Origin: a virus
Length of the DNA stretch: 64,000 bases
Direction: 5' to 3' (one strand)
Virus record (IMG/VR): IMGVR_UViG_3300031758_000022
Coordinates: 39,023 to 103,022 of that record
The notes beneath the pieces were generated by a model. The model searched no databases. It saw only the letters and a list, made by a program, of their open reading frames with translations, and was not told where the DNA came from. The position numbers and the translations under genes were made by a program. Shown here in pieces: positions 1 through 64,000 of this stretch. Within the stretch, counting starts at the first letter, position 1. The number at the start of each line of letters is the position of its first letter.

Positions 1-449
1 TCTCTATTTAGTGAATTAGTAACAGCATCTACAAGTCTTATCAAATCCTTTCTTAAGTAAAGAGTATTGCTATAAGAAGTTGTAAATAATTTGCTAAAAT
101 TGTGTTTATTAACAACAACATGATCTGAATCATTTACATTTCTTACTATAGAAAAGTCATACTTCTCTTTTGCTTCTTTTAGTTTGTATCTAGGAATTAA
201 AGCACTACGATGGATATAAAGTTTTTTAATATCTTTTAAGTCATAGTCTTTGTTTTCTATCATACCGACTTCTTTTAAAATAGAATTTGATAGGTAAGCA
301 GTGCCACCAGAATACGGTAGTGTATCATTAATTGCAAGCCAATGACCTTCAACTGTTGATGACATATCATTATAAAAAAAGTCTTTAATATATACATACT
401 TTAAAAACTTAACACCAGGTGTATCAAGGATTTTTATTTGTGATTCCAT
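1..449 (-). CDS. Hypothetical protein, 3' end cut by window edge
   Basis: An open frame of 149 codons reads from an ATG at 447-449 to the left edge with no stop, so the C-terminus lies outside the window. It begins MESQIKILDTPGVKFLKYVY and is lysine- and tyrosine-rich with no motif I recognise. No signal peptide or membrane segment is visible. It lies downstream of the small gene at 519-785, and a terminator-like hairpin at 472-498 separates the two, so it is probably transcribed separately. Function unknown. Confidence 0.75.
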   Translation of the reverse strand, partial: MESQIKILDTPGVKFLKYVYIKDFFYNDMSSTVEGHWLAINDTLPYSGGTAYLSNSILKEVGMIENKDYDLKDIKKLYIHRSALIPRYKLKEAKEKYDFSIVRNVNDSDHVVVNKHNFSKLFTTSYSNTLYLRKDLIRLVDAVTNSLNR

Positions 450-471
450 AATTTTATTATTAGTAAATTAA

Positions 472-498
472 AAAGTGAGCCCTGAATGAGCTCACTTT
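472..498 (-). terminator. Rho-independent terminator after the 519-785 gene
   Basis: Nine-base arms AAAGTGAGC and GCTCACTTT form a perfect hairpin. On the minus strand it is followed by a T-rich run. It sits just past the stop of the minus-strand gene at 519-785. Confidence 0.75.
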
Positions 499-518
499 AT
501 TATGATCAGTGCAAGCAC

Positions 519-785
519 TTATTTTATTCTCCAAACACGAACCCCGGTACCATAAGCTTTAAAAGCATATTCTGCTTTAGTCTTACTCATCTTAGAGTAT
601 CTGCTTGCAGATGTTCTAATGCTATTGAGAAGAGCATGAGGACTTTTAGAAGTACCAGAAGATAAATCTACAAAAAAGCTGTTAGTAACTTTGAGTTTGT
701 CAAAAGGATACTTTCTGGATCTTCCTCTTCTTTTAAAGCAGCTTGCAGGAATTTTAACTCCTTCTTCAATTTGAATCATTGTCAT
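519..785 (-). CDS. Small conserved phage protein (DUF7303-like)
   Basis: This 88-aa basic protein has a VKIP segment, then an RRGRSRKYPFDKL stretch and an SFFVDL strand, ending in GVRVWRIK. From memory this pattern matches a small phage family (DUF7303) of unknown function; that assignment is a recollection, not a search. Met1 or Met3 could be the start. It is 11 bp downstream of the MoxR-like ATPase gene and closes this transcript, as a terminator follows. A nucleic-acid-binding role would fit the basic charge but is not shown. Confidence 0.75.
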   Translation of the reverse strand: MTMIQIEEGVKIPASCFKRRGRSRKYPFDKLKVTNSFFVDLSSGTSKSPHALLNSIRTSASRYSKMSKTKAEYAFKAYGTGVRVWRIK

Positions 786-796
786 GTGGGTTTTAA

Positions 797-1996
797 TTAT
801 TGAACTGTTAATTTTACAATTTCTGGATCAAGAAGTAGTTTTTGGAACTTAGTCCTGTTACCTGAAATGATTGTTTTGATAATTACATAGTGTAAATCAA
901 GGGTGAATAGCTTCTCAGACTTCATGATATTTTTAATTCTATCTAGAATTTTATCATTGATGCTATTACCATTAGAATGAACAACTGCATAGTTACTAAA
1001 ACGGGTTGCCATTAAGCTAGCAATATCAGCTCTATAACCGGATGAGTCATTCATACTACTATGTAACTTTGTCTCAACACTATCCCAATTAGCATCCAAA
1101 AGTATATCATGAGGAGATATCAAAATATCTAACTTATTGGCAATGAATGTAGTAAACATTGAAGTAAACTCTTCACCTACACTACCTTCACCAATCATCT
1201 GAATAATTCTCAAATTATCCTCAAATGATTTAATGGAGCTTATAGAATTAAAGAAAGTAGTTATACTCCTAGGATTAATATCTCCACTTACTAGTTCAGG
1301 ATTCATTAGTAAGAAGTTAATACATCTGCTGTCAACCTTATTTTCTTCTGCCCATCTTGCCCAACACTTAATATCAAACTCAAGATGAGTGGTAATAAAT
1401 CTGGTTCTTTGAGCTTTGTCAATACTGTTTACTAGATACTCACCGTTATCAGGATTAGAGGTTAGTACTATGTGCCAGTCTTTAGGTAGTTTCCAAGAGA
1501 TGTACTCTTGTCTATCTATTACCTCCATTACTGCTTGAACAAAGCGTAGATCAGCTCTAGTCCAGTCATCCAAAATTAGAATACCACCCTCTTCTTTGCC
1601 TTGAATCCATTCTGGCGCAGCATGTGTCATTCTTTTCTCACCTGTAGGTTTGTACCCACTAGAAATATACATTGGCATAGTAGACTCGGTAACCCATTTA
1701 ACTAGTGTTTCTGAATCTTTTGTCTTAATCATCTCATGCTCTTTCATAGGATAACCTACAAGGTCACCTAGCTCCTCAATGTGGCTCAAATTGAGCTTTA
1801 TACATTGTAGATTGAGCTCTTCTGCAATTTGGAGAATAGTGCTAGTCTTGCCAAGACCTGCTTCTCCCTCAATATTTATAGCAACTGGTTTCTTACCTTG
1901 CCCTTGAATATGCCTATTATTTTCAATCATGTGCTTAATGAAATCCTTAAGCTCATCAGTGTTCAAATTTACATGTGCGTGTGTTTTCTTTGACAT
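797..1996 (-). CDS. MoxR-type AAA+ ATPase (module 1)
   Basis: A 399-aa AAA+ ATPase. Walker A is GEAGLGKT near residue 45, Walker B is GGILILDDW near residue 137, and a sensor-1-like TSNPDNGEY follows, in the order typical of the MoxR/AAA_5 branch. Such ATPases remodel a target through a partner with a von Willebrand A domain. Exactly that kind of partner is encoded 1 bp upstream (1998-3185), so the two probably form a chaperone-like complex. The substrate is unknown. This is the first of three such ATPases in the window. Confidence 0.9.
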   Translation of the reverse strand: MSKKTHAHVNLNTDELKDFIKHMIENNRHIQGQGKKPVAINIEGEAGLGKTSTILQIAEELNLQCIKLNLSHIEELGDLVGYPMKEHEMIKTKDSETLVKWVTESTMPMYISSGYKPTGEKRMTHAAPEWIQGKEEGGILILDDWTRADLRFVQAVMEVIDRQEYISWKLPKDWHIVLTSNPDNGEYLVNSIDKAQRTRFITTHLEFDIKCWARWAEENKVDSRCINFLLMNPELVSGDINPRSITTFFNSISSIKSFEDNLRIIQMIGEGSVGEEFTSMFTTFIANKLDILISPHDILLDANWDSVETKLHSSMNDSSGYRADIASLMATRFSNYAVVHSNGNSINDKILDRIKNIMKSEKLFTLDLHYVIIKTIISGNRTKFQKLLLDPEIVKLTVQ

Positions 1997-1997
1997 C

Positions 1998-3185
1998 TTA
2001 ATTTAGTTTGATTACTTGTCCTGGTAATTGTTCATTTAATTTAGATCTTTCACTTAGTACCCAAAGGATTCTTCCTTTTGGTTTTTCTGGTGCAGGAGCC
2101 TCACCATCTGTAAAATATATAAGACTAGTATATATTCTTTGATTTGCATTATAATACTCTATAACAGGTTCAAAGCTAGTACCGCCTCTACCATAGATTT
2201 TGATATCTACACCTGGTTTATATGAGCCTATATTAGAAATAGCGGCATCACATTGTACAAGGGTAATATCAACACCTGTTCTGTGTATATGATTAATTTC
2301 AGAAAAGAATTCCTGAAGCTCATCATTACTTACAGAACCGGATGTATCTATAGCTAGCAAAATATGCTGGCGCTTTTTGATTTTTAATCCGGGATTATCT
2401 TCAAATCTCTTGTTAAACTTTCTTCTAAGTTTCTTAGTATAAACCTTATTTGAATTTCCAACAAATCTTCTAAGATATCCTCTCCAATCAAACTTTGGCG
2501 GTTCTAGATTCTCAAAAGATTTTAGTATCTGTTCAATCTCTGATGGAACAGTACCTCTACCTTTCTTAATTTCTTCTGCTAGTTTCTCAATGTTATACTT
2601 AACTTGATTTTTAATCAACTTCTTTTCTGAGTCACTAAGGTCATTGTATTCTTCCCAAGTATCATGGTTTGGAACCAATGTGTCATCTACATATATCTCT
2701 ACTTTATCGCTTTTCATAGACTCAAGGAGTTTATTTAGCAAAGGAGAGGTATTATCTTTTTGTGCCTGAAGCAAGAGGTCATAATAAGCTCTTGTACCGG
2801 CTTTTATTGGAAGATTTAGTTCTGGAAATGTCTTTAAAGTAACACCACCTTCTGGTAGTTCATCCTCACTAATATATTGATTAATTTCAATATCTGCAGC
2901 AATGTTAAAAACATCTTTATCTGAAAAGAGATCTCCCATCATTGGATGAAAGAAGGCCAGGTGTAACATTTCGTGTTTTGTTAAACCTAGTTTGTGTTTT
3001 TCACTTAGACTCTCCCAAAAGTTTTCATTTATATAGAGCTTATAAGAAATTCCACTTCTTGCCACACCGGCTGTAGGAACTTTTTCTGTCCAGACTTTAT
3101 CAGTCATAATAAGAAAAAGCCCGTAATAGGGCTCTCTCAATAATAAATCTTTACAAATTTTGGATATACTTTTATTCTTATCCAT
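1998..3185 (-). CDS. Putative metallopeptidase plus VWA-like domain protein (DUF2201 type)
   Basis: A 395-aa protein with two parts. The N-terminal half carries a zinc-peptidase-like KHEMLHLAFFH motif (HExxH) near residue 71. The C-terminal part begins with the MIDAS motif DTSGSVS near residue 280 and continues as a VWA fold. This is the architecture of the DUF2201 family, which is usually encoded beside a MoxR ATPase, as here. The RuvC-like gene lies 2 bp upstream, so the module is in the replication operon. Whether the peptidase half is active cannot be judged. Confidence 0.9.
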   Translation of the reverse strand: MDKNKSISKICKDLLLREPYYGLFLIMTDKVWTEKVPTAGVARSGISYKLYINENFWESLSEKHKLGLTKHEMLHLAFFHPMMGDLFSDKDVFNIAADIEINQYISEDELPEGGVTLKTFPELNLPIKAGTRAYYDLLLQAQKDNTSPLLNKLLESMKSDKVEIYVDDTLVPNHDTWEEYNDLSDSEKKLIKNQVKYNIEKLAEEIKKGRGTVPSEIEQILKSFENLEPPKFDWRGYLRRFVGNSNKVYTKKLRRKFNKRFEDNPGLKIKKRQHILLAIDTSGSVSNDELQEFFSEINHIHRTGVDITLVQCDAAISNIGSYKPGVDIKIYGRGGTSFEPVIEYYNANQRIYTSLIYFTDGEAPAPEKPKGRILWVLSERSKLNEQLPGQVIKLN

Positions 3186-3187
3186 TA

Positions 3188-3706
3188 CTAGTAGTTTTTT
3201 CTTTTAGCATATTGGGCCATTAATAAAGCATCAATTAAGCCATCATGAGGTTTTGTAGCTCTGGTGCCAAATGTAAGTTTCTGTCCTGGGAATATTCTAT
3301 TAACAGCAATTAATGCCATAGCCTTGGTATCATTATTAGTTCTACCAGGTTTTTTAATTACCTCTACTCCTTGAAACATCTCTTTTTGCCATTGCTTTGC
3401 CGGTACCTTAGTATAAGGAATCTTTAATGCAATAGCTATCATTTCTATAGCACCTGACTGATAACCCATACTAAAGGCTGTAGCTTTACTGGTGCCAAAT
3501 ATGACACCTAGTTTTTCAAAAACCATATGAATCTCTCCATTAGCTTTAGCAAGATCTGTTGATTGAATATATTCAATAAGATCAAACAAATCAGAATAAG
3601 AAATTTCATCTTTTATCAATGGAATAGGATATGTTGTCACCTCATCTGAAGAGATAACAGCTATGCCTCCTTTTTTTCCAATATCAATGCCTATGTATGT
3701 TTTCAT
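3188..3706 (-). CDS. RuvC-like Holliday junction resolvase
   Basis: A 172-aa RNase H-fold nuclease. It shows the first acidic strand GIDIGKKGGIAV, a central FEKLG with the second acidic residue, and a C-terminal DGLIDALLMA helix with the last catalytic aspartates. This spacing and length fit the RuvC/poxvirus A22-like resolvases of phages, which cut branched DNA before packaging or during recombination. It overlaps the primase gene by 4 bp, showing translational coupling. Confidence 0.85.
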   Translation of the reverse strand: MKTYIGIDIGKKGGIAVISSDEVTTYPIPLIKDEISYSDLFDLIEYIQSTDLAKANGEIHMVFEKLGVIFGTSKATAFSMGYQSGAIEMIAIALKIPYTKVPAKQWQKEMFQGVEVIKKPGRTNNDTKAMALIAVNRIFPGQKLTFGTRATKPHDGLIDALLMAQYAKRKNY

Positions 3707-4683
3707 GTTTTTAATGCTTGATTGATAAGTGGTGTTAATGTTTGTTTGACTTTTAGTTGGCCGTGCTTTTTAATAGAATCAGATATATCTTTTTCTAATG
3801 GTAGTACAACATAAGGAAGTTTAAAAGCTTCTTTATATCTTTCCATTGCAGTCATACCGGCTACATCATTGTCAAAAATACATACAATCTTTTTGTAATT
3901 AGCTTTTAGGTTCCTTACTATTTCTTCTCTAAGCATGCTACCTTCAGAATCAGGAGCTATAAATTCTATAGGATATCCTAATTTTACTAGAGACATGCCA
4001 TCCTTTAAAGAAGATACTATAACTAACAAAGGTTTTTTAAACTCAAGCTGTTCCATTCCCTGGACATAATCTTTAAGCTTCATAAACTTTTTATCTTTGT
4101 TATAAGGCTGATAAATCTTGTACAGAGTACCATCCTCACGGAAGAAACCATATACATAAGGCTTTTCACTTGTAAAGAAGCTATACACACCATTCTCTAC
4201 TTTGCTAAAAGTAAAAGAACATAAAGGTTCTATGTTATACTTTCCAAGAATATCAGAGTCTATACCGTAGCTTGTCCAATAGTCTGCATCATTCTTATTC
4301 CATTTCCTAGTATTATAAGTTTCAAGCTTATAATTAACTTTTGGAACAATCACTTTTGTTTTTGCAGATTCACCGGTGCGCTTTAAGTAATTAGTGTAAT
4401 CACTAACTATTTTGTTTACAGCATCTCCTAAACTCAGATTAAACATTTCCATGACTAAAGTAATGCCTGTACCACCTTTATCTGTTGAAAAGTCCTTGAA
4501 GTAATAATCTCCATTTTCTCTACAAAAAATAACCATTGATGGAACAGAATCTCTAGCATTAAAAATAGACTTGATTTTTACATCTTGTCCTACTAGTGTT
4601 TCTGGTAATGAACAATACTGCTCAAATATCCAGTTACTTGGTACATCATATGTACTGCTTACTATAATTTTAGTACTAATCAT
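3703..4683 (-). CDS. DNA primase, Toprim domain, zinc-less CHC2-like N-terminus
   Basis: A 326-aa primase of the DnaG group. Residues about 50-90 resemble the CHC2 primase fold (DYYFKDFSTDKGGTG) but lack the zinc cysteines. The Toprim domain near residues 200-300 has the DxD motif FDNDVAGM. The usual Toprim glutamate position (EGxxD) reads SSLKDGMSL, so the acidic residue is serine here. I recall this variant from other Bacteroidota phages. It probably primes replication with the DnaB-like helicase at 6765-7757. Confidence 0.85.
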   Translation of the reverse strand: MISTKIIVSSTYDVPSNWIFEQYCSLPETLVGQDVKIKSIFNARDSVPSMVIFCRENGDYYFKDFSTDKGGTGITLVMEMFNLSLGDAVNKIVSDYTNYLKRTGESAKTKVIVPKVNYKLETYNTRKWNKNDADYWTSYGIDSDILGKYNIEPLCSFTFSKVENGVYSFFTSEKPYVYGFFREDGTLYKIYQPYNKDKKFMKLKDYVQGMEQLEFKKPLLVIVSSLKDGMSLVKLGYPIEFIAPDSEGSMLREEIVRNLKANYKKIVCIFDNDVAGMTAMERYKEAFKLPYVVLPLEKDISDSIKKHGQLKVKQTLTPLINQALKT

Positions 4684-4696
4684 GGTAGAAAATAAA

Positions 4697-4723
4697 AAAA
4701 AGGGGCCGTGATGACCCCTTTTT
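4697..4723 (-). terminator. Rho-independent terminator after the SSB-like gene
   Basis: AAAAAGGGG and CCCCTTTTT form a 9-bp stem. It lies 12 bp past the stop of the minus-strand gene 4736-5458 and before the primase gene, with an A/T run on both sides. Confidence 0.8.
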
Positions 4724-4735
4724 AATTGATAACCC

Positions 4736-5458
4736 TTAATCCAAATCTAAATTAAAGTCAGAAGCAATAATAGTTGTTGTTGGAACATCAACCATCATAC
4801 CCGCTGTTGGCTCACTTGTACCAAATGATGCAACAGTTGCGCCTCCATCAGTTTTAGCTTTTTTAATATGTTCTTCTTCATTGAAGATCATAACTTTACC
4901 ATCATTATCAGCACTTTTATAAGAAAAAGCACCTTTTACAGCTTTAGGCAAATACAGATCAAAGTTGATATAACCAGCTTTGTTCAAATATTCACGGCCT
5001 GCCACACACATGCTAAGCATTTTACCTTTGAAAGGTTTGTCACTATTGAACTGCTCTACTAGAGATTCAATAGTATCATGCTGATTATCTTGAGACTCAA
5101 GCCAAGCTGCAGAATTTGTTTCTACACAAAGGTTTCTTAGAGCTTTCAAAACTTCCATATCACGAGAAATAACAATACCACTCTTAGTAGTGCCATCAGC
5201 AAAAGGCCATTCAGTTAATCTAACTTTGCCTATTTGACCTGCATATCTTCCCAAATCCGGTTGGTCCTTATCAATATAAAAACCTTCAAATTCAGGGCCC
5301 ATATCAGGACCTTCTACTTGAAGCGCCATATGATAAGCACCTTCTTTATAAGGAACTTTTTCAAGTGTTACACTGTTGATTGAGCATTGAATATTACCAG
5401 GTTGTAATACTTTTGGAGTTGCTGAACCGCCTCCAGGAATTTTAGTTGTACTAATCAT
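4736..5458 (-). CDS. Putative single-stranded DNA-binding protein
   Basis: A 240-aa protein with beta-rich composition and an acidic tail ending DFNLDLD, which resembles the acidic tip of bacterial SSB that docks partners. It sits directly downstream of a Sak4-like recombinase and upstream of a primase, the usual place for a phage SSB. No clear OB-fold signature can be read by eye, so SSB function is inferred from tail and context. A terminator follows, so the gene ends a transcript. Confidence 0.6.
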   Translation of the reverse strand: MISTTKIPGGGSATPKVLQPGNIQCSINSVTLEKVPYKEGAYHMALQVEGPDMGPEFEGFYIDKDQPDLGRYAGQIGKVRLTEWPFADGTTKSGIVISRDMEVLKALRNLCVETNSAAWLESQDNQHDTIESLVEQFNSDKPFKGKMLSMCVAGREYLNKAGYINFDLYLPKAVKGAFSYKSADNDGKVMIFNEEEHIKKAKTDGGATVASFGTSEPTAGMMVDVPTTTIIASDFNLDLD

Positions 5459-5479
5459 GTTACTTTTTTATAAAACTTA

Positions 5480-6229
5480 TTAATCAATGAATATTCTATC
5501 CCAGTGTGTTTTAAATGTACCATCTTCTAGGATTTCAGATAATACAATTTCCTGATTTCTAAGGTGTTCAGGACGTGCACCACAAGATATCTCATCAGTT
5601 GTTTTGAAACTTAAGATGTTCTTGTTTCCTTTTCTATACAGATAACCAATGGCATCTGATTTAGAACTGGCAATTCTTTTAAGTTTACCTGTCAAATCTA
5701 AGTCAAGAGAGCTAAACTCCGAACCATTTTTTTCTAACAAAGTGTCCTTAACGTGACATAATTGGATTGTTCTTGGAGCCCATGTGCTAATATAACCTAC
5801 AGTGTTAACGTAAGCTTCTCTTAACCAGGGATATCCAGCACCATTAGCCATATTTAAAATAGTGCCATATTTAGGCTTCCCTTCTGTAAACCAGTTTTTA
5901 CCCATAGGGGACTGTGAATACAAATGTTCAGCATAAGGAATACACATTTCTTCAAGTGCAGTTCCTGTATCAATTGTAACATACTTGTAAGGCATGTTAG
6001 CTCCTTTAATAGCTTTACCAATAGCATTGATTTCAGCTATTGATTTAGCTTTAAGCTTCATAGCTTCAACATAATCAGTACCGTCTTCTAGGTCTAGAAT
6101 AAGGTTGTCATCTAGTTGAGCTACTAAACTTGTCTTGCCTACTTTAGGCTTAGAAAAGATAATAAGATTCTTTGGACTTTTTACTTCTGCTGACTGTCTA
6201 GTCATTGGAAGAATAATGGTTTCACTCAT
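5480..6229 (-). CDS. Sak4-like RecA-fold ATPase (single-strand annealing)
   Basis: A 249-aa P-loop ATPase with Walker A SKPKVGKTS near residue 27, then LILDLEDGTDYVEA, and a Walker B-like YVTIDTGT near residue 103. The compact RecA core without DNA-binding extensions matches the phage Sak4 group, which anneals single-stranded DNA together with an SSB. The SSB-like gene is immediately downstream (22 bp). The start overlaps the stop of 6226-6753. Confidence 0.75.
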   Translation of the reverse strand: MSETIILPMTRQSAEVKSPKNLIIFSKPKVGKTSLVAQLDDNLILDLEDGTDYVEAMKLKAKSIAEINAIGKAIKGANMPYKYVTIDTGTALEEMCIPYAEHLYSQSPMGKNWFTEGKPKYGTILNMANGAGYPWLREAYVNTVGYISTWAPRTIQLCHVKDTLLEKNGSEFSSLDLDLTGKLKRIASSKSDAIGYLYRKGNKNILSFKTTDEISCGARPEHLRNQEIVLSEILEDGTFKTHWDRIFID

Positions 6230-6753
6230 TTTTTAATACTATTAATTAGTTCGTTTAACCATGCTTTCTCACTTACTGGTTTCCAGCTCATAATAGCAGC
6301 AAAGTCCTTGATAGTCATTTCAGAAAAAGGAAGATCCCCTAAACTTGACTCTAGGCTAGTAAATCTGTCTACAACAGCAGGAGTATCAGGAATTTTAATT
6401 AGCTCACTAACAGGAACTAAATACCTAACATGTCCTAAAGCGTTAGCTTCTGTTATTTCATACTCAGATTGCCAATGAGGATTGTACCTCCATAACCATA
6501 GTTCACGGTTATCACTTTCTGAAATGTAGTCCCTACTAACAGCTTCGGTGTATATATCTTCTGCTCTTTTTAGTTCACTCTCAAAAAAGCTTACATATAA
6601 CTCATCTTTTCCAGATGGTCTATATGCCATTTTTGGGAAGAACAAAGCATTAGGTACACCTAGTCTGTCAAATGAGGGCTGATGTTTCTCCCTAAGGAGA
6701 GAAATTTTTTCCTTTGTTGACAAAGGCTCACTTGTTTTTGTACTTATACTCAT
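6226..6753 (-). CDS. Hypothetical protein in the replication operon
   Basis: A 175-aa soluble protein, rich in charged residues, with several tryptophans (ELWLWRYNPHW). I recognise no family. It overlaps the Sak4-like gene by 4 bp and starts 12 bp from the end of the helicase gene, so it is co-transcribed with recombination and replication genes and may assist them. Confidence 0.8.
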   Translation of the reverse strand: MSISTKTSEPLSTKEKISLLREKHQPSFDRLGVPNALFFPKMAYRPSGKDELYVSFFESELKRAEDIYTEAVSRDYISESDNRELWLWRYNPHWQSEYEITEANALGHVRYLVPVSELIKIPDTPAVVDRFTSLESSLGDLPFSEMTIKDFAAIMSWKPVSEKAWLNELINSIKK

Positions 6754-6764
6754 TACTTATTTAT

Positions 6765-7757
6765 TTATATTGTACCAACTCTTTTCACAGCTTGTGGTGG
6801 AGTAGGCATTTCTGTTATTTGCATTCTTTCAAACTGAGCTTTAAAGAAGCTCATCCTTGTGTCACCATTTCTGCATTTTAGAAAGTGCATTACAAGAGTT
6901 TTATCATCTTCAATGATATATTTGTCTGGACCATAGAGCCTTATTTTTTGTTTGCCAGGTCTATTAAGTCCTATTAGTGTATCTGCATGCTGTAGCAATG
7001 CATCACCACCAAAGATATCTGACTCAAGTATGTAATTGCCGTATTTTCCATCTTCACTTCTTTCAGGAGAATCAACATTACGGTTCAATTGACTCAGAAC
7101 AATAAATGCTATAGGATACTTTCTCTTTAGTTCAGTTAGAGCTTCACCAAGATTATACAAAGTATCAAATTTTTCTTTTTCAAAAGATGATTTTTTGAGC
7201 AACAGACTGTGATCCAGAGTGACTATAGTATTAGTATACTGTACTCTACCATCTTCATCTCTTGTAGCATGAGTATTCATGTACATTTGAATCTGTTCTT
7301 TTAGCTCATTAACCGTGATAGGTGTTTCAACCACATCAATAGGCTCATCTTTTCTTTTTTTAGCATGAGCAAGACATTTTCTCAAATCTTCTTTGCTCAA
7401 AACACCATCAGCACTACATAGATATTTATAGGTCCTCCCTAAAATACTTGAATATTCCCTGATAGCAGTAGTTCTTGCTAGCATCTCGAATTGGAATTCT
7501 AATACTCTAAATGTTTCTCCAGGATTTAATGTGGAAGCTTCTCTGATTATTTGATCTTTAACCAAAGTCTTTCCAGCACCGGGTCTACCACCTATTACAG
7601 TAAGTGAATGCCATTCTATTCCGTCTGTAGTTGCATCATTAAATTTATCCCAAGGAGTTTTTATACTCTTTATACGACCTTCCATTCTCCCCTGCATGTA
7701 TTCTAAGGACTGCTGAAATCCTTCTTTGTGACTTTTCCATAAGGCAGGTGTTTCCAT
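6765..7757 (-). CDS. DnaB-like replicative helicase, RecA core only
   Basis: A 330-aa ATPase. It has Walker A GGRPGAGKT near residue 56 and Walker B IVTLDHSLLL near residue 178, then VLSQLNRN near residue 220, which is the DnaB motif H3 type, and late basic residues. It lacks the N-terminal collar domain of bacterial DnaB (about 450 aa). It probably forms the hexameric fork helicase. A terminator at 7777-7789 separates it from the gene upstream, so it may start a transcript. Confidence 0.85.
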   Translation of the reverse strand: METPALWKSHKEGFQQSLEYMQGRMEGRIKSIKTPWDKFNDATTDGIEWHSLTVIGGRPGAGKTLVKDQIIREASTLNPGETFRVLEFQFEMLARTTAIREYSSILGRTYKYLCSADGVLSKEDLRKCLAHAKKRKDEPIDVVETPITVNELKEQIQMYMNTHATRDEDGRVQYTNTIVTLDHSLLLKKSSFEKEKFDTLYNLGEALTELKRKYPIAFIVLSQLNRNVDSPERSEDGKYGNYILESDIFGGDALLQHADTLIGLNRPGKQKIRLYGPDKYIIEDDKTLVMHFLKCRNGDTRMSFFKAQFERMQITEMPTPPQAVKRVGTI

Positions 7758-7776
7758 ATTTTTTGAGATAAAAATA

Positions 7777-7789
7777 CCGGCATAGCCGG
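7777..7789 (-). terminator. Short GC-rich terminator hairpin
   Basis: CCGGC and GCCGG flank ATA. On the minus strand the stem is followed by ATTTTTAT. It lies 32 bp past the stop of the minus-strand gene 7821-8390. Confidence 0.65.
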
Positions 7790-7820
7790 CATGACTGTAA
7801 ATATAATAAAACTTTTAGGT

Positions 7821-8390
7821 CTATACAACCTTTTCAGAAAAATGATTTGGGTCTTCTGTGGTATCTCCTGTAACTATTAAAGAACAGTAATTTGCTAATT
7901 CAGATTCCCTGGTCCTATCAGGATTAGCTTTAGTAATAAAGTATTGAGAAGTTCTCATATACAAGTATCCCTTAAGCTCATACTCATTAACATACATTGC
8001 TGTAGCCTTAAGTACAGTTTCCCAATCATAGCCATAGGTTTTGAAAAACCATGTAAAACATTGCTTTAGATTTTTCTTATCTGCACGCGCTTGTTTGCCA
8101 CTTGGCAGTTTACCTTTTGGGAAAAGACTCAAATATTTTTCAATCATGTCATCTAGTAAAACTATAGTTTTTACAGCTTTACTGGATGGTTTAGGCAAAG
8201 AAGACACGGCCTCTAAACCTAATGGTGTAATCTTACCTTTAGCATCAAGATGAGTGCTATTTTTTAAAGCTCTTACCTCAGTATGAACATTGATATTCAA
8301 AGGAATCTCTTCATACTGTAAACACCACAGCAAGTAAAGCTGATTAGGTGTTAGTTTGCTATCCTTAATGCTTTGAATCAGACTTTGCAT
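7821..8390 (-). CDS. Hypothetical protein, possible replication initiation or helicase-loading factor
   Basis: A 189-aa basic protein. The first 40 residues look like a helical, possibly winged-helix region (LTPNQLYLLWCL). The middle carries a lysine-rich KQARADKKNLKQC segment, and a YLYMRTSQYF stretch lies near residue 142. No family was recognised with certainty. It overlaps the DnaA-domain-IV-like gene by 26 bp and precedes the helicase gene, a position often used by replication initiators or loaders. That role is inference only. Confidence 0.7.
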   Translation of the reverse strand: MQSLIQSIKDSKLTPNQLYLLWCLQYEEIPLNINVHTEVRALKNSTHLDAKGKITPLGLEAVSSLPKPSSKAVKTIVLLDDMIEKYLSLFPKGKLPSGKQARADKKNLKQCFTWFFKTYGYDWETVLKATAMYVNEYELKGYLYMRTSQYFITKANPDRTRESELANYCSLIVTGDTTEDPNHFSEKVV

Positions 8391-8853
8391 TTTCTAGTTT
8401 TTTATCTAAATAATTAGAAAATTTCTTCATGAACTCTTGATACATAGTAACAAAATTGGGGTCATTCATATCTAAAAAATTCATACTTGCTTTACAGGCA
8501 TGAACCCAAGTAGCATGATGCTTACCAAAATATTCCTGTATCTCTCTATAAGTATATCCTCCAGAATATTTAGCAGTATATGCCATTATAAATCTTTTGT
8601 AAATATGAGGATGCCTTTGAGTTTTTGTAATAGATTCAGGATAAGTTTCTTTCATAAATTCATATATATCACTCATTGTGAATGATCTAAATAATCTAGA
8701 AACTTTTTTGTTTGCCTTAATCATTAGAGTTCTATCATCCTCAGGCATATAGACAGATATGTATCTTTTCTTACTATTAGCAACAAGCGCTGTGATAAAC
8801 TCTGTAAAATCAGAAAGCTCTAATACTAGATTGGATTTCTTATTCATCACCAA
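8365..8853 (-). CDS. DnaA domain IV-like DNA-binding protein
   Basis: A 162-aa protein. Residues about 95-122 read YSGGYTYREIQEYFGKHHATWVHAC in two parts: a helix like that preceding the DnaA signature, then the FGxxHxTxxHAC turn that contacts DnaA boxes in bacterial initiators. The AAA+ domain is absent. It probably binds DNA at an origin or regulates initiation. It lies between the UDG gene (7-bp overlap) and 7821-8390 (26-bp overlap). Repeats resembling DnaA boxes occur near 28.2 and 29.2 kb. Confidence 0.7.
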   Translation of the reverse strand: MVMNKKSNLVLELSDFTEFITALVANSKKRYISVYMPEDDRTLMIKANKKVSRLFRSFTMSDIYEFMKETYPESITKTQRHPHIYKRFIMAYTAKYSGGYTYREIQEYFGKHHATWVHACKASMNFLDMNDPNFVTMYQEFMKKFSNYLDKKLENAKSDSKH

Positions 8854-9557
8854 ATAATTTTAGGTTGATTTTGTAATTCTAAATAGGCGTTTACCCTATT
8901 GAACATATCTTCACAATTCCATGTCTGACCTGTATAAGCTGCAGATGCTGGATGATTAACAGCTATTTTATAGTTGTTATCCGGAATCAAGTCCATATAT
9001 TCTTGAGCTTTCTTGCCTAAAAACACATAGATTAATCCAGGTTTGTTCCAGATCAGTGCATCTAATAGAGTAACCATAAAAGGTCTCCATAGTAATTGAT
9101 GAGTACCTGGTTTTCCAATAGTAGTAGTAAATGCTGAATTAAGCATTAAAACACCTTGGTCAGACCATCTAGATAAATCATTAGTCTTTGGAGCTATAAG
9201 TTCTGGCGGTACTGTTTTATCAATAGCATCCATAATATACTTCAAAGAAACTTCTGTTTTATCTTTAATACTACAAGAAAAGGCAATGCCGTCTGCAGTA
9301 TTTACTTGAGGATAAGGGTCTTGACCAATAATAACAACTCTAGTGTTTTCAAAAGGACATGTTTCTAGGGCCCTAAAAAAGTACTTAACAGGAGGTGTAA
9401 ATCTTTTACCATCTTGAGATTCTGCTAACAAAACTTCAAGAAGAGTATCCATTTCAGTACCTAATAAGTAACTTCTAAGTTTTAAATCCCAATCAGATCC
9501 GGAAAGTTTAGAGTATAACTTTTCTTTTACATCTTGTAAATTGACAGAACTTATCAT
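8847..9557 (-). CDS. ung: Uracil-DNA glycosylase, family 1-like
   Basis: A 236-aa protein near the usual length of UNG. The catalytic water-activating motif reads GQDPYPQ (normally GQDPYHG) near residue 78, the uracil-binding MLNSAFT is near residue 138, and the HPASAAY loop near residue 202 replaces HPSPLSA while keeping the histidine. The enzyme removes uracil from DNA, either for repair or to screen phage DNA. It leads a tightly overlapped run of replication genes. Confidence 0.9.
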   Translation of the reverse strand: MISSVNLQDVKEKLYSKLSGSDWDLKLRSYLLGTEMDTLLEVLLAESQDGKRFTPPVKYFFRALETCPFENTRVVIIGQDPYPQVNTADGIAFSCSIKDKTEVSLKYIMDAIDKTVPPELIAPKTNDLSRWSDQGVLMLNSAFTTTIGKPGTHQLLWRPFMVTLLDALIWNKPGLIYVFLGKKAQEYMDLIPDNNYKIAVNHPASAAYTGQTWNCEDMFNRVNAYLELQNQPKIIW

Positions 9558-9580
9558 AAGTTTGTATAAATTAAATAGTT

Positions 9581-9904
9581 ATGAGTGAAAAAAAATCTGT
9601 GGAAGTAGAAATAATACCTACAGAAGCTATTATTGAAATAAAAGTTTCTGGGGAATTTGCGGCTAGACTTAAGTCTCTTATTACTGATTTCTTTCCTTAC
9701 AAAAGTAATGAGCATTACTCAGAAATAATTGGCCACATTAAAAATAATACTAACCAAGATGACCCATATGTCTACCACTTTAAGACTTTGTTGGCATTAC
9801 AAACTCATCTAGAATTAGAAGCGAGAGCCCAAAAAATGACTAAAATGGTACCATTAGAATCAGGTAATATTAAACAAGAGGAAAATCCACAGCCTCCCCA
9901 ATAG
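9581..9904 (+). CDS. Hypothetical protein, isolated plus-strand gene
   Basis: A 107-aa acidic protein (MSEKKSVEVEIIPTEAIIEI). It is one of the few plus-strand genes in the left half, divergent from the UDG gene with a gap of only 23 bp. Its last 35 bp overlap the end of the minus-strand gene 9870-10247 in opposite orientation. Codon use looks normal and the sequence is protein-like. Function unknown. Confidence 0.7.
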   Translation: MSEKKSVEVEIIPTEAIIEIKVSGEFAARLKSLITDFFPYKSNEHYSEIIGHIKNNTNQDDPYVYHFKTLLALQTHLELEARAQKMTKMVPLESGNIKQEENPQPPQ

Positions 9905-10247
9905 TAATAACTGCCTCTATTGCTAAACTTAATTCTTCTTTAGAGCAATCCTTAAAAGACTTATATTCACCGTCATTGGTGTATAACTGTGCTTTGTGTT
10001 TAACAATTGCCTTTAATTCTTCTTTGTCATAGCCTAAAAATTTAGAGAGCTCTCCAATACAAGCATGAACTTTAGCTAATTGAGCTAGTGTTCCATCTGC
10101 TGTTTGTTCTTGATATGTCACTTCAATAACATCATCTTCTTTAAGATTTTTGACAAACAAGTCATATTTGAGCTTGTCTATTTCTCTCTTGAAGACGAGT
10201 TTTCCTTCCTCCATTTTATAGAGGATTGATAATGGTAATTGCTTCAT
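9870..10247 (-). CDS. Hypothetical protein, faintly NinB-like
   Basis: A 125-aa protein with two beta strands (KLVFKREI, DVIEVTYQEQ), then a helical half in which the LAKVHACIGELSKFLG and KAIVKHKAQLY helices are spaced like the recombination protein NinB. The resemblance is weak and uncertain. The 3' end overlaps the plus-strand gene 9581-9904. It is the last gene of a run starting at about 10658. Confidence 0.65.
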   Translation of the reverse strand: MKQLPLSILYKMEEGKLVFKREIDKLKYDLFVKNLKEDDVIEVTYQEQTADGTLAQLAKVHACIGELSKFLGYDKEELKAIVKHKAQLYTNDGEYKSFKDCSKEELSLAIEAVITIGEAVDFPLV

Positions 10248-10265
10248 AGTGGGAATCTTATTAAA

Positions 10266-10658
10266 TTATTGCCTTGAAAATCTCTCAAAGCTGATATAAA
10301 AGCCTATTCCATAAATAACTGGAAAGACTACAAAGCTTGCAACTAAAGCTAAATACCAAGGAACCATCTGAATAGACAGCGCAAGATAAAAAGCTCTAAG
10401 CATAAAAAACTGATATTTATGCCAAGCATCAGTAAGACATACAAGTATAGTGCTACTGTATGGAAATTTTTCTTCATAAAGAGGATAATGACCGAAGTAA
10501 TACCAGTCTTTTTGTTTATAATACTTAAGCCTACCATCTACAGTAAGCTTCCATTTGTTTTTCCATCCTATGTTTCTACCACGAAACATAATAGTATCCA
10601 TCTTGCCTTTTAAATAGGCAGCTACTATTATTAATATAAGACTACAAATGTCCAGCAT
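10266..10658 (-). CDS. Membrane protein, about three transmembrane segments
   Basis: A 130-aa protein. Residues 2-16 (LDICSLILIIVAAYL) form a membrane helix. A basic, aromatic loop follows, and two further hydrophobic helices cover about 84-125. It overlaps the small membrane protein gene at 10642-10839 by 17 bp, suggesting a pair acting at the host inner membrane. Function unknown. Confidence 0.75.
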   Translation of the reverse strand: MLDICSLILIIVAAYLKGKMDTIMFRGRNIGWKNKWKLTVDGRLKYYKQKDWYYFGHYPLYEEKFPYSSTILVCLTDAWHKYQFFMLRAFYLALSIQMVPWYLALVASFVVFPVIYGIGFYISFERFSRQ

Positions 10659-10839
10659 CTTTTTTTTCTATATAATCTATGTACTTACCTATGAGCAATA
10701 TACAAAAAAATACAGACCATAAGTAAAGTCCTATGGTTTTATCTAATCCAGGAGACCAAAATAACATGATCAAATAGCCTATGGCAAACACAAGAACATG
10801 AAATAGAGATTCTTTTAATAACCATTTAATGTAATTCAT
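10642..10839 (-). CDS. Small membrane protein, two transmembrane segments
   Basis: Sixty-five residues from the ATG at 10837-10839 (MNYIKWLLKE). An upstream in-frame Met at 10875 would read through the terminator hairpin of the preceding gene (10858-10877), so I chose the inner start. Two hydrophobic helices (LFHVLVFAIGYLIMLFW and YLWSVFFCILLIG) are clear. Its 3' end overlaps the next membrane protein gene by 17 bp. Confidence 0.7.
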   Translation of the reverse strand: MNYIKWLLKESLFHVLVFAIGYLIMLFWSPGLDKTIGLYLWSVFFCILLIGKYIDYIEKKDAGHL

Positions 10840-10857
10840 TGCATAAAGATATAAAAA

Positions 10858-10877
10858 AAGTGGGCCTAGACCCACTT
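10858..10877 (-). terminator. Terminator after the coiled-coil gene 10899-11342
   Basis: AAGTGGG pairs with CCCACTT across a six-base loop. On the minus strand a run of seven T follows. It shows that the long upstream start of the next ORF is wrong. Confidence 0.85.
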
Positions 10878-10898
10878 CTTATTGTATTTTTTAACTAA

Positions 10899-11342
10899 TT
10901 ACTTGTCCAATTTCTTAGGACCTCCTGTTGATTTTTTCTTGTAAAATCTGCGCTTAGGCTTAGGATTTTCAGAAACAATCTTAGCATCATCTGCTGCTTT
11001 TACATTAATTGTAACGTCATCTGATGCTGCTGCAAGAAGTTTCTTGTTTTCATTATAAAGAACATCAATTTTAGACTGAAGAGATGCAATCTTAATGTCT
11101 TTTACTTGAATGTCCTTTGCAAGAGCAGCCTTCTCATCAGAAAGTTGAGCAATTTGCTTCTCTTGAGCACGCATCTTAGAAGATACTAAAGCACATGAAT
11201 TATTGGCATTTGCCAAATCATCCTGAGACTCAGCTATAATAGCTTTTAGGTCAGCTACTTTTGATGCAAAAACAATACTTACAATTATAGCCACTACAGC
11301 GACAACTGAAATTGAAAGAAGAAGTAAGTTATTATATTCCAT
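10899..11342 (-). CDS. Membrane-anchored coiled-coil protein
   Basis: A 147-aa protein. Residues about 5-27 are a single membrane helix (LLLSISVVAVVAIIVSIVFA). Residues 28-100 form a heptad-rich coiled coil, and the tail is strongly basic (PKRRFYKKK). This topology resembles an inner-membrane spanin or a membrane tether, but it lies far from the lysis genes at 35.7-37.4 kb, so a spanin role is doubtful. A terminator follows. Confidence 0.8.
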   Translation of the reverse strand: MEYNNLLLLSISVVAVVAIIVSIVFASKVADLKAIIAESQDDLANANNSCALVSSKMRAQEKQIAQLSDEKAALAKDIQVKDIKIASLQSKIDVLYNENKKLLAAASDDVTINVKAADDAKIVSENPKPKRRFYKKKSTGGPKKLDK

Positions 11343-11380
11343 TGGTTTTGAGATTTATGGTCCAAATATATACATATTTC

Positions 11381-11788
11381 TTATTCCCACAAACTTCTAA
11401 ACAAAGATTTTATATTTTTAACTCCTACAGGGTTCATACTATGTATGAGAATCTCAGGTACTTGCCAATTGTTTTCTTGGTAATATTCCAAAAACCACTT
11501 TGCACAATGATATCCTGTTTTATTGTAGTCATCTTCAAAACTCTTTCCGTCATAATCTAATATACCGTCCACCATGTTTTGATGATAGTGACCATCCACT
11601 AAATCATGATCAAAAGAAATAGTATCTATGCTATCTCCAGCTGCTTTTACAGCTTCAACAAACTCCGGGTAATTTCTTACTATTACCCAATCATCTTGAC
11701 CATAGATAGTAGAATAACCGTTTATTCTAGCGGCCATATAAGTTAAGCAATCAGCCGGCTTTCTAAAGTCATCAAGGAAAATTTTCAT
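11381..11788 (-). CDS. Cyclic-phosphate processing receiver-like (cREC) domain protein
   Basis: A 135-aa single-domain protein. MKIFLDDFRKP at the N-terminus, ISFDHDLVDG near residue 77 and a C-terminal IHSMNPVG match the cREC group, receiver-like domains linked by comparative work to RNA repair and cyclic-phosphate ends. The conserved aspartates and the HS-N-P-G loop are intact. In this phage, with its own tRNAs, a role in RNA end healing is plausible but inferred. It overlaps the next gene by 4 bp. Confidence 0.75.
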   Translation of the reverse strand: MKIFLDDFRKPADCLTYMAARINGYSTIYGQDDWVIVRNYPEFVEAVKAAGDSIDTISFDHDLVDGHYHQNMVDGILDYDGKSFEDDYNKTGYHCAKWFLEYYQENNWQVPEILIHSMNPVGVKNIKSLFRSLWE

Positions 11789-11994
11789 ATTGGTAAGTTT
11801 TTTATTTTGTCAATTTCATTAAGCACTTCATACCAGTATTTCTGACCGGTAATGTCAATGAGTTTAGTTACAGCTACTTTAGCACATTCTTTTACCTTTC
11901 TTGTAGGTATAATGCTCTCTAATATAATCATGTAAGTTCTTACAAGATCTTTAGCTTGTTCTTCAGGTGTTTTGTTAGAATTCATAATTAACAA
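11785..11994 (-). CDS. Small hypothetical protein
   Basis: A 69-aa, helical, lysine-rich protein (EEQAKDLVRTYMIILESIIP). It overlaps the cREC gene by 4 bp, so the two are coupled. It starts just past the terminator of 12029-13381, so a promoter should lie in the few bases between. No family recognised. Confidence 0.7.
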   Translation of the reverse strand: MLIMNSNKTPEEQAKDLVRTYMIILESIIPTRKVKECAKVAVTKLIDITGQKYWYEVLNEIDKIKNLPI

Positions 11995-12003
11995 AATTAA
12001 AAA

Positions 12004-12027
12004 AAAGAGGGATGTTACTCCCTCTTT
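12004..12027 (-). terminator. Terminator after the VWA gene 12029-13381
   Basis: AAAGAGGGA pairs with TCCCTCTTT around a TGTTAC loop (minus strand GTAACA). The minus strand then has six or more T. Confidence 0.85.
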
Positions 12028-12028
12028 T

Positions 12029-13381
12029 TTATTGAAATTCGGATTTTACAACATTGTTAATAAGCATACTAATAGCCTCAGGAGCTTTAGACATTTCTGT
12101 AACAACAGTATTGTATTTGTACAACTCTTGAACTCCAGTATAGTTAAAACCTATACCGCAAGCTACAAAACCGTCCCTTTTGCATTTTTCAACAATTCTC
12201 TTTAAATCATCACGGTCTGAAGAGCTTCCATATCTGTAACCTGCAGGTTGACCATCAGAAATTACAATGAAAAGAATGTTCTTATCAGTATAAGATCTAA
12301 TTTTGTCATAGATATTGTCAATAACAGGACCATCATAATTCTCTAAAAAGTTTACTCTATTTTGACGAGCATAAGCTTTTTCAAAAATCTGGTTGTACTT
12401 GTCATTATATACATGAATTTCAGGAACATTACCACCTGTATGACCATATATATAAATGTCTTTAGGATCCATTACTTGAGAGAATGTCAAATAAAGCATT
12501 TTTGTAATACTGTGTTGGCTATCTCTATAACCAGAATAGTCCATACTACCACTCTCATCATTTAGAATGCAAACACTAAAAGGCTTAGTTCTATCATGAA
12601 GCTCTTTTCTAAAATTGATAAGATGATTTCCTGCTATTGCCTCAGCAATTTTAGGAATATCTATTTTACCAGTTCTTAGATTAGTAATTTTAGTCTCATC
12701 CTGATCAAAAGAAATATCAAGAAGATTTAACAGTTTTTCAGAGTTTTTTACTTCATTGGAATTATAATGATGTTCACTCTCCTGCTCAGACATAACCTTA
12801 AATGTAGTATTCTTTTTAAGATCTTCATAACAGCTAGAACTAGATTTATAGTCACCCCATATATTAGAACGAGTTTGCTTCTCAACAGAATTTATTTCAC
12901 TTCTTAAAAAATCCTTAGTTGATTTACCTATAGACAAATAGTCTTCAGTATCCTCATCTTTTAAGGAAAATTTATAAGTAATTGTTGAATTACTTATCAA
13001 ATTACTATAATTAGTAAATAATGAAGAAAGCTCCTTTTCATTCTTTATGATACCTCTTAAACAAGCTTTTACAGATTCTTTATTAAAAGTGTAAACAATA
13101 CTTGATCTATATACACCATATCCATAGAAATTGTCTACTTTTTCTGCTTTACAAGATTCTAAAAATGTATCTTGATAACCGTATTTGTTAACAGCATTGA
13201 TAAAAACAGCTAGTAGCTTCTTTTCAGAATAAGGACTAATATATTGAGATTTATCTCCCGCTGTAATGTTAAAACCATAAGGCATTTTCATTTCAGGAAG
13301 ATCCCATAAAAGCTGGGAAAACCCTCCAAAATCGGAGGATTCCCAGCCACTTTTACTAAAAAACTTTTTTACTTTACCCAT
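12029..13381 (-). CDS. VWA domain protein (partner of MoxR module 2)
   Basis: A 450-aa protein. The C-terminal third carries a VWA domain with the MIDAS motif NDESGSMD near residue 275, then YIYGHTG, and later VISDGQPAG near residue 375, the metal-site aspartate strand. The N-terminal two thirds are lysine- and serine-rich without a known motif. It lies 27 bp downstream of the AAA ATPase at 13409-14479, so the two form the second MoxR-VWA pair of the window, similar in plan to CobT/NorD-type partners. Confidence 0.9.
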   Translation of the reverse strand: MGKVKKFFSKSGWESSDFGGFSQLLWDLPEMKMPYGFNITAGDKSQYISPYSEKKLLAVFINAVNKYGYQDTFLESCKAEKVDNFYGYGVYRSSIVYTFNKESVKACLRGIIKNEKELSSLFTNYSNLISNSTITYKFSLKDEDTEDYLSIGKSTKDFLRSEINSVEKQTRSNIWGDYKSSSSCYEDLKKNTTFKVMSEQESEHHYNSNEVKNSEKLLNLLDISFDQDETKITNLRTGKIDIPKIAEAIAGNHLINFRKELHDRTKPFSVCILNDESGSMDYSGYRDSQHSITKMLYLTFSQVMDPKDIYIYGHTGGNVPEIHVYNDKYNQIFEKAYARQNRVNFLENYDGPVIDNIYDKIRSYTDKNILFIVISDGQPAGYRYGSSSDRDDLKRIVEKCKRDGFVACGIGFNYTGVQELYKYNTVVTEMSKAPEAISMLINNVVKSEFQ

Positions 13382-13408
13382 ATTATATGGTTTTTAGTAG
13401 TGTGATTA

Positions 13409-14479
13409 TTACTTTTTATAAGGGTTGATTATACTAGAGACAGCATCTATTCCTGCTTTTCCTCCAATACCCTTACACGTAGCATAATATGCATCATAGA
13501 TTGTGAAGCCATTAGCTACCATAGAAGTAATCATTTTCAAGTGTCTCATTGACAAATTGAAATTGATAACAAATTGCTCATGCTGAACATTAATAGCAAA
13601 GAATATATCTACAATACTAGAATAGTTTTCTTTACTAACTGTGTCTTTGAAGACATTTTCTAGTACGTATTTACAACCTTCAGCATTCAAAGGCTCAATC
13701 TCCAAGATCATAAATCTGTCAATCAAAGCTTTGTCAAGTTTGTGAGTACCTGTGTACTGACTACCTGTATTTGCTGTAGCTACAAACACACAATCAGGAT
13801 GAATCTTAATTGGTGAATAGTCCTCAAAAGAATACTCCATTGGAAGTTCTCTTCTAAAGTCAAGACAAGGGAACAACAAGTTGTTAGAACCTGCTGCAGC
13901 ACGAGACAACTCATCAAGAACTACAATCCCAGGTTTTTGAATTACCTCTGAGAATCTTGATTTCTTAAATTCACTACTTGTAACTCCATCTTTTACAGTG
14001 ATTGCGTGAGTACCAATCAAAGACATGATAGGGTCTGTCATAGTACCCATATCAAATACAGTATAATCCATTTTTAAAGATTGCGCTATTGCAGCAATCA
14101 TCTCAGTCTTACCTACACCGGTAGGACCCAATAACATAGTATTTACCTTGTTCTTGATATTATGAGAAAGCATCTTTGAGATACCTTTTTCAATCAAAAA
14201 CCCATTAACAGCTTGATAAATCTTAGGTGCTGCGGCTGTTGTTTTTAATGTAGCAGTTAGTGTTTCTGAATCTATCACAGATTCTATCACAGAGTCTTTA
14301 ATAGTAGGTGGTGTTTTTGCTGCTTCAGCTGCTTCTCTTGCTTCCATCATTTCTTTTTTTGTTCTACGTTTTCTTTTTACTTTTAATAATTCTGCTCTTA
14401 ATAATTCTTCAGTACTTTCTAGTCTACCTATTTCAATAGTTGCATCTTTGAAGAATTCTTCAATAGTTTCTGGTTCCAT
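13409..14479 (-). CDS. MoxR-type AAA+ ATPase (module 2)
   Basis: A 356-aa ATPase. A basic, alanine-rich N-terminal extension with a KVKRKRRTKKEMMEA segment covers the first 60 residues. Walker A is GPTGVGKT near residue 118, Walker B is GIVVLDELSRA near residue 183, and ATANTGSQYTGT is the sensor-1 region. The layout is of the CbbQ/NorQ/MoxR group. It is followed directly by its VWA partner. The substrate is unknown. Confidence 0.9.
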   Translation of the reverse strand: MEPETIEEFFKDATIEIGRLESTEELLRAELLKVKRKRRTKKEMMEAREAAEAAKTPPTIKDSVIESVIDSETLTATLKTTAAAPKIYQAVNGFLIEKGISKMLSHNIKNKVNTMLLGPTGVGKTEMIAAIAQSLKMDYTVFDMGTMTDPIMSLIGTHAITVKDGVTSSEFKKSRFSEVIQKPGIVVLDELSRAAAGSNNLLFPCLDFRRELPMEYSFEDYSPIKIHPDCVFVATANTGSQYTGTHKLDKALIDRFMILEIEPLNAEGCKYVLENVFKDTVSKENYSSIVDIFFAINVQHEQFVINFNLSMRHLKMITSMVANGFTIYDAYYATCKGIGGKAGIDAVSSIINPYKK

Positions 14480-14499
14480 TTTGTTAAATGTGAGTTGTT

Positions 14500-14519
14500 A
14501 AGCCTTGAGAATCAAGACT
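14500..14519. other. Hairpin between helicase and MoxR module 2
   Basis: AGCCTTGA and TCAAGACT pair with one G-T. A T-run follows on the plus strand only, where no gene ends, so on the minus strand it is more likely a leader hairpin of the ATPase gene 13409-14479 than a terminator. Confidence 0.4.
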
Positions 14520-14538
14520 TTTATTTTTTTACAAGGGA

Positions 14539-15660
14539 CTAAACGTTTATGTATTTGATTTTACTTTGGTCAAATACTGCTAATGCAGATTTGGTCCAGT
14601 TCTCATCTACAGTACCTCTGTAACATAAAACGTGAATTACTGCCTTTTCTGTAGGATTTAATCTTAACATCCTACCAATTCTCTGACTAGATTTTCTTTC
14701 ATTGCCATATGCATGCATAATGATTCCTTGTTTTAAGTCAGGTATATTTACACCTTCACTTAATTGTAGTACTGCTGAGAGTTTAGGAATTATGCCGGCT
14801 TTAAACTTTAAAAGATTTTCTTCAGAATCTTTGTTACCACTATAGTAACTGTGTCTACATAGTCTATTAGCTTGGTTCTGAGTATTAGCAAACAAGATGC
14901 ATTTATCAGATATAGAATTAAAAAGTTTTTCAGCATATACTTCTTTTGAAGGATACTCCATCATAGCTTTCATTCTTTGAATTCTGAGCATCATAGTTTC
15001 TTTTATAAAACTAGAATTATCAATTCTATCACACCAATACACATAGGATTCTACCTCTGATGTAGGCCACTTCTTATACTTATTTCCTACCATTACATTC
15101 TTCATTTTTCCTAGAGGAAGTAAATGAACAATGATCTCATAGTCATTAAGAATACCATCTCCTACGGCATCATCTACTAAATACTCATATACCATAGGGC
15201 AATAAGTATTTACCATTTTACCTTTTTCAGATGTGACAAACTTAGGAGGAGTCCCTGTTAAGCCAATTATACCACCAGAAAATTTTGATAAACAAGGAGA
15301 ATGAGATTCAAGAAGATTGTGACACTCATCAAGATAGATTACATCATAGACACTTAAGTCCTTTTTACAAAGAGATAAGTAAGTAGTGTAATCTATATTG
15401 TCAGATAACCAAGACATATTATGCTTAGTAATCTCATCTTTCCAGGAATTCCAAATAGATTTTTTAGGCGCTACTACTAAGGCCTTTATACTAGAACCAT
15501 AGTATATATTAAGACTGTTCAAGTGTTTAAGACCTATTAAAGTCTTTCCTACTCCCATACTTACTGCAACACCTGCTCTATTTTTAATACCTAAAGCTGC
15601 TAATGCTTCAGCTTGTATTTCATCTTTAGTCTTCTTCATTCTCTTGAGTTCTTGTTTCAT
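14539..15660 (-). CDS. Superfamily 2 DNA/RNA helicase
   Basis: A compact 373-aa SF2 helicase. Motif I is SMGVGKT near residue 36, motif II is YLDECHNL (DECH), GLTGTPP is motif III, and motif VI reads QRIGRMLRLNP near residue 335. The short length and few insertions fit phage UvsW-like repair or recombination helicases. It overlaps the HNH gene by 35 bp. It probably processes branched DNA with the RuvC-like resolvase and Sak4-like protein. Confidence 0.85.
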   Translation of the reverse strand: MKQELKRMKKTKDEIQAEALAALGIKNRAGVAVSMGVGKTLIGLKHLNSLNIYYGSSIKALVVAPKKSIWNSWKDEITKHNMSWLSDNIDYTTYLSLCKKDLSVYDVIYLDECHNLLESHSPCLSKFSGGIIGLTGTPPKFVTSEKGKMVNTYCPMVYEYLVDDAVGDGILNDYEIIVHLLPLGKMKNVMVGNKYKKWPTSEVESYVYWCDRIDNSSFIKETMMLRIQRMKAMMEYPSKEVYAEKLFNSISDKCILFANTQNQANRLCRHSYYSGNKDSEENLLKFKAGIIPKLSAVLQLSEGVNIPDLKQGIIMHAYGNERKSSQRIGRMLRLNPTEKAVIHVLCYRGTVDENWTKSALAVFDQSKIKYINV

Positions 15661-16060
15661 CTCTTGATACAGAGAATCCCATAGCCTTTGCCATTAAAGG
15701 ATTCTCTTCAATTTGATTGTGACACACCCTACAAACAGGCAGGAATAAGCTATCATCTAATAGATACCTACCCCTACCTGCCATATGGTGCACATCTGAA
15801 GCATTAAGTTGACATCCGGTTAATTTTGCTTTGCAAAAAGGATTATTTGTAAGGAAAGCTATGCGAAGAATCCCATACAATTTTTCCAACTTTTCTTGCT
15901 TAGAAGATTTGCTCTTGATAGGAGCTTTTGCTTTTAATGGTTTTAAAGACTTTTCTGGATGTTTTGCCCAACAGGCTTGGCAGAATCTTTCTTTGCCGTG
16001 TTTTTTCCATATTACTTTGTCTTCATGACAACCATCACATTTCTTTAGTTTCGCTTGCAT
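15626..16060 (-). CDS. HNH endonuclease with zinc ribbon
   Basis: A 144-aa protein. The N-terminus has two zinc-binding pairs (CDGC and CQAC). A basic linker follows, then the HNH core DVHHMAGRGR near residue 92 and a VCRVCHNQIEENP zinc knuckle. The layout resembles NinG/Rap-like or packaging-associated HNH nucleases. It may nick DNA in recombination together with the overlapping helicase. A free-standing homing nuclease is less likely because it is embedded in the operon. Confidence 0.8.
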   Translation of the reverse strand: MQAKLKKCDGCHEDKVIWKKHGKERFCQACWAKHPEKSLKPLKAKAPIKSKSSKQEKLEKLYGILRIAFLTNNPFCKAKLTGCQLNASDVHHMAGRGRYLLDDSLFLPVCRVCHNQIEENPLMAKAMGFSVSRDETRTQENEED

Positions 16061-16235
16061 TTCCGGTAACTAGAATGGTCCCATCATTATAAAGTGCACC
16101 TAGAGATGCACTTTTAGATACTTCTTTAAAAGCGTTGTTTTGAACACTCAAAGATTTTAATAAGCTTTTTTCCAATTCATTTTCAGGAATCAAAGCTAAT
16201 CCTACAGTACCATTGACTGTAAATTGATATTTCAT
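16035..16235 (-). CDS. Small hypothetical protein
   Basis: A 66-aa protein (MKYQFTVNGTVGLALIPENE) with two predicted beta strands, a helix and a GTILVTGN hairpin. It overlaps the HNH gene by 26 bp and the gene upstream by 4 bp. It looks like a conserved small phage protein but I cannot name a function. Confidence 0.7.
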   Translation of the reverse strand: MKYQFTVNGTVGLALIPENELEKSLLKSLSVQNNAFKEVSKSASLGALYNDGTILVTGNASETKEM

Positions 16236-16546
16236 TCTTCTTGTTTTTTAAAGGACTCTTCCACCTTCTCATAAAGCCCAGGGATAGACTCCCTGATAAG
16301 CTCTATGATAGGTGTAAGTTTTTCATCCACAATCTGACAATATTTATAGTGAGGTTCTTCTACTATATCTAAAAGATCTTGTTCAGAAAACTCTTTAAAA
16401 GTAGATATCAAAGTTGTTTCAGAAATATCTAAAACACTTTCAACACCGCCTAATTGAAAAAGCTTATCATAATTATCCAAGAACTTCTTGTTTGTGATAT
16501 AAATGAAGATTACTTCTTCATTGTCTAAGTTGTGAAAGTTGCCCAT
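16232..16546 (-). CDS. Hypothetical protein
   Basis: A 104-aa acidic, helical protein starting MGNFHNLDNEEVIFIYITNK. It overlaps 16035-16235 by 4 bp and is 2 bp from 16549-17031, so all three are one operon leading to the HNH nuclease and helicase. No family recognised. Confidence 0.7.
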   Translation of the reverse strand: MGNFHNLDNEEVIFIYITNKKFLDNYDKLFQLGGVESVLDISETTLISTFKEFSEQDLLDIVEEPHYKYCQIVDEKLTPIIELIRESIPGLYEKVEESFKKQEE

Positions 16547-16548
16547 AG

Positions 16549-17031
16549 TTATACTAATTCATAAAAATTAACAGGAAGTATTTTTTCTTGGATAAGTTTA
16601 GAAACAATTTGTTTCTTTTCTACACCAAGGCTTTTGAAATCAACATCGCTAATGTATGACTGATCAGTCTCAGTTCCAAATTTTTCTACTATTTCTTTAG
16701 CAAATGTGCTGTGATAGAAAAGATTATTAAAAATGGAGTTAACCATATTATTAACCATTTCCTGTTTCCAAAGATTCAATACTTTCTGTGTACGCCCATG
16801 CACTTTGACAATTCTTTTCTTTTTGTCTCCATGCATTATACCCAGTTCTTCAACTGAATATACAGATAATCCAAACAATGCCCTTTTATACAGAAAATTC
16901 TGATAGGCATTAAACTCATCCCTTTCATACTCAACATATCCAGATTGTCTGTTGCCAAACAACTGATAGTCACTTAATTTCCCATCATAAGATGATGGCT
17001 GTACTTGGGATCTTTTTTTAGGTGGTTGCAT
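16549..17031 (-). CDS. Hypothetical protein
   Basis: A 160-aa basic protein, starting MQPPKKRSQVQPSSYDGKLS. The first 40 residues look disordered and the rest helical (LNLWKQEMVNNMVNSIFNNL). It is the first gene of the operon running to the SF2 helicase. Function unknown. Confidence 0.75.
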   Translation of the reverse strand: MQPPKKRSQVQPSSYDGKLSDYQLFGNRQSGYVEYERDEFNAYQNFLYKRALFGLSVYSVEELGIMHGDKKKRIVKVHGRTQKVLNLWKQEMVNNMVNSIFNNLFYHSTFAKEIVEKFGTETDQSYISDVDFKSLGVEKKQIVSKLIQEKILPVNFYELV

Positions 17032-17064
17032 ATATATTTGATTTACAATATTTTAGAAATAAAA

Positions 17065-17083
17065 AATGAGGCCTAGCCTCATT
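17065..17083 (-). terminator. Terminator overlapping the stop of 17082-17354
   Basis: AATGAGGC pairs with GCCTCATT across CTA. The minus strand then has a run of T. It includes the stop codon region of the acidic protein gene. Confidence 0.8.
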
Positions 17084-17354
17084 ACTCAATTTCAAACTCA
17101 AATGGTTCATCTGGTATATCATTATCATCAGGAAAATAGTCTTCAAAGTATGTTTCCACCTCATCTACTTCTTCTTCTTCCTCTTCCTTAATGTCCGGCT
17201 CTTCAGTTTTAGAGATAGAAGACCCTGACCAAGGATTTGATATATATTCCCCGGCATTTATACTCAGTAAATACTGAACATCCCTGTCTTTTAGATTGAG
17301 ATATTCCTCTACTGAAATATGAACCACTTTACCATTTGGAAGCTGATAATACAT
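17082..17354 (-). CDS. Small acidic protein
   Basis: A 90-aa protein. The N-terminal half (MYYQLPNGKVVHISVEEYLN) is a small ordered part and the C-terminal half is almost all Glu/Asp (KEEEEEEVDEVE), ending EFEIE. Such acidic mini-proteins may mimic DNA or bind basic partners, but that is a guess. It has its own terminator and a Bacteroidota-type -7 element (17371-17378), so it is a single-gene unit. Confidence 0.8.
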   Translation of the reverse strand: MYYQLPNGKVVHISVEEYLNLKDRDVQYLLSINAGEYISNPWSGSSISKTEEPDIKEEEEEEVDEVETYFEDYFPDDNDIPDEPFEFEIE

Positions 17355-17370
17355 TGTACATATAATCTAT

Positions 17371-17378
17371 CAAAGATA
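17371..17378 (-). promoter_or_regulatory. Bacteroidota-type -7 element TATCTTTG
   Basis: On the minus strand this reads TATCTTTG, an exact TAnnTTTG match, 16 bp before the start of 17082-17354. A clear -33 TTTG at the ideal spacing is not visible. Confidence 0.5.
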
Positions 17379-17443
17379 CGTGTACATAATAAAAAAACTT
17401 CTAACTACCACTACTATAAGCAATAATTAAAGCATTAATATAG

Positions 17444-17686
17444 CTAGGACCTCATAGCAAGTACCGCAGCTAAAACTGAGGCAATTGTAGAGGCAATGCA
17501 TAGCAAATAGCATATCTTTATGCCTTTATTAAAGGCACGCATATCTTGGGTAGCAGTAATACTAATTTTTGATGTATTTTTAACATCTTCCTTTAAATAT
17601 GATAGCTGATCTGTTATATGTTTGATCTGTTTACTATACGTCCCCATATAAACAGGACGTTGATCTTGAGTTCTTTTTTCATTCAT
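17444..17686 (-). CDS. Small C-terminally anchored membrane protein
   Basis: An 80-aa protein. The N-terminal 50 residues are polar with a possible short coiled coil (HITDQLSYLKEDVKNTSK). One hydrophobic helix follows (ICYLLCIASTIASVLAAVLA) at the C-terminus. It is divergent from the plus-strand phosphatase gene (17727). Function unknown; a tail-anchored or holin-accessory role is possible. Confidence 0.7.
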   Translation of the reverse strand: MNEKRTQDQRPVYMGTYSKQIKHITDQLSYLKEDVKNTSKISITATQDMRAFNKGIKICYLLCIASTIASVLAAVLAMRS

Positions 17687-17726
17687 AATAAAATTCTTTG
17701 TATTTTAAATAATAAATACTAGTCAC

Positions 17727-18719
17727 ATGGCAGGAAAAACACCAGCTCAGATCTGCAAAGATCATCTTAAAGAATATCCAAACACTCCAATACTTACTCT
17801 AGCTAAGAAAATCTATGGAAAGCACAATCTGCTTTTCAAAGATGTTGAAGCTGTTAGAACAATGCTTAGGCGTTATGCTGGATTATCAGGAAATAAATCC
17901 CGTAAAGTAAAAACAGAGCTTACAAGACCTGTTACTTACAATTACAATCCTTTTGATGATATTCCTGAATCTTTTATGGATGTTAGAGAACCTTATGTTC
18001 TTCCTACAACAGCTACTAATATTCTTATTCTTTCTGATATTCACTTTCCATACCATGATAAAGATGCTTTAAAAGCAGCTATTCAGTATGGAGTAGATAA
18101 AAACATTAATTGCATTGTATTAAACGGGGATATTCTTGACTTCTATCAGTTATCTGACTTTAGTAAAGACCCTAGTAAACCAAAAATGTCCAAAGAGTTG
18201 GAACTTGGTAGATGGTTTTTAGGTGCATTACGTAGTAAATTTCCAAATATTCCTATTTATTACAAGATTGGTAATCATGAAATGAGACTAGAGAGATGGC
18301 TTAAAGTCAAAGCTCCAGAATTTCTTGATACCGATGAATTTAGACTTGATGTGCTCCTAAGATTTGGAGAACATAAAATCCATTTGATAGATAAATATAC
18401 TGTAATCAAGGCAGGACATTTGAATATAATTCACGGCCATGAATACAAAGGTGCCGGAGGTGTATATCCAGCTAAGTATATTTATAGTAAAACTAAAGTA
18501 AACACCTTATGCGGGCACTATCACAGGGCCAGCACATTCCTTGACAAAAATATGGATGGTAATTATCACGGAGGATTCACAACAGGATGTCTGTGTGAAC
18601 TTAGTCCAGATTACCTACCATATAATGATTGGGTTCTAGGATTTTCAAGAGTAATTGTACATCCTGATAAATCCTTTGAGGTTGAAAACAAAATAATTGT
18701 TGACGGTAAAATAAGATAA
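17727..18719 (+). CDS. Calcineurin-like metallophosphatase with N-terminal helical domain
   Basis: A 330-aa protein. Residues 1-70 form a helical, HTH-like part (RTMLRRYAGLSG). From residue 95 it is a metallophosphoesterase: ILSDIHFPYHD (first D and H), LNGDILDF, IGNHEMRLERW, then IIHGHEY and LCGHYHRAS. All metal ligands are present. Substrate could be a nucleotide, RNA or phosphoprotein. It is one of the few plus-strand genes in the left half and is followed after 4 bp by a small gene. Confidence 0.9.
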   Translation: MAGKTPAQICKDHLKEYPNTPILTLAKKIYGKHNLLFKDVEAVRTMLRRYAGLSGNKSRKVKTELTRPVTYNYNPFDDIPESFMDVREPYVLPTTATNILILSDIHFPYHDKDALKAAIQYGVDKNINCIVLNGDILDFYQLSDFSKDPSKPKMSKELELGRWFLGALRSKFPNIPIYYKIGNHEMRLERWLKVKAPEFLDTDEFRLDVLLRFGEHKIHLIDKYTVIKAGHLNIIHGHEYKGAGGVYPAKYIYSKTKVNTLCGHYHRASTFLDKNMDGNYHGGFTTGCLCELSPDYLPYNDWVLGFSRVIVHPDKSFEVENKIIVDGKIR

Positions 18720-18723
18720 TACA

Positions 18724-18948
18724 ATGGCTACATATGTAAATATGGGGTTGTACACTCCTGAAACTGAAGAAGAAGAAACTTATTCTCCCATTATCTACAT
18801 TGATGAAGAAATAGTACAGATCTTAAATACTGAACATGAATTTATAGCTCAATTTACCTACGAAGAACTCAGAGGTATAATGGCTATAATGGCTGCTGAA
18901 CAAGAAAAACAACACTTATTTATCAAAGCTCAGATAAAAAGCAATTAA
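18724..18948 (+). CDS. Small acidic hypothetical protein
   Basis: A 74-aa protein (MATYVNMGLYTPETEEEETY) with an acidic N-terminal half and a helical C-terminal half. It is 4 bp behind the phosphatase gene and overlaps the end of the minus-strand gene 18945-19286 tail to tail. Function unknown. Confidence 0.7.
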   Translation: MATYVNMGLYTPETEEEETYSPIIYIDEEIVQILNTEHEFIAQFTYEELRGIMAIMAAEQEKQHLFIKAQIKSN

Positions 18949-19286
18949 GGCTTTTTCTTATTAGCTTCAATTTGTTCATCAAGGTATTTCTCTATTACTT
19001 GTTTTATCTCAGGTAACATATAAAATGGAATGTCACCAATCAGTTGAGAAAACTGAAGAACCTGTGCCATTATCATTTCCATATTGACACCTTCTTTTTC
19101 CCACAATCCGGAAATACCATCCTTATGCTCTTTCTGAATAGTATCATTTAACCTATTTAGAAGCATTTTAGTTTGGTTTCTATTAAACCATTTAATAGTA
19201 CTAGCCTCATCTGCAGCATATGTAGCTACCTGAAGCCAGACTAAAAGGTTTAAAATTCTTATTCTTTCCTCTTCTTTTAAAGTCAT
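18945..19286 (-). CDS. Hypothetical helical protein
   Basis: A 113-aa protein made mostly of amphipathic helices (LNLLVWLQVATYAADEAS, MLNRLNDTIQKE). It overlaps 19283-19498 by 4 bp. Its end meets the plus-strand gene 18724-18948. No family recognised. Confidence 0.75.
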   Translation of the reverse strand: MTLKEEERIRILNLLVWLQVATYAADEASTIKWFNRNQTKMLLNRLNDTIQKEHKDGISGLWEKEGVNMEMIMAQVLQFSQLIGDIPFYMLPEIKQVIEKYLDEQIEANKKKP

Positions 19287-19498
19287 AGGAAACTAATGAT
19301 TTTTGCATAAATAATTTTACTTTTTTCTTTATGGCTTTCAACATAGCCATAGCCCACCTTAGTATCCTTACTAAGGCACATCATTGGATCTTCAACATCA
19401 TCAGGATGAAGAGGATATATACCTCTTTCCGTATGTATATGCCAAGATTTGTCATTTGGATCCAAAAATAAAAATCCTTGAGGAAATTTAACTTCCAT
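19283..19498 (-). CDS. Small hypothetical protein
   Basis: A 71-aa protein beginning MEVKFPQGFLFLDPNDKSWH, predicted beta-rich. It heads a two-gene operon with 18945-19286. A terminator of the gene upstream (19531-19549) lies 33 bp before its start, so its promoter is in that gap. Function unknown. Confidence 0.7.
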   Translation of the reverse strand: MEVKFPQGFLFLDPNDKSWHIHTERGIYPLHPDDVEDPMMCLSKDTKVGYGYVESHKEKSKIIYAKIISFL

Positions 19499-19530
19499 TT
19501 GTTTATTGTTTGCTTGTTTTAACCATCAAA

Positions 19531-19549
19531 AAAGCCCATAAAGGGCTTT
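19531..19549 (-). terminator. Terminator after 19560-19955
   Basis: AAAGCCC pairs with GGGCTTT around ATAAA, followed on the minus strand by a short T run. It sits about 10 bp past the stop of the minus-strand gene. Confidence 0.75.
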
Positions 19550-19559
19550 AATGATAGAT

Positions 19560-19955
19560 TTAATATGCATTTATCTTAATTTTTACCTCTGTTTTAATGA
19601 TCTCATAAGATGACTTCATACTATCAAAACCATCTAAGAAACTCAGTAGAATAAACATCTGTGATGCCTCTGAGTAGTCCATTTTATTATTATTCATAGG
19701 AAGTTCTGTCCAAGTATAGACATCATCTACATAAATAACCTGTGCTGCAATCTTTCCAGCAACTGATGGATCCCAAGAAGCATTGTCTGCATAGTACATA
19801 GTAATTCTTTGGCCTGTAGACTTAGTAAATTCTGCAACTTCTATTACATATTCAATGTGATGCTCACCTTGAGTTTTATCCATTACATAATAAAACCTCT
19901 GTGTGCTTTTATCAATAGTAAAAGCATCTTTTGTTTTCTTTTTCTTTTTAGCCAT
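19560..19955 (-). CDS. Hypothetical protein next to tRNA genes
   Basis: A 131-aa protein from the ATG at 19953-19955 (MAKKKKKTKDAFTIDKSTQR). A longer frame to 20006 would read into the tRNA at 19973-20060, so the inner start is chosen. The body is beta-rich (RITMYYADNASW, AAQVIYVDDVY) with a helical end. Function unknown. Confidence 0.7.
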   Translation of the reverse strand: MAKKKKKTKDAFTIDKSTQRFYYVMDKTQGEHHIEYVIEVAEFTKSTGQRITMYYADNASWDPSVAGKIAAQVIYVDDVYTWTELPMNNNKMDYSEASQMFILLSFLDGFDSMKSSYEIIKTEVKIKINAY

Positions 19956-19972
19956 AAAATTTAATAATTTGT

Positions 19973-20060
19973 TCCCTATACAAGATTTGAACTTGTATCC
20001 TACCATAAGGTAGATGTTACTCTCAATGCCAGTATTTATTCCTGGTTACACCAATAGGGA
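19973..20060 (-). tRNA. tRNA-Leu (anticodon GAG, probable), with imperfect anticodon stem
   Basis: On the minus strand a 7-bp acceptor (TCCCTAT/ATAGGGA), a D-arm with GG in its loop, a 17-nt anticodon arm with loop TTGAGAG, a long variable arm (CTACC TTAT GGTAG) and a perfect T-arm (ACAAG TTCAAAT CTTGT) give an 88-nt class II tRNA. Anticodon GAG suggests leucine. The anticodon stem TGGCA/TAACA has two mismatches, so the gene could be degenerate. CCA is not encoded. Confidence 0.7.
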
Positions 20061-20065
20061 TCTTA

Positions 20066-20172
20066 AGTCAAGACAGGATTTTACCTGTATGATATACACT
20101 TTGCAGGCAACCTAATCAATGATTCAAGGCTGTATATCTTACCACATTAGCGTCTAATTCCGCCACCTGACT
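20066..20172 (-). ncRNA. tRNA-like RNA with degenerate D- and T-loops and an inserted three-way junction
   Basis: The minus strand has a 7-bp acceptor (AGTCAGG/CTTGACT, one G-T), TG, a leucine-type D-arm GCG GAATTAGA CGC lacking the GG pair, and a T-stem ACAGG/CCTGT with a 6-nt loop TAAAAT lacking TTC. The anticodon and variable region is replaced by about 65 nt in which GATATACA pairs with TGTATATC around two small hairpins (CCT..AATC ATT GATT..AGG and TTGC CT GCAA). It lies 5 bp from the tRNA-Leu. It may be a decayed tRNA or a tRNA-mimic; no clear anticodon can be given. Confidence 0.5.
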
Positions 20173-20179
20173 ATTTACT

Positions 20180-20422
20180 TCAATACTTTAAAAGAGTAAT
20201 GCTATAATCTCCACAGATTTTCTTGAGAGAAGAATCTTGGGCGGTAAATGTGATACATACCGCTGATACTTGCTTGAAGTCATTGGTATAATACTTATTC
20301 CGGCCAGCATCTTCTACAAGATATAGATAGTCTGATGGATGTGAGTTTAGAAATACAACAGGATCAGGTGAGTATAGCTTACACCCAGTAAGCATCATCA
20401 CTAATACTATTAAATATTTCAT
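20180..20422 (-). CDS. Small lipoprotein
   Basis: An 80-aa protein with a lipoprotein signal: MKYLIVLVMMLTGC, where the LTGC lipobox puts the lipidated cysteine at residue 14. The remaining 66 residues are a small soluble domain with two cysteines (CITF and KICGDY). It would sit in the host envelope, where phage lipoproteins often block superinfection; that role is inference. It is 4 bp after the GroES-like gene. Confidence 0.8.
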   Translation of the reverse strand: MKYLIVLVMMLTGCKLYSPDPVVFLNSHPSDYLYLVEDAGRNKYYTNDFKQVSAVCITFTAQDSSLKKICGDYSITLLKY

Positions 20423-20426
20423 TGTC

Positions 20427-20705
20427 TTACCAGATTATTGAAACAGCATGATCTGGTACTAGGAAAAAGAAATCTTCCTCAATCTGAATGACCTCTGAGT
20501 GTGCAATAGCTGCACCTACATATACTAGGTCACCTGGTTTGATGTCTGTTACATCATCACCTACAGCAAACACTTCAAGCTTACTGTATTTCATCATTAG
20601 ATCTTTTTCAAGACTAGCCTCCATCTCAGGAGTTAGTTCTATTAAAGATTCTTTTCTAACAATTGGCTTCTTAATAAGAATTCGTTTGCCTCTAACTTTT
20701 TGCAT
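20427..20705 (-). CDS. GroES-like co-chaperonin
   Basis: A 92-aa protein, the size of a GroES subunit (about 95 aa). GKRILIKKP at the start matches the conserved GroES first strand. A loop of about 30 residues takes the place of the mobile loop, then FAVGDDVTDIKPGDLVYVG follows the GDxVLF region, and a terminal DHAVSIIW ends the barrel. It would cap host GroEL to fold the phage capsid, as gp31 does in T4. Identification is by pattern only. Confidence 0.65.
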   Translation of the reverse strand: MQKVRGKRILIKKPIVRKESLIELTPEMEASLEKDLMMKYSKLEVFAVGDDVTDIKPGDLVYVGAAIAHSEVIQIEEDFFFLVPDHAVSIIW

Positions 20706-20740
20706 AATTTGATGGTTTTAGACCGTAAATGTACAATAAT

Positions 20741-21124
20741 TTATATTGATACAATATAATAAAAGAATGCTAAATCAGCATACATAACCATCAGATAAGC
20801 TCTATCACCTTCTTTATTAAGTCCAACATCAACATGACATCTTATCCCTTCATCATCCTTACCATAGAAGGTAGTAGACTTAGAGTTTTGATTGTATGTA
20901 CCCTCAATATTGATGATGTATAGGTGCTCAGCATAAATGATTACCCTTGACTTCTCTATACCAATCCTAATTGTAGGATAGGTAGCAGGACTCCAATTGT
21001 ATTCAGTTTCATACTCTTTTTTAACACCAATGTTGGCCTGTGTAGTTTCAAACCACACAGTCTCCTGGCAAAAAGCGCTAGTTGTTATGACAACAAATAG
21101 TAATATCAGTATAAGTTTTTTCAT
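20741..21124 (-). CDS. Secreted or periplasmic protein with signal peptide
   Basis: A 127-aa protein with a typical signal peptide (MKKLILILLFVVITTSAFCQ, cleavage after AFC or CQ). The mature part is a beta-rich domain of about 105 residues. It overlaps the membrane gene 21124-21384 by one base. It could act in the host periplasm during infection. No family recognised. Confidence 0.75.
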   Translation of the reverse strand: MKKLILILLFVVITTSAFCQETVWFETTQANIGVKKEYETEYNWSPATYPTIRIGIEKSRVIIYAEHLYIINIEGTYNQNSKSTTFYGKDDEGIRCHVDVGLNKEGDRAYLMVMYADLAFFYYIVSI

Positions 21125-21384
21125 TATTTCTTTGTTTTATAAACTAAATCACAGACTTCTATATACTCTAAATGTTTCATTTGAAGATATCTGTTAAGAA
21201 TCCGGGCCTTTGCCTCTAAATCCTCAACACTGTCTTTTAATGACTGAACATAAGAATAATCTGTTTTATGCTTAATCAATTTAGTGGGCTCTTTAGCACT
21301 CAAACTAAATTGAACTCCTATAATAGCAAGTATTATGATAATAATTACTATTATTGTTACATACTTAAAATTTGTTATTTTCAT
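21124..21384 (-). CDS. Small membrane protein with coiled-coil tail
   Basis: An 86-aa protein. Residues 8-28 (YVTIIVIIIIILAIIGVQFS) are one membrane helix. The rest is a helical, charged tail (YVQSLKDSVEDLEAKARILN). The stop shares a base with the start of 20741-21124. Function unknown. Confidence 0.75.
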   Translation of the reverse strand: MKITNFKYVTIIVIIIIILAIIGVQFSLSAKEPTKLIKHKTDYSYVQSLKDSVEDLEAKARILNRYLQMKHLEYIEVCDLVYKTKK

Positions 21385-21399
21385 AGCTTTTAGAATTGA

Positions 21400-21570
21400 T
21401 TAATTATCTACCGGCCAATAATAATCACAGGTAACTTTACCTTCATTATCTTCATCCCATTGAAAATCTCCATAGGATTGTCTAAATGGATTTGGTTCTG
21501 CAACAAATCTGTAACAAGTTAATCTCAAAGGACAAGTCTTGTTATCACACATTGCGGTATCTGGACTCAT
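21400..21570 (-). CDS. Small cysteine-containing protein, 56 aa
   Basis: An ORF of 56 residues from the ATG at 21568-21570: MSPDTAMCDNKTCPLRLTCY, ending YYWPVDN. Four cysteines (C8, C13, C19, C48) look like a zinc or disulfide cluster. It is flanked 15 bp away by small genes in the same direction. The pattern resembles small phage proteins I have seen but cannot name. Confidence 0.75.
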   Translation of the reverse strand: MSPDTAMCDNKTCPLRLTCYRFVAEPNPFRQSYGDFQWDEDNEGKVTCDYYWPVDN

Positions 21571-21585
21571 TTTGTTGTTTAATTT

Positions 21586-21885
21586 TTATTCTAGACACTT
21601 AGGATAGATGCAGTTGTCATTCAATGTACAACTCTCACCTTCTTTCTTTATTCCATTCTTAGAGCATTTGTCATCTCCTTTGAATATAGGATGGATTGGT
21701 AGATAGTCTTCGTGGTGTATTGTCCGCACACCTTCTAGGTATGCCTCCACAATCTGCTCACGCTCCATTACCTTAGCCTTTTTAATAAATTCATCAAATG
21801 TTGACCAGTCTAAACTTAGATGTGAGGATGAGCCATATTCTTCAAGCTCTTTCTTTAACCAGTCAATTGCCGTTTGTTTACTCAT
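21586..21885 (-). CDS. Small helical protein, paralogue of 21878-22099
   Basis: Ninety-nine residues from the ATG at 21883-21885 (MSKQTAIDWLKKELEEYG). A longer frame exists but the inner ATG is preceded by GGAGGTG, a good ribosome site. It shares MSKQTA(I/V)xWL, KxMExEQxxxA and an (E/I)G core with the next gene upstream, so the two arose by tandem duplication. A cysteine-rich tail (KCSKNGIKKEGESCTLNDNC) is unique to this copy. Confidence 0.8.
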   Translation of the reverse strand: MSKQTAIDWLKKELEEYGSSSHLSLDWSTFDEFIKKAKVMEREQIVEAYLEGVRTIHHEDYLPIHPIFKGDDKCSKNGIKKEGESCTLNDNCIYPKCLE

Positions 21886-22099
21886 TTTCACCTCCGTATG
21901 TTTCGTTGTAGTATTGTTCTGCTTGGTCATTAGTCCATTGAGTATGTGGGTGTTTATCAAACACTCTTTGTCCTTCGATATGGGCATCAATCATCTGCTC
22001 CTTCTCCATTTGCTTGGCTTGTTTAAATATATTCGTCCAAAATGGATGTTGCTCTTTTATTTGCTCTACAAGCCATTCAACTGCAGTCTGTTTACTCAT
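21878..22099 (-). CDS. Small helical protein, paralogue of 21586-21885
   Basis: A 73-aa protein beginning MSKQTAVEWLVEQIKEQHPF, with FKQAKQMEKEQMIDAHIEG in the middle. The family is common in phages of Bacteroidota, function unknown. It overlaps its paralogue by 8 bp and the 52-aa gene upstream by 4 bp, so translation is coupled. AAAGGAG precedes the start. Confidence 0.8.
   Translation of the reverse strand: MSKQTAVEWLVEQIKEQHPFWTNIFKQAKQMEKEQMIDAHIEGQRVFDKHPHTQWTNDQAEQYYNETYGGENE
21889..21895 (-). promoter_or_regulatory. Strong Shine-Dalgarno GGAGGTG
   Basis: On the minus strand GGAGGTG lies 3 nt before the ATG of 21586-21885. It decides the start of that gene. Strong sites like this are uncommon in Bacteroidota hosts. 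Confidence 0.7.
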
Positions 22100-22254
22100 T
22101 GTTTCTCCTTTAGATATTTAACAAAAGTTTGATTACTAAGATCCCAATGTTTACCATTGAAGTAAGCATTAACTCTATTAGTATTACCCATCATAGTTTT
22201 TGTTTCTACAATATACTTTCCTGGGTTTTCAGGAAGAGATTCTAACCATTCCAT
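22096..22254 (-). CDS. Small hypothetical protein, 52 aa
   Basis: An ORF from the ATG at 22252-22254: MEWLESLPENPGKYIVETKT, ending LKEKQ. Its stop overlaps the start of 21878-22099 (ATGA). It is a beta-strand-rich mini-domain with a WDLSNQTFVKYL end. It lies 2 bp past the end of 22257-22559 in the same operon. Confidence 0.8.
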   Translation of the reverse strand: MEWLESLPENPGKYIVETKTMMGNTNRVNAYFNGKHWDLSNQTFVKYLKEKQ

Positions 22255-22256
22255 GT

Positions 22257-22559
22257 TTAGTCTGTCTTAGGGTGTTTACCATTCCACCATTCATATTCTG
22301 AGTTTTCAGTCATGAATCTGATGTAATGATTGTCTTCATCTTTGATTTCTTCTAGTATTTCTACTATTGGAGTAGTCAACCAATAATCTTGATTGGCATA
22401 TGTCCTAGCAGTTACACTGCCTACAAGTATAGAACAACCAACTGTTGGTATATGGCTTACTACTTTATCATAAGTACCATCTTCTTTCCAAGCAATTGCT
22501 TCAGATCTACCGCCATGTTCTTCTACATTGTCTCTTAATCTACGTAAGTGGAATGCCAT
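22257..22559 (-). CDS. Hypothetical protein
   Basis: A 100-aa protein (MAFHLRRLRDNVEEHGGRSE) with a basic start and a beta-rich body that includes CSILVGSVTARTYANQDYW. It is the first gene of a four-gene run of small proteins to 21586. Upstream lies the structured region 22596-22811. Function unknown. Confidence 0.75.
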   Translation of the reverse strand: MAFHLRRLRDNVEEHGGRSEAIAWKEDGTYDKVVSHIPTVGCSILVGSVTARTYANQDYWLTTPIVEILEEIKDEDNHYIRFMTENSEYEWWNGKHPKTD

Positions 22560-22595
22560 AATAATATATGTGGTTTGATTTTAATGCAATAATAG

Positions 22596-22775
22596 TAATA
22601 AGTATGTAGAGAGAAGGGGAAACGTTATCCCCCTTCTGCTCACTAATTAAACTGAAAAACTAAAAACTTAATGTTTGAGTCCTAGACTGACTCATCATTA
22701 TGAGAGCACAACACTCTCTACATACTTATTAGCAAACTGTAGAATCCAAGATATTACTACCAAGGATTCTACAGT
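22596..22775 (-). ncRNA. Candidate structured RNA: 18-bp closing stem with internal hairpins
   Basis: TAATAAGTATGTAGAGAG (22596-22613) is perfectly complementary to 22714-22731, an 18-bp stem across 100 nt. Inside lie GAAGGGG/CCCCTTC (22613-22636) and TGAGTC/GACTCA (22676-22694). Immediately beyond is a 12-bp hairpin, ACTGTAGAATCC (22736-22747) with 22764-22775. No convincing ORF is present. The strand is assumed from the neighbours; the fold is symmetrical and could be read on either strand. Confidence 0.55.
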
Positions 22776-22780
22776 CTATT

Positions 22781-22811
22781 TTATAAAGACTATGCTCAAT
22801 AGTCTTTATAA
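22781..22811 (-). terminator. Hairpin overlapping the end of the ParB-like gene
   Basis: TTATAAAGACTA (22781-22792) pairs with TAGTCTTTATAA (22800-22811) around seven bases and includes the stop codon of 22796-23524. It could stabilise or end the message; the T run on the minus strand is short. Confidence 0.5.
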
Positions 22812-23524
22812 GTTTTGTGTAGCAGATTCAAAAGATATCCCGTATCATGAGGAATTCTTTCAAAATCACTACTGCTCTTGAGAGCATTAATCATTCTGTT
22901 GTGATCATACTTGCTACCAAGAGATCTATAAACAGAACAAAAAGCTGTATGAAATTTATTACTATTGGTTTTAACAACAGAACTTGCTTCAATCAGATTT
23001 TTTGTAAGTACTTCAGAATCAGGCATATTTACTGTGAAATTACCATTTCTAATAGAAGTTAGACCTCTACCTGATGTAGCAGATCCTCCAAGAATGCTAG
23101 CAGAAATTGCTACAGAAAGACCATTTTTGATAAAATGTTCCTTAAGTCTAAAGTAATTCTCATTACCAAGACCACAATATGCATTAACATAATCTGTCAA
23201 TGTCCATTTTTGTTGAACATTATTCAGAGTAGCCATCATATCCACAATTGTTGATACAGAATCTGTTTCAACAACAATACAGTGTACTTTTTTAATACGC
23301 AATCTCTTAAGAGATTCAACCAAGTGCTGACCATCAACATTGTAATACTCAGCCTTACCAGTAATTGCTGTAGTATATGCAAGAACAGGAGTTCTTAATA
23401 TACCTACACGGGCAATTGATTTTACTAGTGCTTGGACATGTTTTTCATTTTTTGCTCTATTGAAAGTAAGCTCCTTGATTTTATCAACAGCTATTTCAAC
23501 AAATTTGTGCTTAGAAAATTCCAT
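22796..23524 (-). CDS. ParB/Srx-fold protein
   Basis: A 242-aa protein. Residues 10-110 match the ParB N-terminal nuclease/CTPase-like fold: a VDKIKELTFNRAKNEKHVQAL start, SIARVGILRTPVLAY, then NVDGQHLVESLKRLRIKKVHC in the position of the GxHRxxA motif. A helical C-terminal half follows. It may bind DNA or act on nucleotides; a partition role is unlikely in a lytic phage. Structured non-coding regions flank it on both sides. Confidence 0.75.
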   Translation of the reverse strand: MEFSKHKFVEIAVDKIKELTFNRAKNEKHVQALVKSIARVGILRTPVLAYTTAITGKAEYYNVDGQHLVESLKRLRIKKVHCIVVETDSVSTIVDMMATLNNVQQKWTLTDYVNAYCGLGNENYFRLKEHFIKNGLSVAISASILGGSATSGRGLTSIRNGNFTVNMPDSEVLTKNLIEASSVVKTNSNKFHTAFCSVYRSLGSKYDHNRMINALKSSSDFERIPHDTGYLLNLLHKTYKDY

Positions 23525-23571
23525 TTGTGTTTTACTTTTTGTGTTTTCTTAATTTAAATAGTAATAAAAAT

Positions 23572-23600
23572 AAGGGGACCGGATGTTTCACCGGTCCCTT
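23572..23600 (-). terminator. Strong terminator of the 23.6-24.1 kb RNA region
   Basis: GGGACCGG pairs with CCGGTCCC around ATGTTTCA, followed on the minus strand by a T-rich run (TTATTTTTATT). No gene ends here, so it must end a transcript from the non-coding region to its right. Confidence 0.85.
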
Positions 23601-23615
23601 ATGGCATCACGTAGA

Positions 23616-24116
23616 GCTTGAGAGAAAGTATTAGAACACCCTAACATTATACATGTTAGGACATAAACAGTGCAATATTCTATACGAGTGTTAGGCATCT
23701 CAGCCAATTCCCTCCAATACTACAGTATACTTGTTCTCTACTGGTCACAAAGAGACCGTCCAATACCTCCATATAAAAATAGGAAAGGGTACACCTTCTT
23801 ACCGACACTTCATTTTTCCAGGAAAACCTGTCCAAAAACTTATTAATTAATACTTTAGAACATTACAGGATAAAACATCCCTTTACTGTTGTTAAACATT
23901 AATCAACATTACATACTTCCTATGTATTGTTCTTGCATAAAAAATCCACATCAAACTGCTACCTTTTCATTATGTTCTTCACGCCAGAGGTTTAGCAGCC
24001 TCAGCCCTAAACGTACAGAATAATATAATAACTACTAGGATATTAGCTGGCTTTTCTTATACTTTGCGTAGTAGGCATTTATGAGTGTAAGTCTTTCAAT
24101 ACACTGCCTCTCAAGC
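23616..24116 (-). ncRNA. Candidate ornate large non-coding RNA, about 500 nt
   Basis: A gap of about 500 bp without a credible ORF. Its ends are complementary: GCTTGAGAG at 23616-23624 and CTCTCAAGC at 24108-24116 (9 bp). Inside are CCTAACAT/ATGTTAGG (23640-23660), a 10-bp hairpin with one mismatch at 23905-23931 around CTTCC, CTGCTA/TAGCAG (23956-23998), CTACTA/TAGTAG (24032-24074) and AGTGTA/TACACT (24084-24105). A strong minus-strand terminator (23572-23600) lies just beyond. The design resembles large phage RNAs such as ROOL or GOLLD; the family is not established. Confidence 0.55.
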
Positions 24117-24121
24117 AATTA

Positions 24122-24958
24122 TTATAACTCCAGAGTTTTTAACTTCTCTGGTATGTCAATGTTATAATGCATTTTAACATGTTTACAGCTTTCATGATAA
24201 TGAATAGTACTACAACCGCAGTTATGACCTTTTTCAAAATGTGTAGCAAAGTGTAAATCATAGTCTTTAGGGATATCACCCCATGCACCACCACATCCTT
24301 GACTTAAAACAAGAACCTTTTTTCCCTTAGGTACTAATTTTTTAATATGGCCTAAGTAGTAATTCAGATCATCTCCTGAAGGTAAACCTTTAGAACTGAT
24401 ACATAATCTACTGCCATAATAAATCTTAACACCTTTGATCTTTTTAGCTTCTTCAATCAATGTTCTATGAAACCCTTTATCAAGGCTATTGTAACCAACT
24501 GATTCATCTACAAATAGATAAAGCTCTTGTTTGGTTTCAACAGTCATCTTCTTTTCATATAAAGCAAGATGAGGTTCTGATAGTAATTTCTTGAACACAC
24601 GCGGATAATTAAGCTTATCTTCAATAAGAAATTCAACCTTTGATAGTCTGATTAATTCTCTTTTGATTAAAGCTCTTTTATTCTCTGCATCTACTTTGGT
24701 AGAATCCATTCCTTTACCTCTTGATTTGCTAGGATTTTCTTTACTCTTAGCAGGTTGAGGTTTTTTAACAGATTTTTTCTGAGAAGGATTCTCTTTTCTT
24801 AACCTAGTAGCTACGCTTTGTAGCACCTCCGGACTGAGATCATTAACAGAATCAGGAGACACATTATACTCTTTACCTTTATAAGTATGAGTAAAACTTT
24901 TACTTTCTGATTTCATATAATAATCATCAAAAAGTTGTTGTTGTCTAAAATGTGGCAT
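24122..24958 (-). CDS. Protein with degenerate VWA-like domain (partner of MoxR module 3)
   Basis: A 278-aa protein. The first 90 residues are lysine/serine/proline-rich and probably disordered. From residue 145 a VWA-like fold begins: ELYLFVDESVGYNS in place of DxSxS, later KVLVLSQGCGG. The end holds a Cys/His cluster (HNCGCS, HYHESCKH) that could bind zinc. The canonical MIDAS serines are partly missing. It is downstream of the AAA ATPase 25025-25888, separated by a terminator-like hairpin. Called a VWA by analogy with modules 1 and 2; confidence is moderate. Confidence 0.6.
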   Translation of the reverse strand: MPHFRQQQLFDDYYMKSESKSFTHTYKGKEYNVSPDSVNDLSPEVLQSVATRLRKENPSQKKSVKKPQPAKSKENPSKSRGKGMDSTKVDAENKRALIKRELIRLSKVEFLIEDKLNYPRVFKKLLSEPHLALYEKKMTVETKQELYLFVDESVGYNSLDKGFHRTLIEEAKKIKGVKIYYGSRLCISSKGLPSGDDLNYYLGHIKKLVPKGKKVLVLSQGCGGAWGDIPKDYDLHFATHFEKGHNCGCSTIHYHESCKHVKMHYNIDIPEKLKTLEL

Positions 24959-24972
24959 ATAATAAAGTAAAA

Positions 24973-25000
24973 AAGGGGTGAGACCTGCATCCCACCCCTT
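24973..25000 (-). terminator. Terminator after MoxR module 3
   Basis: AAGGGGTG pairs with CACCCCTT, 25 bp past the stop of 25025-25888, followed on the minus strand by a run of T. Confidence 0.75.
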
Positions 25001-25024
25001 GATTAATTAAAAAACAAATGCTTA

Positions 25025-25888
25025 TTAAAGCATTGAACCAACATACGCTTCAGTATTCATTTGATAAGTAGACCTTAAATAATGAATAAACTTTTTCTGG
25101 TCCTCTTCTTCTTGAGAAAACTTCCATAGTAAAGCTCTATACTTCAATTCTTGAGAAGCTTTTCTACTAATAGGACAAGATCCTATAAAGTACAACTCTT
25201 GAATTAAGTCAGCCACCTGATTTTGACTCGGTTTCTTTTCCACCTCAAGCTTTCTATAAGCCATAACTAGATCAATTAAGAAATTGAATTTGCTAGTATT
25301 ATATGGTACAGTAAGCATAAGCCTAACTTGTTCAATAAGTTCAGCTCTTTCTGGAAAATGGAATTCGCGAATCAAGGATATACGCCTGTCAAGAGCATCC
25401 TCTAGTTCTCTTCTCTTATTAGATGTAAGTACAATGAACAAATTGTTTTTGTTACCATGTATAACACCTGTAAGAGGATCATTTAGAAGACATTCTTGCA
25501 TATAAGACAAAAGAAAAGTATCCACAGAAGGTTTAGCCTTATCAATTTCATCAATCAATAATACAACCTTGTGTGTTTGAGACTTCTTTAATGCCTGTAG
25601 TAAGTAGCCATCTTTCATTGCATCACGGCCAGATGTGTTTACATCTGTCATTGCATCAACCAAAGTGCCTAAGTCCCAGTTGAATACAAGCTGCTCTGAT
25701 GATACACCGTCATAACACGGTGCAAAAATCAGCTCAGCCTGTAATTCAGAAGCTAGAAACTTAGCAAAGCTAGTTTTACCAGCACCTGGTTCACCAAACA
25801 AAAGCATACTAGGTACGCATACAGTAGGATTGTTCATCAAATACTTGATATAACTAATATCCTGCAGTTTACTTTGGCTAAGTATCAT
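25025..25888 (-). CDS. MoxR-type AAA+ ATPase (module 3)
   Basis: A compact 287-aa ATPase. Walker A is GEPGAGKTS near residue 35, pore-loop-like PCYDGVSSEQ follows, Walker B is VVLLIDEIDKAKP near residue 110, sensor 1 is IVLTSNKRRE near residue 152, and an arginine-finger-like DRRISL follows. It overlaps the gene upstream by one base. It is followed by 24122-24958, which has a degenerate VWA-like domain, making a third ATPase module. Confidence 0.9.
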   Translation of the reverse strand: MILSQSKLQDISYIKYLMNNPTVCVPSMLLFGEPGAGKTSFAKFLASELQAELIFAPCYDGVSSEQLVFNWDLGTLVDAMTDVNTSGRDAMKDGYLLQALKKSQTHKVVLLIDEIDKAKPSVDTFLLSYMQECLLNDPLTGVIHGNKNNLFIVLTSNKRRELEDALDRRISLIREFHFPERAELIEQVRLMLTVPYNTSKFNFLIDLVMAYRKLEVEKKPSQNQVADLIQELYFIGSCPISRKASQELKYRALLWKFSQEEEDQKKFIHYLRSTYQMNTEAYVGSML

Positions 25889-26511
25889 TACTTATCACCT
25901 CCTAATCTTTTCTTAAGACTAATTAAGGCTCTAAGTAACTCTTTAAGTTCTTCAGGAGCATCTTCAGGAATATCATCTTCAGATGATAATTCAGAAACAG
26001 ATTCTTTAGAAGTTCCGGCTTTGATTTTAATTTCATCTCCTCTTCCAAGAGAATCAAGATGCTTTTTCAATTCATCAAGATCTGAACTAATCTTAGAAGA
26101 AGCCATTCTTGTATGAACTCCTTCATACACAGAAACAAAACCAGCTACCATTAGAAAGAAATGAATCTCTGGATCATCCATATTAATAAGATGTTCAAGT
26201 ACCTTAGATCTAGCATAACTGCCTTCTTCAGGATTCTCTTCAGATTCTTTCTTGGCAAAATCATGAAAAATCTTTACTAATTTTTCCTCGGCCATTTCTT
26301 TAGCCCATTGTTTGGAATAGCCTATAGCCTTCCAAAAGTCTATCTCAGGAGTGTGGTCAAATGGCTTTCTCCCTTTAGAGAACTTTCCATTACCACCCTC
26401 ATCTGGCAGATTAGTTGCTGCCCACATAAACGCTTTGTTACTAATAAGATTAGTAGGAGCATTGCTCAAAGCCTCCATAACTTGATTTTTGTAGTTACTT
26501 CCTTGACTCAT
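25888..26511 (-). CDS. Hypothetical protein preceding MoxR module 3
   Basis: A 207-aa, mostly helical, acidic protein. It has no motif I know; a FHDFAKKESEENPEEG region and a serine/glutamate-rich SELSSEDDIPEDAPEELKEL stretch near the C-terminus are notable. Its stop shares a base with the start of the ATPase, so it is probably a third subunit or substrate adaptor of that module. Confidence 0.75.
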   Translation of the reverse strand: MSQGSNYKNQVMEALSNAPTNLISNKAFMWAATNLPDEGGNGKFSKGRKPFDHTPEIDFWKAIGYSKQWAKEMAEEKLVKIFHDFAKKESEENPEEGSYARSKVLEHLINMDDPEIHFFLMVAGFVSVYEGVHTRMASSKISSDLDELKKHLDSLGRGDEIKIKAGTSKESVSELSSEDDIPEDAPEELKELLRALISLKKRLGGDK

Positions 26512-26521
26512 GTCTTTTTTA

Positions 26522-26704
26522 TTAAAGGATTAGTTTTTTGGACAAATTTTCAATTTCTTTTTCAATTCTCTGTCTGTCCTTGTCAGAGAGTTGAGTAGTT
26601 CCTGGAACTGTTTTTCCATCTACTTTTAAGGGTTTAGTCCCTTTTTGAAGTTGTGCTTGTAGTCTTGAAACTACATTTTTTCTGCGATTTGATATATCTG
26701 CCAT
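26522..26704 (-). CDS. Small basic protein, 60 aa
   Basis: A 60-aa lysine-rich protein (MADISNRRKNVVSRLQAQLQ) with two helices. It is 10 bp before 25888-26511. Its start codon overlaps a TATAACCTAT element at 26703-26714 that resembles the shared promoter motif of 28.4-30.6 kb, and it follows a terminator. If that element is a promoter the message would be leaderless. Confidence 0.7.
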   Translation of the reverse strand: MADISNRRKNVVSRLQAQLQKGTKPLKVDGKTVPGTTQLSDKDRQRIEKEIENLSKKLIL

Positions 26705-26714
26705 ATAGGTTATA
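26703..26714 (-). promoter_or_regulatory. Variant of the TATAACCTATTA motif
   Basis: Minus strand TATAACCTATAT, ten of twelve bases matching the shared motif. It overlaps the start codon of 26522-26704, so its role as a promoter is doubtful. Confidence 0.35.
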
Positions 26715-26732
26715 AAGATTTCAAAACAAAAA

Positions 26733-26765
26733 CAGGGTTGGCTCTATTTATAGAAACCAACCCTG
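26733..26765 (-). terminator. Terminator after the 51-aa gene
   Basis: CAGGGTTGG pairs with CCAACCCTG around 15 bases, 4 bp past the stop of 26770-26925, followed by a T-rich run on the minus strand. Confidence 0.8.
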
Positions 26766-26769
26766 CATT

Positions 26770-26925
26770 TTAACTAATCCACCCCTTTACATAAAAATGT
26801 CCTGAAATCAAGCCTGATCTTCTCTCATTCATTGAGACTTTAACTGATTTGTAACGGGTCAATAGTCTAGCATAAGCAGTTTGAATACTGCTATACTCAC
26901 GATTAGTAAATTGTATTTGCTTCAT
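26770..26925 (-). CDS. Small basic protein, 51 aa
   Basis: An ORF from the ATG at 26923-26925: MKQIQFTNREYSSIQTAYAR, ending GHFYVKGWIS. It is basic and starts with a helix like a DNA-binding one. A terminator follows immediately. The gene lies between a tRNA and the MoxR module 3 genes. Unnamed family. Confidence 0.75.
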   Translation of the reverse strand: MKQIQFTNREYSSIQTAYARLLTRYKSVKVSMNERRSGLISGHFYVKGWIS

Positions 26926-26949
26926 GGTTAAGGGATTAAACGTTAAATG

Positions 26950-27021
26950 CCCCTTTAGCAGGATTCGAACCTACACACTCTGTTTAAAAACAGTGCTCTA
27001 ACCAGTTGGAGCTATAAAGGG
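26950..27021 (-). tRNA. tRNA, isotype uncertain (Lys-like), shortened anticodon arm
   Basis: Minus strand: acceptor CCCTTTA/TAAAGGG, D-arm GCTC CAACTGGTTA GAGC, T-arm GTAGG TTCGAAT CCTGC, 5-nt variable loop. The anticodon arm is only about 14 nt (CTGT TTTTAA ACAG) where 17 is normal, so the anticodon could be TTT (Lys) or TTA; I do not assign it. The D- and T-arms are textbook. CCA is not encoded. Confidence 0.8.
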
Positions 27022-27047
27022 TGCCTATTTAGGTCAGGCTTCTACAC

Positions 27048-27299
27048 TTAATTCTGAGACAAACTAGAATAGAATTCTCTTCTCTCATTTTCTTCTTTCA
27101 TATTCTTCTGTACAGTTTGTATACAGGCAAGAGTATCTTCTGAACTGATTCTATATCCAATAACTCTTACACTATTATACTGAGTATCCTTTTCAGGAAC
27201 AAGCATAATATGAATAAATGAGTTTCTGGATGTCATCACTTTCCAACAAAGACCTAGCTTAAGGAAGAAATACTGTACTGAGATTTTAAAATATTGCAT
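27048..27299 (-). CDS. Small hypothetical protein
   Basis: An 83-aa protein: MQYFKISVQYFFLKLGLCWK start, VIGYRISSEDTLACIQTVQK middle, polar end. No family recognised. It is the nearest coding gene upstream of the tRNA at 26950-27021. Confidence 0.7.
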   Translation of the reverse strand: MQYFKISVQYFFLKLGLCWKVMTSRNSFIHIMLVPEKDTQYNSVRVIGYRISSEDTLACIQTVQKNMKEENERREFYSSLSQN

Positions 27300-27335
27300 A
27301 TACTTAAATTATTAGATTTGCATTACATAGCTAAA

Positions 27336-27473
27336 TTAAACATTTTCAGTAATATCCAATGAATAAACCTCATTTGTACCATAAAAAGCTGCACGAGCAA
27401 ATGCTAATTCACGGTTTGGTGTGCACATCTCAATATTATGTGCATTGAAGTAAAAGTAAATAGATCTTGTCAT
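27336..27473 (-). CDS. Small protein, 45 aa
   Basis: An ORF from the ATG at 27471-27473: MTRSIYFYFNAHNIEMCTPN, ending SLDITENV. The sequence is protein-like and the frame is clean in a run of small genes; no family recognised. Confidence 0.65.
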   Translation of the reverse strand: MTRSIYFYFNAHNIEMCTPNRELAFARAAFYGTNEVYSLDITENV

Positions 27474-27506
27474 TTGACTAAGTATTTGGTTTTTAATTAA
27501 TTAACA

Positions 27507-27890
27507 TTATTTAAAGTATTGGCTGTATACTAAATTAGTATTTTCTTCAGCCCATGTAACTATTTCTTCTTCCTTGTTGGTCACATCCCAATCATAGATG
27601 AGCAAGGACATATGAGCCATTTCGTGATTAATCAGGGTAATATCTCTATAGTCACCTTTAAGAGCAGACTTATTGATAAATATAAAAGGCAGCGGTGTTT
27701 TAGAAAGGGTACTATCTCTAGGATCATAGTTGCAAAAGCCATCTATGTATGTACCACCTTCAGCAATGCGGCAGATACACTTGTCTTTACTGACACCGTG
27801 CATCTCCTGGACATTGTAATAATCAAACAAATCTACAGCATTGTTACCAATGAGTAGTACAAACTGAGCATAATAGATAATCTGCATCAT
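27507..27890 (-). CDS. Small putative zinc metallopeptidase
   Basis: A 127-aa protein. An HEMAH (HExxH) zinc motif lies in TLINHEMAHMSLLIYDW near residue 90, and a downstream glutamate in EEEIVTWAEENTN could be the third ligand. The N-terminus is hydrophobic (QIIYYAQFVLLIG). It is at the left edge of the structured region 27.9-28.2 kb. Substrate unknown; activity untested. Confidence 0.65.
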   Translation of the reverse strand: MMQIIYYAQFVLLIGNNAVDLFDYYNVQEMHGVSKDKCICRIAEGGTYIDGFCNYDPRDSTLSKTPLPFIFINKSALKGDYRDITLINHEMAHMSLLIYDWDVTNKEEEIVTWAEENTNLVYSQYFK

Positions 27891-27928
27891 GTAAGTTTTA
27901 AGTTAATTACGGTTTATCCCTCTGCACT

Positions 27929-28180
27929 CAGTTGTAATAGCATTCAAACTGTATTTCTACAGAACTCAAGCGTATATCAGGATTAGAGTTTTTATTTCTT
28001 CCTATCTATTACAACTGCTATCCCTTGGGAAGATAGTTATGGTGCATTAATAATGAGGGTTATCTGAACACCCACAAACGCCAGCATCTTACTGGATAGT
28101 TATTTACAATATTTAATGTGCAGTGTAATAACAAAAGGCACAAGTATTCTCTATACTCACAGATATCCCGCCTGTGTATA
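27929..28180 (-). ncRNA. Candidate structured RNA with 12-bp long-range stem
   Basis: CAGTTGTAATAG at 27929-27940 pairs exactly with 28006-28017. Between them are CTGTA TTTC TACAG and AACTC/GAGTT. Beyond lie CTATC/GATAG, CCAG/CTGG, AGTAT TCTCT ATACT and CACAG/CTGTG, all perfect. The region is read on the minus strand by assumption; the adjacent minus-strand gene is 27507-27890. Confidence 0.5.
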
Positions 28181-28210
28181 TTATTAACCCCCTACTATAT
28201 AAGAGAGAGA

Positions 28211-28221
28211 GAGAGGATAAG
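28211..28221 (+). repeat. GAGAGGATAAG box 1 (DnaA-box-like)
   Basis: GAGAGGATAAG; the minus strand contains TTATCCTCT, 7 of 9 matching the DnaA box TTATCCACA. A second copy lies 22 bp further. Confidence 0.45.
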
Positions 28222-28232
28222 AATAATACAAA

Positions 28233-28243
28233 GAGAGGATAAG
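28233..28243 (+). repeat. GAGAGGATAAG box 2 (DnaA-box-like)
   Basis: Exact second copy, spaced 22 bp from the first, about two helical turns. A related GAGAGGAATAG follows at 28272. Confidence 0.45.
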
Positions 28244-28316
28244 AAGAAACGTAGTAGCTATGTAGTTAAAAGAGAGGAATAGAGAAAAAAGTAAGTTGAG
28301 GTAGAGTATAAAAAAA

Positions 28317-28343
28317 GAGAGAGTGGATTACCCACCCTCTCTC
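28317..28343 (-). terminator. Terminator after 28387-28917
   Basis: GAGAGAGTGG pairs with CCAC-CTCTCTC (two-base bulge), followed on the minus strand by six T. The stop of 28387-28917 is about 43 bp upstream. Confidence 0.8.
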
Positions 28344-28386
28344 TTCAACATAATACACTAACACTCAACAACTTAGAGACACTTGG

Positions 28387-28917
28387 TTAGTCTCCAAGTG
28401 TCTCATTTTCTTCCTCTTCCTCTGTGAAGACCTCACTACCGCCAACTTCATCCTCACTGCTTGCCAGAATGAGTCTACCTCCTTGATTTTCAAGGGATTG
28501 CATCTGCATTTGTATAGCACTTGCCAATGCAGGATACTTAATTGCTTGTGCTTTAAGCTCAAGCAGTTCAGTGTTATCAGCTGCGAAGCCAATTCTACCG
28601 TCTTCCTTCACATAGTAAGAGAGTTGTTTCTCTTTACCCATATGTGTGGAAGTGTGATAGAGTGGCACTTCCTTACCTGCAATAAGCTGTGGCTTACCTT
28701 CAGGTGTGGTTAGTACTTTGTAGTAGTCAGTGCCATCTTGGCGCTTAAACTGCTTGTACATAGCGAGTTCCTTAGGACTGGCATCCATAATGCCATAGCG
28801 CCACATAGTCACTACTTCAGTAAGTGGCTTGTTAGTCACTTCATTGAGAACAGGTAAACCGTTTACATCCTTGATGATGCGGGCTTTCTCGTAGCCATTG
28901 ATTAGTTTTAACTTCAT
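28387..28917 (-). CDS. Hypothetical protein, GC-richer unit 1
   Basis: A 176-aa soluble protein (MKLKLINGYEKARIIKDVNG) ending in a very acidic tail (TEEEEENETLGD). No family recognised. Codon choice is GC-richer than most of the window, as in its neighbours to 30.5 kb. It has the shared motif at 28997-29008, a long leader with a hairpin, and its own terminator, so it is a single-gene unit. Confidence 0.8.
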   Translation of the reverse strand: MKLKLINGYEKARIIKDVNGLPVLNEVTNKPLTEVVTMWRYGIMDASPKELAMYKQFKRQDGTDYYKVLTTPEGKPQLIAGKEVPLYHTSTHMGKEKQLSYYVKEDGRIGFAADNTELLELKAQAIKYPALASAIQMQMQSLENQGGRLILASSEDEVGGSEVFTEEEEENETLGD

Positions 28918-28965
28918 AACTGTTTGTTATTTACTTGATTTATAATTGTTTACTTAGTCTCTTGT

Positions 28966-28996
28966 ACCTTTTAGATTTATCTAAAGGTACCTTGTA
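28966..28996 (-). other. Leader hairpin of unit 1
   Basis: GGTACCTTTAGAT and ATCTAAAAGGTAC pair with one bulge immediately downstream (minus strand) of the shared motif, in the leader of 28387-28917. Confidence 0.6.
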
Positions 28997-29008
28997 TAAT
29001 AGGTTATA
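28997..29008 (-). promoter_or_regulatory. Shared motif, unit 1 (TATAACCTATTA)
   Basis: Exact copy on the minus strand. It lies 79 nt upstream of the start of 28387-28917, just past the terminator of unit 2. Confidence 0.65.
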
Positions 29009-29024
29009 GAAAATAATAATGAAT

Positions 29025-29044
29025 ATTAAAACGTTAGTTTTAAT
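29025..29044 (-). terminator. Terminator of unit 2
   Basis: ATTAAAAC pairs with GTTTTAAT around GTTA (minus strand TAAC tetraloop closed by C-G). No gene ends here; it closes the non-coding unit 29026-29240. Confidence 0.7.
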
Positions 29045-29240
29045 AAATGCACCCAAGAATGTGGTGAGACTTAACTCACTGATTCTCAGTACCAAAGTGC
29101 TCCTGCTCCACAGGGCAGAGACAACTTAGTCTCTATTCTCACTCATCACTTGAGTGTAAATAGAGGATAAGGTGAACACAGAGGATAATCCACAAGTTAG
29201 AAATAACTTGGTCCCTTACAGATTGCTAACACAATCTGTA
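29026..29240 (-). ncRNA. Candidate non-coding RNA made of tandem hairpins (unit 2)
   Basis: It starts next to a shared motif at 29241-29252 and ends at a terminator (29025-29044), but has no ORF above a few codons on the minus strand. Minus-strand order: TACAGATTG/CAATCTGTA, CAAGTTA/TAACTTG (TTTC loop), CACTCA/TGAGTG, AGAGAC/GTCTCT, CCTG/CAGG, ACTGA/TCAGT, GTGAG/CTCAC, terminator. Seven or more local stems in about 200 nt are far more than expected by chance. Two AGAGGATAA boxes also lie inside (29162, 29180). Confidence 0.6.
29162..29190 (+). repeat. Paired AGAGGATAA boxes (DnaA-box-like)
   Basis: AGAGGATAA occurs at 29162 and 29180, 18 bp apart. The second runs into AATCCACA, itself close to a DnaA box. 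The same sequence occurs twice at 28.21-28.24 kb. Confidence 0.4.
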
Positions 29241-29252
29241 TAATAGGTTATA
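29241..29252 (-). promoter_or_regulatory. Shared motif, unit 2 (TATAACCTATTA)
   Basis: Exact copy on the minus strand. It is followed at once by the TACAGATTG hairpin of the non-coding unit, and lies after the terminator of unit 3. Confidence 0.65.
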
Positions 29253-29274
29253 AAGAATAATAATGAAAAAAAAA

Positions 29275-29300
29275 AATAACAGGGTGTTAACCCTGTTATT
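29275..29300 (-). terminator. Terminator of unit 3
   Basis: AATAACAGGGT pairs with ACCCTGTTATT around GTTA (TAAC on the minus strand), followed by a run of T. It begins just past the stop of 29305-29706. Confidence 0.9.
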
Positions 29301-29304
29301 ATCA

Positions 29305-29706
29305 TTACTCCTTCTCATCCAACTTCTCCTCAGGAGATTCCTCAGGAGCGTTAGCTCCAAAGATCCTGTCCAGCATTTGATCACCAAGAATCCGTAAGGC
29401 TTCAGGTGATTTCTGAGCCATATATTCTAAGTTCCCGAAGGACTGATCATCAATGTGCCAAGTACCCTTGGTATCATTGCGCTCAATGCTCTTGCCTGCC
29501 ATAGGCGGAAGCCAAGAGAAGTAGAGCATCTCCTTAGTGACCTTATCAAAGGCGCCGCAGGTGCCCTTGACAATATCCTTACGGAACAAGGCAAGCTCTG
29601 CTTTGCTACCGTGGACGGTATAAGCATAGCGCGTCTGTTTTCTGTTAGACACTTTGTTCATCATAGTGAACTGTGTCTTAAGCTTGATTGTGAGTGTGTT
29701 TCTCAT
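29305..29706 (-). CDS. Hypothetical protein, GC-richer unit 3
   Basis: A 133-aa protein. Met1 or Met15 could be the start; Met1 is 26 nt from the shared motif, like other units, and is preferred. The middle is DNA-mimic-free and soluble (YFSWLPPMAGKSIERNDTKG), the end acidic (EESPEEKLDEKE). No family recognised. Codons are GC-rich. Confidence 0.75.
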   Translation of the reverse strand: MRNTLTIKLKTQFTMMNKVSNRKQTRYAYTVHGSKAELALFRKDIVKGTCGAFDKVTKEMLYFSWLPPMAGKSIERNDTKGTWHIDDQSFGNLEYMAQKSPEALRILGDQMLDRIFGANAPEESPEEKLDEKE

Positions 29707-29732
29707 TGTATTATGTATTTATGTAAACTTAG

Positions 29733-29744
29733 TAATAGGTTATA
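29733..29744 (-). promoter_or_regulatory. Shared motif, unit 3 (TATAACCTATTA)
   Basis: Exact copy on the minus strand, with 26 nt between it and the ATG of 29305-29706. Confidence 0.7.
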
Positions 29745-29754
29745 AAAAAGAGGA

Positions 29755-29772
29755 GTAAGGCGTTAGCCTTAC
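29755..29772 (-). terminator. Terminator of unit 4
   Basis: GTAAGGC pairs with GCCTTAC around GTTA, with the minus-strand T run TCCTCTTTTTT. It follows the stop of 29792-29932 by about 20 bp. Confidence 0.85.
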
Positions 29773-29791
29773 CCTCACCCCACAAAAGAGC

Positions 29792-29932
29792 CTAAGCTCT
29801 TTTCTTCTCTGTGCCTAACAACAGAGCAGATGCTACAATGCAGAGCATAGAGATGCCGGTTAACAGGGCATCACCTATAAACATAGATGCAAACAAGCAG
29901 ATAATGGATGTAGATAACAAAACGGTATTCAT
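29792..29932 (-). CDS. Small membrane protein, 46 aa (unit 4)
   Basis: An ORF from the ATG at 29930-29932: MNTVLLSTSIICLFASMFIG, ending GTEKKRA. Two hydrophobic helices fill residues 3-40. It is alone in its transcription unit with a motif 24 nt upstream and a terminator behind. Membrane mini-proteins in phages often change host membrane or defence behaviour; function unknown. Confidence 0.75.
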   Translation of the reverse strand: MNTVLLSTSIICLFASMFIGDALLTGISMLCIVASALLLGTEKKRA

Positions 29933-29956
29933 AGCATTGGATTTAGTACAAACAAG

Positions 29957-29968
29957 TAATAGGTTATA
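29957..29968 (-). promoter_or_regulatory. Shared motif, unit 4 (TATAACCTATTA)
   Basis: Exact copy on the minus strand, with 24 nt to the ATG of 29792-29932. Confidence 0.7.
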
Positions 29969-29974
29969 ACAAAA

Positions 29975-30000
29975 AAAAAGGGGATGTTAGTCCCCTTTTT
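29975..30000 (-). terminator. Terminator of unit 5
   Basis: AAAAAGGGGA pairs with TCCCCTTTTT around TGTTAG, with a run of T on the minus strand. It follows the stop of 30011-30313. Confidence 0.9.
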
Positions 30001-30010
30001 CTGTGAATCC

Positions 30011-30313
30011 TTAAAGGCTTGGCTCTTCAGAGTCAGCATCTGCCAACGCATAGCAATTCCTCGCAAGGTTTGCTGCCTCCATAAGTTGAATCTGTAAGAA
30101 CTCACGGTTAATAATTGATTTGAACTCTTTAAGAGATTCATCCCCATACTCCCCATTGGAAATAGCATCAAAGGCTGTAGATAATTCACGAGCCTTCTGT
30201 CTGATACCAATGAGTTGAGGTGTGTAACTCAATAAGAGTTCATTTAATAATTCAGCATCTATTGATGTTGATGTGCGTCCCGCGCAGGACAAGATTACTT
30301 TTCCTTTTTTCAT
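30011..30313 (-). CDS. Hypothetical helical protein, unit 5
   Basis: A 100-aa protein: MKKGKVILSCAGRTSTSIDA, then a helical body (LLNELLLSYTPQLIGIRQKA) and an acidic end. No family recognised. It is a single-gene unit with motif 26 nt upstream and a terminator behind, GC-richer than average. Confidence 0.75.
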   Translation of the reverse strand: MKKGKVILSCAGRTSTSIDAELLNELLLSYTPQLIGIRQKARELSTAFDAISNGEYGDESLKEFKSIINREFLQIQLMEAANLARNCYALADADSEEPSL

Positions 30314-30339
30314 AATGATTGTGTATTAATGTAATACAG

Positions 30340-30351
30340 TAATAGGTTATA
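30340..30351 (-). promoter_or_regulatory. Shared motif, unit 5 (TATAACCTATTA)
   Basis: Exact copy on the minus strand, with 26 nt to the ATG of 30011-30313. The leader holds GTATTA CAT TAATAC. Confidence 0.7.
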
Positions 30352-30354
30352 AAA

Positions 30355-30380
30355 ATATATAGGACATTAGTCCTATATAT
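30355..30380 (-). terminator. Terminator of unit 6
   Basis: An 11-bp stem: ATATATAGGAC pairs with GTCCTATATAT around ATTA. It is 4 bp past the stop of 30384-30521. Confidence 0.85.
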
Positions 30381-30383
30381 ATA

Positions 30384-30521
30384 CTAGTTGCAACCAACCC
30401 AAGGTACATAGATGTAGCCTGGGTGCAGCCACAGCTCCACAGGATGCATGTTCAAGGTGTGCAAGGCATCGTCAAAGGTGAGCAACTTGCCTGTGTCAAC
30501 AAGGTAAATGAATTCATTCAT
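30384..30521 (-). CDS. Small protein, 45 aa (unit 6)
   Basis: An ORF from the ATG at 30519-30521: MNEFIYLVDTGKLLTFDDAL, ending YIYVPWVGCN. It contains WLHPGYIYV and a C-terminal cysteine. The frame is closed by a terminator and opened by a shared motif 26 nt upstream. Single-gene unit, function unknown. Confidence 0.75.
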   Translation of the reverse strand: MNEFIYLVDTGKLLTFDDALHTLNMHPVELWLHPGYIYVPWVGCN

Positions 30522-30547
30522 GGTAGAAAAATTTAATTTTTCTAGCC

Positions 30548-30559
30548 TAATAGGTTATT
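30548..30559 (-). promoter_or_regulatory. Shared motif, unit 6 (one mismatch)
   Basis: Minus strand AATAACCTATTA, one base different. It has 26 nt to the ATG of 30384-30521; the leader forms TAGAAAAAT/ATTTTTCTA, a 9-bp hairpin. Confidence 0.65.
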
Positions 30560-30720
30560 CCTCTTAGTTGCTTGATAGGGGGTACCACCACTCTCAGACT
30601 GGGCCGGGGCCTGTTTTATTATAACCCACCATCCTCTACTCTTCAGACAAAATTTTTTTTACCATAAAATTTTTATACTGTCCCGAATATCAATATCTTA
30701 GCAATCTAATAATTACAATC
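30560..30720. promoter_or_regulatory. Divergent region between the minus and plus halves
   Basis: The only large strand switch of the window. It holds a GC-rich GGCCGGGGCC stretch near 30603, then a long T tract and AT-rich DNA before the first late gene. It must contain the start of rightward transcription; no clear -33/-7 pair is visible. Confidence 0.55.
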
Positions 30721-31761
30721 ATGGAGAATATTGCTAAGGCACTACGAGTGCTTAAACTACCGGATACCCTGGCACCTTATAACGGGGCCTTTTATTATAA
30801 GGAGGCCAGCTTTCTTGTTGAGAAGCGGATTACTGATTTTACTAAGCGGGTTAACGGGAAGCCTACTGTCACATCTACCTTTGAGGTGAGGAAGGTTGTT
30901 TCTAATACTACTGGTTATGGGTTTAATCTGTTATCTGATTTTATTCATGAGTTTGGATATACCCTAATTTCTGATACTCTTCTTGATAAGAGGCAGGAGT
31001 ATGTTGTTACTTCTTCTGGTCCCTTTGCTGGGCAGACTTACTGGTATCCTGAGGGAAGACTTACAATGACTGCTACAGAGGCCGGTGCTGTTTTTAAACA
31101 TGTGTATAATCCTTTTAAGAATACTACTCTTACTGGCTGGCCTGAGATCACTAAGGGTGAAAATCCTAGTATTAGTATCTTACGTGAGGATTATGTAAAA
31201 ACATCTTCGGGGTTGTCTACTAAACCTAGTAAGTCTTATCCTTCATATAGGAGAGATGAGCTTATTAAGTTATCTGGTATGAGCTACACTGATATTAAGG
31301 AGGCTTATGCTGATAAGTTTTCAATACTTAATGGTGATTCTAGTACTAACGTGAAGTCTGTTGGGGTGGCTGTTGAGGTTGCTGAGACTAGTACAGCTGA
31401 TAATGAGATTACTTCGCATTATACAGGAAGTGTGTATTATAATGGTATTGATACTAGGGACTTCAAGCCATCTGGTTTGCTTACTTCTTATAATAAGGTA
31501 TATCCTGGTCATGTCACACGTTGGATCTTGTATAACGGGGCTATTAACTATTCAGCATACGGTGCTACATGGGTTATTCAGGAACCTAGCTCTACTATTA
31601 ATACTATTAATGTTGTTGCTGGTACAGAATTTTCTTGGAATTTACAGACAAGAACATTAACTTATAATAGTAATATACCTGCACAGTTACACTTCCAATA
31701 TGAGGAGTTACCTGCTCAGGGTAAGAATCAGAGTGCTCTTGAAATTATACAACTCAGCTAA
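30721..31761 (+). CDS. Putative fibre or virion structural protein
   Basis: A 346-aa beta-rich protein (MENIAKALRVLKLPDTLAPY). The composition (Ser, Thr, Tyr, Asn) and its place at the head of a row of fibre genes suggest a virion or adhesin role. No domain is recognised. The next gene starts 2 bp past its stop. Confidence 0.65.
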   Translation: MENIAKALRVLKLPDTLAPYNGAFYYKEASFLVEKRITDFTKRVNGKPTVTSTFEVRKVVSNTTGYGFNLLSDFIHEFGYTLISDTLLDKRQEYVVTSSGPFAGQTYWYPEGRLTMTATEAGAVFKHVYNPFKNTTLTGWPEITKGENPSISILREDYVKTSSGLSTKPSKSYPSYRRDELIKLSGMSYTDIKEAYADKFSILNGDSSTNVKSVGVAVEVAETSTADNEITSHYTGSVYYNGIDTRDFKPSGLLTSYNKVYPGHVTRWILYNGAINYSAYGATWVIQEPSSTINTINVVAGTEFSWNLQTRTLTYNSNIPAQLHFQYEELPAQGKNQSALEIIQLS

Positions 31762-31763
31762 AC

Positions 31764-32102
31764 ATGGCTCTACCAGCAATTTTTCCTGTACAAATAGATA
31801 CGCAATCGGTATTAGCTGCGGGAACAACCGTATTATATACGTGTCCTGCTAGGACAAATGCTTCTATTAGTACTATTAGATTGACAAATGCTGGCGTTAA
31901 TACGGTAACCCTTACTATTAATAGAGTTAATCCTGCATCTAGTGTCAATGCTTATACATTTACATTGGCTGCTGGTGATGTTTTAGTGGATTCTGCTGTA
32001 TATAACTTTCTTGCCGGTGATAGTATATCGGTTACAACAAGTGCTGCAAGCACTAATTGTTTTGTAAGAGGTGTTCAAACGGCTAATGCTGCTAGATATT
32101 GA
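31764..32102 (+). CDS. Small beta-sandwich virion protein
   Basis: A 112-aa protein rich in Ala, Thr and Val with alternating strands (STIRLTNAGVNTVTLTINRV). It resembles the small protein at 32451-32780 in length and plan (both begin with a CTx2-like entry strand, then V-N-T strands and a loop before a C-terminal strand), so they may be paralogous decoration proteins. Confidence 0.65.
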   Translation: MALPAIFPVQIDTQSVLAAGTTVLYTCPARTNASISTIRLTNAGVNTVTLTINRVNPASSVNAYTFTLAAGDVLVDSAVYNFLAGDSISVTTSAASTNCFVRGVQTANAARY

Positions 32103-32449
32103 TTAATAATTATCCATATGGAGTCAATGATAGCACCGGGGCCTTATCGGGGTCTACCGGTGTTATCATATATGGTTCAGATGGAAGGGTAAAGTTTATA
32201 GGTACAGGAGGAGGAGGTGGGGTTGCTAGCGTTACTGCTGTTTCTCCCATCACTTCTACGGGTGGTGCCAACCCAGTTATATCTACCTTGATGAATACCA
32301 ATAAGTTAATTGGTAGATCAACGGCAGGTACTGGTGTTATGGAGGAAATCACAATCGGTTCCGGACTAAGTTTATCAGCCGGGACTTTATCAGCTACAGG
32401 TACAACTGCATCAGATAGTTTGTCACCACTATTACTAATGGGAGGATAA
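32099..32449 (+). CDS. Short fibre protein with VTAVSPITSTGG-type repeat
   Basis: A 116-aa protein from a TTG at 32099-32101 overlapping the previous stop. It has a GTGGGGGVASVT linker and a VTAVSPITSTGG module ending in NKLIGRSTAGTGVMEEIT, a sequence nearly repeated in 34040-35404. Such modules line phage tail fibres. It ends hydrophobic (LSPLLLMGG) and may be a linker subunit. Confidence 0.6.
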   Translation: MINNYPYGVNDSTGALSGSTGVIIYGSDGRVKFIGTGGGGGVASVTAVSPITSTGGANPVISTLMNTNKLIGRSTAGTGVMEEITIGSGLSLSAGTLSATGTTASDSLSPLLLMGG

Positions 32450-32450
32450 T

Positions 32451-32780
32451 ATGCCGACAGTATATAAAACATTGGGACAATCAAGTCCAGCAGCAACAAC
32501 AGAAACGGACCTGTATACGGTACCTGCAGCTACTGCAGCTGTGGCAAGTTCTGTTATTGTGTGTAATAGATCAGCTGTTCTATCTACATTTAGAATATCA
32601 ATAGCTGTTGGTGGTGGTGCTACTACTAATAAGGACTACATTTACTATGACTTACCCATTGGTGCCAATGATACATTCATTGCTACCATTGGTGTGACAT
32701 TAGCAACCACAGATAAGGTAAAGGTGTATGCCTCAAATACTAATCTGTCATTCTCACTTTATGGATCTGAAATAAGCTAA
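32451..32780 (+). CDS. Small beta-rich virion protein
   Basis: A 109-aa protein starting MPTVYKTLGQSSPAATTETD, with beta strands (SVIVCNRSAVLSTFRISIAV) and a GGGATTNKDY loop. Likely paralogous to 31764-32102. It starts 1 bp past the previous stop and is in the fibre operon. Confidence 0.65.
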   Translation: MPTVYKTLGQSSPAATTETDLYTVPAATAAVASSVIVCNRSAVLSTFRISIAVGGGATTNKDYIYYDLPIGANDTFIATIGVTLATTDKVKVYASNTNLSFSLYGSEIS

Positions 32781-32781
32781 C

Positions 32782-34038
32782 ATGGCACAAGGATACGCTT
32801 CATATAATATTATTAGCAGTGAGATTTCATTTGCAAATACTCCTAACATAGATGCCTTTGGAAGACTGAGGGTAAGCAATCCGTTTACCCTATTTGATTC
32901 AAGCCACAGGTTTGATGATAATGAGTTGTGGTCTACAGCTACCGCTACAGGCGGTACTGCTACATATGATGCTAATGAAGGTCTGATTAATTTAGGTGTA
33001 ACAGCAGCTTCAGGCTCTGAGGTTGTTAGAGAGACTACTAAAGTCTTCTCATATCAGCCAGGTAAGAGTCTTCTTGTACTATCTACATTTGTAATGAACT
33101 CTGCAAAGACAGGTCTTAGACAAAGGATTGGTTACTATGGAGCAGCAAATGGTTATTACCTAGAGCTTAATGATAGCACTGTAAGTTTTGTTGAGAGAAG
33201 TTCTGTCTCAGGAGCATTGGTAAATACACCTGTTGCTCAAGCAAGTTGGAATGTTGATCCTATGAATGGATCAGGTCCTAGTGGTATAACCCTTGATCTA
33301 ACAAAGGCTCAGATTCTCTTTATGGACTTGGAGTGGTTAGGGGTAGGTACCGTGAGAATAGGTTTTGTAATAGATGGAAACTTCTATGTATGTCATAAGT
33401 TTCATCATGCTAATTTGATTGCTACTACATATATCACAACTGCTTCATTACCACTAAAATATGAGATAACTAACACAGCTGCTACAAGTGGGGCAAGTAC
33501 ATTAAAGCAGATATGCTCTACTGTAATGTCTGAGGGTGGATACCAACTTAATGGATTACAACAAGCAATTGGTATTCCTGTAACAACCCCAAGAAACTTA
33601 GCAGTTGCTGGAACATTTTATCCTATAATAAGCATACGTCTTAAAACATCCCCTAATAGATTAGATGCTATAGTAATATGTACTGCAATTTCTGTAGTAG
33701 CAACTAGTGCAGGTCATTATAACTGGCAAATTATAGCATCAGGAACTACTACAGGAGGTGCTTGGGTTGCTGCTCCTGGTGGTTCTTCCGTAGATTATAA
33801 TATAACAGGAACTTCATTTACAGGAGGTAGGATACTTGCAAGTGGTTTTTTTAGTGCGGCAGCTACAGGAGCATCAACTCAAGTTGATATCCTTAAGGAT
33901 GCACTATTTAAAACACAGCTTGAAAGAAATGCATTAACCTCAACACCATATGAACTAACTGTTGTAGTTGCTTCTGATGTTGGAGGTGGTGGAGGTAATG
34001 TTCTTGCATCAATGGACTGGGAAGAAATAAGCAGATAA
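32782..34038 (+). CDS. Large structural protein, possible receptor-binding or tail protein
   Basis: A 418-aa protein. Near residue 24 it has NIDAFGRLRVSNPFTLFDSS, a signature I associate with a structural protein family of environmental phages. The rest is beta-rich with many glycines and serines. It follows two short virion genes and precedes a fibre with a lectin-like end, consistent with an adhesin complex. Confidence 0.7.
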   Translation: MAQGYASYNIISSEISFANTPNIDAFGRLRVSNPFTLFDSSHRFDDNELWSTATATGGTATYDANEGLINLGVTAASGSEVVRETTKVFSYQPGKSLLVLSTFVMNSAKTGLRQRIGYYGAANGYYLELNDSTVSFVERSSVSGALVNTPVAQASWNVDPMNGSGPSGITLDLTKAQILFMDLEWLGVGTVRIGFVIDGNFYVCHKFHHANLIATTYITTASLPLKYEITNTAATSGASTLKQICSTVMSEGGYQLNGLQQAIGIPVTTPRNLAVAGTFYPIISIRLKTSPNRLDAIVICTAISVVATSAGHYNWQIIASGTTTGGAWVAAPGGSSVDYNITGTSFTGGRILASGFFSAAATGASTQVDILKDALFKTQLERNALTSTPYELTVVVASDVGGGGGNVLASMDWEEISR

Positions 34039-34039
34039 T

Positions 34040-35404
34040 ATGAGCCAAGGATTTACAAAAGGTACACCTATAGATACTGATGGAACATTATCACTAAATA
34101 GTGACATTGTTGTTCCATCTCAAGCAGCAGTTGTTACATATGTTGCATCACAAATTGGTACACCTGTAACTAATGTGACTGCTACTGCTCCATTAACTTC
34201 TTCTGGAGGTACAACTCCTGATATATCTACATCAATGAGTACAGACAAACTCATAGGTAGAGGGACAGCAGGTACAGGAGTAATGGAAGAGATAACACTT
34301 GGTACAGGTCTAGACTTAGCTGCCACAACTCTGAATGTTGGTAATATTGATTTAGCTGTTTTAGCAGTTACAGAGACAGCTGCAAGGTTAGATAACTGGA
34401 CACCAGCTGGTTGGCCAGGTTCTACTGCTGATGTAGTTAAAGTGATTCAACTTACTGCTAACTATGTAGATAAAGTTCAGATTATATCAGGACTTACTAA
34501 TGGTACAGCTGGTAAAATTATTACATTAAGTAATACATCAACAGATAACTTAGTCATTATAGAATTAAATAGTACAAACTCTTTAGCTGCCAACAGATTT
34601 AGAGGTTTTGGAAGAGATGCTTATTTTTTGTTTCCTAAGGATGATGTTACATTTCTTTATAATGGAACTCAATGGACACAATTTAGTGGTAATATGAAAA
34701 ATGGCCACACATTATTTGATGATATGGGAGGACCAAACCATGTGGGTACTGGTATTTTTACATCATATTTTGGAGAGACTGGATATGGATTAGCTAACGG
34801 AACAGGTGCTCTTGTAAGAAATGAAACAGGTATGACTAACTCAATAGGTACTATTGGTTTTACAACGGGTACTACTGCTACGGGGTTTGCTAAAATAGTA
34901 ATGAACGGTAGAGGTAGCACGGGGTTTAACACGGGGTCAACTCAATACAATCAATTTGCAGTTGTTACAAGATTAAGACTGGAGGCTCTTCCTACAGCTC
35001 TCCAAGATTTTAGATTTCAAACAGGATTGGTTGCAAATTCAAATACGCTTTCCCCATCAATAACTGGACTGATGGGTTGGTACTGCACATCAGCAAATGC
35101 AAATTGGAAATGTTATGCTGCTAATACAGCAAGCACAATAGTTAATGATGTTACAAGTGGTTTGGCAGTAACATTAAATGCTGATATTGTATTAGTAACA
35201 TACCACCCAAATCCACAAGGCGATACGGTATTTGTATATTCCTCTGATGGAGGAATAACTTATACTGTAGATAGCAGATTTGTAAGAGTATCAAATAACT
35301 ATGGTGGGGCACCAGTAATAGCACTTCTAAAAACAGTAGGGACTACCTCTGTTACTGCTGATGTTGACTATATTGGTTTAACAATTAAAGGACCAAGAAT
35401 ATGA
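34040..35404 (+). CDS. Tail fibre with lectin-like C-terminus
   Basis: A 454-aa protein. Residues 1-95 hold the VTATAPLTSSGGTT and DKLIGRGTAGTGVMEEIT module shared with 32099-32449. The middle part is a beta-rich shaft. Residues about 225-450 look like a jelly-roll carbohydrate-binding fold (NRFRGFGRDAYFLFPKDD start). It probably binds the host surface. Its last 4 bp overlap the next gene. Confidence 0.7.
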   Translation: MSQGFTKGTPIDTDGTLSLNSDIVVPSQAAVVTYVASQIGTPVTNVTATAPLTSSGGTTPDISTSMSTDKLIGRGTAGTGVMEEITLGTGLDLAATTLNVGNIDLAVLAVTETAARLDNWTPAGWPGSTADVVKVIQLTANYVDKVQIISGLTNGTAGKIITLSNTSTDNLVIIELNSTNSLAANRFRGFGRDAYFLFPKDDVTFLYNGTQWTQFSGNMKNGHTLFDDMGGPNHVGTGIFTSYFGETGYGLANGTGALVRNETGMTNSIGTIGFTTGTTATGFAKIVMNGRGSTGFNTGSTQYNQFAVVTRLRLEALPTALQDFRFQTGLVANSNTLSPSITGLMGWYCTSANANWKCYAANTASTIVNDVTSGLAVTLNADIVLVTYHPNPQGDTVFVYSSDGGITYTVDSRFVRVSNNYGGAPVIALLKTVGTTSVTADVDYIGLTIKGPRI

Positions 35405-35700
35405 TATATTTTAAACTTACATCAATATTTAATCTTCCTAATGGAAATGAAACCAATTTAGGTATAACTTTGCAGTGTCAAGATGCTGATTATCAAGCAA
35501 CTTTAGATGAAGCAATTATTGTGGCAAGAGTTACTGCTAAAAGAATGTGTGGTGATGTTGAGCCAGTTATTAATAACAATGTGGTACAACTAACTCTAGC
35601 TCAGTACAATGCAATTGTAGCAGTACCAGAAGCTTTGGATGCAGATATAGCTGCCCTAGAAGAAGAATTAAACCAAACAATAAATGAAGAACCTATTTAA
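35401..35700 (+). CDS. Hypothetical protein, fibre operon
   Basis: A 99-aa protein (MIYFKLTSIFNLPNGNETNL) with a beta-rich start and an acidic helical end (ADIAALEEELNQTINEEP). It overlaps its neighbours on both sides. It could be a fibre assembly helper; no family recognised. Confidence 0.7.
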   Translation: MIYFKLTSIFNLPNGNETNLGITLQCQDADYQATLDEAIIVARVTAKRMCGDVEPVINNNVVQLTLAQYNAIVAVPEALDADIAALEEELNQTINEEPI

Positions 35701-36070
35701 CAAAGTAACCAGATGGTTACAAGAGTGGGAAGGCACATGGCTACTACCACTAACTTTTATCCTTATGCTATGGATAAGTGCAATACTATTTAACCTATGG
35801 GGGCCTACAGTAGGAATCTTTCCACCGGGGCTAATCAATGGGGTAATCATTGCCTCATTTGCATTCTTTACAGGATTCTCTGTAGTTAATCTTATGATTA
35901 ATCTCTACCACAGAGGCTGGTATAAGTACTACTACAAGGGTAATCCAAACAGACTATCAGCAAAAAACGATTTTTTTGATCTTCCAATATGGCTAAGAGT
36001 AATGTTTATTCCAATACTGCAGCTATTGTTGCTTTGTCTATTCTTCTGGTTAGTTGTAAACCTGATCTAA
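35684..36070 (+). CDS. Membrane protein, holin candidate
   Basis: A 128-aa protein with three hydrophobic helices: about 20-40 (LPLTFILMLWISAILF), 50-75 (INGVIIASFAFFTGFSVV) and 105-127 (VMFIPILQLLLLCLFFW). It overlaps the fibre operon end by 17 bp and the lysin gene by 82 bp in another frame. Position and topology make it the best holin candidate. Confidence 0.6.
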   Translation: MKNLFNKVTRWLQEWEGTWLLPLTFILMLWISAILFNLWGPTVGIFPPGLINGVIIASFAFFTGFSVVNLMINLYHRGWYKYYYKGNPNRLSAKNDFFDLPIWLRVMFIPILQLLLLCLFFWLVVNLI

Positions 36071-36624
36071 GTCCTAGTTCTAGGGTTTATATTCCTGGTG
36101 AGATAGACACACTATCTTATGGGGAACTAGAAATAGTAACAGAAATAGAAGAAACCAGCTTAGTAGATACTAGAGCTGAGGTTGCTGCTATCTATAAGTC
36201 TCAGTTAGGAGTAAGAGAAAGGACTGGAAATAATGATGGTAAAGATGTAGAGAAATACCTTAAGTCAGTAGGTTTAGGTAAAGGATTTGCCTGGTGTGCT
36301 GCCTTTGTACATTGGTGTTTAGCAGAGGCTGGAGTAAAGAACTCCATTACAGCCTGGTCTCCAACAGCTCATAATAAAAAGAACATAGTATACTTTAACA
36401 ATAAATTTAAAAAGGATCCTCAGCAAGCTGATGTAATTACCTTATATTATAGTAGTAAAGGAAGAATTGGACACACCGGTTTCTTTGATCATATGCAGTC
36501 AGAAAACATGACTGTTAATTATGAGGGGAATACAAACAGGGGAAATTCAAATGAGGGTGACGGAGTTTACCTTACCTTTAGGCCGTTAAAAACATTATAC
36601 TCAATAACATCATGGATAGACTAA
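35989..36624 (+). CDS. Lipoprotein peptidoglycan hydrolase (CHAP-like)
   Basis: A 211-aa protein with a lipoprotein signal: AALSILLVSC puts the lipidated Cys at residue 23. The catalytic part has a FAWCAAFVHWCL cysteine motif near residue 102 and GHTGFFDH near residue 160, the Cys-His arrangement of CHAP/NlpC amidases. It acts in the envelope on the cell wall. The first 82 bp lie inside the holin-candidate gene in another frame, and the lipobox supports this start. Confidence 0.8.
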   Translation: MAKSNVYSNTAAIVALSILLVSCKPDLSPSSRVYIPGEIDTLSYGELEIVTEIEETSLVDTRAEVAAIYKSQLGVRERTGNNDGKDVEKYLKSVGLGKGFAWCAAFVHWCLAEAGVKNSITAWSPTAHNKKNIVYFNNKFKKDPQQADVITLYYSSKGRIGHTGFFDHMQSENMTVNYEGNTNRGNSNEGDGVYLTFRPLKTLYSITSWID

Positions 36625-36974
36625 TTAAAAATCTACACTGGGTGATAATCCTAATACTAGGGATTATAGCTGTAGTATTTTATGAGATAGCTGCCAATAA
36701 TAAGAAGGCATTACAAGAACAAATAGAGTTTAATAATGCAAAAGCTATTAGGGATAGCATTCTTGTAAGGCAAGTTATCCGGGCAAAAGATGATGCTGCT
36801 TTTAGATACAGAGACAGTTTAAGACAACAAAAGATTAACTACATAAAGCTCCAAAATGAAAAACAAAGAGTTAAGATTATTAGGGATATTAAGTATCTTC
36901 CTGCTGCTGATGACAGCACCAAAGATGACATTTGGCTCAACTCCTGGACAGCCGAAGACAGTCTTCTTTACTGA
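36612..36974 (+). CDS. Membrane-anchored coiled-coil protein, i-spanin candidate
   Basis: A 120-aa protein. A single N-terminal helix (VIILILGIIAVVFYEIAA) is followed by a charged helical region (QEQIEFNNAKAIRDSILVRQ) reaching about residue 85. This is the plan of inner-membrane spanins. It overlaps the hydrolase gene by 13 bp and the next gene by 119 bp. Confidence 0.65.
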   Translation: MDRLIKNLHWVIILILGIIAVVFYEIAANNKKALQEQIEFNNAKAIRDSILVRQVIRAKDDAAFRYRDSLRQQKINYIKLQNEKQRVKIIRDIKYLPAADDSTKDDIWLNSWTAEDSLLY

Positions 36975-37419
36975 TACCATTGGTAATGGTTTTAGAGATA
37001 CTCTAGATATCCTACGCAGACCTCCTAAAAGATTGATTTATCAAAAAGAAAAGGGGGTGTTTCTTAATGAGCTTCAAGAGCAGATAACTCTGGAGAAACT
37101 CTTGTGGAAAGAAGTATACCGTCAGGATGCTGTGGCTATGTATTGGATTAACATTGCTCTTGAGGAAAGAATCAATGAGATAATTGCCCGTAATAAAAAG
37201 ATTGAGCAGGATTTAGCTAAAGCTGAAACTGAGGCTCTAAGGGCAACAGCAAACATGGAACATTACCGTGATCTCTACAAGAGCAATGAATCACAGAATG
37301 TAACTCTTAGACAAGACAATGCCAAACTCAAGATAAAACTCTGGGTATGGAAAGGTATAGGTATTACAGCTACGGGTGGCTTTGTTTATTTAGGTGTAAA
37401 ACAGTTGTTTTTCAAATAA
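36856..37419 (+). CDS. Exported protein with signal peptide and C-terminal membrane helix, spanin-like
   Basis: A 187-aa protein. A signal peptide (LLGILSIFLLLMTAPKMTFG) is followed by a long coiled coil (residues 70-150), and a C-terminal helix (GIGITATGGFVYLGV) ends the protein. It starts inside the i-spanin candidate in another frame, as Rz1 does inside Rz, but it lacks a lipobox cysteine, so it is not a classical o-spanin. It may be a unimolecular-spanin variant. Confidence 0.6.
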   Translation: MKNKELRLLGILSIFLLLMTAPKMTFGSTPGQPKTVFFTDTIGNGFRDTLDILRRPPKRLIYQKEKGVFLNELQEQITLEKLLWKEVYRQDAVAMYWINIALEERINEIIARNKKIEQDLAKAETEALRATANMEHYRDLYKSNESQNVTLRQDNAKLKIKLWVWKGIGITATGGFVYLGVKQLFFK

Positions 37420-37438
37420 ATTTTCTTATCTTATACAC

Positions 37439-37549
37439 ATGGGACTCGGCAATAATAACTATCAATCAGGATCTAAAAAGTCTAACTTTGCTTTTCAGTT
37501 AAAGGTACTACAGGCTTTACAAAGAATTCTTAATGCATTAGGAGGCTAA
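37439..37549 (+). CDS. 36-aa MGLGN protein, truncated paralogue of the next gene
   Basis: A short ORF, MGLGNNNYQSGSKKSNFAFQ, ending RILNALGG. It aligns almost fully with the first 35 residues of 37551-38117 (MGLGNGNPNEGNKGSNFNFE). It stops 1 bp before the next ATG. It could be a capping peptide, or a remnant of a duplicated fibre whose C-terminal part was lost. Confidence 0.65.
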   Translation: MGLGNNNYQSGSKKSNFAFQLKVLQALQRILNALGG

Positions 37550-37550
37550 T

Positions 37551-38117
37551 ATGGGACTAGGAAATGGTAACCCTAATGAAGGGAATAAAGGTTCAAATTT
37601 TAATTTTGAACTAAAGATGCTTCAAGGTCTTGAAGCAATTGCTAATGCCTTAGATGGAGGTAGTGGTGGAGGATCAGGTGATCCTGCACTTAATCCTGGA
37701 CCTGCTTTTTCAAGTGGAGTCTTTAGTGCAGATGATATCATCACTTTTTCTGATGTAGATATTAATCTTAATACTTCCTGGGGTACATATCAGAAGATTG
37801 GTAATATAGTTTCAACAGACATTAATATAGATGTTACTGGAATAACTGATACTACTGGTAGCATATATATAGCTCTTCCAGTTACTGTTGTAGGAGATAT
37901 TACATCTGGTTCAAAATATGTTACTGGTACAATGAATGTATCCACTAAAATTGGACAGTTATTAAATACCTATGACTTTGAAGCCATTTCTGAGACAGCT
38001 GTAGCATTTAATTATGCATTTAGTGTTGTCACATCAGCAACAGTTATTAGGTTGTGCATAACCTACGTCTATAATACTAATATTGCAAATCTTGTGGATG
38101 CACCAATTGCTTTATAA
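37551..38117 (+). CDS. Putative tail fibre or adapter, MGLGN N-terminus
   Basis: A 188-aa protein. The N-terminal 35 residues (MGLGNGNPNEGNKGSNFNFE) are an attachment module common in phages of Bacteroidota. A GGSGGGSGD hinge follows, then a beta-rich domain of about 130 residues (LNTSWGTYQKIGNIVSTDIN). It probably attaches to the virion through the N-terminus and binds a ligand through the end. It follows the 36-aa paralogue directly. Confidence 0.65.
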   Translation: MGLGNGNPNEGNKGSNFNFELKMLQGLEAIANALDGGSGGGSGDPALNPGPAFSSGVFSADDIITFSDVDINLNTSWGTYQKIGNIVSTDINIDVTGITDTTGSIYIALPVTVVGDITSGSKYVTGTMNVSTKIGQLLNTYDFEAISETAVAFNYAFSVVTSATVIRLCITYVYNTNIANLVDAPIAL

Positions 38118-38123
38118 TGCTCT

Positions 38124-38492
38124 ATGGAAATAACCTCTCTAACTTTCAATATAAAAGATGTGATAACTATAGTTGTGGGTATTGCTTCTTTCCTTGGTTT
38201 CTATTATGCTCTAAAACGAGAGCTGGAAAAAGTCAGCACAAAAGCTGATATGATAGAAGAAAAACATAAAGAAGATCACCAAATTGTAATGCAAGCCATG
38301 AAAGATCACAAAGAAGAAACTGATAAGAAGGAAGACATGGTTTATAAACGTATCAGTGAGATACGTGAAGAGGTTAAAGATGCACATGGCAAACTAGAAG
38401 TAAAAATTGATGCTATAGTAGGTAGTCTCTCTACAATGAGTGCTAATCTATCTGAGCTTACAGGATATATAAAAGCTAAGAAAGAAAATTAA
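38124..38492 (+). CDS. Small membrane protein with coiled coil
   Basis: A 122-aa protein. A hydrophobic helix near residues 13-30 (VITIVVGIASFLGFYYAL) is followed by a long charged helix (KADMIEEKHKEDHQIVMQAM). This plan occurs in phage holins and membrane tethers. It ends with a terminator (38541-38562). Confidence 0.65.
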   Translation: MEITSLTFNIKDVITIVVGIASFLGFYYALKRELEKVSTKADMIEEKHKEDHQIVMQAMKDHKEETDKKEDMVYKRISEIREEVKDAHGKLEVKIDAIVGSLSTMSANLSELTGYIKAKKEN

Positions 38493-38540
38493 TACAGCTG
38501 TTTCTCTGCTGTTTTGTTGATTGTTGATTTGTTAGTAGGA

Positions 38541-38562
38541 AACCTGAGAGAAATCTCAGGTT
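38541..38562 (+). terminator. Terminator closing the fibre and lysis block
   Basis: AACCTGAGA pairs with TCTCAGGTT around GAAA, followed by TTCTTTT. It ends the plus-strand transcript of the fibre and lysis genes. Confidence 0.9.
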
Positions 38563-38588
38563 TTCTTTTGAATAAAATAAAGTTAACT

Positions 38589-38619
38589 TTTGGAAGTTTA
38601 AACTTTTGTAGTATATTTG
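38589..38619 (+). promoter_or_regulatory. Bacteroidota consensus promoter (TTTG-N19-TATATTTG)
   Basis: TTTG at 38589-38592, then 19 bases, then TATATTTG at 38612-38619: exact matches to the -33 TTTG and -7 TAnnTTTG of the Bacteroidota housekeeping promoter with ideal spacing. It drives the operon from 38643 and is the best single clue to the host phylum. Confidence 0.85.
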
Positions 38620-38642
38620 AACATAATTTAAAAATCAACAGA

Positions 38643-38906
38643 ATGGAAAATGCACAAGATCCTGGTTTTTCTCAGGAAGAAATGAATGCAAGAAAACAAG
38701 AAATGCTTGAATTTTACAAAGAGCAGATTGATTTTCTTGAAGTTCAAGTAAAATTTGAAACTCTTACTGCTGAGATTGAGGAGCAAAGACTCAAGCGTAT
38801 AGTAGCAATGGTAAGACAAGCTCAGATTCAAAGTCCTCCTGAAGAACATGAACCTGGTGAAAAACCTGAAGAAGGTAAAAAAAGAACTCTACGTAAAGAG
38901 GCCTAA
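38643..38906 (+). CDS. Small coiled-coil protein
   Basis: An 87-aa protein from the ATG at 38643-38645 (MENAQDPGFSQEEMNARKQE). A longer frame to 38514 crosses the promoter and terminator, so the inner start is used. It is a single charged coiled coil, probably dimeric. It is the first gene behind the promoter. Function unknown. Confidence 0.75.
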   Translation: MENAQDPGFSQEEMNARKQEMLEFYKEQIDFLEVQVKFETLTAEIEEQRLKRIVAMVRQAQIQSPPEEHEPGEKPEEGKKRTLRKEA

Positions 38907-38930
38907 CTCTTAATTGCTAAACCAACACAC

Positions 38931-39302
38931 ATGGCAATTGTAAATCAAGTACAGAAAAAAATAAGAATGGAAGTCTGGGATATTACTAAGTTCCAGCTGG
39001 CTATTCATTGTCATCTACATGACATATCTATTTCTAGCCTTGATCTTAATTGTTTAACTTTATTAGCCCTTTACGGAGAGAAAGAACTTACAGAGTTTTG
39101 TGAGGCTGCTGTTGAAAAGAAAATTTTCGGCAGCAGCCAATCTGTAAGGAATGCTCTAGCTAAAGCAGAAAAAAGAAAGCTTATTGTAAAACAGGGAAGG
39201 AGTAAGAAGAAGATCCAGATTAATCCTGAGATAAGGATTCAAACCAATGGTAACATACTCCTTGACTATAAAATTGTAAGAATTGAATCCAAAAAAGATT
39301 AA
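38931..39302 (+). CDS. Putative winged-helix DNA-binding protein
   Basis: A 123-aa basic protein. Its middle (FCEAAVEKKIFGSSQSVRNA) reads as a helix-turn-helix with a following basic wing (KAEKRKLIVKQGRSKKKIQI). It overlaps the next gene by 20 bp. It may regulate the late operon or bind DNA for packaging. Confidence 0.65.
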   Translation: MAIVNQVQKKIRMEVWDITKFQLAIHCHLHDISISSLDLNCLTLLALYGEKELTEFCEAAVEKKIFGSSQSVRNALAKAEKRKLIVKQGRSKKKIQINPEIRIQTNGNILLDYKIVRIESKKD

Positions 39303-39684
39303 ACCTTTTCTTAAATCTGTAAGTGAAGATTTAGATGTGGATCAAAGTCTTGTTATAGATATCTATGAGTTTTACTGGAGTAATGTCCGTAAAAGTTTAA
39401 CTACAGTACCTTATCCTAGAATAAACATTGAAAATTTAGGAGTGTTTGAAGTTAAACTTAAAACTTTAGATCTTACAATACAAAAGTACAAAGCTTATTT
39501 AAACAAACTGGATGCTGCTAATTTCTCTAAATATCCTAAGTATGAAAATGCTAAAAAAAGATTGGATGTTTTAGAGGCTACAAAAGAGATACTGCTAGAA
39601 GAAAGAGAAAGAAAAAAACAAATTAAAATATCAAGACATGGGAACACTACTGGAGATATGGAAGAAAAAGGGGGAGATTCTTGA
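39283..39684 (+). CDS. HU/IHF-like protein, truncated
   Basis: A 133-aa protein. Residues about 7-50 resemble the HU/IHF dimerisation helices, and GVFEVKLKTLDL resembles the first strand (GTFEVK) of HU. The long DNA-bending arms are absent; a coiled helix replaces them. It could be a modified DNA-bending protein or a capsid-associated DNA protein. Low to moderate confidence. Confidence 0.5.
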   Translation: MNPKKIKPFLKSVSEDLDVDQSLVIDIYEFYWSNVRKSLTTVPYPRINIENLGVFEVKLKTLDLTIQKYKAYLNKLDAANFSKYPKYENAKKRLDVLEATKEILLEERERKKQIKISRHGNTTGDMEEKGGDS

Positions 39685-39955
39685 GGGAATCAAGAACTCT
39701 GTCTTTAAAACAGAACATGTTGAGGAGGTAGCTGCAGCAAGAAATGCTATTTGTCAATCATGTGACCTTATAGATAGAACTGGTGATGAATGTGTAATGC
39801 CCGGTACACAGCCATGCTGTGGTGTATGCGGGTGTTCTTTACAGTTTTTACAAAGATCTCTGTCCTCAAAATGTGAGGAAGGTAAATGGGATGCTATACT
39901 TACTGATGAAGAGGCTGATGCATTAGATAACCATTTAAATCCAAATGAAGAATGA
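39638..39955 (+). CDS. Small zinc-binding protein with cysteine cluster
   Basis: A 105-aa protein. It has CQSCDLIDRTGDEC, then a CCGVCGC cluster and a later cysteine (KCEEG), likely to bind one or two zinc ions. The end is acidic (TDEEADALDNHLNPNEE). It overlaps the HU-like gene by 47 bp and the next zinc protein by 4 bp. Known only as a phage family to me. Confidence 0.75.
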   Translation: MGTLLEIWKKKGEILEGIKNSVFKTEHVEEVAAARNAICQSCDLIDRTGDECVMPGTQPCCGVCGCSLQFLQRSLSSKCEEGKWDAILTDEEADALDNHLNPNEE

Positions 39956-40161
39956 GCTGGCAAGTATGTCCCCTATGTAAGGGTGAAGGTTTTATCCATA
40001 ATGAATTAAGCGATCATGACATGGGATTTTTTGTTCCAGGTGGTGGAGTAAGATTTACTAAGGATTTTGACTGCACAGTGTGCAATGGTAAAAAAATAAT
40101 TTCAGAAGTTACAGGGCTTCCTCCTCATTCTAATAGTAATGTTGATGCCCTAGAACTTTAA
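39952..40161 (+). CDS. DnaJ-type zinc finger protein
   Basis: A 69-aa protein with two CxxCxGxG-like pairs: CPLCKGEG at the N-terminus and CTVCNGKK near residue 41, as in the DnaJ cysteine-rich domain. It overlaps the previous gene by 4 bp. It could bind unfolded protein or nucleic acid. Confidence 0.75.
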   Translation: MSWQVCPLCKGEGFIHNELSDHDMGFFVPGGGVRFTKDFDCTVCNGKKIISEVTGLPPHSNSNVDALEL

Positions 40162-40178
40162 TAAAACAAATACAACAA

Positions 40179-41000
40179 ATGTCAGTACTATTTTTACCTC
40201 AAGAACATAAATACATAAGTATTGATCCAAATGAAAAGATAGAGTGGACTAGTGTTACTACTGTTATTTCTAAGTTCAAAGAGCCTTTTGATGCTGATAG
40301 AATTGCTATAAGCTCTTCTAAAAATAAGAAAGGTAAATGGTATGGTATGTCACCAGAAGATATTAAAAATGCTTGGAAAGCAGAAGCTGATAGAGCTATT
40401 ACTTTAGGTACATGGTATCATAATCAAAGAGAAGCAGATGTCCTAGAATGTGATACAATTACACGGGATGAGTGTAAACTTAAAGTAGTTAAACCTGTAG
40501 AAGTTAATGGTGTTAAACAAGCACCTATACAAAAGCTAGAGAATGGTGTTTATCCTGAGCACTTTGTTTATCTTAAATCTGCAGGCATCTGCGGGCAATC
40601 AGATAGAGTAGAAGTAGTTAATGGTAGGGTAGACATCTATGACTATAAGACTAATAAAGAAATTAAAAAAGAGTCTTATGTAAACTGGGAAGGTGTTTCT
40701 AAAAAGATGCTGGCCCCTGTTAGTCACCTAGATGATTGTAACTACTGGCACTATACTCTTCAACTTAGCTTGTATATGTATATGATTATCAAGCATAATC
40801 CCAAGCTTAAGCCTGGCAAACTTGTTTTAGATCATGTAATATTTGAAGATGATGGTCTAGATAAATCAGGTAAAAAAATTCATAGGTTAGATATAGATGG
40901 TCATCCTATTATAAAAGAAATAGTAAGATATGACTTACCTTATCTAAAAGCAGAAGTAATTGCTATTATTAATCATTTAAAAGAAAATGTTACAGCTTAA
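40179..41000 (+). CDS. PD-(D/E)XK exonuclease, RecB/Cas4-like
   Basis: A 273-aa nuclease. Early TSVTTVISKFKEPF matches the start of the Cas4/RecB nuclease family, GTWYHNQRE supplies the H motif, and GQSDRVEVVNG followed by VDIYDYKTNK gives the D(x)DYK active site near residue 164. The final QLSLYMYMI helix matches the QxxxY motif. It degrades or processes DNA ends during replication or recombination. It overlaps the next gene by 14 bp. Confidence 0.85.
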   Translation: MSVLFLPQEHKYISIDPNEKIEWTSVTTVISKFKEPFDADRIAISSSKNKKGKWYGMSPEDIKNAWKAEADRAITLGTWYHNQREADVLECDTITRDECKLKVVKPVEVNGVKQAPIQKLENGVYPEHFVYLKSAGICGQSDRVEVVNGRVDIYDYKTNKEIKKESYVNWEGVSKKMLAPVSHLDDCNYWHYTLQLSLYMYMIIKHNPKLKPGKLVLDHVIFEDDGLDKSGKKIHRLDIDGHPIIKEIVRYDLPYLKAEVIAIINHLKENVTA

Positions 41001-41178
41001 TCCTATGATCCCTATAAAAAGGGTTTCTGATGGTCTTGAGGGCTATGCTTTTCTTGTAATTGATTATTCTCAAGAACATGATTTGTTATTTACATGTGCT
41101 ATGGATGATGGAGAAATATGGACGCTAAATAACAAAGAGATAAGATTTTGTAAAAATATTAGCCTTGAAAGAAAATGA
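40987..41178 (+). CDS. Small hypothetical protein
   Basis: A 63-aa protein (MLQLNPMIPIKRVSDGLEGY) with a beta-barrel-like pattern. It overlaps both neighbours (14 and 4 bp). No family recognised. Confidence 0.65.
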   Translation: MLQLNPMIPIKRVSDGLEGYAFLVIDYSQEHDLLFTCAMDDGEIWTLNNKEIRFCKNISLERK

Positions 41179-41693
41179 TTGTAAAACTGTTTGATATAGC
41201 CAATGGTGTAGTGATTCCTACGGAACATTGCTACACTCTTGTGTCACTAAAAAACATAATGGATGAGTATCCTGATGATTATTTAAAGATTTATCAGTAC
41301 TTGTTCTATATGACCTGTCCTAATCCGGATATTAATCCTTTCTTTAATACCTCTGAGATAGACAAAGAAGAGATTATTCTAAATGAGATTCAAGCTGAGT
41401 TTTCAACTGAAGATCCTCCTATACAAGTGGCCCTAGAATTTTGTGCAAGAATGTATGAAACTCCTACATTTAGAGCTTATAAAGGTATAAAGCAAATGCT
41501 AGATAAGCTTGCTACGTACATGGAAACAACAACAATAACACATGGTAGAGATGGAAACATTAACTCACTTGTTGCAGCAGCAGCAAAATTCCAGCAGATC
41601 AGGGACTCTTACAAAGGCGCGTACAAAGATCTCCAAGAAGAGCAAAAAAGTCAAGTCAGAGGTGGAGCAGGACTTGCCTATGACCAAACTTAA
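41175..41693 (+). CDS. Hypothetical protein before the packaging genes, possible small terminase
   Basis: A 172-aa, largely helical protein. It ends with a QQIRDSYKGAYKDLQEEQ helix and a glycine-rich tail. Its position directly before PhoH and TerL suggests a small terminase or packaging regulator, but no clear helix-turn-helix is visible. Confidence 0.6.
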   Translation: MIVKLFDIANGVVIPTEHCYTLVSLKNIMDEYPDDYLKIYQYLFYMTCPNPDINPFFNTSEIDKEEIILNEIQAEFSTEDPPIQVALEFCARMYETPTFRAYKGIKQMLDKLATYMETTTITHGRDGNINSLVAAAAKFQQIRDSYKGAYKDLQEEQKSQVRGGAGLAYDQT

Positions 41694-41706
41694 TTATGAA
41701 TAGAGT

Positions 41707-41725
41707 GTTTCATGAAATGTGAAAC
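41707..41725 (+). other. Hairpin in the leader of the PhoH gene
   Basis: GTTTCA pairs with TGAAAC around TGAAATG. It is not followed by a T run, so it is not a typical terminator. It is in the 85-bp gap before the PhoH-like gene, with a TATCTTTA near 41754 that could be a weak -7 element. Confidence 0.4.
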
Positions 41726-41778
41726 AAATGGTTTTATTTCACTAAATGTGATATATCTTTATGATATAACTTTCTCAT

Positions 41779-42441
41779 ATGGCAAAATCTAACGTTGAAA
41801 AAACACCACCCAAAGGAGACATTAAGTTTTCTATTACTCTTTCTGAAGAACAGAAGCTTGCTAAAGAACTTATTATTGTTAAACCCTATAACTTTATTTT
41901 TGGTTCTGCTGGTAGTGGTAAGACATTACTAGCTGTTCAGATAGCTCTGGACTTTTATTTTAAAAGAAAAACCAATAAAATTGTTATTACAAGACCTACA
42001 GTATCTACTGAAGATAATGGGTTTTTACCAGGAACAGAAAAAGAAAAGATGGAACCTTGGCTTGTTCCAATCAAATCTAACATGAGAAAAGTCTATGATA
42101 AGCCAGAGATATTAACTAAGATGGAAGAAAATGAAAACATAGAGCTTGTTTCATTAAGCCATTTTAGAGGAAGAACCTTTGATGACTGTGTTTGTATTGT
42201 GGATGAATTTCAGAACCTTACAAAGTCTCAGTTACAGATGTGTATAGGAAGACTTGGAAAAGGTTCTATGATGATTTTTACAGGTGATCCAAATCAAATA
42301 GATTTGAAATACAAGGATCAATCTGCAATACATGATGTAGCTAAGCTAGAAAAATCACAATGGGTTAATAAAATAGTACTTCTTGAAAATCATAGACATG
42401 AAGCTTTGAATGATGTATTAAAACTATTGAATGACTACTGA
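41779..42441 (+). CDS. PhoH-like ATPase
   Basis: A 220-aa ATPase. Walker A is GSAGSGKT near residue 45, TRPTVSTED and GFLPGTEKEK follow, Walker B is CIVDEFQNLT near residue 139, and FTGDPNQID is the sensor region, all in PhoH order. PhoH ATPases are common in phages; they probably act on RNA or a nuclease. It overlaps TerL by 11 bp. Confidence 0.9.
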   Translation: MAKSNVEKTPPKGDIKFSITLSEEQKLAKELIIVKPYNFIFGSAGSGKTLLAVQIALDFYFKRKTNKIVITRPTVSTEDNGFLPGTEKEKMEPWLVPIKSNMRKVYDKPEILTKMEENENIELVSLSHFRGRTFDDCVCIVDEFQNLTKSQLQMCIGRLGKGSMMIFTGDPNQIDLKYKDQSAIHDVAKLEKSQWVNKIVLLENHRHEALNDVLKLLNDY

Positions 42442-44650
42442 ACTATACCAACATATTCCTACATATAAAAATGGTGAGTGGAGTTATACTGACTTTGAGA
42501 GTCGGGAAGACTTTGCAACCTTTATAAAATCTATTTTTAAAGAGCCTGGAAAGTATAACTTTAATGAAACTTCCCGTTTATTTAATGAACAAGCTAGGCT
42601 TTTTAATGTCAATAACTTCTATTGTTTAGCACCTCAAGGCACTAAAGACTACATAAAGTATTGGGATACAGAAAAAGAAAAGTGTAGAAAGGGAGTACTT
42701 TATCATGATGGTAATGAGACCTGGTATCTTACTAGAGACTATTATATGTGGCTGAATTTCCTACCAATCTTTAACAAGGAGATTCAGAAGTTTGGTTTTG
42801 CAGATGTAAGGGATGCTCAGTACCACATGGCTCTTTATGAGATTTTAGCAGAGCTTAACTATAGACATGCTGCTATTCTTAAAAAACGTCAGATTGCTAG
42901 TTCATATTTCCATTGTGGTAAACTTATAAATCAGATATGGTTTGAAGAGGGTATTACCTTGAAGATGGGAGCTAGTCTAAAAGACTTTGTTAATGAAAAA
43001 GGTAGTTGGAAGTTTCTTGCAGAATATGAAGCTTTCTTAAATAAACATACAGCTTGGTACCGTCCTATGAATCCAAACAAAGCAATGTTCTGGCAACAGA
43101 AGATTGAGATTGTTAATTATATAGGCGGCCAGAAAAGAAAGTCAGAAGTAGGTCTTAAGGGTGTACTTCAAGCTATTTCCTTTGATAAGAGTCCTACAAA
43201 TGCTGTCGGTGGTCCTACCAAGTACTTCTTCTATGAAGAGGCTGGTATTGCCCCTACTATGAATCAGACCTATGAGTATCTAAGACCTGCCATGAGATCA
43301 GGTATGATTACTACTGGTACTTTTATAGCAGCTGGTTCTGTGGGTGATCTTAGTCAATGTGAGCCATTAAAAAGACTAATCCTTAGTCCTGATGCTAATG
43401 GTATATATTCTGTAGAGACTAACCTGATAGATAAAAATAACACTATAGGAATGAGTGGTCTATTCATTCCTGAGCAGTGGTCTATGCCACCATATGTAGA
43501 TAAGTATGGTAATTCTAAAGTTGAGGAAGCTTTAGCAGCATTAGATGAACAATTTGCCCAATGGAAAAAAGATCTTAATCCTCAAGAGTATCAGCTCCGT
43601 ATTTCTCAGCACCCTAGAAACATTGAAGAAGCTTTTGCTTTTAGATCTGTATCATTGTTTCCTCCACATCTTGTTTCTGCCCAGAACCAAAGGATTGAAG
43701 AAAAAGCCTATCCTTATGAGTTTCTAAGTATTGGTAGAGATGCTAGAGGAGAGGTGGTTGTAGAGCCTACAAACAAACTTCCTATAATGGAATTTCCAGT
43801 AACTAAGAATACTGAAGATAAAACAGGCACCTTGGTAGTATGGGAGAGACCAGAAAAAGATCCAGAATTTGGAACCTACTATGCATCTATTGACCCTGTG
43901 TCAGAAGGAAAGACTACTACTTCTGACTCTTTATGTTCTATATATGTCTATAAAACAGCAGTAGAAGTTACTAAAAATAATGGTTCTGAGATAACTACTT
44001 ATATAGAACAGGATAAAATTGTAGCTGCTTGGTGTGGCCGCTTTGATGATATCAATAAAACACATGAGAGATTGTCTCTAATAATAGAGTGGTATAATGC
44101 ATGGACTATTGTAGAAAATAACGTTTCTTTGTTTATCCAATACATGATAGCTCAGCGCAAGCAAAAGTATCTTGTACCAAGAACTCAGATAATGTTCTTA
44201 AAAGACATTGGTGCTAATGCTAGTGTATACCAAGAGTATGGATGGAGAAACACCGGCACATTGTTTAAAGCTCACATGCTTAGTTATGCTATTGCCTTTT
44301 TAGAAGAAGAACTAGATCATGAAGTTACTGATGATGGTAAGATTGTAAGAACAAAGTATGGTGTAGAAAGAATCCCGGACCCTATGCTTTTAAAAGAAAT
44401 GCTTGAGTATAGAGATGGAGTCAACGTGGATAGACTTGTATCCTTTGCCGCTTTAATTGCTTTTGCTAAAGTTCAACAGGCAAATAGAGGTTATAAAAAG
44501 AAGTATGAAGAAACAGATCAAGCTAAAAACTTGAATAGTAACAAAAAATTTAGTAAATTGACTATAAGTCCTTTCCGACACATGGGAGGAGGAAATAGTA
44601 GTACCTTAGGTAAAAATTTGAAGAGAAATCCTTTTAAAAATTTGAGATAA
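42431..44650 (+). CDS. terL: Terminase large subunit
   Basis: A long 739-aa TerL. The ATPase part has a Walker-A-like AILKKRQIASSYFHCGKL region and a Walker B KYFFYEEAGI near residue 273. The nuclease part starts with YYASIDPVSEG near residue 485, the first acidic motif, and ends with a KDIGANASVYQEYGW region. It translocates DNA into the capsid. Longer than usual (500-600 aa) by an N-terminal extension of about 100 residues. Confidence 0.9.
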   Translation: MTTELYQHIPTYKNGEWSYTDFESREDFATFIKSIFKEPGKYNFNETSRLFNEQARLFNVNNFYCLAPQGTKDYIKYWDTEKEKCRKGVLYHDGNETWYLTRDYYMWLNFLPIFNKEIQKFGFADVRDAQYHMALYEILAELNYRHAAILKKRQIASSYFHCGKLINQIWFEEGITLKMGASLKDFVNEKGSWKFLAEYEAFLNKHTAWYRPMNPNKAMFWQQKIEIVNYIGGQKRKSEVGLKGVLQAISFDKSPTNAVGGPTKYFFYEEAGIAPTMNQTYEYLRPAMRSGMITTGTFIAAGSVGDLSQCEPLKRLILSPDANGIYSVETNLIDKNNTIGMSGLFIPEQWSMPPYVDKYGNSKVEEALAALDEQFAQWKKDLNPQEYQLRISQHPRNIEEAFAFRSVSLFPPHLVSAQNQRIEEKAYPYEFLSIGRDARGEVVVEPTNKLPIMEFPVTKNTEDKTGTLVVWERPEKDPEFGTYYASIDPVSEGKTTTSDSLCSIYVYKTAVEVTKNNGSEITTYIEQDKIVAAWCGRFDDINKTHERLSLIIEWYNAWTIVENNVSLFIQYMIAQRKQKYLVPRTQIMFLKDIGANASVYQEYGWRNTGTLFKAHMLSYAIAFLEEELDHEVTDDGKIVRTKYGVERIPDPMLLKEMLEYRDGVNVDRLVSFAALIAFAKVQQANRGYKKKYEETDQAKNLNSNKKFSKLTISPFRHMGGGNSSTLGKNLKRNPFKNLR

Positions 44651-44651
44651 A

Positions 44652-47414
44652 ATGGAAATATATAATGCCTTACAGATGAAGAATGGGGCTAAGGTTGAGT
44701 ACAATAAAATGGGCAGCCTTAACCAACCTCTTCAATTTTTACCTAGATCTGAAAAGGATAAAGACTGGGCGGCATGGTGTCTAGACTGGATGGAGTGGCA
44801 AGGTCTTAAACAAGTAAGACGTAATGCTAGAAGACTTCTAAAGAACTATAAACTTGCTAAAGGTATTATTGACAAGTCTGACTACATTGTTGAAGAAGAC
44901 AATGAGTATGCAGACTTGATTGATACATTGACAAAGGAAGACACTTCTGCTCTTGAGCTTAAGTTCTATCCTATTATTCCTAATGTTATAAACACTCTTA
45001 CAGCAGAATTTGCTAAGAGATCAACTAGAGTTGTTTACTCTGCTGTAGATGAGCGCTCATATAATGAAATGCTTGAGTTAAAAAGATCTCAAGTAGAGCA
45101 AGCTCTTGTATTTGATGCTCAACAAAAAATGGCAATGAACCTTATTGAACAAGGTTATGAGCCTGAGTCTGAGGAGTTTCAACAAGGCATGTCTCCAGAA
45201 AGTATTAAATCTTTACCTGAAATAGAAGCCTATTTTCAGAAGGATTATAGAAGTATGGTTGAGCAATGGGCTGAGCATCAGCACAGAGTTGATGTTGAGA
45301 GATATCATATGGAAGAACTTGAAGAAAGAGGTTTCCGTGATATGCTTATTACTGACCGTGAATTCTGGCACTTCCGCATGATGGAAGATGATTATGATGT
45401 AGAACTATGGAATCCGGTATTGACATTCTATCAAAAATCACCAGACCAAAGATATATTTCTGAAGGTCACTGGGTAGGTAAGTTTGATATGATGACAGTA
45501 GCGGATGTAATTGATAAGTATGGTTGGGCAATGACTGAAGAACAAATGGTCACCCTAGAACTTATTTATCCTGTAAGATCTGCCGGTTATCCTATTCAAG
45601 GTTATCAGAATGATGGTAGCTACTATGATGGCACTAAGTCCCATGCTTGGAATACTAATATGCCTTCTCTTGGTTACAGACAGTTTACTTCTATGTGGGA
45701 TAATGCTCAATATGGAGGTGACGTTGTTAACTGGATTATGATGGAAGGTGAAGATTACCTTGATATGGGTATGTCTAACTTATTGAGAGTCACTACTGTA
45801 TATTGGAAATCTCAACGTAAGGTTGGTCACTTGACAAAGATTACTGAATCTGGTGATATTATTACAGAAATAGTAGATGAGACTTATAAAGTAACTGAGA
45901 AGCCTGTTTATAATAAAGGTCTTATAGAAAATAAAACTAAACACACTCTTGTATTTGGAGAACATATTGACTGGATCTGGATTAACCAAGTATGGGGTGG
46001 TGTGAAGATTGGTCCAAATAGACCTGCATTCTGGGGCTCTAATAACCCTGGTGGTATTACACCTATTTACTTAGGAGTTAATCAAAACAACATTGGTCCT
46101 ATGAAGTTCCAGTTCAAGGGAGATGATTCCTTGTATGGATGTAAATTGCCAGTAGAAGGTTCTGTATTCTCAGACCGTAATACAAGATCTACATCATTAG
46201 TAGATTTGATGAAGCCTTTCCAGATTGCTTATAACATTGTAAACAATCAGATTGCAGACATCCTTGTGGATGAATTGGGTACTGTCATAGCACTTGACCA
46301 GAACTCACTACCACGTCACTCATTAGGAGAAGATTGGGGAAAAGGTAACTATGCTAAAGCATATGTTGCAATGAAGAATTTCCAAATGCTTCCTCTTGAT
46401 ACTACTATTACTAACACAGAAAATGCTTTGAACTTTAATCATTTCCAAAAACTGGACTTGAGTCAAACAGAGCGTCTTCTATCAAGGATTCAGTTGGCCC
46501 AATACTTTAAGCAACAAGCCTTTGAAGTTATTGGTATTACTCCACAACGCTTGGGTCAAGAGATCTCTAGACAAACAGCAACCGGTATTGAGCAATCAAT
46601 TAATGCTAGTTATGCTCAAACAGAGATGTACTTCATCCACCACTGTGACTATTTGATGCCTAGAGTACACCAAATGAGAACAGACCTGGCTCAGTACTAC
46701 CATTCAAATAATCCTTCAACAAGACTTTCTTACATCACAACTCTTGATGAAAGAAAGAATTTTGAGATAAATGGTACTGACTTCTTGATGCGTGAGCTTA
46801 ACATCTTTGCTAATACTAGAGCAAACCAGCGTGCTATTCTAGAACAACTCAAGCAGTTGGCTCTAAATAATAATACAAGTGGTGCGAGTATTTATGACTT
46901 AGGTAATATTCTTAAATCTGATTCTATTGTAGAGGTATCTCATATTCTTAAAGCTACAGAAGCTAAAGCTGAGCAAGTCCGTAAAGAAGAAATGCAACAG
47001 CAACAAGCAATGCAAGAGCAAGCTCTTCAAGCTAGAGCTGAAGAAGAGCGCATGAAAATGGAATTTGAGTCTTCTGAAAATGAAAAAGACCGTCAGGCTA
47101 GAATCCTTGAAGCAGAAATTAAAGCTTCAGGCTATGGATCCATGCAAGACATTAATGAAAACAAACTATCTGACTTCCAAGACTCTCTTCAAAATATCCA
47201 AAAGAGTGAGCAGTATGCACAAACAATGGATATGAATAGACAAAAGGAAACTGCCAAGGCTACTCAAACAAGAGAGAAGCTAATGGTAGAAAGAGAAAAG
47301 ATAGCGGCTCAAAAAGAGATTGCTGCAAAGCAACTTGAGATAGCAAAAGAGAATAAAAACAAGTATGATTTAGCTAGAGGTGCTAAAGACAGAGAGGCAA
47401 AAAAGAAGAAGTAG
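44652..47414 (+). CDS. Portal protein
   Basis: A 920-aa protein. The fold begins near residue 50 (WMEWQGLKQVRRNARRLLKN) and covers about 650 residues, including a QTATGIEQSINASYAQTE helix near residue 650 in the channel region. The last 180 residues are a long glutamine- and lysine-rich coiled coil (barrel or scaffold-interacting). Position between TerL and scaffold supports it. It is larger than most portals (500-700 aa). Confidence 0.85.
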   Translation: MEIYNALQMKNGAKVEYNKMGSLNQPLQFLPRSEKDKDWAAWCLDWMEWQGLKQVRRNARRLLKNYKLAKGIIDKSDYIVEEDNEYADLIDTLTKEDTSALELKFYPIIPNVINTLTAEFAKRSTRVVYSAVDERSYNEMLELKRSQVEQALVFDAQQKMAMNLIEQGYEPESEEFQQGMSPESIKSLPEIEAYFQKDYRSMVEQWAEHQHRVDVERYHMEELEERGFRDMLITDREFWHFRMMEDDYDVELWNPVLTFYQKSPDQRYISEGHWVGKFDMMTVADVIDKYGWAMTEEQMVTLELIYPVRSAGYPIQGYQNDGSYYDGTKSHAWNTNMPSLGYRQFTSMWDNAQYGGDVVNWIMMEGEDYLDMGMSNLLRVTTVYWKSQRKVGHLTKITESGDIITEIVDETYKVTEKPVYNKGLIENKTKHTLVFGEHIDWIWINQVWGGVKIGPNRPAFWGSNNPGGITPIYLGVNQNNIGPMKFQFKGDDSLYGCKLPVEGSVFSDRNTRSTSLVDLMKPFQIAYNIVNNQIADILVDELGTVIALDQNSLPRHSLGEDWGKGNYAKAYVAMKNFQMLPLDTTITNTENALNFNHFQKLDLSQTERLLSRIQLAQYFKQQAFEVIGITPQRLGQEISRQTATGIEQSINASYAQTEMYFIHHCDYLMPRVHQMRTDLAQYYHSNNPSTRLSYITTLDERKNFEINGTDFLMRELNIFANTRANQRAILEQLKQLALNNNTSGASIYDLGNILKSDSIVEVSHILKATEAKAEQVRKEEMQQQQAMQEQALQARAEEERMKMEFESSENEKDRQARILEAEIKASGYGSMQDINENKLSDFQDSLQNIQKSEQYAQTMDMNRQKETAKATQTREKLMVEREKIAAQKEIAAKQLEIAKENKNKYDLARGAKDREAKKKK

Positions 47415-47472
47415 CTATAAGATGCGCTTTATTTAGTTAGAGCAAAAAATTTTTAAAGTTTATTATTCTACT

Positions 47473-47503
47473 TTTGTCTATATTATTAGTGTAGATATTT
47501 TAT
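47473..47503 (+). promoter_or_regulatory. Putative promoter before the scaffold gene
   Basis: TTTG, 19 bases, then TATTTTAT (six of eight to TAnnTTTG). It lies 22 bp before the scaffold gene, in a 111-bp gap. Confidence 0.55.
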
Positions 47504-47525
47504 AAACCAACAATATTTTACAAAC

Positions 47526-48758
47526 ATGAGCGGGCAAACCCAAGAAACAACTACGGTTGAACAAGTTGATATAGATCTAGATACATTGCTAGGAACACCA
47601 GGAGCTGATAACATCATGCTCCCAGAAGAAAAAAAGCCTTCGGTGTTTACTACAAGTAAAGTAGATACAGCGTTCCTTGACACTCCATCATCTGGTGATG
47701 ATGATGATGATGATTCTAAAAAGCAAACACCTCAGTTTGCAGAGGTACTAAAGGATATTAATCCTGATGATGCATCACTAGGATCAGATGCTATCATTGA
47801 ACCAGATGATCAAAAGAAAACACCTGGCAGATCTAAAATTGCTAAAGATGGTACAGTAGAGCTAGTTAAGAAATTAATTGACTCTGGTAAAATTGTACCA
47901 TTTGATGATGATAAAGCAATTGAAGATTATAGTCTAGCTGACTTTGAAGAACTTATTGAAGCAAACTTTGCTGAAAGAGAGAATCAAGTTAGAGAGTCTA
48001 CGCCACAAGAATTTTTCCAAGCACTTCCTGAAGAGCTTCAAGTAGCTGCTAAGTATGTAGCTGATGGTGGACAAGACCTGAAAGGATTATTTAAGGTTCT
48101 AGCACAAGTTGAAGAAACTATGCAGCTAGACCCTGAAGTATCTTCAGATCAAGAAAGAATTGTCCGTGAATACCTATTGGCAACAAACTTTGGTACTCCT
48201 GATGAAATTGATGAAGAAATTGATAGCTGGAAAGATAGAGATGAACTAGAAGCTAAAGCTAATAAGTTCAAACCAAAATTGGATGCTATGCAAGCAAGAG
48301 TTGTACAACAAAAGCTAGCACAGCAAGAAGATATGAAACGTAAACAAGCTGCTCAAGCTCAAAAGTATATGAGCAATGTTTATGAAACTCTTAAGCCAGG
48401 TGAAATCAATGGTGTGAAACTTGACCGCAGAACACAAGAAATGTTGTATGCAGGACTAGTTCAACCAAACTACCCTAGTATTAGTGGTAGACCTACAAAT
48501 ATGCTTGGTCACTTATTGGAGAAATACCAATATGTACAACCAAGACATGACTTAATTGCTGAAGCTCTTTGGTTACTTGCTGATCCAGATTCTTATAAAA
48601 CAAAGATCCGTGAGCAAGGAAGCAAGACAAGCACAGAGAAAACAGTTAAGATGTTGAAGACAGAAGAGACAAGAAAAACAACTGCTTCTCCTATCATAGA
48701 GAAAGAAGAAGTAAGACAAAGAACAATACCTAGAAATAGTAATTTTTTCAAACGATAA
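47526..48758 (+). CDS. Capsid scaffold or assembly protein
   Basis: A 410-aa highly charged protein. It has an acidic N-terminal region (SSGDDDDDDSKKQ) and a coiled helical C-terminal half (KPKLDAMQARVVQQKLAQQE). Placed between portal and major capsid protein with its own promoter, it matches internal scaffold proteins. The last residues RNSNFFKR are basic and may bind the capsid protein. Confidence 0.75.
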   Translation: MSGQTQETTTVEQVDIDLDTLLGTPGADNIMLPEEKKPSVFTTSKVDTAFLDTPSSGDDDDDDSKKQTPQFAEVLKDINPDDASLGSDAIIEPDDQKKTPGRSKIAKDGTVELVKKLIDSGKIVPFDDDKAIEDYSLADFEELIEANFAERENQVRESTPQEFFQALPEELQVAAKYVADGGQDLKGLFKVLAQVEETMQLDPEVSSDQERIVREYLLATNFGTPDEIDEEIDSWKDRDELEAKANKFKPKLDAMQARVVQQKLAQQEDMKRKQAAQAQKYMSNVYETLKPGEINGVKLDRRTQEMLYAGLVQPNYPSISGRPTNMLGHLLEKYQYVQPRHDLIAEALWLLADPDSYKTKIREQGSKTSTEKTVKMLKTEETRKTTASPIIEKEEVRQRTIPRNSNFFKR

Positions 48759-48786
48759 CCTTTTAATCATAATTCAAAATTAAATT

Positions 48787-50415
48787 ATGTCAACTCCAGT
48801 TTTAAATAATGGTATATTTCTACGAGATACCAACTACGCAGCTAGTTCACACGTAGACTCTTACCACTTAGTTAACATGTTGAAAACTGCAGAACCAATG
48901 GACATGGGTCCAGTGGATTTGTGGGCAATGGCTCAAAAAGTAGAGATGCCTTTGTATCAAATGTCTAGCTTTGGTGGCAAGAATGTAATCATGGTAGACA
49001 ACCCTCGCGGTGAGTACAAATGGCAAACTCCTGTTGTGCAAGATCTTCCTTATATTGTTGAAGACATTGAGTCTATAAACGAGACTAAGGGTATTGATGG
49101 TACTACTTTCAAGATTAAACTCTCTCGTCGTGAGTTTGGTCATGGAGATATCATCACATATGATAAGTACAACGGTGTGGAGATGTACATTGTACCTGAC
49201 CAGGATATCCTTCCTCTAGGTGACGGGTTTGTATATACTGTGCAGCTTGTAAACAACGACAGTTCTAAATTCTTGGAAAACAAGTTTTTAGCTTCTGGAA
49301 CCAAAGTTTTCCGTAAGGGTTCTGCCCGTGGAGAATATGGTGAGCGCTTCTCTGATATTCAAATCCAGTCTGGATACCGCGAGTTCTACAACTTTGTTGG
49401 TGGTGCTGAAGCACACGTACACTATTCTATTTCTAGCCGTGCTGATCTTATGATCAAAGGTGGTTTGAATGCAGATGGTACAGTTCCAGTAACTGAAATT
49501 TGGCGCAACTTTGACCAAAACATGGATCCTGCTGTAGCTAACCTTGAAAACATGGTAAGCCGTATGGGTAAGGATTATGTTAAACGTGCTATGTCTAATG
49601 GTACACTTAGCCGCACATTCTTAACTACAATGGAAGCAGCTCACTTGAGTAAAGTAGCTACTGACATTGAGACTTACTTGATGTGGGGACAAGGTGGTAA
49701 AGTACGTCAAGATGGTCCAGATGATATCCGCTTGTCTGTGGGTCTTTGGAAGCAGCTTGATAACTCATTTAAGCGTGTATACAACAAATCAGGTTTCAAT
49801 CTTGACATGTTCCGTTCTGAGATCTACAACTTCTACGCAGGTAAGGTTGAGTTCAAAGGTCCAGATCCTAAGCGTCAGTTGATTGTTCAAACTGGTATGG
49901 GTGGTATGCGTATGGTTAATGAGGCTATCAAACGTGAAGCTGTTAACTCAGGTCTTGTTATTCAGGCAGCTGAAAACAATGGTGTTGGTGCTATCTCTGG
50001 TAAAGGTATGGACTTGAACTTTGGATTTGCATTCACTTCATATGTTATCCCATTCTTGGCTAACGTGAAGTTTGTGTTGAACCCAGCTTTTGACAACGTA
50101 CACACCAATGACATTGAAAACCCAATCATTGATGGTTTCCCATTGTCATCTTATAACTTCATCATTTTTGATATCACTGATAACACTAATGATAACATCT
50201 TCTTGTTGAAATTGTCTTGGGATAACCAATTGAAATGGTGGTACCAAAATGGTACAATGGACTACATGGGACGTACACAAGGATTCCAGTCTTCTGGTCA
50301 ATTCAATGGATACCGTGTCATGATGACCCAAACAATGCCATCTATCTGGGTAAAAGACCCAACCAAAGTATTGAAAATTGTAATGAGAAACCCAATCACT
50401 GGTGGCTCATTCTAA
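48787..50415 (+). CDS. Major capsid protein
   Basis: A 542-aa protein, placed directly after the scaffold and ending with a strong terminator, as highly expressed MCP genes do. Codon use is more GC-rich and regular than neighbours (many CGC/CGT and AAC codons). The sequence (LLMWGQGGKVRQDGPDDI-type turns and beta-rich end) fits an HK97 fold, but the family is assigned by context. Larger than the average MCP (350-450 aa). Confidence 0.85.
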   Translation: MSTPVLNNGIFLRDTNYAASSHVDSYHLVNMLKTAEPMDMGPVDLWAMAQKVEMPLYQMSSFGGKNVIMVDNPRGEYKWQTPVVQDLPYIVEDIESINETKGIDGTTFKIKLSRREFGHGDIITYDKYNGVEMYIVPDQDILPLGDGFVYTVQLVNNDSSKFLENKFLASGTKVFRKGSARGEYGERFSDIQIQSGYREFYNFVGGAEAHVHYSISSRADLMIKGGLNADGTVPVTEIWRNFDQNMDPAVANLENMVSRMGKDYVKRAMSNGTLSRTFLTTMEAAHLSKVATDIETYLMWGQGGKVRQDGPDDIRLSVGLWKQLDNSFKRVYNKSGFNLDMFRSEIYNFYAGKVEFKGPDPKRQLIVQTGMGGMRMVNEAIKREAVNSGLVIQAAENNGVGAISGKGMDLNFGFAFTSYVIPFLANVKFVLNPAFDNVHTNDIENPIIDGFPLSSYNFIIFDITDNTNDNIFLLKLSWDNQLKWWYQNGTMDYMGRTQGFQSSGQFNGYRVMMTQTMPSIWVKDPTKVLKIVMRNPITGGSF

Positions 50416-50430
50416 AGAATCATAAAAATG

Positions 50431-50460
50431 GGGAGGAGCTACAACTCCTCCCTTTTTTTT
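50431..50460 (+). terminator. Strong terminator after the major capsid gene
   Basis: GGGAGGAG pairs with CTCCTCCC around CTACAA, followed by eight T. Confidence 0.95.
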
Positions 50461-50484
50461 ATTAATTTTTAAAACTAAAAAAAC

Positions 50485-50913
50485 ATGAATGAATTTAATA
50501 CACCTTTAGAAAATAACTATCAGCTTGCTAATCAAAAGATTGAGAAAACAATTTTTTATGAGCATGATCTAGATAATGGATTTCAAATACAAGTAAGAGC
50601 GCTAAAAGGAATTATAGAGCTTACTAATCTTGATTTAAACGTTGGCCCTGCTCCAGAGCCAGGTTGTGCAAGTTCAGTAACACTTGATATCCTTAATCCA
50701 AGACTTAATTATGCAAACCCAGATAGAGTTTATATACAAACTACTGTTTACTATAGCCCTGGAGTTGATGATCTTTTTGTTCCTTATTTAGTACCTACAG
50801 GTGCTTCACCTCAAGGAGCAGGGTTCAGTTTATTTAATGTAAGCAATGAAGCTGCCGGAGCTGGACAATTTACAGGAAAATTGTATATTAACTATGAGAT
50901 TTATAGTTTCTAA
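50485..50913 (+). CDS. Hypothetical head protein
   Basis: A 142-aa beta-rich protein (LANQKIEKTIFYEHDLDNGF) with a central ITNLDLNVGPAPEPG-type turn. It lies just after the MCP and its terminator, so it may be a capsid decoration or cement protein. No family recognised. Confidence 0.65.
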   Translation: MNEFNTPLENNYQLANQKIEKTIFYEHDLDNGFQIQVRALKGIIELTNLDLNVGPAPEPGCASSVTLDILNPRLNYANPDRVYIQTTVYYSPGVDDLFVPYLVPTGASPQGAGFSLFNVSNEAAGAGQFTGKLYINYEIYSF

Positions 50914-50921
50914 ATTTTAGT

Positions 50922-50929
50922 TATATTTG
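50922..50929 (+). promoter_or_regulatory. -7 element TATATTTG
   Basis: An exact TAnnTTTG match 20 bp before 50950-51966, with a loose ATTT at about -33. Confidence 0.55.
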
Positions 50930-50949
50930 ACTTTTAAAACCAACACAAA

Positions 50950-51966
50950 ATGAGTACATTAACAATTGTAGAAGCAGCGGGTCCTAAAAGTGGACCAATT
51001 GCAATTAAACCTTTTTTTGATCCTAAGCAATCTAATATGGGTCTTGAGCAATATGGTCTTTCATTATATGAAAACGTATTTCATGAAGAACAATTAGCTT
51101 GCATTGAGGCTAATGGAATCAAAAGATATATTACAGGACTAAATGAATTTGCTCCTGAAGTTAAAATGATTCCTGATCCAGAATACAGAGCAGCTAAAAT
51201 TAAAGACATACGCAATGCAGTTTCAGATCTTGAAAAAGAACTAGCTGCTAATGTTATTGATCCAGCTGACCCTGAGTTTTGGAATAAAGTTAAAATGCTT
51301 CGTCCTGATAATGATGAGTTCTGGAATAAAATTACACTGCGTTGTGGTAACACACCTTTGTATTTTGATCCTGTAAAAGATCCTTATGACCGCATTAAAC
51401 TTTATGCTATTGAGGCTGGTGGATTCTCTATTGTAGCTAAGAGCTATGAAGATGCTAGATCACGCCCAACACCTGTAAAATTCTTTCTTGATAAGTTTGA
51501 GAAAACTGCTACAACCCGTACAGAATCTAAGAAACTTAGAAACAAAGCTCTTGCAGAACTTCAAAAAATGTTTGATAAAGCAACTACTAAGTTAATGTAT
51601 GTAGCAAAGGTTGTAGAAATCAACAGTGCTCAGTATAAGAAATCAACACCTAATGATGTGCTCTATGATAACATGGACGTATTTATTAATGGTGAGGGTT
51701 CAGAGAAAAATGGCCAACGTGCAGCTCAGGCTTTCTTGGATGCAGCAGCCTTGGATATGGAAACTCTAAAAATCAGAGCTATTGTTAAAGATTCTACATA
51801 CTATAAATTTGTTGCTCTAAAAAGTGATGGTTTTATTTATCATATGAATTCAAGTACAATGCTAGGTAGAAATCCTGCAGACGTGGTTGAGTTCTTGAAG
51901 AATCCTCTTAATGATGAGATTCTAAAAGATTTAATGACTCGTGTTGAAAAATACTGGAATGAATAA
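50950..51966 (+). CDS. Hypothetical virion protein
   Basis: A 338-aa, lysine- and alanine-rich, mostly helical protein (MSTLTIVEAAGPKSGPIAIK). It has a -7 promoter element and stands alone before the small basic protein array. No known fold. It may be an internal virion or DNA-associated protein. Confidence 0.7.
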   Translation: MSTLTIVEAAGPKSGPIAIKPFFDPKQSNMGLEQYGLSLYENVFHEEQLACIEANGIKRYITGLNEFAPEVKMIPDPEYRAAKIKDIRNAVSDLEKELAANVIDPADPEFWNKVKMLRPDNDEFWNKITLRCGNTPLYFDPVKDPYDRIKLYAIEAGGFSIVAKSYEDARSRPTPVKFFLDKFEKTATTRTESKKLRNKALAELQKMFDKATTKLMYVAKVVEINSAQYKKSTPNDVLYDNMDVFINGEGSEKNGQRAAQAFLDAAALDMETLKIRAIVKDSTYYKFVALKSDGFIYHMNSSTMLGRNPADVVEFLKNPLNDEILKDLMTRVEKYWNE

Positions 51967-52108
51967 ACTAGTAAATCCTGAAGAGGAAAATAATATGCGC
52001 GGAAACAAGGCATCCACTAAAACTGTTAGTGGATCCTTGTCTTCTGTTGCTGATGCTACCCAATCTAATACTGGGAAAAATGGCGACAAAGGGCAGTGGA
52101 AACAGTAA
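51959..52108 (+). CDS. Small protein, 49 aa
   Basis: An ORF from the ATG at 51959-51961 overlapping the previous stop (ATGA): MNKLVNPEEENNMRGNKAST, ending KNGDKGQWKQ. Low in hydrophobics, probably unstructured. It overlaps the next gene's start by 29 bp in another frame. Confidence 0.6.
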   Translation: MNKLVNPEEENNMRGNKASTKTVSGSLSSVADATQSNTGKNGDKGQWKQ

Positions 52109-52433
52109 AAATAATGCTATGAAAAAGACAAATAAGAAATATGCTATGGGAGGGGTTCCCTGTCCTGATTGTAAACTTACGCAGGATGCTACAGGAAAAT
52201 ATAAGTATGGTTCTGACAGTACTGGTTATACTACTAGTATAGACAGAAACATTGCTAAAGCAAAACATAAACAAACTTATCCTAAGGCTTATGCTACGCC
52301 TACTCCTCTTACGCCTACGCCAGTTTCTAAACCAGACTCTATTCCGGCACCAGCCCCACCTAAAATGAAAAAAGGTGGAATGATATCTAAACCAAAATCT
52401 TCAATGAAGATTATGTCAAGGAGGGCTAAATAG
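52080..52433 (+). CDS. Small basic protein with CxxC and proline-rich linker
   Basis: A 117-aa protein from the ATG at 52080 (MATKGSGNSKNNAMKKTNKK); Met at 52119 is an alternative. It has a VPCPDCKLT knuckle, a PTPLTPTP linker and a PPKMKKGGMISKPK tail of the array type. It is the first of about a dozen small lysine-rich genes. Confidence 0.7.
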   Translation: MATKGSGNSKNNAMKKTNKKYAMGGVPCPDCKLTQDATGKYKYGSDSTGYTTSIDRNIAKAKHKQTYPKAYATPTPLTPTPVSKPDSIPAPAPPKMKKGGMISKPKSSMKIMSRRAK

Positions 52434-52435
52434 TT

Positions 52436-52585
52436 ATGGCAAAGCAAATGATAAAAAGAAAGGATGGATCCTACAGCCAAAGAGGGCTGTGGGATAACAT
52501 CCGTGAGAACAAGGGCTCTGGAAAGAAGCCTACTGCTGAAATGTTAAAGCAAGAAAAAAAGATTAAAGCTAAAACTAAAAAGTAA
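52436..52585 (+). CDS. Small lysine-rich protein, 49 aa
   Basis: ORF MAKQMIKRKDGSYSQRGLWD, ending KKIKAKTKK. Basic throughout. Its stop overlaps the next start (TAATG). Member of the K-rich array. Confidence 0.75.
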   Translation: MAKQMIKRKDGSYSQRGLWDNIRENKGSGKKPTAEMLKQEKKIKAKTKK

Positions 52586-52830
52586 TGGCTAAGAAAGTTA
52601 GAGTATCAGCAGGTGGAGAGAAACACGTAGTCTATAAAAAGACAACTAAACGTGGTAAGGGAGAACCCGGTGATATTATGGTAAACCATCCTACTAAAGA
52701 TAAAGGACAATGGGATACTATAAATCTAACTAAGATAGGTAGAGCTAATACTGTTAAAGAAGGTGTGGCATCTACTAAGAAGTGGCATAAAGATAATCCT
52801 GATTATAAATATAAAAAGAAAAAGAAATAA
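52585..52830 (+). CDS. Small lysine-rich protein
   Basis: An 81-aa protein: MAKKVRVSAGGEKHVVYKKT, ending NPDYKYKKKKK. Part of the array; coupled to its neighbour upstream by a TAATG overlap. Perhaps nucleic-acid binding by charge alone. Confidence 0.75.
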   Translation: MAKKVRVSAGGEKHVVYKKTTKRGKGEPGDIMVNHPTKDKGQWDTINLTKIGRANTVKEGVASTKKWHKDNPDYKYKKKKK

Positions 52831-52904
52831 TGGCAAAACTAAATTATGTTTGGAATTATCTAAGTTCCACTTTGGCTAACTTTAAATCAGCTGTACTAGT
52901 TTAG
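52830..52904 (+). CDS. Possible tiny ORF, 24 aa
   Basis: MAKLNYVWNYLSSTLANFKS and four more residues, with a TAATG overlap like its neighbours. It lacks the lysine-rich tail and may be a degraded member or a leader. Confidence 0.35.
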   Translation: MAKLNYVWNYLSSTLANFKSAVLV

Positions 52905-52929
52905 AAATCCGTGTATATAATAAATAACT

Positions 52930-53262
52930 ATGGCAAAGAAACTGATTAAAAAACAAGATGGTGGTGCAACTACTCCATCTAATAGACAAAAAAGAATATC
53001 TAATAGAGCTGATAAAGCTTTTACTAGAGCAAGTGCTACGCAAAAAGAATTAAACAAAACTTATGTTAGGAGAGAAGATTTAGGGCCAGCTGATCCTAAA
53101 AAACCTTGGGGACTACGTATGGCAACAGACATAGAAGAAAAGGTGTATGATCAACCAGGTTATGGTAGAAAAAAAGGTCAGTTAGAAAAAAATCTTAAAA
53201 AAGATATAAACAAAGTTAATAGACTTTCTCAAAAAGCTGCTTCTCTAAAAAAGAAAAAATAA
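52930..53262 (+). CDS. Small basic protein of the K-rich array
   Basis: A 110-aa protein: MAKKLIKKQDGGATTPSNRQ, ending QKAASLKKKK. Basic, helical. Its stop overlaps the next start (TAATGG). Function unknown. Confidence 0.75.
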   Translation: MAKKLIKKQDGGATTPSNRQKRISNRADKAFTRASATQKELNKTYVRREDLGPADPKKPWGLRMATDIEEKVYDQPGYGRKKGQLEKNLKKDINKVNRLSQKAASLKKKK

Positions 53263-53513
53263 TGGCAAAGACACCTGCTTGGCAAAAGAAATCAGGTAAG
53301 TCTCCTAGTGGGGGACTTAATGAAAAAGGGCGTAAGTCTTATGAAAGACAAAACCCTGGTTCAGATCTAAAAGCTCCACAACCTGAAGGTGGTTCTAGGA
53401 AAAAATCATTTTGTGCTAGAATGTCTGGCATGAAGAAGAAACTTACTTCTAGCAAAACTGCTAATGATCCTAATAGTAGGATAAATAAATCCTTGCGTAA
53501 ATGGAAATGTTAA
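53262..53513 (+). CDS. DUF6321-like conserved phage protein
   Basis: An 83-aa protein. The C-terminal half carries KSFCARMSGMKKKLTSSKTA and ends INKSLRKWKC, which I recall as the signature of a small family widespread in environmental phages (DUF6321). Function is unknown; its conservation and basic charge suggest a nucleic acid or capsid role. Confidence 0.8.
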   Translation: MAKTPAWQKKSGKSPSGGLNEKGRKSYERQNPGSDLKAPQPEGGSRKKSFCARMSGMKKKLTSSKTANDPNSRINKSLRKWKC

Positions 53514-53530
53514 CGTAAATTAGTAATACT

Positions 53531-53722
53531 ATGGCAAAGAAATGTATGAAATGTGGCGGATCCATGAAGTATAAATCTGGTGGATCTACAAGTTTTGGAA
53601 TGCTTTCAGTAAAAGCGGGTGTGGATAATAATCCTAAACCTACTGCTGCTGATAGAATTGTTGGTGCTAAAAAGAGTGCTGGCAAAATGAAACAAGGTGG
53701 AACTATTAAAAAGAAAAAATAA
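53531..53722 (+). CDS. Small CxxC basic protein of the array
   Basis: A 63-aa protein: MAKKCMKCGGSMKYKSGGST, ending MKQGGTIKKKK. The N-terminal CMKC pair may bind zinc. The GG-x-x-KKKK tail is shared with 53722-53964. Confidence 0.75.
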   Translation: MAKKCMKCGGSMKYKSGGSTSFGMLSVKAGVDNNPKPTAADRIVGAKKSAGKMKQGGTIKKKK

Positions 53723-53964
53723 TGGCAAAGAAAGAAAGGTTAAATGCTCGCGCTGAAAGAGTAATGGGCAGAGCACAAAAGAACTATAATAAAGCTCAAG
53801 CTGCTATTGCTGCTGACAAAGCTAATCCTGATAAAACAAGCAATACAACTGCATACGTTGATAAAAAGTTTAGCAAGGCTTATAATCAGGGTGAAAGAGC
53901 AAAAGCTCTTAAAGCAAAAGCAGACTCTATGAAGAAAGGGGGCGCTGTTAAAAAGAAAAAGTAA
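53722..53964 (+). CDS. Small basic protein of the array
   Basis: An 80-aa protein: MAKKERLNARAERVMGRAQK, ending MKKGGAVKKKK. Helical with an arginine- and alanine-rich start, typical of nucleic-acid-binding helices. TAATGG couples it to the previous gene. Confidence 0.75.
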   Translation: MAKKERLNARAERVMGRAQKNYNKAQAAIAADKANPDKTSNTTAYVDKKFSKAYNQGERAKALKAKADSMKKGGAVKKKK

Positions 53965-53965
53965 C

Positions 53966-54226
53966 ATGGCAAAGAAGTTACAGAAAGCTCAGTATGGTAA
54001 GACAATGTCTAAATCAAATACTAAGTCTAAAACTTTTTGGAAAGAAATCCAAGATGCATGGAATGCAGCAGAAAAAAAAGCAACAACAAATTCTAAAAAT
54101 AGGAAAAGTTTAGAGCAGATACAAAAAGAATGGATTGATACTGAAAAAAGAGTTACTAATCCTAAAAACAAATCTGCTAATAAAATTGAACTTTTTAAAA
54201 AAGGGGGATCTTCTAAAAAGAAGTAA
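53966..54226 (+). CDS. Small basic protein of the array
   Basis: An 86-aa protein: MAKKLQKAQYGKTMSKSNTK, ending FKKGGSSKKK. Same tail type. It follows 1 bp behind the previous stop. Confidence 0.75.
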   Translation: MAKKLQKAQYGKTMSKSNTKSKTFWKEIQDAWNAAEKKATTNSKNRKSLEQIQKEWIDTEKRVTNPKNKSANKIELFKKGGSSKKK

Positions 54227-54227
54227 C

Positions 54228-54374
54228 ATGGCTGAGAAAAAAGACAAGAAATGGATTCAGAAGGCGGTTAATCCTAAACATAAGGGTTACTGCACTCCCA
54301 TGACTAAAGCCACCTGTACTCCTAAAAGAAAAGCATTGGCTATGACCTTTAAAAAAATGGCTAAGAATAAATAA
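54228..54374 (+). CDS. Conserved small phage protein with two cysteines, 48 aa
   Basis: ORF from the ATG at 54228-54230 (MAEKKDKKWIQKAVNPKHKG); longer starts are in a different context and rejected. The YCTPMTKATCTPKRKALAMT stretch matches a small phage protein family I have seen repeatedly in environmental phages. Function unknown. Confidence 0.75.
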   Translation: MAEKKDKKWIQKAVNPKHKGYCTPMTKATCTPKRKALAMTFKKMAKNK

Positions 54375-54392
54375 CTTTTAATATTATATATA

Positions 54393-54599
54393 ATGAAAAA
54401 TTCAGGCGGTGTCTATGTAAGACTTAATGGTAACCAACCAGTACAGAAAGTTGCTGGTTCAAACGGTGTAGGTCACACTAAAAGTGCTAAAGCTTCTGTT
54501 CAGAAAAAAGCTGGAAGCAATGGCGTTGGAACAACTAAAAGCCAAAAAGCTACAGTAAGTCCTTCTGGTAAAACAGGCTCTACTAAAAAAGGTAAATAA
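54393..54599 (+). CDS. Small repeat protein of the array
   Basis: A 68-aa protein with a repeated unit (K)xxAGSNGVGxTKSxKA, twice. It is lysine- and serine-rich, likely disordered (ending TGSTKKGK). It ends one base into the next start. Confidence 0.7.
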   Translation: MKNSGGVYVRLNGNQPVQKVAGSNGVGHTKSAKASVQKKAGSNGVGTTKSQKATVSPSGKTGSTKKGK

Positions 54600-54826
54600 T
54601 GGCAACCACAAAAAAATTAACTCCTATGGAAATGGGAGGATTGTATTCTGGCATGATGTCATCTGATGTGTCTACCTCTATGCCTGAACCAGTTTCAGGT
54701 TATGGTACTATGGATACCTCAGCAGATAAACCTAAAAAACCAAAAGGTTATAACTATAAAGCTCATCAGGCTAGAGGTCAGAAAGCATTTAAAAACCGTG
54801 GTAAATGTGGTAGAAAAGGTTGTTAA
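54599..54826 (+). CDS. Small basic protein ending in a GRKGC tail
   Basis: A 75-aa protein (MATTKKLTPMEMGGLYSGMM) with a KPKKPKGYNYKAHQARGQ segment and a CGRKGC end. Last gene of the array. Confidence 0.7.
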   Translation: MATTKKLTPMEMGGLYSGMMSSDVSTSMPEPVSGYGTMDTSADKPKKPKGYNYKAHQARGQKAFKNRGKCGRKGC

Positions 54827-54836
54827 TTAATCTTAT

Positions 54837-55544
54837 ATGTTAAACAGCACACTACAGCTTAAAGTTAAGCAAAGACTTAATAAACTTGACAGCCAGGATT
54901 ATGAAAATCTTGAGTGCTGGCAAATTATTGAGGCTTTTAATAAAGCTCAAATTGAGTGGGTCCGTAGACAAATTATGGGCCGTAATATGTCTCAAGAGGG
55001 TGCTGAACAAACAGTAAGGAAAGTAGATGACCTACAGAATCTTTTAACACCGGTTCCTCTTACATCTATTAGTGCAGGTGCCTATTATGAAACTGAACCA
55101 TTACCTAGTAATTACCTTGAGTTTCATAAAATAGATATTGAAGCAACTAAAGACAATTGCTGCACAGAGCCTAAAAAAATGATTGTTTATCTTGTTGAAG
55201 AAGCTAATAGTAGTATTCTTCAAAGGGATGAACTACGCCAACCTAACTTTGAGTGGGGAGAAACTTTCTGCACAATAGTAAATAATAGAATAAGAGTCTA
55301 TACAAATTCTGACTTTACCGTTAGTTCTATAACTCTTCTTTATTATAGAAAGCCTATAAACATTCAAATTATTGGTTGCGGAGATCCTTATACAGGACTA
55401 ATATCAGCAACAGATATTTCATGTGAATTTAGAGATGATATTACTGAAATACTAATTGACTCTGCAGCTTCCATTATGGCGGGTGACATTGAATCCTTTA
55501 GTCAACAATCAAGAACATCTCAATCTTCAGAAACTAACACATAA
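54837..55544 (+). CDS. Structural protein, possible connector or head completion
   Basis: A 235-aa protein. It starts LQLKVKQRLNKLDSQDYENL, a helical start typical of neck proteins, then beta-rich with EFHKIDIEATKDN and SITLLYYRKPINIQI. Located between the head genes and the tail genes, it could be an adaptor; no family recognised. Confidence 0.65.
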   Translation: MLNSTLQLKVKQRLNKLDSQDYENLECWQIIEAFNKAQIEWVRRQIMGRNMSQEGAEQTVRKVDDLQNLLTPVPLTSISAGAYYETEPLPSNYLEFHKIDIEATKDNCCTEPKKMIVYLVEEANSSILQRDELRQPNFEWGETFCTIVNNRIRVYTNSDFTVSSITLLYYRKPINIQIIGCGDPYTGLISATDISCEFRDDITEILIDSAASIMAGDIESFSQQSRTSQSSETNT

Positions 55545-55546
55545 TA

Positions 55547-56089
55547 ATGGATACTATAAAAAGACCCCTAAAATCTAATTCTGTTGCTGGAAAGAACATC
55601 CTTCTTTCTAATGAATGTCTTAGTTACCTTAACTACCGTATTCAGCAAGAAGAGTTTTCTTCTAGAATGTATTTGGCAATGTCTATGTGGCTTGATAATA
55701 ACGGTTATGTAAATGCAGCTAAACTTTGGAAGAACTATTCTAATGAAGAGCTTGCACATGCAGATTGGTCTAGAACCTATATATTGTCAATGGGTGTTCA
55801 GCCAAGTACTCCAAAGCTAGATCAGCCCGGAGAAACTTTCTCTGGATTACCACAGATTATCAAAGACTCATATGAGCATGAGATTGATATTACTAAACAG
55901 ATTAAAGACTTGGCAGATGATTCCTTTAAGAAAGGAGATCATATGCTATATGAACTAGCTCTTAAGTTCTTAAAAGAACAAGTAGAAGAGCACAACAAGA
56001 TGCAAAACTGGATTGACCAGCTTAATGCATTTGGTGAAGATAAAATTGCAATGCGTCTTTTGGACCATGAGATGAAAGATTATTTATAA
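55547..56089 (+). CDS. Ferritin-like protein
   Basis: A 180-aa four-helix ferritin. QQEEFSSRMYLAMS near residue 34 is the first helix with its conserved Glu, NEELAHADWSR near residue 66 supplies E, E and H (EExxH), and KEQVEEHNKMQNW near residue 148 is the fourth helix. Length matches bacterial ferritin. Ferroxidase residues look intact. It starts 2 bp after a structural gene, so it is co-expressed with virion genes, unusual for a phage. Confidence 0.9.
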   Translation: MDTIKRPLKSNSVAGKNILLSNECLSYLNYRIQQEEFSSRMYLAMSMWLDNNGYVNAAKLWKNYSNEELAHADWSRTYILSMGVQPSTPKLDQPGETFSGLPQIIKDSYEHEIDITKQIKDLADDSFKKGDHMLYELALKFLKEQVEEHNKMQNWIDQLNAFGEDKIAMRLLDHEMKDYL

Positions 56090-56092
56090 AAA

Positions 56093-56124
56093 TTTGGAAG
56101 CTATAGAAAGTTTTCATATATTGA
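56093..56124 (+). promoter_or_regulatory. Promoter-like element before 56160-57452
   Basis: TTTG, 20 bases, then TATATTGA (six of eight to TAnnTTTG). It starts just past the ferritin stop and drives the next structural gene. Confidence 0.5.
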
Positions 56125-56159
56125 AGTATAATTGTTTGTAACCTTTAAATTTTAAAAAA

Positions 56160-57452
56160 ATGGCATATTTTAATCACGCCTTTAATAAGGTGTTTGTTGG
56201 AACCAGTGGTTTTTACACTGGTGTAGGTGCTAAGACCACCGATTTGGCAAAAGGAGATTTTACTTTTGTTAATCCTGAGACATGGACTGTAGTTGATGTA
56301 GACGGTCCTACTGATGTTAAATGTCCACTAGTTCTTGTAGCAGGTTCAATTTATCAAAATGATAAAATTGGACCTTTTCACGGTGGATATAAGGAGACTG
56401 ATAAATCTAAAATTATCAACCCTAAGTACATCAGTCGTTTTTATCGTGTAGATCCATGTACACCACAAAATCAGACTATCTCTATTGGTACAACTCCTTG
56501 GACTATACAAGAAGGTGTTGAACTAGAGTGTGTAATTCCTGGAGTTACTCAAAAAGATTTCCTTTGTGGAGAAACTTACTACCTACGTGTAGATTTGAAA
56601 GGTTCTCCAGTATTGCGTTTCCTTAGCCGTAACTCATATTTTACTGCTGATGCTTATACTGGCTGTTGTGATGCAGGCGCACTTGCACCTACTCCAGTAG
56701 ACCCAACTACAGTATATATCCTATGGGCTAAGCAATTGCTTAACAGCCCTTTGATCAATGCGTTTATCAACATTACTATATTTGATACAACTAACGCAGA
56801 TCTTGTTGATGGTACTTATACTATAATGACTAAGGATAATGTTAATGATCCTTTAGCTCCTTGGAATACTTACACTCCTGTGGCTGGTGCTACTGGTCTT
56901 GAGGCAGGTATGTATATCACTGGTGCTTATGTAGATACTCGTTTTGGAGATTGCACTTTCTACCCAAATGATTCAGTTCTTGCTCACGTTGAGCCTGTTA
57001 AAATCTATGCTTCAGAAGTAGATTATACTGGTGATCCATGTGAGTTTGCAAATCTTTGTGTATCTAATGTGTGTCTTCCAATTCAAGGAGCAGGTTATGG
57101 TGAAAATGTAATACGTGAGCTTATTCTTTCTCAAGGATATTCTCAGTCTCCATTCTACACTGGAACTGATCTACGTGTACGTGAGATTACTCAAGGTTAT
57201 GATGTGACTGACACAATTGACCGTGATGCTCAATACTACAGATATTTCATTCAGCACAGTGTTCCTCGCTTTAATAACCCAACTGGTACTTTTGATAATG
57301 ATCAGTACTTGCTTGAAATTATTGCTGTAGCACAACTTAATGACTTTGAAAACTTTATGGCTCTGTGGTTGGCTAATTCTGGTTCAAACTGTACTGAACT
57401 TGATACATTTACATGCCCTGAAGCTTGTGTAGTTCCATACACAGTAGGATAA
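56160..57452 (+). CDS. Abundant virion protein, possible tail tube or sheath
   Basis: A 430-aa beta-rich protein (MAYFNHAFNKVFVGTSGFYT). It has its own promoter and a strong terminator, a sign of high expression as for tail tube, sheath or capsid-type proteins. Codons are more regular than in neighbouring genes. It contains many Cys pairs (SNCTELDTFTCPEACVVP end). No family recognised by eye. Confidence 0.7.
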   Translation: MAYFNHAFNKVFVGTSGFYTGVGAKTTDLAKGDFTFVNPETWTVVDVDGPTDVKCPLVLVAGSIYQNDKIGPFHGGYKETDKSKIINPKYISRFYRVDPCTPQNQTISIGTTPWTIQEGVELECVIPGVTQKDFLCGETYYLRVDLKGSPVLRFLSRNSYFTADAYTGCCDAGALAPTPVDPTTVYILWAKQLLNSPLINAFINITIFDTTNADLVDGTYTIMTKDNVNDPLAPWNTYTPVAGATGLEAGMYITGAYVDTRFGDCTFYPNDSVLAHVEPVKIYASEVDYTGDPCEFANLCVSNVCLPIQGAGYGENVIRELILSQGYSQSPFYTGTDLRVREITQGYDVTDTIDRDAQYYRYFIQHSVPRFNNPTGTFDNDQYLLEIIAVAQLNDFENFMALWLANSGSNCTELDTFTCPEACVVPYTVG

Positions 57453-57470
57453 TAAATAAGTAATAATCAT

Positions 57471-57510
57471 AAAAGGGAGAGGGAGCCACAAAACTCTCCT
57501 CTCCCTTTTT
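57471..57510 (+). terminator. Strong terminator after the virion protein gene
   Basis: AAAAGGGAGAGG pairs with CCTCTCCCTTTT, followed by TATTTTT. It lies 18 bp past the stop of 56160-57452. Confidence 0.95.
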
Positions 57511-57522
57511 ATTTTTGCACAC

Positions 57523-58083
57523 ATGGAAAAACATCAGTTAGCTTTAGATATTCCGGATACACTAAGTAAGTGTATTTTTCGCATTGTAGATGCTAGTATC
57601 TACAGTGATGTAGCACCAGTTGAATGTGCTAAACTGCATATAACACCTCCAGGATTTACAACAACTTATGACATTACAGATCTTCAACCAGCATTTTTTG
57701 AAAACATTAGTGCTTGTGATCTAGGACTACAGACTGCAAATTGTGGAAATACCTACAATGATTTTGCAGATGGTGTCTATGTTGTACGTTATAGTGTAAG
57801 TCCAAATGATATTGTTTATGTAGAATACAATCATTTACGTGTAACAGTAGCATTGAATAAAATAAATGATTTACTTTGCTGTATGGATGTTCAAGGATGT
57901 GAGCCGCAAGGTCCTCTTAAAGAAAAACTTAGAGAGGTACAATTGCTTCAGACCCTTTTAAAAGCAGCCAAAGCAAAAGTAGAATATTGCCATACTCCAG
58001 GACAAGGAATGGACATTTACAATTATGTTATGAAAAGACTAAACAAACTGTCCTGTGGATGCGGTTGCAGCTCTTGCCAATGA
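57523..58083 (+). CDS. Cysteine-rich virion-region protein
   Basis: A 186-aa protein with a beta-rich N-terminal domain (residues 1-110) and a C-terminal cysteine cluster (CCMDVQGC near residue 125 and CGCGCSSC at the very end). Probably metal or disulfide stabilised. It opens a row of cysteine-rich genes that reaches the right edge. Confidence 0.7.
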   Translation: MEKHQLALDIPDTLSKCIFRIVDASIYSDVAPVECAKLHITPPGFTTTYDITDLQPAFFENISACDLGLQTANCGNTYNDFADGVYVVRYSVSPNDIVYVEYNHLRVTVALNKINDLLCCMDVQGCEPQGPLKEKLREVQLLQTLLKAAKAKVEYCHTPGQGMDIYNYVMKRLNKLSCGCGCSSCQ

Positions 58084-58105
58084 TAATTTTTAAAACCAAC
58101 ATATC

Positions 58106-58288
58106 ATGAGTAAATGCCCAAACTGTGGTGCTACATTAACATGTGGCTGCCAAAAAAGAAAATTAGCAGATGGTAAAACTGGATGTAACAAGTGTGCAGC
58201 CGGAATAACAACTGCTAAAGAAGCACCAAAACCGACACCTAGTCAAAGCACAAAACCGACTGTTAATTCAGTCAAAATAAACCCATAA
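58106..58288 (+). CDS. Zinc-ribbon-like small protein
   Basis: A 60-aa protein with CPNCGATLTCGCQ and GCNKCAAG pairs, a zinc ribbon arrangement, then a proline- and lysine-rich tail. It precedes the large propeller gene by 4 bp. Function unknown. Confidence 0.7.
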   Translation: MSKCPNCGATLTCGCQKRKLADGKTGCNKCAAGITTAKEAPKPTPSQSTKPTVNSVKINP

Positions 58289-58292
58289 AGAA

Positions 58293-60407
58293 ATGATTGT
58301 AAGGTCATACTCATTATTCTTGCCATCTAGTACTGATGATCCACTTTTCATTTCAGATGATTTTGGACAGACATGGACTAATATTAGTCCTAATGGGCTA
58401 GTATTTGCCGGCTACAGCAATACAGCAAGTATTTCAGTTGATCCTTACAATAGTTATAATTCTGTAATAACAATTGGTCCCCAGGTATTTAAGTCAATAG
58501 ATGGTGGATATAACTATTCTATTTCAACCGGTGCTGGAAGTGCTAATGGATTTCATAGATCTTTTCATAAAGATTCAACACATGTAATTCTTGTTGGTGA
58601 TACCATAGGTTTATCAACAGATGGTGGTAGTACATTTACTAACTATGGTTATGATCCTGTAGTAGAATATGGGCCAACAATGGTTTCTCCATCACTTCTA
58701 TTTATAAGAAGTGTTTATTTTGAAAATGTTGCAGTTGGTTATATGAATATATATGACAAACTCTACAGATCAGGAGATGGTGGTATTACATGGACAGTAA
58801 TATATGGGGATAATCCTATTGAAACAGGTTTTCCAATTACAGGTATATCTTCTCTAGGAGATTATATTACTGTAATTAATGGTAATGGTATTTATCATAG
58901 TTCTGATTCTGGTGTAACATTTAATTTAGTTGAGGGACCTTTTGCTGCGGGCACACCCAGTGATGACAACGCTTTAAATAATCCTTGGCGTGTTTCTTCT
59001 ACTCTATATGCTACAGAGAATTCTGGTTCTGGCACCAATGTTTATAAGAGTATAGATTATGGTGCTACTTGGACATTAGTTGGAACTACTCCTAGTATTA
59101 CATATATTGATTCTGTTCATGCTTATTCTACTACAAATTTATATGTAGTTAATGGTGTAGGACCAGCAGATATATATACATCTACGGATAGTTTCTCTAC
59201 TAGTACTATAACACTATCTACACTAAACAGAACAGTTGCTAATGATTCTGGTTATGCCTATGATTGTGGTGAGTGCCCAAATGTAAAATTTACATATAAT
59301 CCAGTTACAGAGCAATGTGAACTAGTAGAAGAAATTACTATCTGTAATATGGGTTATCTATATGATCCTATTACAAAAACATGTATAAGCTCTACTGATC
59401 CTGAAGATGTTTATACACCTTCACTGTGTCCTCCTGACTGTACAACTACTTTAGGAGATGACCAGAGAGGCCGTTGTGAGTGTATTGAAATAGCTTCTTT
59501 TATACCATGCTGTTACAGACTTGATGATTGTGCTGAAGTATTACCATCAATAATTACACAAACAGATCTGTCTGATTATGCATTGGCAGCAAATGTTTTA
59601 AATATTGAAGGTTCTGATGCATGTTGGACTGTTACTAAAATTGAAGATTCTCTTTGTTCTGAGAATGTAGATGTAATAGTTACAGAAGTATTTGAATCAT
59701 GCTTAACATGTAATCCTTCATATACTTTGTATAATTGTAGGGATAACAGTGTGACTATTGATACTGCAGTAGATTTTTCTGAAAGTCTTACTAAAACTGT
59801 TAAGCTTGTTGAGTATCCTGGTGAATGCTGGCAAGTAGGCCCAAATACTAAAGCTGAGTTTGAGCCAGTTATTGTTACATTGGCAACAGAATTTCAATCT
59901 TGTGCTGTTTGTAATCCTCCATTGTATCAGTTAAATAACTGTTTCAATGATGATAGTTTTATTATTACTGATTCAGATCTTTTGAATCTTATAGGAAAGA
60001 CTATTAGTATTCAGGGTTATCCTGGTCTATGTTTTACAGTTACTGAACCAACATGTCAATGCTTGTCTATTACTCTTGTAATTGATGGGGATACTGAAAT
60101 ATTTATTGTAAATGCTTCTACTGCTTTAGTCAATGGAAGATATCAGTATGTTTTTAGTTTTTCAGGAACCAATTATTTTATTGCATGGGATATCACTCTG
60201 ACTAGATGGGAATTATACAATAGTGATACAGCTACACTATTAGCATATTCACCTGTTGATTTAAAATGTATATACTCATCTTACTGGATTATTGTAACAG
60301 GTGTTGATTCAGTTGTAACAGCTAGTTGTTCAGATATTCTGTATGATATTGTTGTTGATGAAGTATTTTCTAACTGTGAATGCTGCACTACTAAAAATTG
60401 TAAATAA
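58293..60407 (+). CDS. Asp-box beta-propeller with cysteine-rich C-terminal repeats
   Basis: A 704-aa protein. Residues 20-300 have seven Asp-box type repeats (SDDFGQTW at 21, SIDGGYNY, STDGGSTF, SGDGGITW, SSDSGVTF, SIDYGATW, STDSFSTS), as in sialidase or sortilin propellers. The rest has three copies of a cysteine repeat with a CCYRLDDC / YTLYNC / YQLNNC start and an (A/E/L)CWxV core. It probably binds or cleaves surface carbohydrate or acts as an adhesin; catalytic residues are not identified. Confidence 0.8.
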   Translation: MIVRSYSLFLPSSTDDPLFISDDFGQTWTNISPNGLVFAGYSNTASISVDPYNSYNSVITIGPQVFKSIDGGYNYSISTGAGSANGFHRSFHKDSTHVILVGDTIGLSTDGGSTFTNYGYDPVVEYGPTMVSPSLLFIRSVYFENVAVGYMNIYDKLYRSGDGGITWTVIYGDNPIETGFPITGISSLGDYITVINGNGIYHSSDSGVTFNLVEGPFAAGTPSDDNALNNPWRVSSTLYATENSGSGTNVYKSIDYGATWTLVGTTPSITYIDSVHAYSTTNLYVVNGVGPADIYTSTDSFSTSTITLSTLNRTVANDSGYAYDCGECPNVKFTYNPVTEQCELVEEITICNMGYLYDPITKTCISSTDPEDVYTPSLCPPDCTTTLGDDQRGRCECIEIASFIPCCYRLDDCAEVLPSIITQTDLSDYALAANVLNIEGSDACWTVTKIEDSLCSENVDVIVTEVFESCLTCNPSYTLYNCRDNSVTIDTAVDFSESLTKTVKLVEYPGECWQVGPNTKAEFEPVIVTLATEFQSCAVCNPPLYQLNNCFNDDSFIITDSDLLNLIGKTISIQGYPGLCFTVTEPTCQCLSITLVIDGDTEIFIVNASTALVNGRYQYVFSFSGTNYFIAWDITLTRWELYNSDTATLLAYSPVDLKCIYSSYWIIVTGVDSVVTASCSDILYDIVVDEVFSNCECCTTKNCK

Positions 60408-61282
60408 TGAATTCATTTACCTGCATAACACTTACTAGTTGTCAAACAGATAATTCTGTTTACATAACTACCATTACTGGCTCTGATGTAGATCTTTATT
60501 TTCAAGATGAGTTAGGTAATGTTGTTCAAGTAACTGATCCAGAGAACTTTCCTGATATCTACTATACAGTAGATTCACTATGTGCTAGTTTTCAAGTGAT
60601 TCCTGGATCAGCATGCGAAACTTGTTTTTTAAATGCAGTTAATATAGATCTTAACTATGTTACATCAACAGGTTCTGATAGTTGTCCTATAAATACAGCA
60701 TACGTTCTTGTTAATTGTAAAGCTGGTAATATTGTAATAGATGCTCCAGCAGATTTAATACAAAGTGCATCAACAGTACTTGTTACATCATCAGATCTTG
60801 CATTATATGTAGGATCTGTTGTAAACATTGCTGAGTATCCTAATAACTGCTATACTGTTTTTGGACCGTATACAGAAGATACGGGATGCCCTTGTGATTA
60901 TTATACAGTTACAGATGCTTATAAAGATTGTGAATGTTGTCTTCCTGCAGCACCTGTTGTATTTACAAGAACAACTCAGCAACCTGTAAAGAAGTTCTAT
61001 CATATAACTGATACAGAGTGTGAGATTAGAGTTAATACAAGATTTGCTGATAACTACTACAGATTGTTTCAGGGTCTTAAATATGGCCTTAAAAACTGTT
61101 GTGGTGATGTGAACTTTGATAAACTATGGATTACTAAAGAACTTTCAGATTATTCTTTGATTAATCCACCAGACGCATGTGTACCTGTAGTAACTACTGT
61201 TGTAGTTGATACTTGTCCTACAGCTACTATTGTAACATGTGATATTCCTACTGATGTTTCAGGAACAGGTGATTTCACATAA
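60407..61282 (+). CDS. Cysteine-rich repeat virion protein
   Basis: A 291-aa protein with the same repeat as the C-terminal part of 58293-60407: YVLVNCKAG, IVIDAPADL and NNCYTVFGPY, ending KDCECC. Its C-terminal third (KKFYHITDTECEIRVNTRFA) is a separate beta-rich domain. It shares a base with the stop of the propeller gene. Function likely structural. Confidence 0.7.
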   Translation: MNSFTCITLTSCQTDNSVYITTITGSDVDLYFQDELGNVVQVTDPENFPDIYYTVDSLCASFQVIPGSACETCFLNAVNIDLNYVTSTGSDSCPINTAYVLVNCKAGNIVIDAPADLIQSASTVLVTSSDLALYVGSVVNIAEYPNNCYTVFGPYTEDTGCPCDYYTVTDAYKDCECCLPAAPVVFTRTTQQPVKKFYHITDTECEIRVNTRFADNYYRLFQGLKYGLKNCCGDVNFDKLWITKELSDYSLINPPDACVPVVTTVVVDTCPTATIVTCDIPTDVSGTGDFT

Positions 61283-61320
61283 TACTTTGATATTGATTAA
61301 AATTTAAGTAAATTAAAGAT

Positions 61321-62850
61321 ATGGCACTACCTATTCAATCTAATAGCACCCAAGAAGGATGCAATCCAATTTCTTCAAACTGTGTCATCTGGCAGGGTCC
61401 AGATATTCCTTGCATTAACTTATGCAATGGTGATACTGTTAGTGATGTTGTTGCAAAGCTTGCAGAAAAGCTTTGTACACTTTTGGATCAGACTACAATT
61501 TCAGCATATGACTTGTCATGCTTTAATCCACTATGTCCTAATCCTACTGATTTTCAGGCTCTTATACAAGTAATTCTTGATAAGATATGTGCTCTTGAAA
61601 ATGTTCCTCCCGCTTCTGTTGTAGGAGCAGGATGTCCTGATGACTGTATAGTTACTGTTGCAACTTGCCTTCAAGGTAAAGATTTTCTAGGAGATACCAT
61701 TACTACTCTACCACTTAAAGATTATGTGATTAGAATTGGTAATGAAATCTGTTCTATTCTTACTGCAATCACAACTATCAACGCTGACATTACAGACTTA
61801 CAAGATAGAGTAACTTATATTGAAGATAACTGCTGTAATACTCCAACACAACCTACAGTACCCTCTACAAGTTGTATTAGCGGTGCTACAGGAATGCCTA
61901 TTGTATCTTTTGCTGTTCAACTTGAAACAGCATTCTGTGCATTACAAACAGAACTAGGTGATATGGGAAATGCAATAGCTGCTCAGTGTATAGCAAATGC
62001 AGATCCTCAACTTGGAGTATATCCTGCAACTACAGCTATGTCTGCTCTTGCTCCCAATTGGATTCTGTCACCAGCTTCTTTATCAGAAGCTGTTCAAAAT
62101 CTTTGGGTAGCTCTTTGTGATACTAGAGATGCTGTATCAACTCTTCAAGGGTTGGTTACAACTTTACAAGCAGATCTTGCAGCATGTTGTTCTCCAACTT
62201 GTGCTGATATTGTCTGGAGCTATGTAGCAACCGGTATTCAAGCTTCTAAAAATATTAAGGTATATCTATCAGGAGCAGTTCCTGCTGGATTTACTTATTG
62301 CGGTGGTGGTTCCACAGGAGATGTTATTGTAACAGATGCTTTTGGTAATAGTTTTACTTTTACTGAAGATGTTCTTGATAGTATTAATACAGGAGCGGTT
62401 ATCACTCTTGATGCTAGTTCTGCAGGAGCTCTATCTGAAAACTCTGTGCACTATGATGTACAAATAGACATGTGTCTAACAGATGGTACTTTAACATGTA
62501 ACTCTTCAAGATACTATTCTTTCTATAACTCAGCATGGTGTACTGACAGAAACCCACAAGCCACAAGCACAAGTGATGGTCAAGTTGATATTACATGGAA
62601 CAGTGCTACTACAGCTCCTGAAACAACTGATTATTTAGTTACATTGTATACTACTCCGTTTACGACAGGTGGTGGTGTATTTGTAGGATCAGATCTTCAA
62701 AGCTACAGTGCTTCTGGATTAAGGACTTCTAGTTTTACAGGCCTTACTGGAGGAAATCTTTATAGAGCAGTAGTTAGATCTACACAGAATGGTAAATACA
62801 TTGATTGTGAAACTAGTACAGTTGTTTGTGTAACAGCACCATTACCATAA
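61321..62850 (+). CDS. Large virion protein with fibronectin type III-like end
   Basis: A 509-aa protein. The N-terminal half is alanine-, cysteine- and leucine-rich and helical in part (residues 40-300). Residues about 400-509 look like a fibronectin type III domain (SDGQVDITWNSATTAPETTD and LYRAVVRSTQNG). Probably a fibrous appendage or adhesion subunit. It begins a new run 39 bp after the previous stop. Confidence 0.7.
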   Translation: MALPIQSNSTQEGCNPISSNCVIWQGPDIPCINLCNGDTVSDVVAKLAEKLCTLLDQTTISAYDLSCFNPLCPNPTDFQALIQVILDKICALENVPPASVVGAGCPDDCIVTVATCLQGKDFLGDTITTLPLKDYVIRIGNEICSILTAITTINADITDLQDRVTYIEDNCCNTPTQPTVPSTSCISGATGMPIVSFAVQLETAFCALQTELGDMGNAIAAQCIANADPQLGVYPATTAMSALAPNWILSPASLSEAVQNLWVALCDTRDAVSTLQGLVTTLQADLAACCSPTCADIVWSYVATGIQASKNIKVYLSGAVPAGFTYCGGGSTGDVIVTDAFGNSFTFTEDVLDSINTGAVITLDASSAGALSENSVHYDVQIDMCLTDGTLTCNSSRYYSFYNSAWCTDRNPQATSTSDGQVDITWNSATTAPETTDYLVTLYTTPFTTGGGVFVGSDLQSYSASGLRTSSFTGLTGGNLYRAVVRSTQNGKYIDCETSTVVCVTAPLP

Positions 62851-62869
62851 ATAAATAAAAAAAAATAAA

Positions 62870-63421
62870 ATGAGTTGTACTTCATGTGGTTCTACAAATA
62901 CTAGCTGTGGGTGTAAGGATGCTCCTTACACTACAGTTAAAACATATACTTGCCCTGCTGACTCTGCATGCCCTGTACCTAGTCCTTGTTCTGAATATGT
63001 AGATACAAGATGTACCTACTATAATGGAGCAGGTATCTGGGAAATGGGAATTGAGGATGGTAGATCTCTTCAAAGTATTATTCAGCAAATGATTATACGT
63101 ACAGGAGCTGATCCAGAATGTGCTGATCCTTGTTCTACTTGTCAAGCAACATGGAATGTATTTCTAGCTTCTGCTACAAGCACTACACTGACTATTGCTT
63201 GGGAAGCTTCTGCTACTGCTAATACTTATCAAATAGAGTATCAAGCATTACCAGTTGATCCTTGTACTTTAAGTACTTGGACACTTGTTACTGCACAAAC
63301 AACTCTTACTAATACTATTGGTAGTCTTACTGCTAATACATATTATCTTGTAAGAATCAATGCTATCTGTGATACAGGCAACTGTTATTCAGTAACAATT
63401 AAAGTAAAAACTGAAGCTTAA
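62870..63421 (+). CDS. Cysteine-rich N-terminus plus fibronectin type III-like domain
   Basis: A 183-aa protein. The first 90 residues hold many cysteines (SCTSCGSTNTSCGC), the last 90 a fibronectin-like domain (TSTTLTIAWEASATANTYQI, YYLVRINAICDTG). It resembles the end of the previous gene. Its stop overlaps the next start by one base. Confidence 0.75.
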   Translation: MSCTSCGSTNTSCGCKDAPYTTVKTYTCPADSACPVPSPCSEYVDTRCTYYNGAGIWEMGIEDGRSLQSIIQQMIIRTGADPECADPCSTCQATWNVFLASATSTTLTIAWEASATANTYQIEYQALPVDPCTLSTWTLVTAQTTLTNTIGSLTANTYYLVRINAICDTGNCYSVTIKVKTEA

Positions 63422-64000
63422 TGGCATCATTATCAATAACATATGTACCTCAGTATGAAGGTTGTCATAGAATCTATTTTAGATTAGATGGTAATGAAAC
63501 ATATTGTTTGTACACTGATACTTCTTTGTCTGAAATCAATGTAGAAAAAGAAGTTACAATTCCAATTACTGGTGATATAGAAACATGTCTTGGTATTCCA
63601 GATTTATCTTGTGTAACACAAACTGTAGAAGGATATATTCAACCGTGCTGTGCTGGCGAAAATGATGAAATATTACGTGCACCATTTAACTTTAATCCTA
63701 CACAAGTGGTATGCACAGCTTATACCGCAAGTTGTTCTGGTGCAGGTATTTCCAGAATCATTGTAACAAATCCGGGGAGTGGATATACATCTACACCAAG
63801 TGTTTCAATATTTAACTCAACTGGAGGATCTGGATTTACCTATACACTTGTAATGGACGGAGATACTGTACAAGAAGTTATTGTAAACAATTCAGGTGAT
63901 GGTTATCCATCAACATCAACAGTTTTCTTTTTACCTTCTCCTACAGGTGATAATCCTACAGCATATATTGAATTCTGTAATTGTGGACCGGATTGTGGAA
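63421..64000 (+). CDS. Structural protein with GSGYxSxP repeats, 3' cut by window edge
   Basis: Starts ATG at 63421 (MASLSITYVPQYEGCHRIYF) and runs 193 codons to the edge. Near residue 122 the motif VTNPGSGYTSTPSVSIF and later VNNSGDGYPSTSTVFFLP are two copies of a repeat found in phage and adhesin fibres. Cysteines are frequent, as in the neighbours. Confidence 0.7.
   Translation, partial: MASLSITYVPQYEGCHRIYFRLDGNETYCLYTDTSLSEINVEKEVTIPITGDIETCLGIPDLSCVTQTVEGYIQPCCAGENDEILRAPFNFNPTQVVCTAYTASCSGAGISRIIVTNPGSGYTSTPSVSIFNSTGGSGFTYTLVMDGDTVQEVIVNNSGDGYPSTSTVFFLPSPTGDNPTAYIEFCNCGPDCG

Follow-up and report, generated by a model that had tools for sequence, protein, structure and literature searches.

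At the head of the minus-strand block of this phage record lies an array of short units, each preceded by the same element (Table 1). The 12-base element, TATAACCTATTA, is present in five exact copies in the window (the 64-kb stretch of DNA analyzed here), all on the minus strand, and is joined by a near-copy with one mismatch, AATAACCTATTA. All six copies fall within 1.6 kb, at exactly the coordinates given in the original prediction. Only 0.03 exact copies would be expected in 64 kb when both strands are counted. None was found on the plus strand, and the entire 103,022-base record holds no other exact match. Across 30 shuffles, the highest count reached by a single 12-mer in a 2-kb span was 2 every time, compared with the 5 observed. 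Allowing two mismatches yields 19 TATAACCTATTA-like sites against 18.0 expected, which is background; it is the exact copies that carry the signal. The result is an over-represented, single contiguous box before early-block genes, on one strand only. Four copies had been reported to sit 24 or 26 nt before an ATG, and our remeasured distances (26, 26, 24, and 26 nt) agree; of the other two, one starts a non-coding folded RNA and one is followed by a 79-nt leader.

Table 1. Elements, units, and terminators of the array (28311-30559)
Feature	Position	Strand	Remarks
Element 1, AATAACCTATTA	30548-30559	-	One mismatch; 26 nt before ATG 30521
Unit 1 ORF, 45 aa	30384-30521	-	Family search: no match
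Unit 1 terminator	30355-30380	-	11-bp stem, loop TAAT, T tail
Element 2, TATAACCTATTA	30340-30351	-	26 nt before ATG 30313
Unit 2 ORF, 100 aa	30011-30313	-	
Unit 2 terminator	29973-30002	-	Loop CTAACA
Element 3, TATAACCTATTA	29957-29968	-	24 nt before ATG 29932
Unit 3 ORF, 46 aa	29792-29932	-	Hydrophobic
Unit 3 terminator	29753-29774	-	Loop TAAC
Element 4, TATAACCTATTA	29733-29744	-	26 nt before ATG 29706
Unit 4 ORF, 133 aa	29305-29706	-	Ortholog in G047, 25% over 135 aa, E 5e-12
Unit 4 terminator	29275-29300	-	Loop TAAC
Element 5, TATAACCTATTA	29241-29252	-	Precedes non-coding unit
Unit 5, putative structured non-coding RNA, ~230 nt	29010-29240	-	Fold z-scores in text
Element 6, TATAACCTATTA	28997-29008	-	79 nt before ATG 28917
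Unit 6 ORF, 176 aa	28387-28917	-	Ortholog in G047, 25% over 138 aa, E 1e-12
Unit 6 terminator	28311-28345	-	Loop GTAAT, T7 tail

Terminator-like sites are also concentrated here, with 7 in the interval 27900-30720 compared with 1.6 +/- 1.1 in shuffles. The T tracts of the minus-strand terminators that close units 1 to 4 begin 3-22 nt before the next element. No terminator lies before the first element; terminators precede most, not all, of the copies. The earlier claim that each unit is one gene or RNA with its own terminator, followed at once by the next element, describes units 1 to 4 well and the remaining two only in part: unit 5 lacks an ORF, and the hairpin at its end is followed by a weak T tail, while unit 6, with its long leader, has a clear terminator that falls outside the interval originally assigned to the array. 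Where a terminator stands directly before an element, a new transcription start is needed.

The RNA predicted for unit 5 folds more stably than expected (z = -3.8, or -5.9 with slightly different ends). Its first hairpin starts 1-3 nt after element 5, and its 3' hairpin, ATTAAAAC-TAAC-GTTTTAAT, lies at about 29044-29025. The leader of unit 6 likewise forms a 5' hairpin. Hairpins placed directly after the element, as in these two units, are what one would expect if the RNA starts there. The unit 5 RNA has no match in Rfam, and a search for TROVE/Ro60 proteins as RNA partners found none in the phage record or in 14 relatives.

Judged by its encoded proteins, this environmental phage of the aquatic type is crAss-like (Crassvirales-type). 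The portal matches phrog_6547 (E 1e-96) and the MCP matches phrog_11589 (E 1e-31); a search with the MCP retrieves crAss-like records, the best named match being Leptolyngbya phage Lbo-JY46 at 28%. No DNA similarity to named phages was found. At record position 20067-26096 the phage encodes a homolog of the giant virion RNA polymerase (vRNAP) of phage phi14:2, gp66 (PDB 6vr4, chain 6vr4_A; E 5e-23). This protein carries the DFDxD motif (SDFDID, with DFDID at residue 814) and matches 98 phage records, those among the matches listed being mostly crAss-like. A T7-like RNA polymerase (PF00940) was not detected by a search in which the control genomes likewise gave no match. The crAss-like RNA polymerase is structurally related to eukaryotic RNA-interference polymerases and ranks among the strangest RNA polymerases known. 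Work on cultured crAss-like phages attributes transcription of the early block at this position to the vRNAP (PMC10136315; PMC8375218).

The original prediction suggested looking for the motif in related phage genomes. A scan of all viral contigs for exact copies lying ahead of an ATG gave scattered single matches only. Exact TATAACCTATTA is absent from the records of 62 relatives, which led us to search for elements de novo. These searches recovered the same layout with different elements in seven relatives: terminator-element-leader-ATG units on the early strand, with 5-15 copies of an element particular to each genome. The elements are CARCTTTTATTG in G014 (15 copies), CTAACCCtaaACT in G018 (5), ATAACACTCTTTATAAT in G023 (15), TACCTCTTCTnACT in G034 (6), AACATCTTTnTACT in G056 (11), TAAACAGCTCAnAACT in G059 (7), and TTTGGAACTCATTAnTG in G047 (6). 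A terminator T tract lies no more than 30 nt upstream of 46 of 71 elements, whereas positions drawn at random from these spans have one in 3-13% of cases; one third of the elements have no detectable terminator. The CCCTTTTT motif of G004 was rejected as an element, as it is a terminator stem. No such array was found in five other relatives or in Lbo-JY46, nor, with the same search, in phi14:2 or crAss001.

Within one genome the elements are 0.78-0.97 identical, while between orthologous units of different genomes identity is 0.52 against a null of 0.50. Elements differ even before genes whose proteins are 84% identical (G034_10345/G059_8965). Conservation is limited to the element and drops off in the flanks, and no conserved upstream box was seen. 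The relative G047, whose vRNAP is 49% identical, carries AACCTATTAGGATAGAA at the head of its early block, matching AACCTATTAGGCTAGAA at element 1, and its orthologs of the unit 4 and unit 6 ORFs both sit behind G047's own element. Peptide-pattern searches of IMG/VR for homologs of the early proteins found none. Only 12 orthologous unit pairs were detected among the eight genomes; from one relative to another, the genes that follow the genome-specific element are for the most part unrelated. This variation fits the suggestion that repeated cassettes could allow gene gain and loss.

The placement of the element at unit boundaries and the variation in unit content would also suit a role in RNA (a leader-binding or processing site), as an operator, or as a seam for cassette swapping. 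We consider such roles quite unlikely: the 5' hairpins follow the element directly in units 5 and 6, the terminators directly before it demand a new start, and a recombination seam need not differ at orthologous units yet stay homogeneous within a genome. Promoter function, by contrast, is strongly suggested by the sequence.

If the element is a promoter, one candidate reader is the host's housekeeping machinery, through a sigma-70 promoter or one of the Bacteroidota TTG/TAnnTTTG type. TATAAC resembles a -10 box, and some copies of the G023 element contain TATATTTG. However, TAnnTTTG is absent at all six sites, as had been noted, and TTG-TAnnTTTG pairs are not enriched in the record (11 versus 14.5 in shuffles). 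Sigma-70-like sites in the region number 12 against 8.0 +/- 2.3, with a single overlap with the elements, at 29241. What lies upstream of the elements is a terminator, with no conserved -35/-33 box, and close relatives have differing elements, unlike a host consensus. We therefore disfavor an ordinary host promoter as very improbable.

The case for a reader other than the host housekeeping sigma, as first proposed, instead draws on a single box confined to one strand and to the early block, with a fixed leader in four units, a terminator before it and a gene or RNA after it; on concerted change, unlike a conserved host sigma consensus; and on the presence of a vRNAP homolog. As for the identity of the reader, we infer the vRNAP. 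Concerted change of the element within a genome is expected of promoters read by a phage-encoded factor, and lineage-specific elements are expected of a phage that supplies an RNA polymerase of its own that evolves fast; the phage-encoded reader is most likely the vRNAP. The vRNAPs of relatives are only 34-46% identical in their best segments, while the MCP is 83-94% identical. On balance, with a little better than even confidence, we favor TATAACCTATTA as the core of a lineage-specific early-regulon promoter read by this enzyme.

Alternatively, the promoter could be read by host RNA polymerase that is redirected by a phage factor, either injected or made very early, such as an activator or a sigma-like protein. 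This would also account for concerted change, which needs only some phage-encoded reader. Across seven genomes, no correlation was found between the similarity of elements and the identity of vRNAPs (Mantel p = 0.57). The elements of G014, G056, G059, and G023 are alike beyond shuffled columns. Another class of element, TTACTATCA[TC]C, is common to seven relatives with diverged vRNAPs; together with the negative Mantel result, this class weakens the link to the vRNAP. In crAss001, moreover, the early genes include a transcriptional regulator (PMC8375218). We nonetheless regard redirection as unlikely. No Sigma70_r2 protein was found in the phage record with a search whose control was positive, the conserved upstream box that host RNA polymerase would also need is absent, and early transcription of phi14:2 is rifampicin resistant (PMC10136315).

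Under the favored vRNAP reading, the polymerase would be injected together with the DNA, and each copy of the element would start one short transcription unit, giving five small genes and one structured RNA. Transcription would start at the element, with a predicted +1 near its last A and leaders of about 25-28 nt in the regular units. An intrinsic terminator would close most units, with the next promoter directly after, so that each product could be dosed separately with no read-through from upstream units. The vRNAP may evolve fast enough to give every lineage a promoter sequence of its own, with the change reaching all units of a genome at once.

Comparable arrangements are known from other phages with virion polymerases. 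AR9/phiKZ phages have single-box, AT-rich vRNAP early promoters that were predicted by over-representation, with 33 of 34 confirmed (PMC5312081). Like our element, these (in AR9, AAATATATATTAT-6N-G) are contiguous AT-rich boxes before many early genes, served by a virion-carried RNA polymerase; however, their sequence differs, their polymerase is multisubunit rather than a giant single chain, and here terminator-promoter units are packed in one 2-kb array. Thermus phage P23-45 has a single-chain, two-barrel virion RNA polymerase that has been compared with the crAss vRNAP, and its AT-rich pre-early vRNAP promoters have a motif found only in relatives with that vRNAP (PMC10770324). That motif is similar among relatives, whereas here each lineage has its own element. 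In phi14:2 and crAss001, as here, early genes head the replication-strand block and a vRNAP homolog is present, but the same search found no terminator-linked repeated element in these phages. We found no description of crAss vRNAP promoters in the searchable literature, a scope that does not extend to the original phi14:2 vRNAP paper, and the word promoter is absent from the review PMC10136315.

Explicit candidate promoters are now available from eight genomes. For a clade of aquatic crAss-like phages, of which hundreds of contigs exist, we tentatively propose, at somewhat less than even confidence, that the earliest genes are organized in arrays of one-gene units whose promoters are replaced wholesale from lineage to lineage, in step with shifts in the specificity of the giant single-chain vRNAP. 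As orthologous genes lie behind different elements, exchanging elements and polymerases would provide a test of this specificity. If true, the proposal would be the first description of crAss vRNAP promoters, together with a natural series of promoter-specificity switches. It would mean that a virus can swap the promoter of an entire regulon yet keep its genes, and that the element would serve as a marker for early genes of host takeover in phage genomes that lack annotation.

The window covers positions 39023-103022 of its virus record. Six copies of a 12-base element, TATAACCTATTA, lie on its minus strand at 28997-30559; five match exactly and the sixth differs at one base. No exact copy occurs on the plus strand or elsewhere in the 103,022-base record, while shuffled sequence is expected to hold 0.03 per 64 kb; similarly, five 12-mer copies cluster within 2 kb, compared to a maximum of two in 30 shuffles. 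The original prediction placed four elements 26, 26, 24, and 26 nt before an ATG, and all four distances were exact when re-measured. Clear intrinsic terminators end units 1 to 4, with the T tract starting 3-22 nt ahead of the next element. Unit 5 ends in a hairpin whose T tail is poor, and unit 6 is closed by a terminator at ~28345-28311. The genes in these units are ORF calls only, and family searches returned no convincing match for any unit protein. The stretch of unit 5 folds much more stably than shuffled sequence (z of -3.8, or -5.9 with slightly different ends), and its first hairpin begins 1-3 nt past the element. Terminator loops at 30355-30380, 29973-30002, 29753-29774, and 29275-29300 are nearly all TAAC/TAAT-like; GTAAT, GAAA, and TAAC are favored in relatives, a bias that may reflect host or polymerase preference.

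Repeated units with the positions of their elements and their contents, close hairpins, and elements of relatives
Feature	Genome or record	Position or element	Strand	Content
Unit 1	window	30559-30548	minus	45-aa ORF
Unit 2	window	30351-30340	minus	100-aa ORF
Unit 3	window	29968-29957	minus	46-aa ORF
Unit 4	window	29744-29733	minus	133-aa ORF
Unit 5	window	29252-29241	minus	no ORF; 230-nt folded stretch
Unit 6	window	29008-28997	minus	79-nt leader with 5' hairpin; 176-aa ORF
Hairpin + T tract	window	~24972	minus	precedes ORF 24122-24958
Hairpin + T tract	window	~4696	minus	precedes ORF 3703-4683
Array	G014	CARCTTTTATTG	early	15 copies
Array	G023	ATAACACTCTTTATAAT	early	15 copies
Array	G018	CTAACCCTAAACT	early	5 copies
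Array	G034	TACCTCTTCTnACT	early	6 copies
Array	G056	AACATCTTTnTACT	early	11 copies
Array	G059	TAAACAGCTCAnAACT	early	7 copies
Array	G047	TTTGGAACTCATTAnTG	early	6 copies
Second element	G004, G009, G021, G025, G054, G045, G046 (L207, L210, L215, L238, L218, L329, L340, L341)	TTACTATCA[TC]C		

The portal and major capsid protein (MCP) match PHROG head-and-packaging families, and an MCP search reaches crAss-like records (e.g., cr10_1, cr6_1, and Cellulophaga phi17:2 and phi4:1) at 22-28% identity. A 2009-aa protein at record positions 20067-26096, outside the window, carries a DFDID motif and matches both the solved phi14:2 virion RNA polymerase (6vr4, E 5e-23) and crAss-phage RNA polymerases; we refer to it as the vRNAP. 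In the relative G018 (L344), the vRNAP reading frame has a break that falls between residues 543 and 606 of the query and contains a TAA; an intron or a split gene may be the cause. Virion genes occupy the plus-strand block. Since genes for DNA polymerase, primase, a DnaB-like helicase, and a nuclease lie downstream of the array in the minus-strand block, the array forms the head of the replication-strand block. This is the position of the early genes of crAss001 and phi14:2, which are held to be vRNAP-transcribed (PMC8375218; PMC10136315). A Sigma70_r2 search of the whole record, with a working control, was negative.

Other features of these genomes are as follows. A minus-strand tRNA gene (26949-27021), confirmed by Rfam, has an odd anticodon loop, which ARAGORN reports as tRNA-??? 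with a two-base anticodon. At several minus-strand sites, a hairpin and T tract lie just 8-20 nt ahead of the next gene's ATG, as also seen in record L207 of a relative. This gap is too small for an intervening promoter, and these hairpins perhaps act inside operons, through read-through or mRNA 3'-end protection. The phi14:2 early region (L221, 4020-4500) seems by eye to hold a tmRNA-like gene with the 3' end GGGGGTTCGAATCCCCCCGACTCCA.

The 12-base element is likely a single-box early promoter. Because the unit 5 hairpin begins directly after the element, +1 probably lies close to its last A, which would give leaders of ~25-28 nt. The closest parallels are found in AR9/phiKZ, with single-box early promoters (PMC5312081), and in P23-45, whose vRNAP uses AT-rich promoters (PMC10770324). 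The AACA-TCTTTG-TA of G056 resembles AACA-6N-TA, part of the AR9 non-early promoter (PMC5312081), and offers a lead only.

The MCP search identified viral contigs in the hundreds, with 83-94% identity for the top 80, and TATAACCTATTA was absent from all 62 relatives' records searched. Reading the early regions of relatives without assuming any motif, we found the same architecture on the early strand of seven, with other elements in its place. In a matrix scan of six relatives, the top opposite-strand score was below every listed site, and their arrays lie within ~5 kb of the divergence point. Across eight genomes, a terminator T tract lies no more than 30 nt upstream of 46 of the 71 elements; for random positions drawn from the same spans, the rate is 3-13%. 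Arrays in several genomes end with elements followed by a folded stretch rather than an ORF. A clear array was not found in G011, G039, G055, G057, G058, phi14:2, crAss001, or Lbo-JY46. Seven other relatives share TTACTATCA[TC]C in place of arrays of their own (18 early-strand occurrences versus 1 late-strand), and this element spans genomes with diverged vRNAPs.

A separate, strongly conserved RNA-like block lies beyond unit 6 (28056-27914, minus), before a 127-aa ORF at 27507-27890. Its sequence, TGCAC-CTCAC-TTCCCAAGG-GTGAG-CAGTTGTAAT...ATTACAACTG-AGTGCA-GAGGG, is laid out as three helices (TGCAC/GTGCA; CTCAC-TTCCCAAGG-GTGAG; and CAGTTGTAAT/ATTACAACTG with a variable insert), with GAGGG last. 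Many relatives carry it (three copies in G057), as do at least 120 viral contigs. An alignment of 97 distinct copies reveals compensatory variation in the middle helix (at one pair, CG 57, TA 18, AT 9). Rfam gave no match to the block even at E <= 5; it appears to be a structured RNA family not described before, and is a candidate new one.

Comparing the proteins behind elements across genomes identified orthologous units. Units 4 and 6 each match an orthologous unit of G047 that stands behind the G047 element, with gene order preserved, and proteins G034_10345 and G059_8965 share 84% identity. Elements of one genome are alike at 0.78-0.97 identity, whereas those of orthologous units in different genomes (nine pairs) reach 0.52, which matches the null for random positions, 0.50 +/- 0.09. 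Simple unit duplication fails as an explanation because only the element is homogeneous and the flanks are not. An AACA-like core is common to the elements of G014, G056, G059, and G023, to a degree that exceeds shuffled columns. Element similarity did not correlate with vRNAP identity among seven genomes (Mantel p 0.57). crAss RNAPs have been described as extremely divergent, which points to unusually fast evolution (PMC7886860), and the best vRNAP segments here are only 34-46% identical between genomes whose MCPs are 83-94% identical. A single reader per genome, with drifting specificity that all sites follow, would account for the concerted change of the elements, and the vRNAP, favored because it is first to act and highly diverged between relatives, would be the natural candidate.
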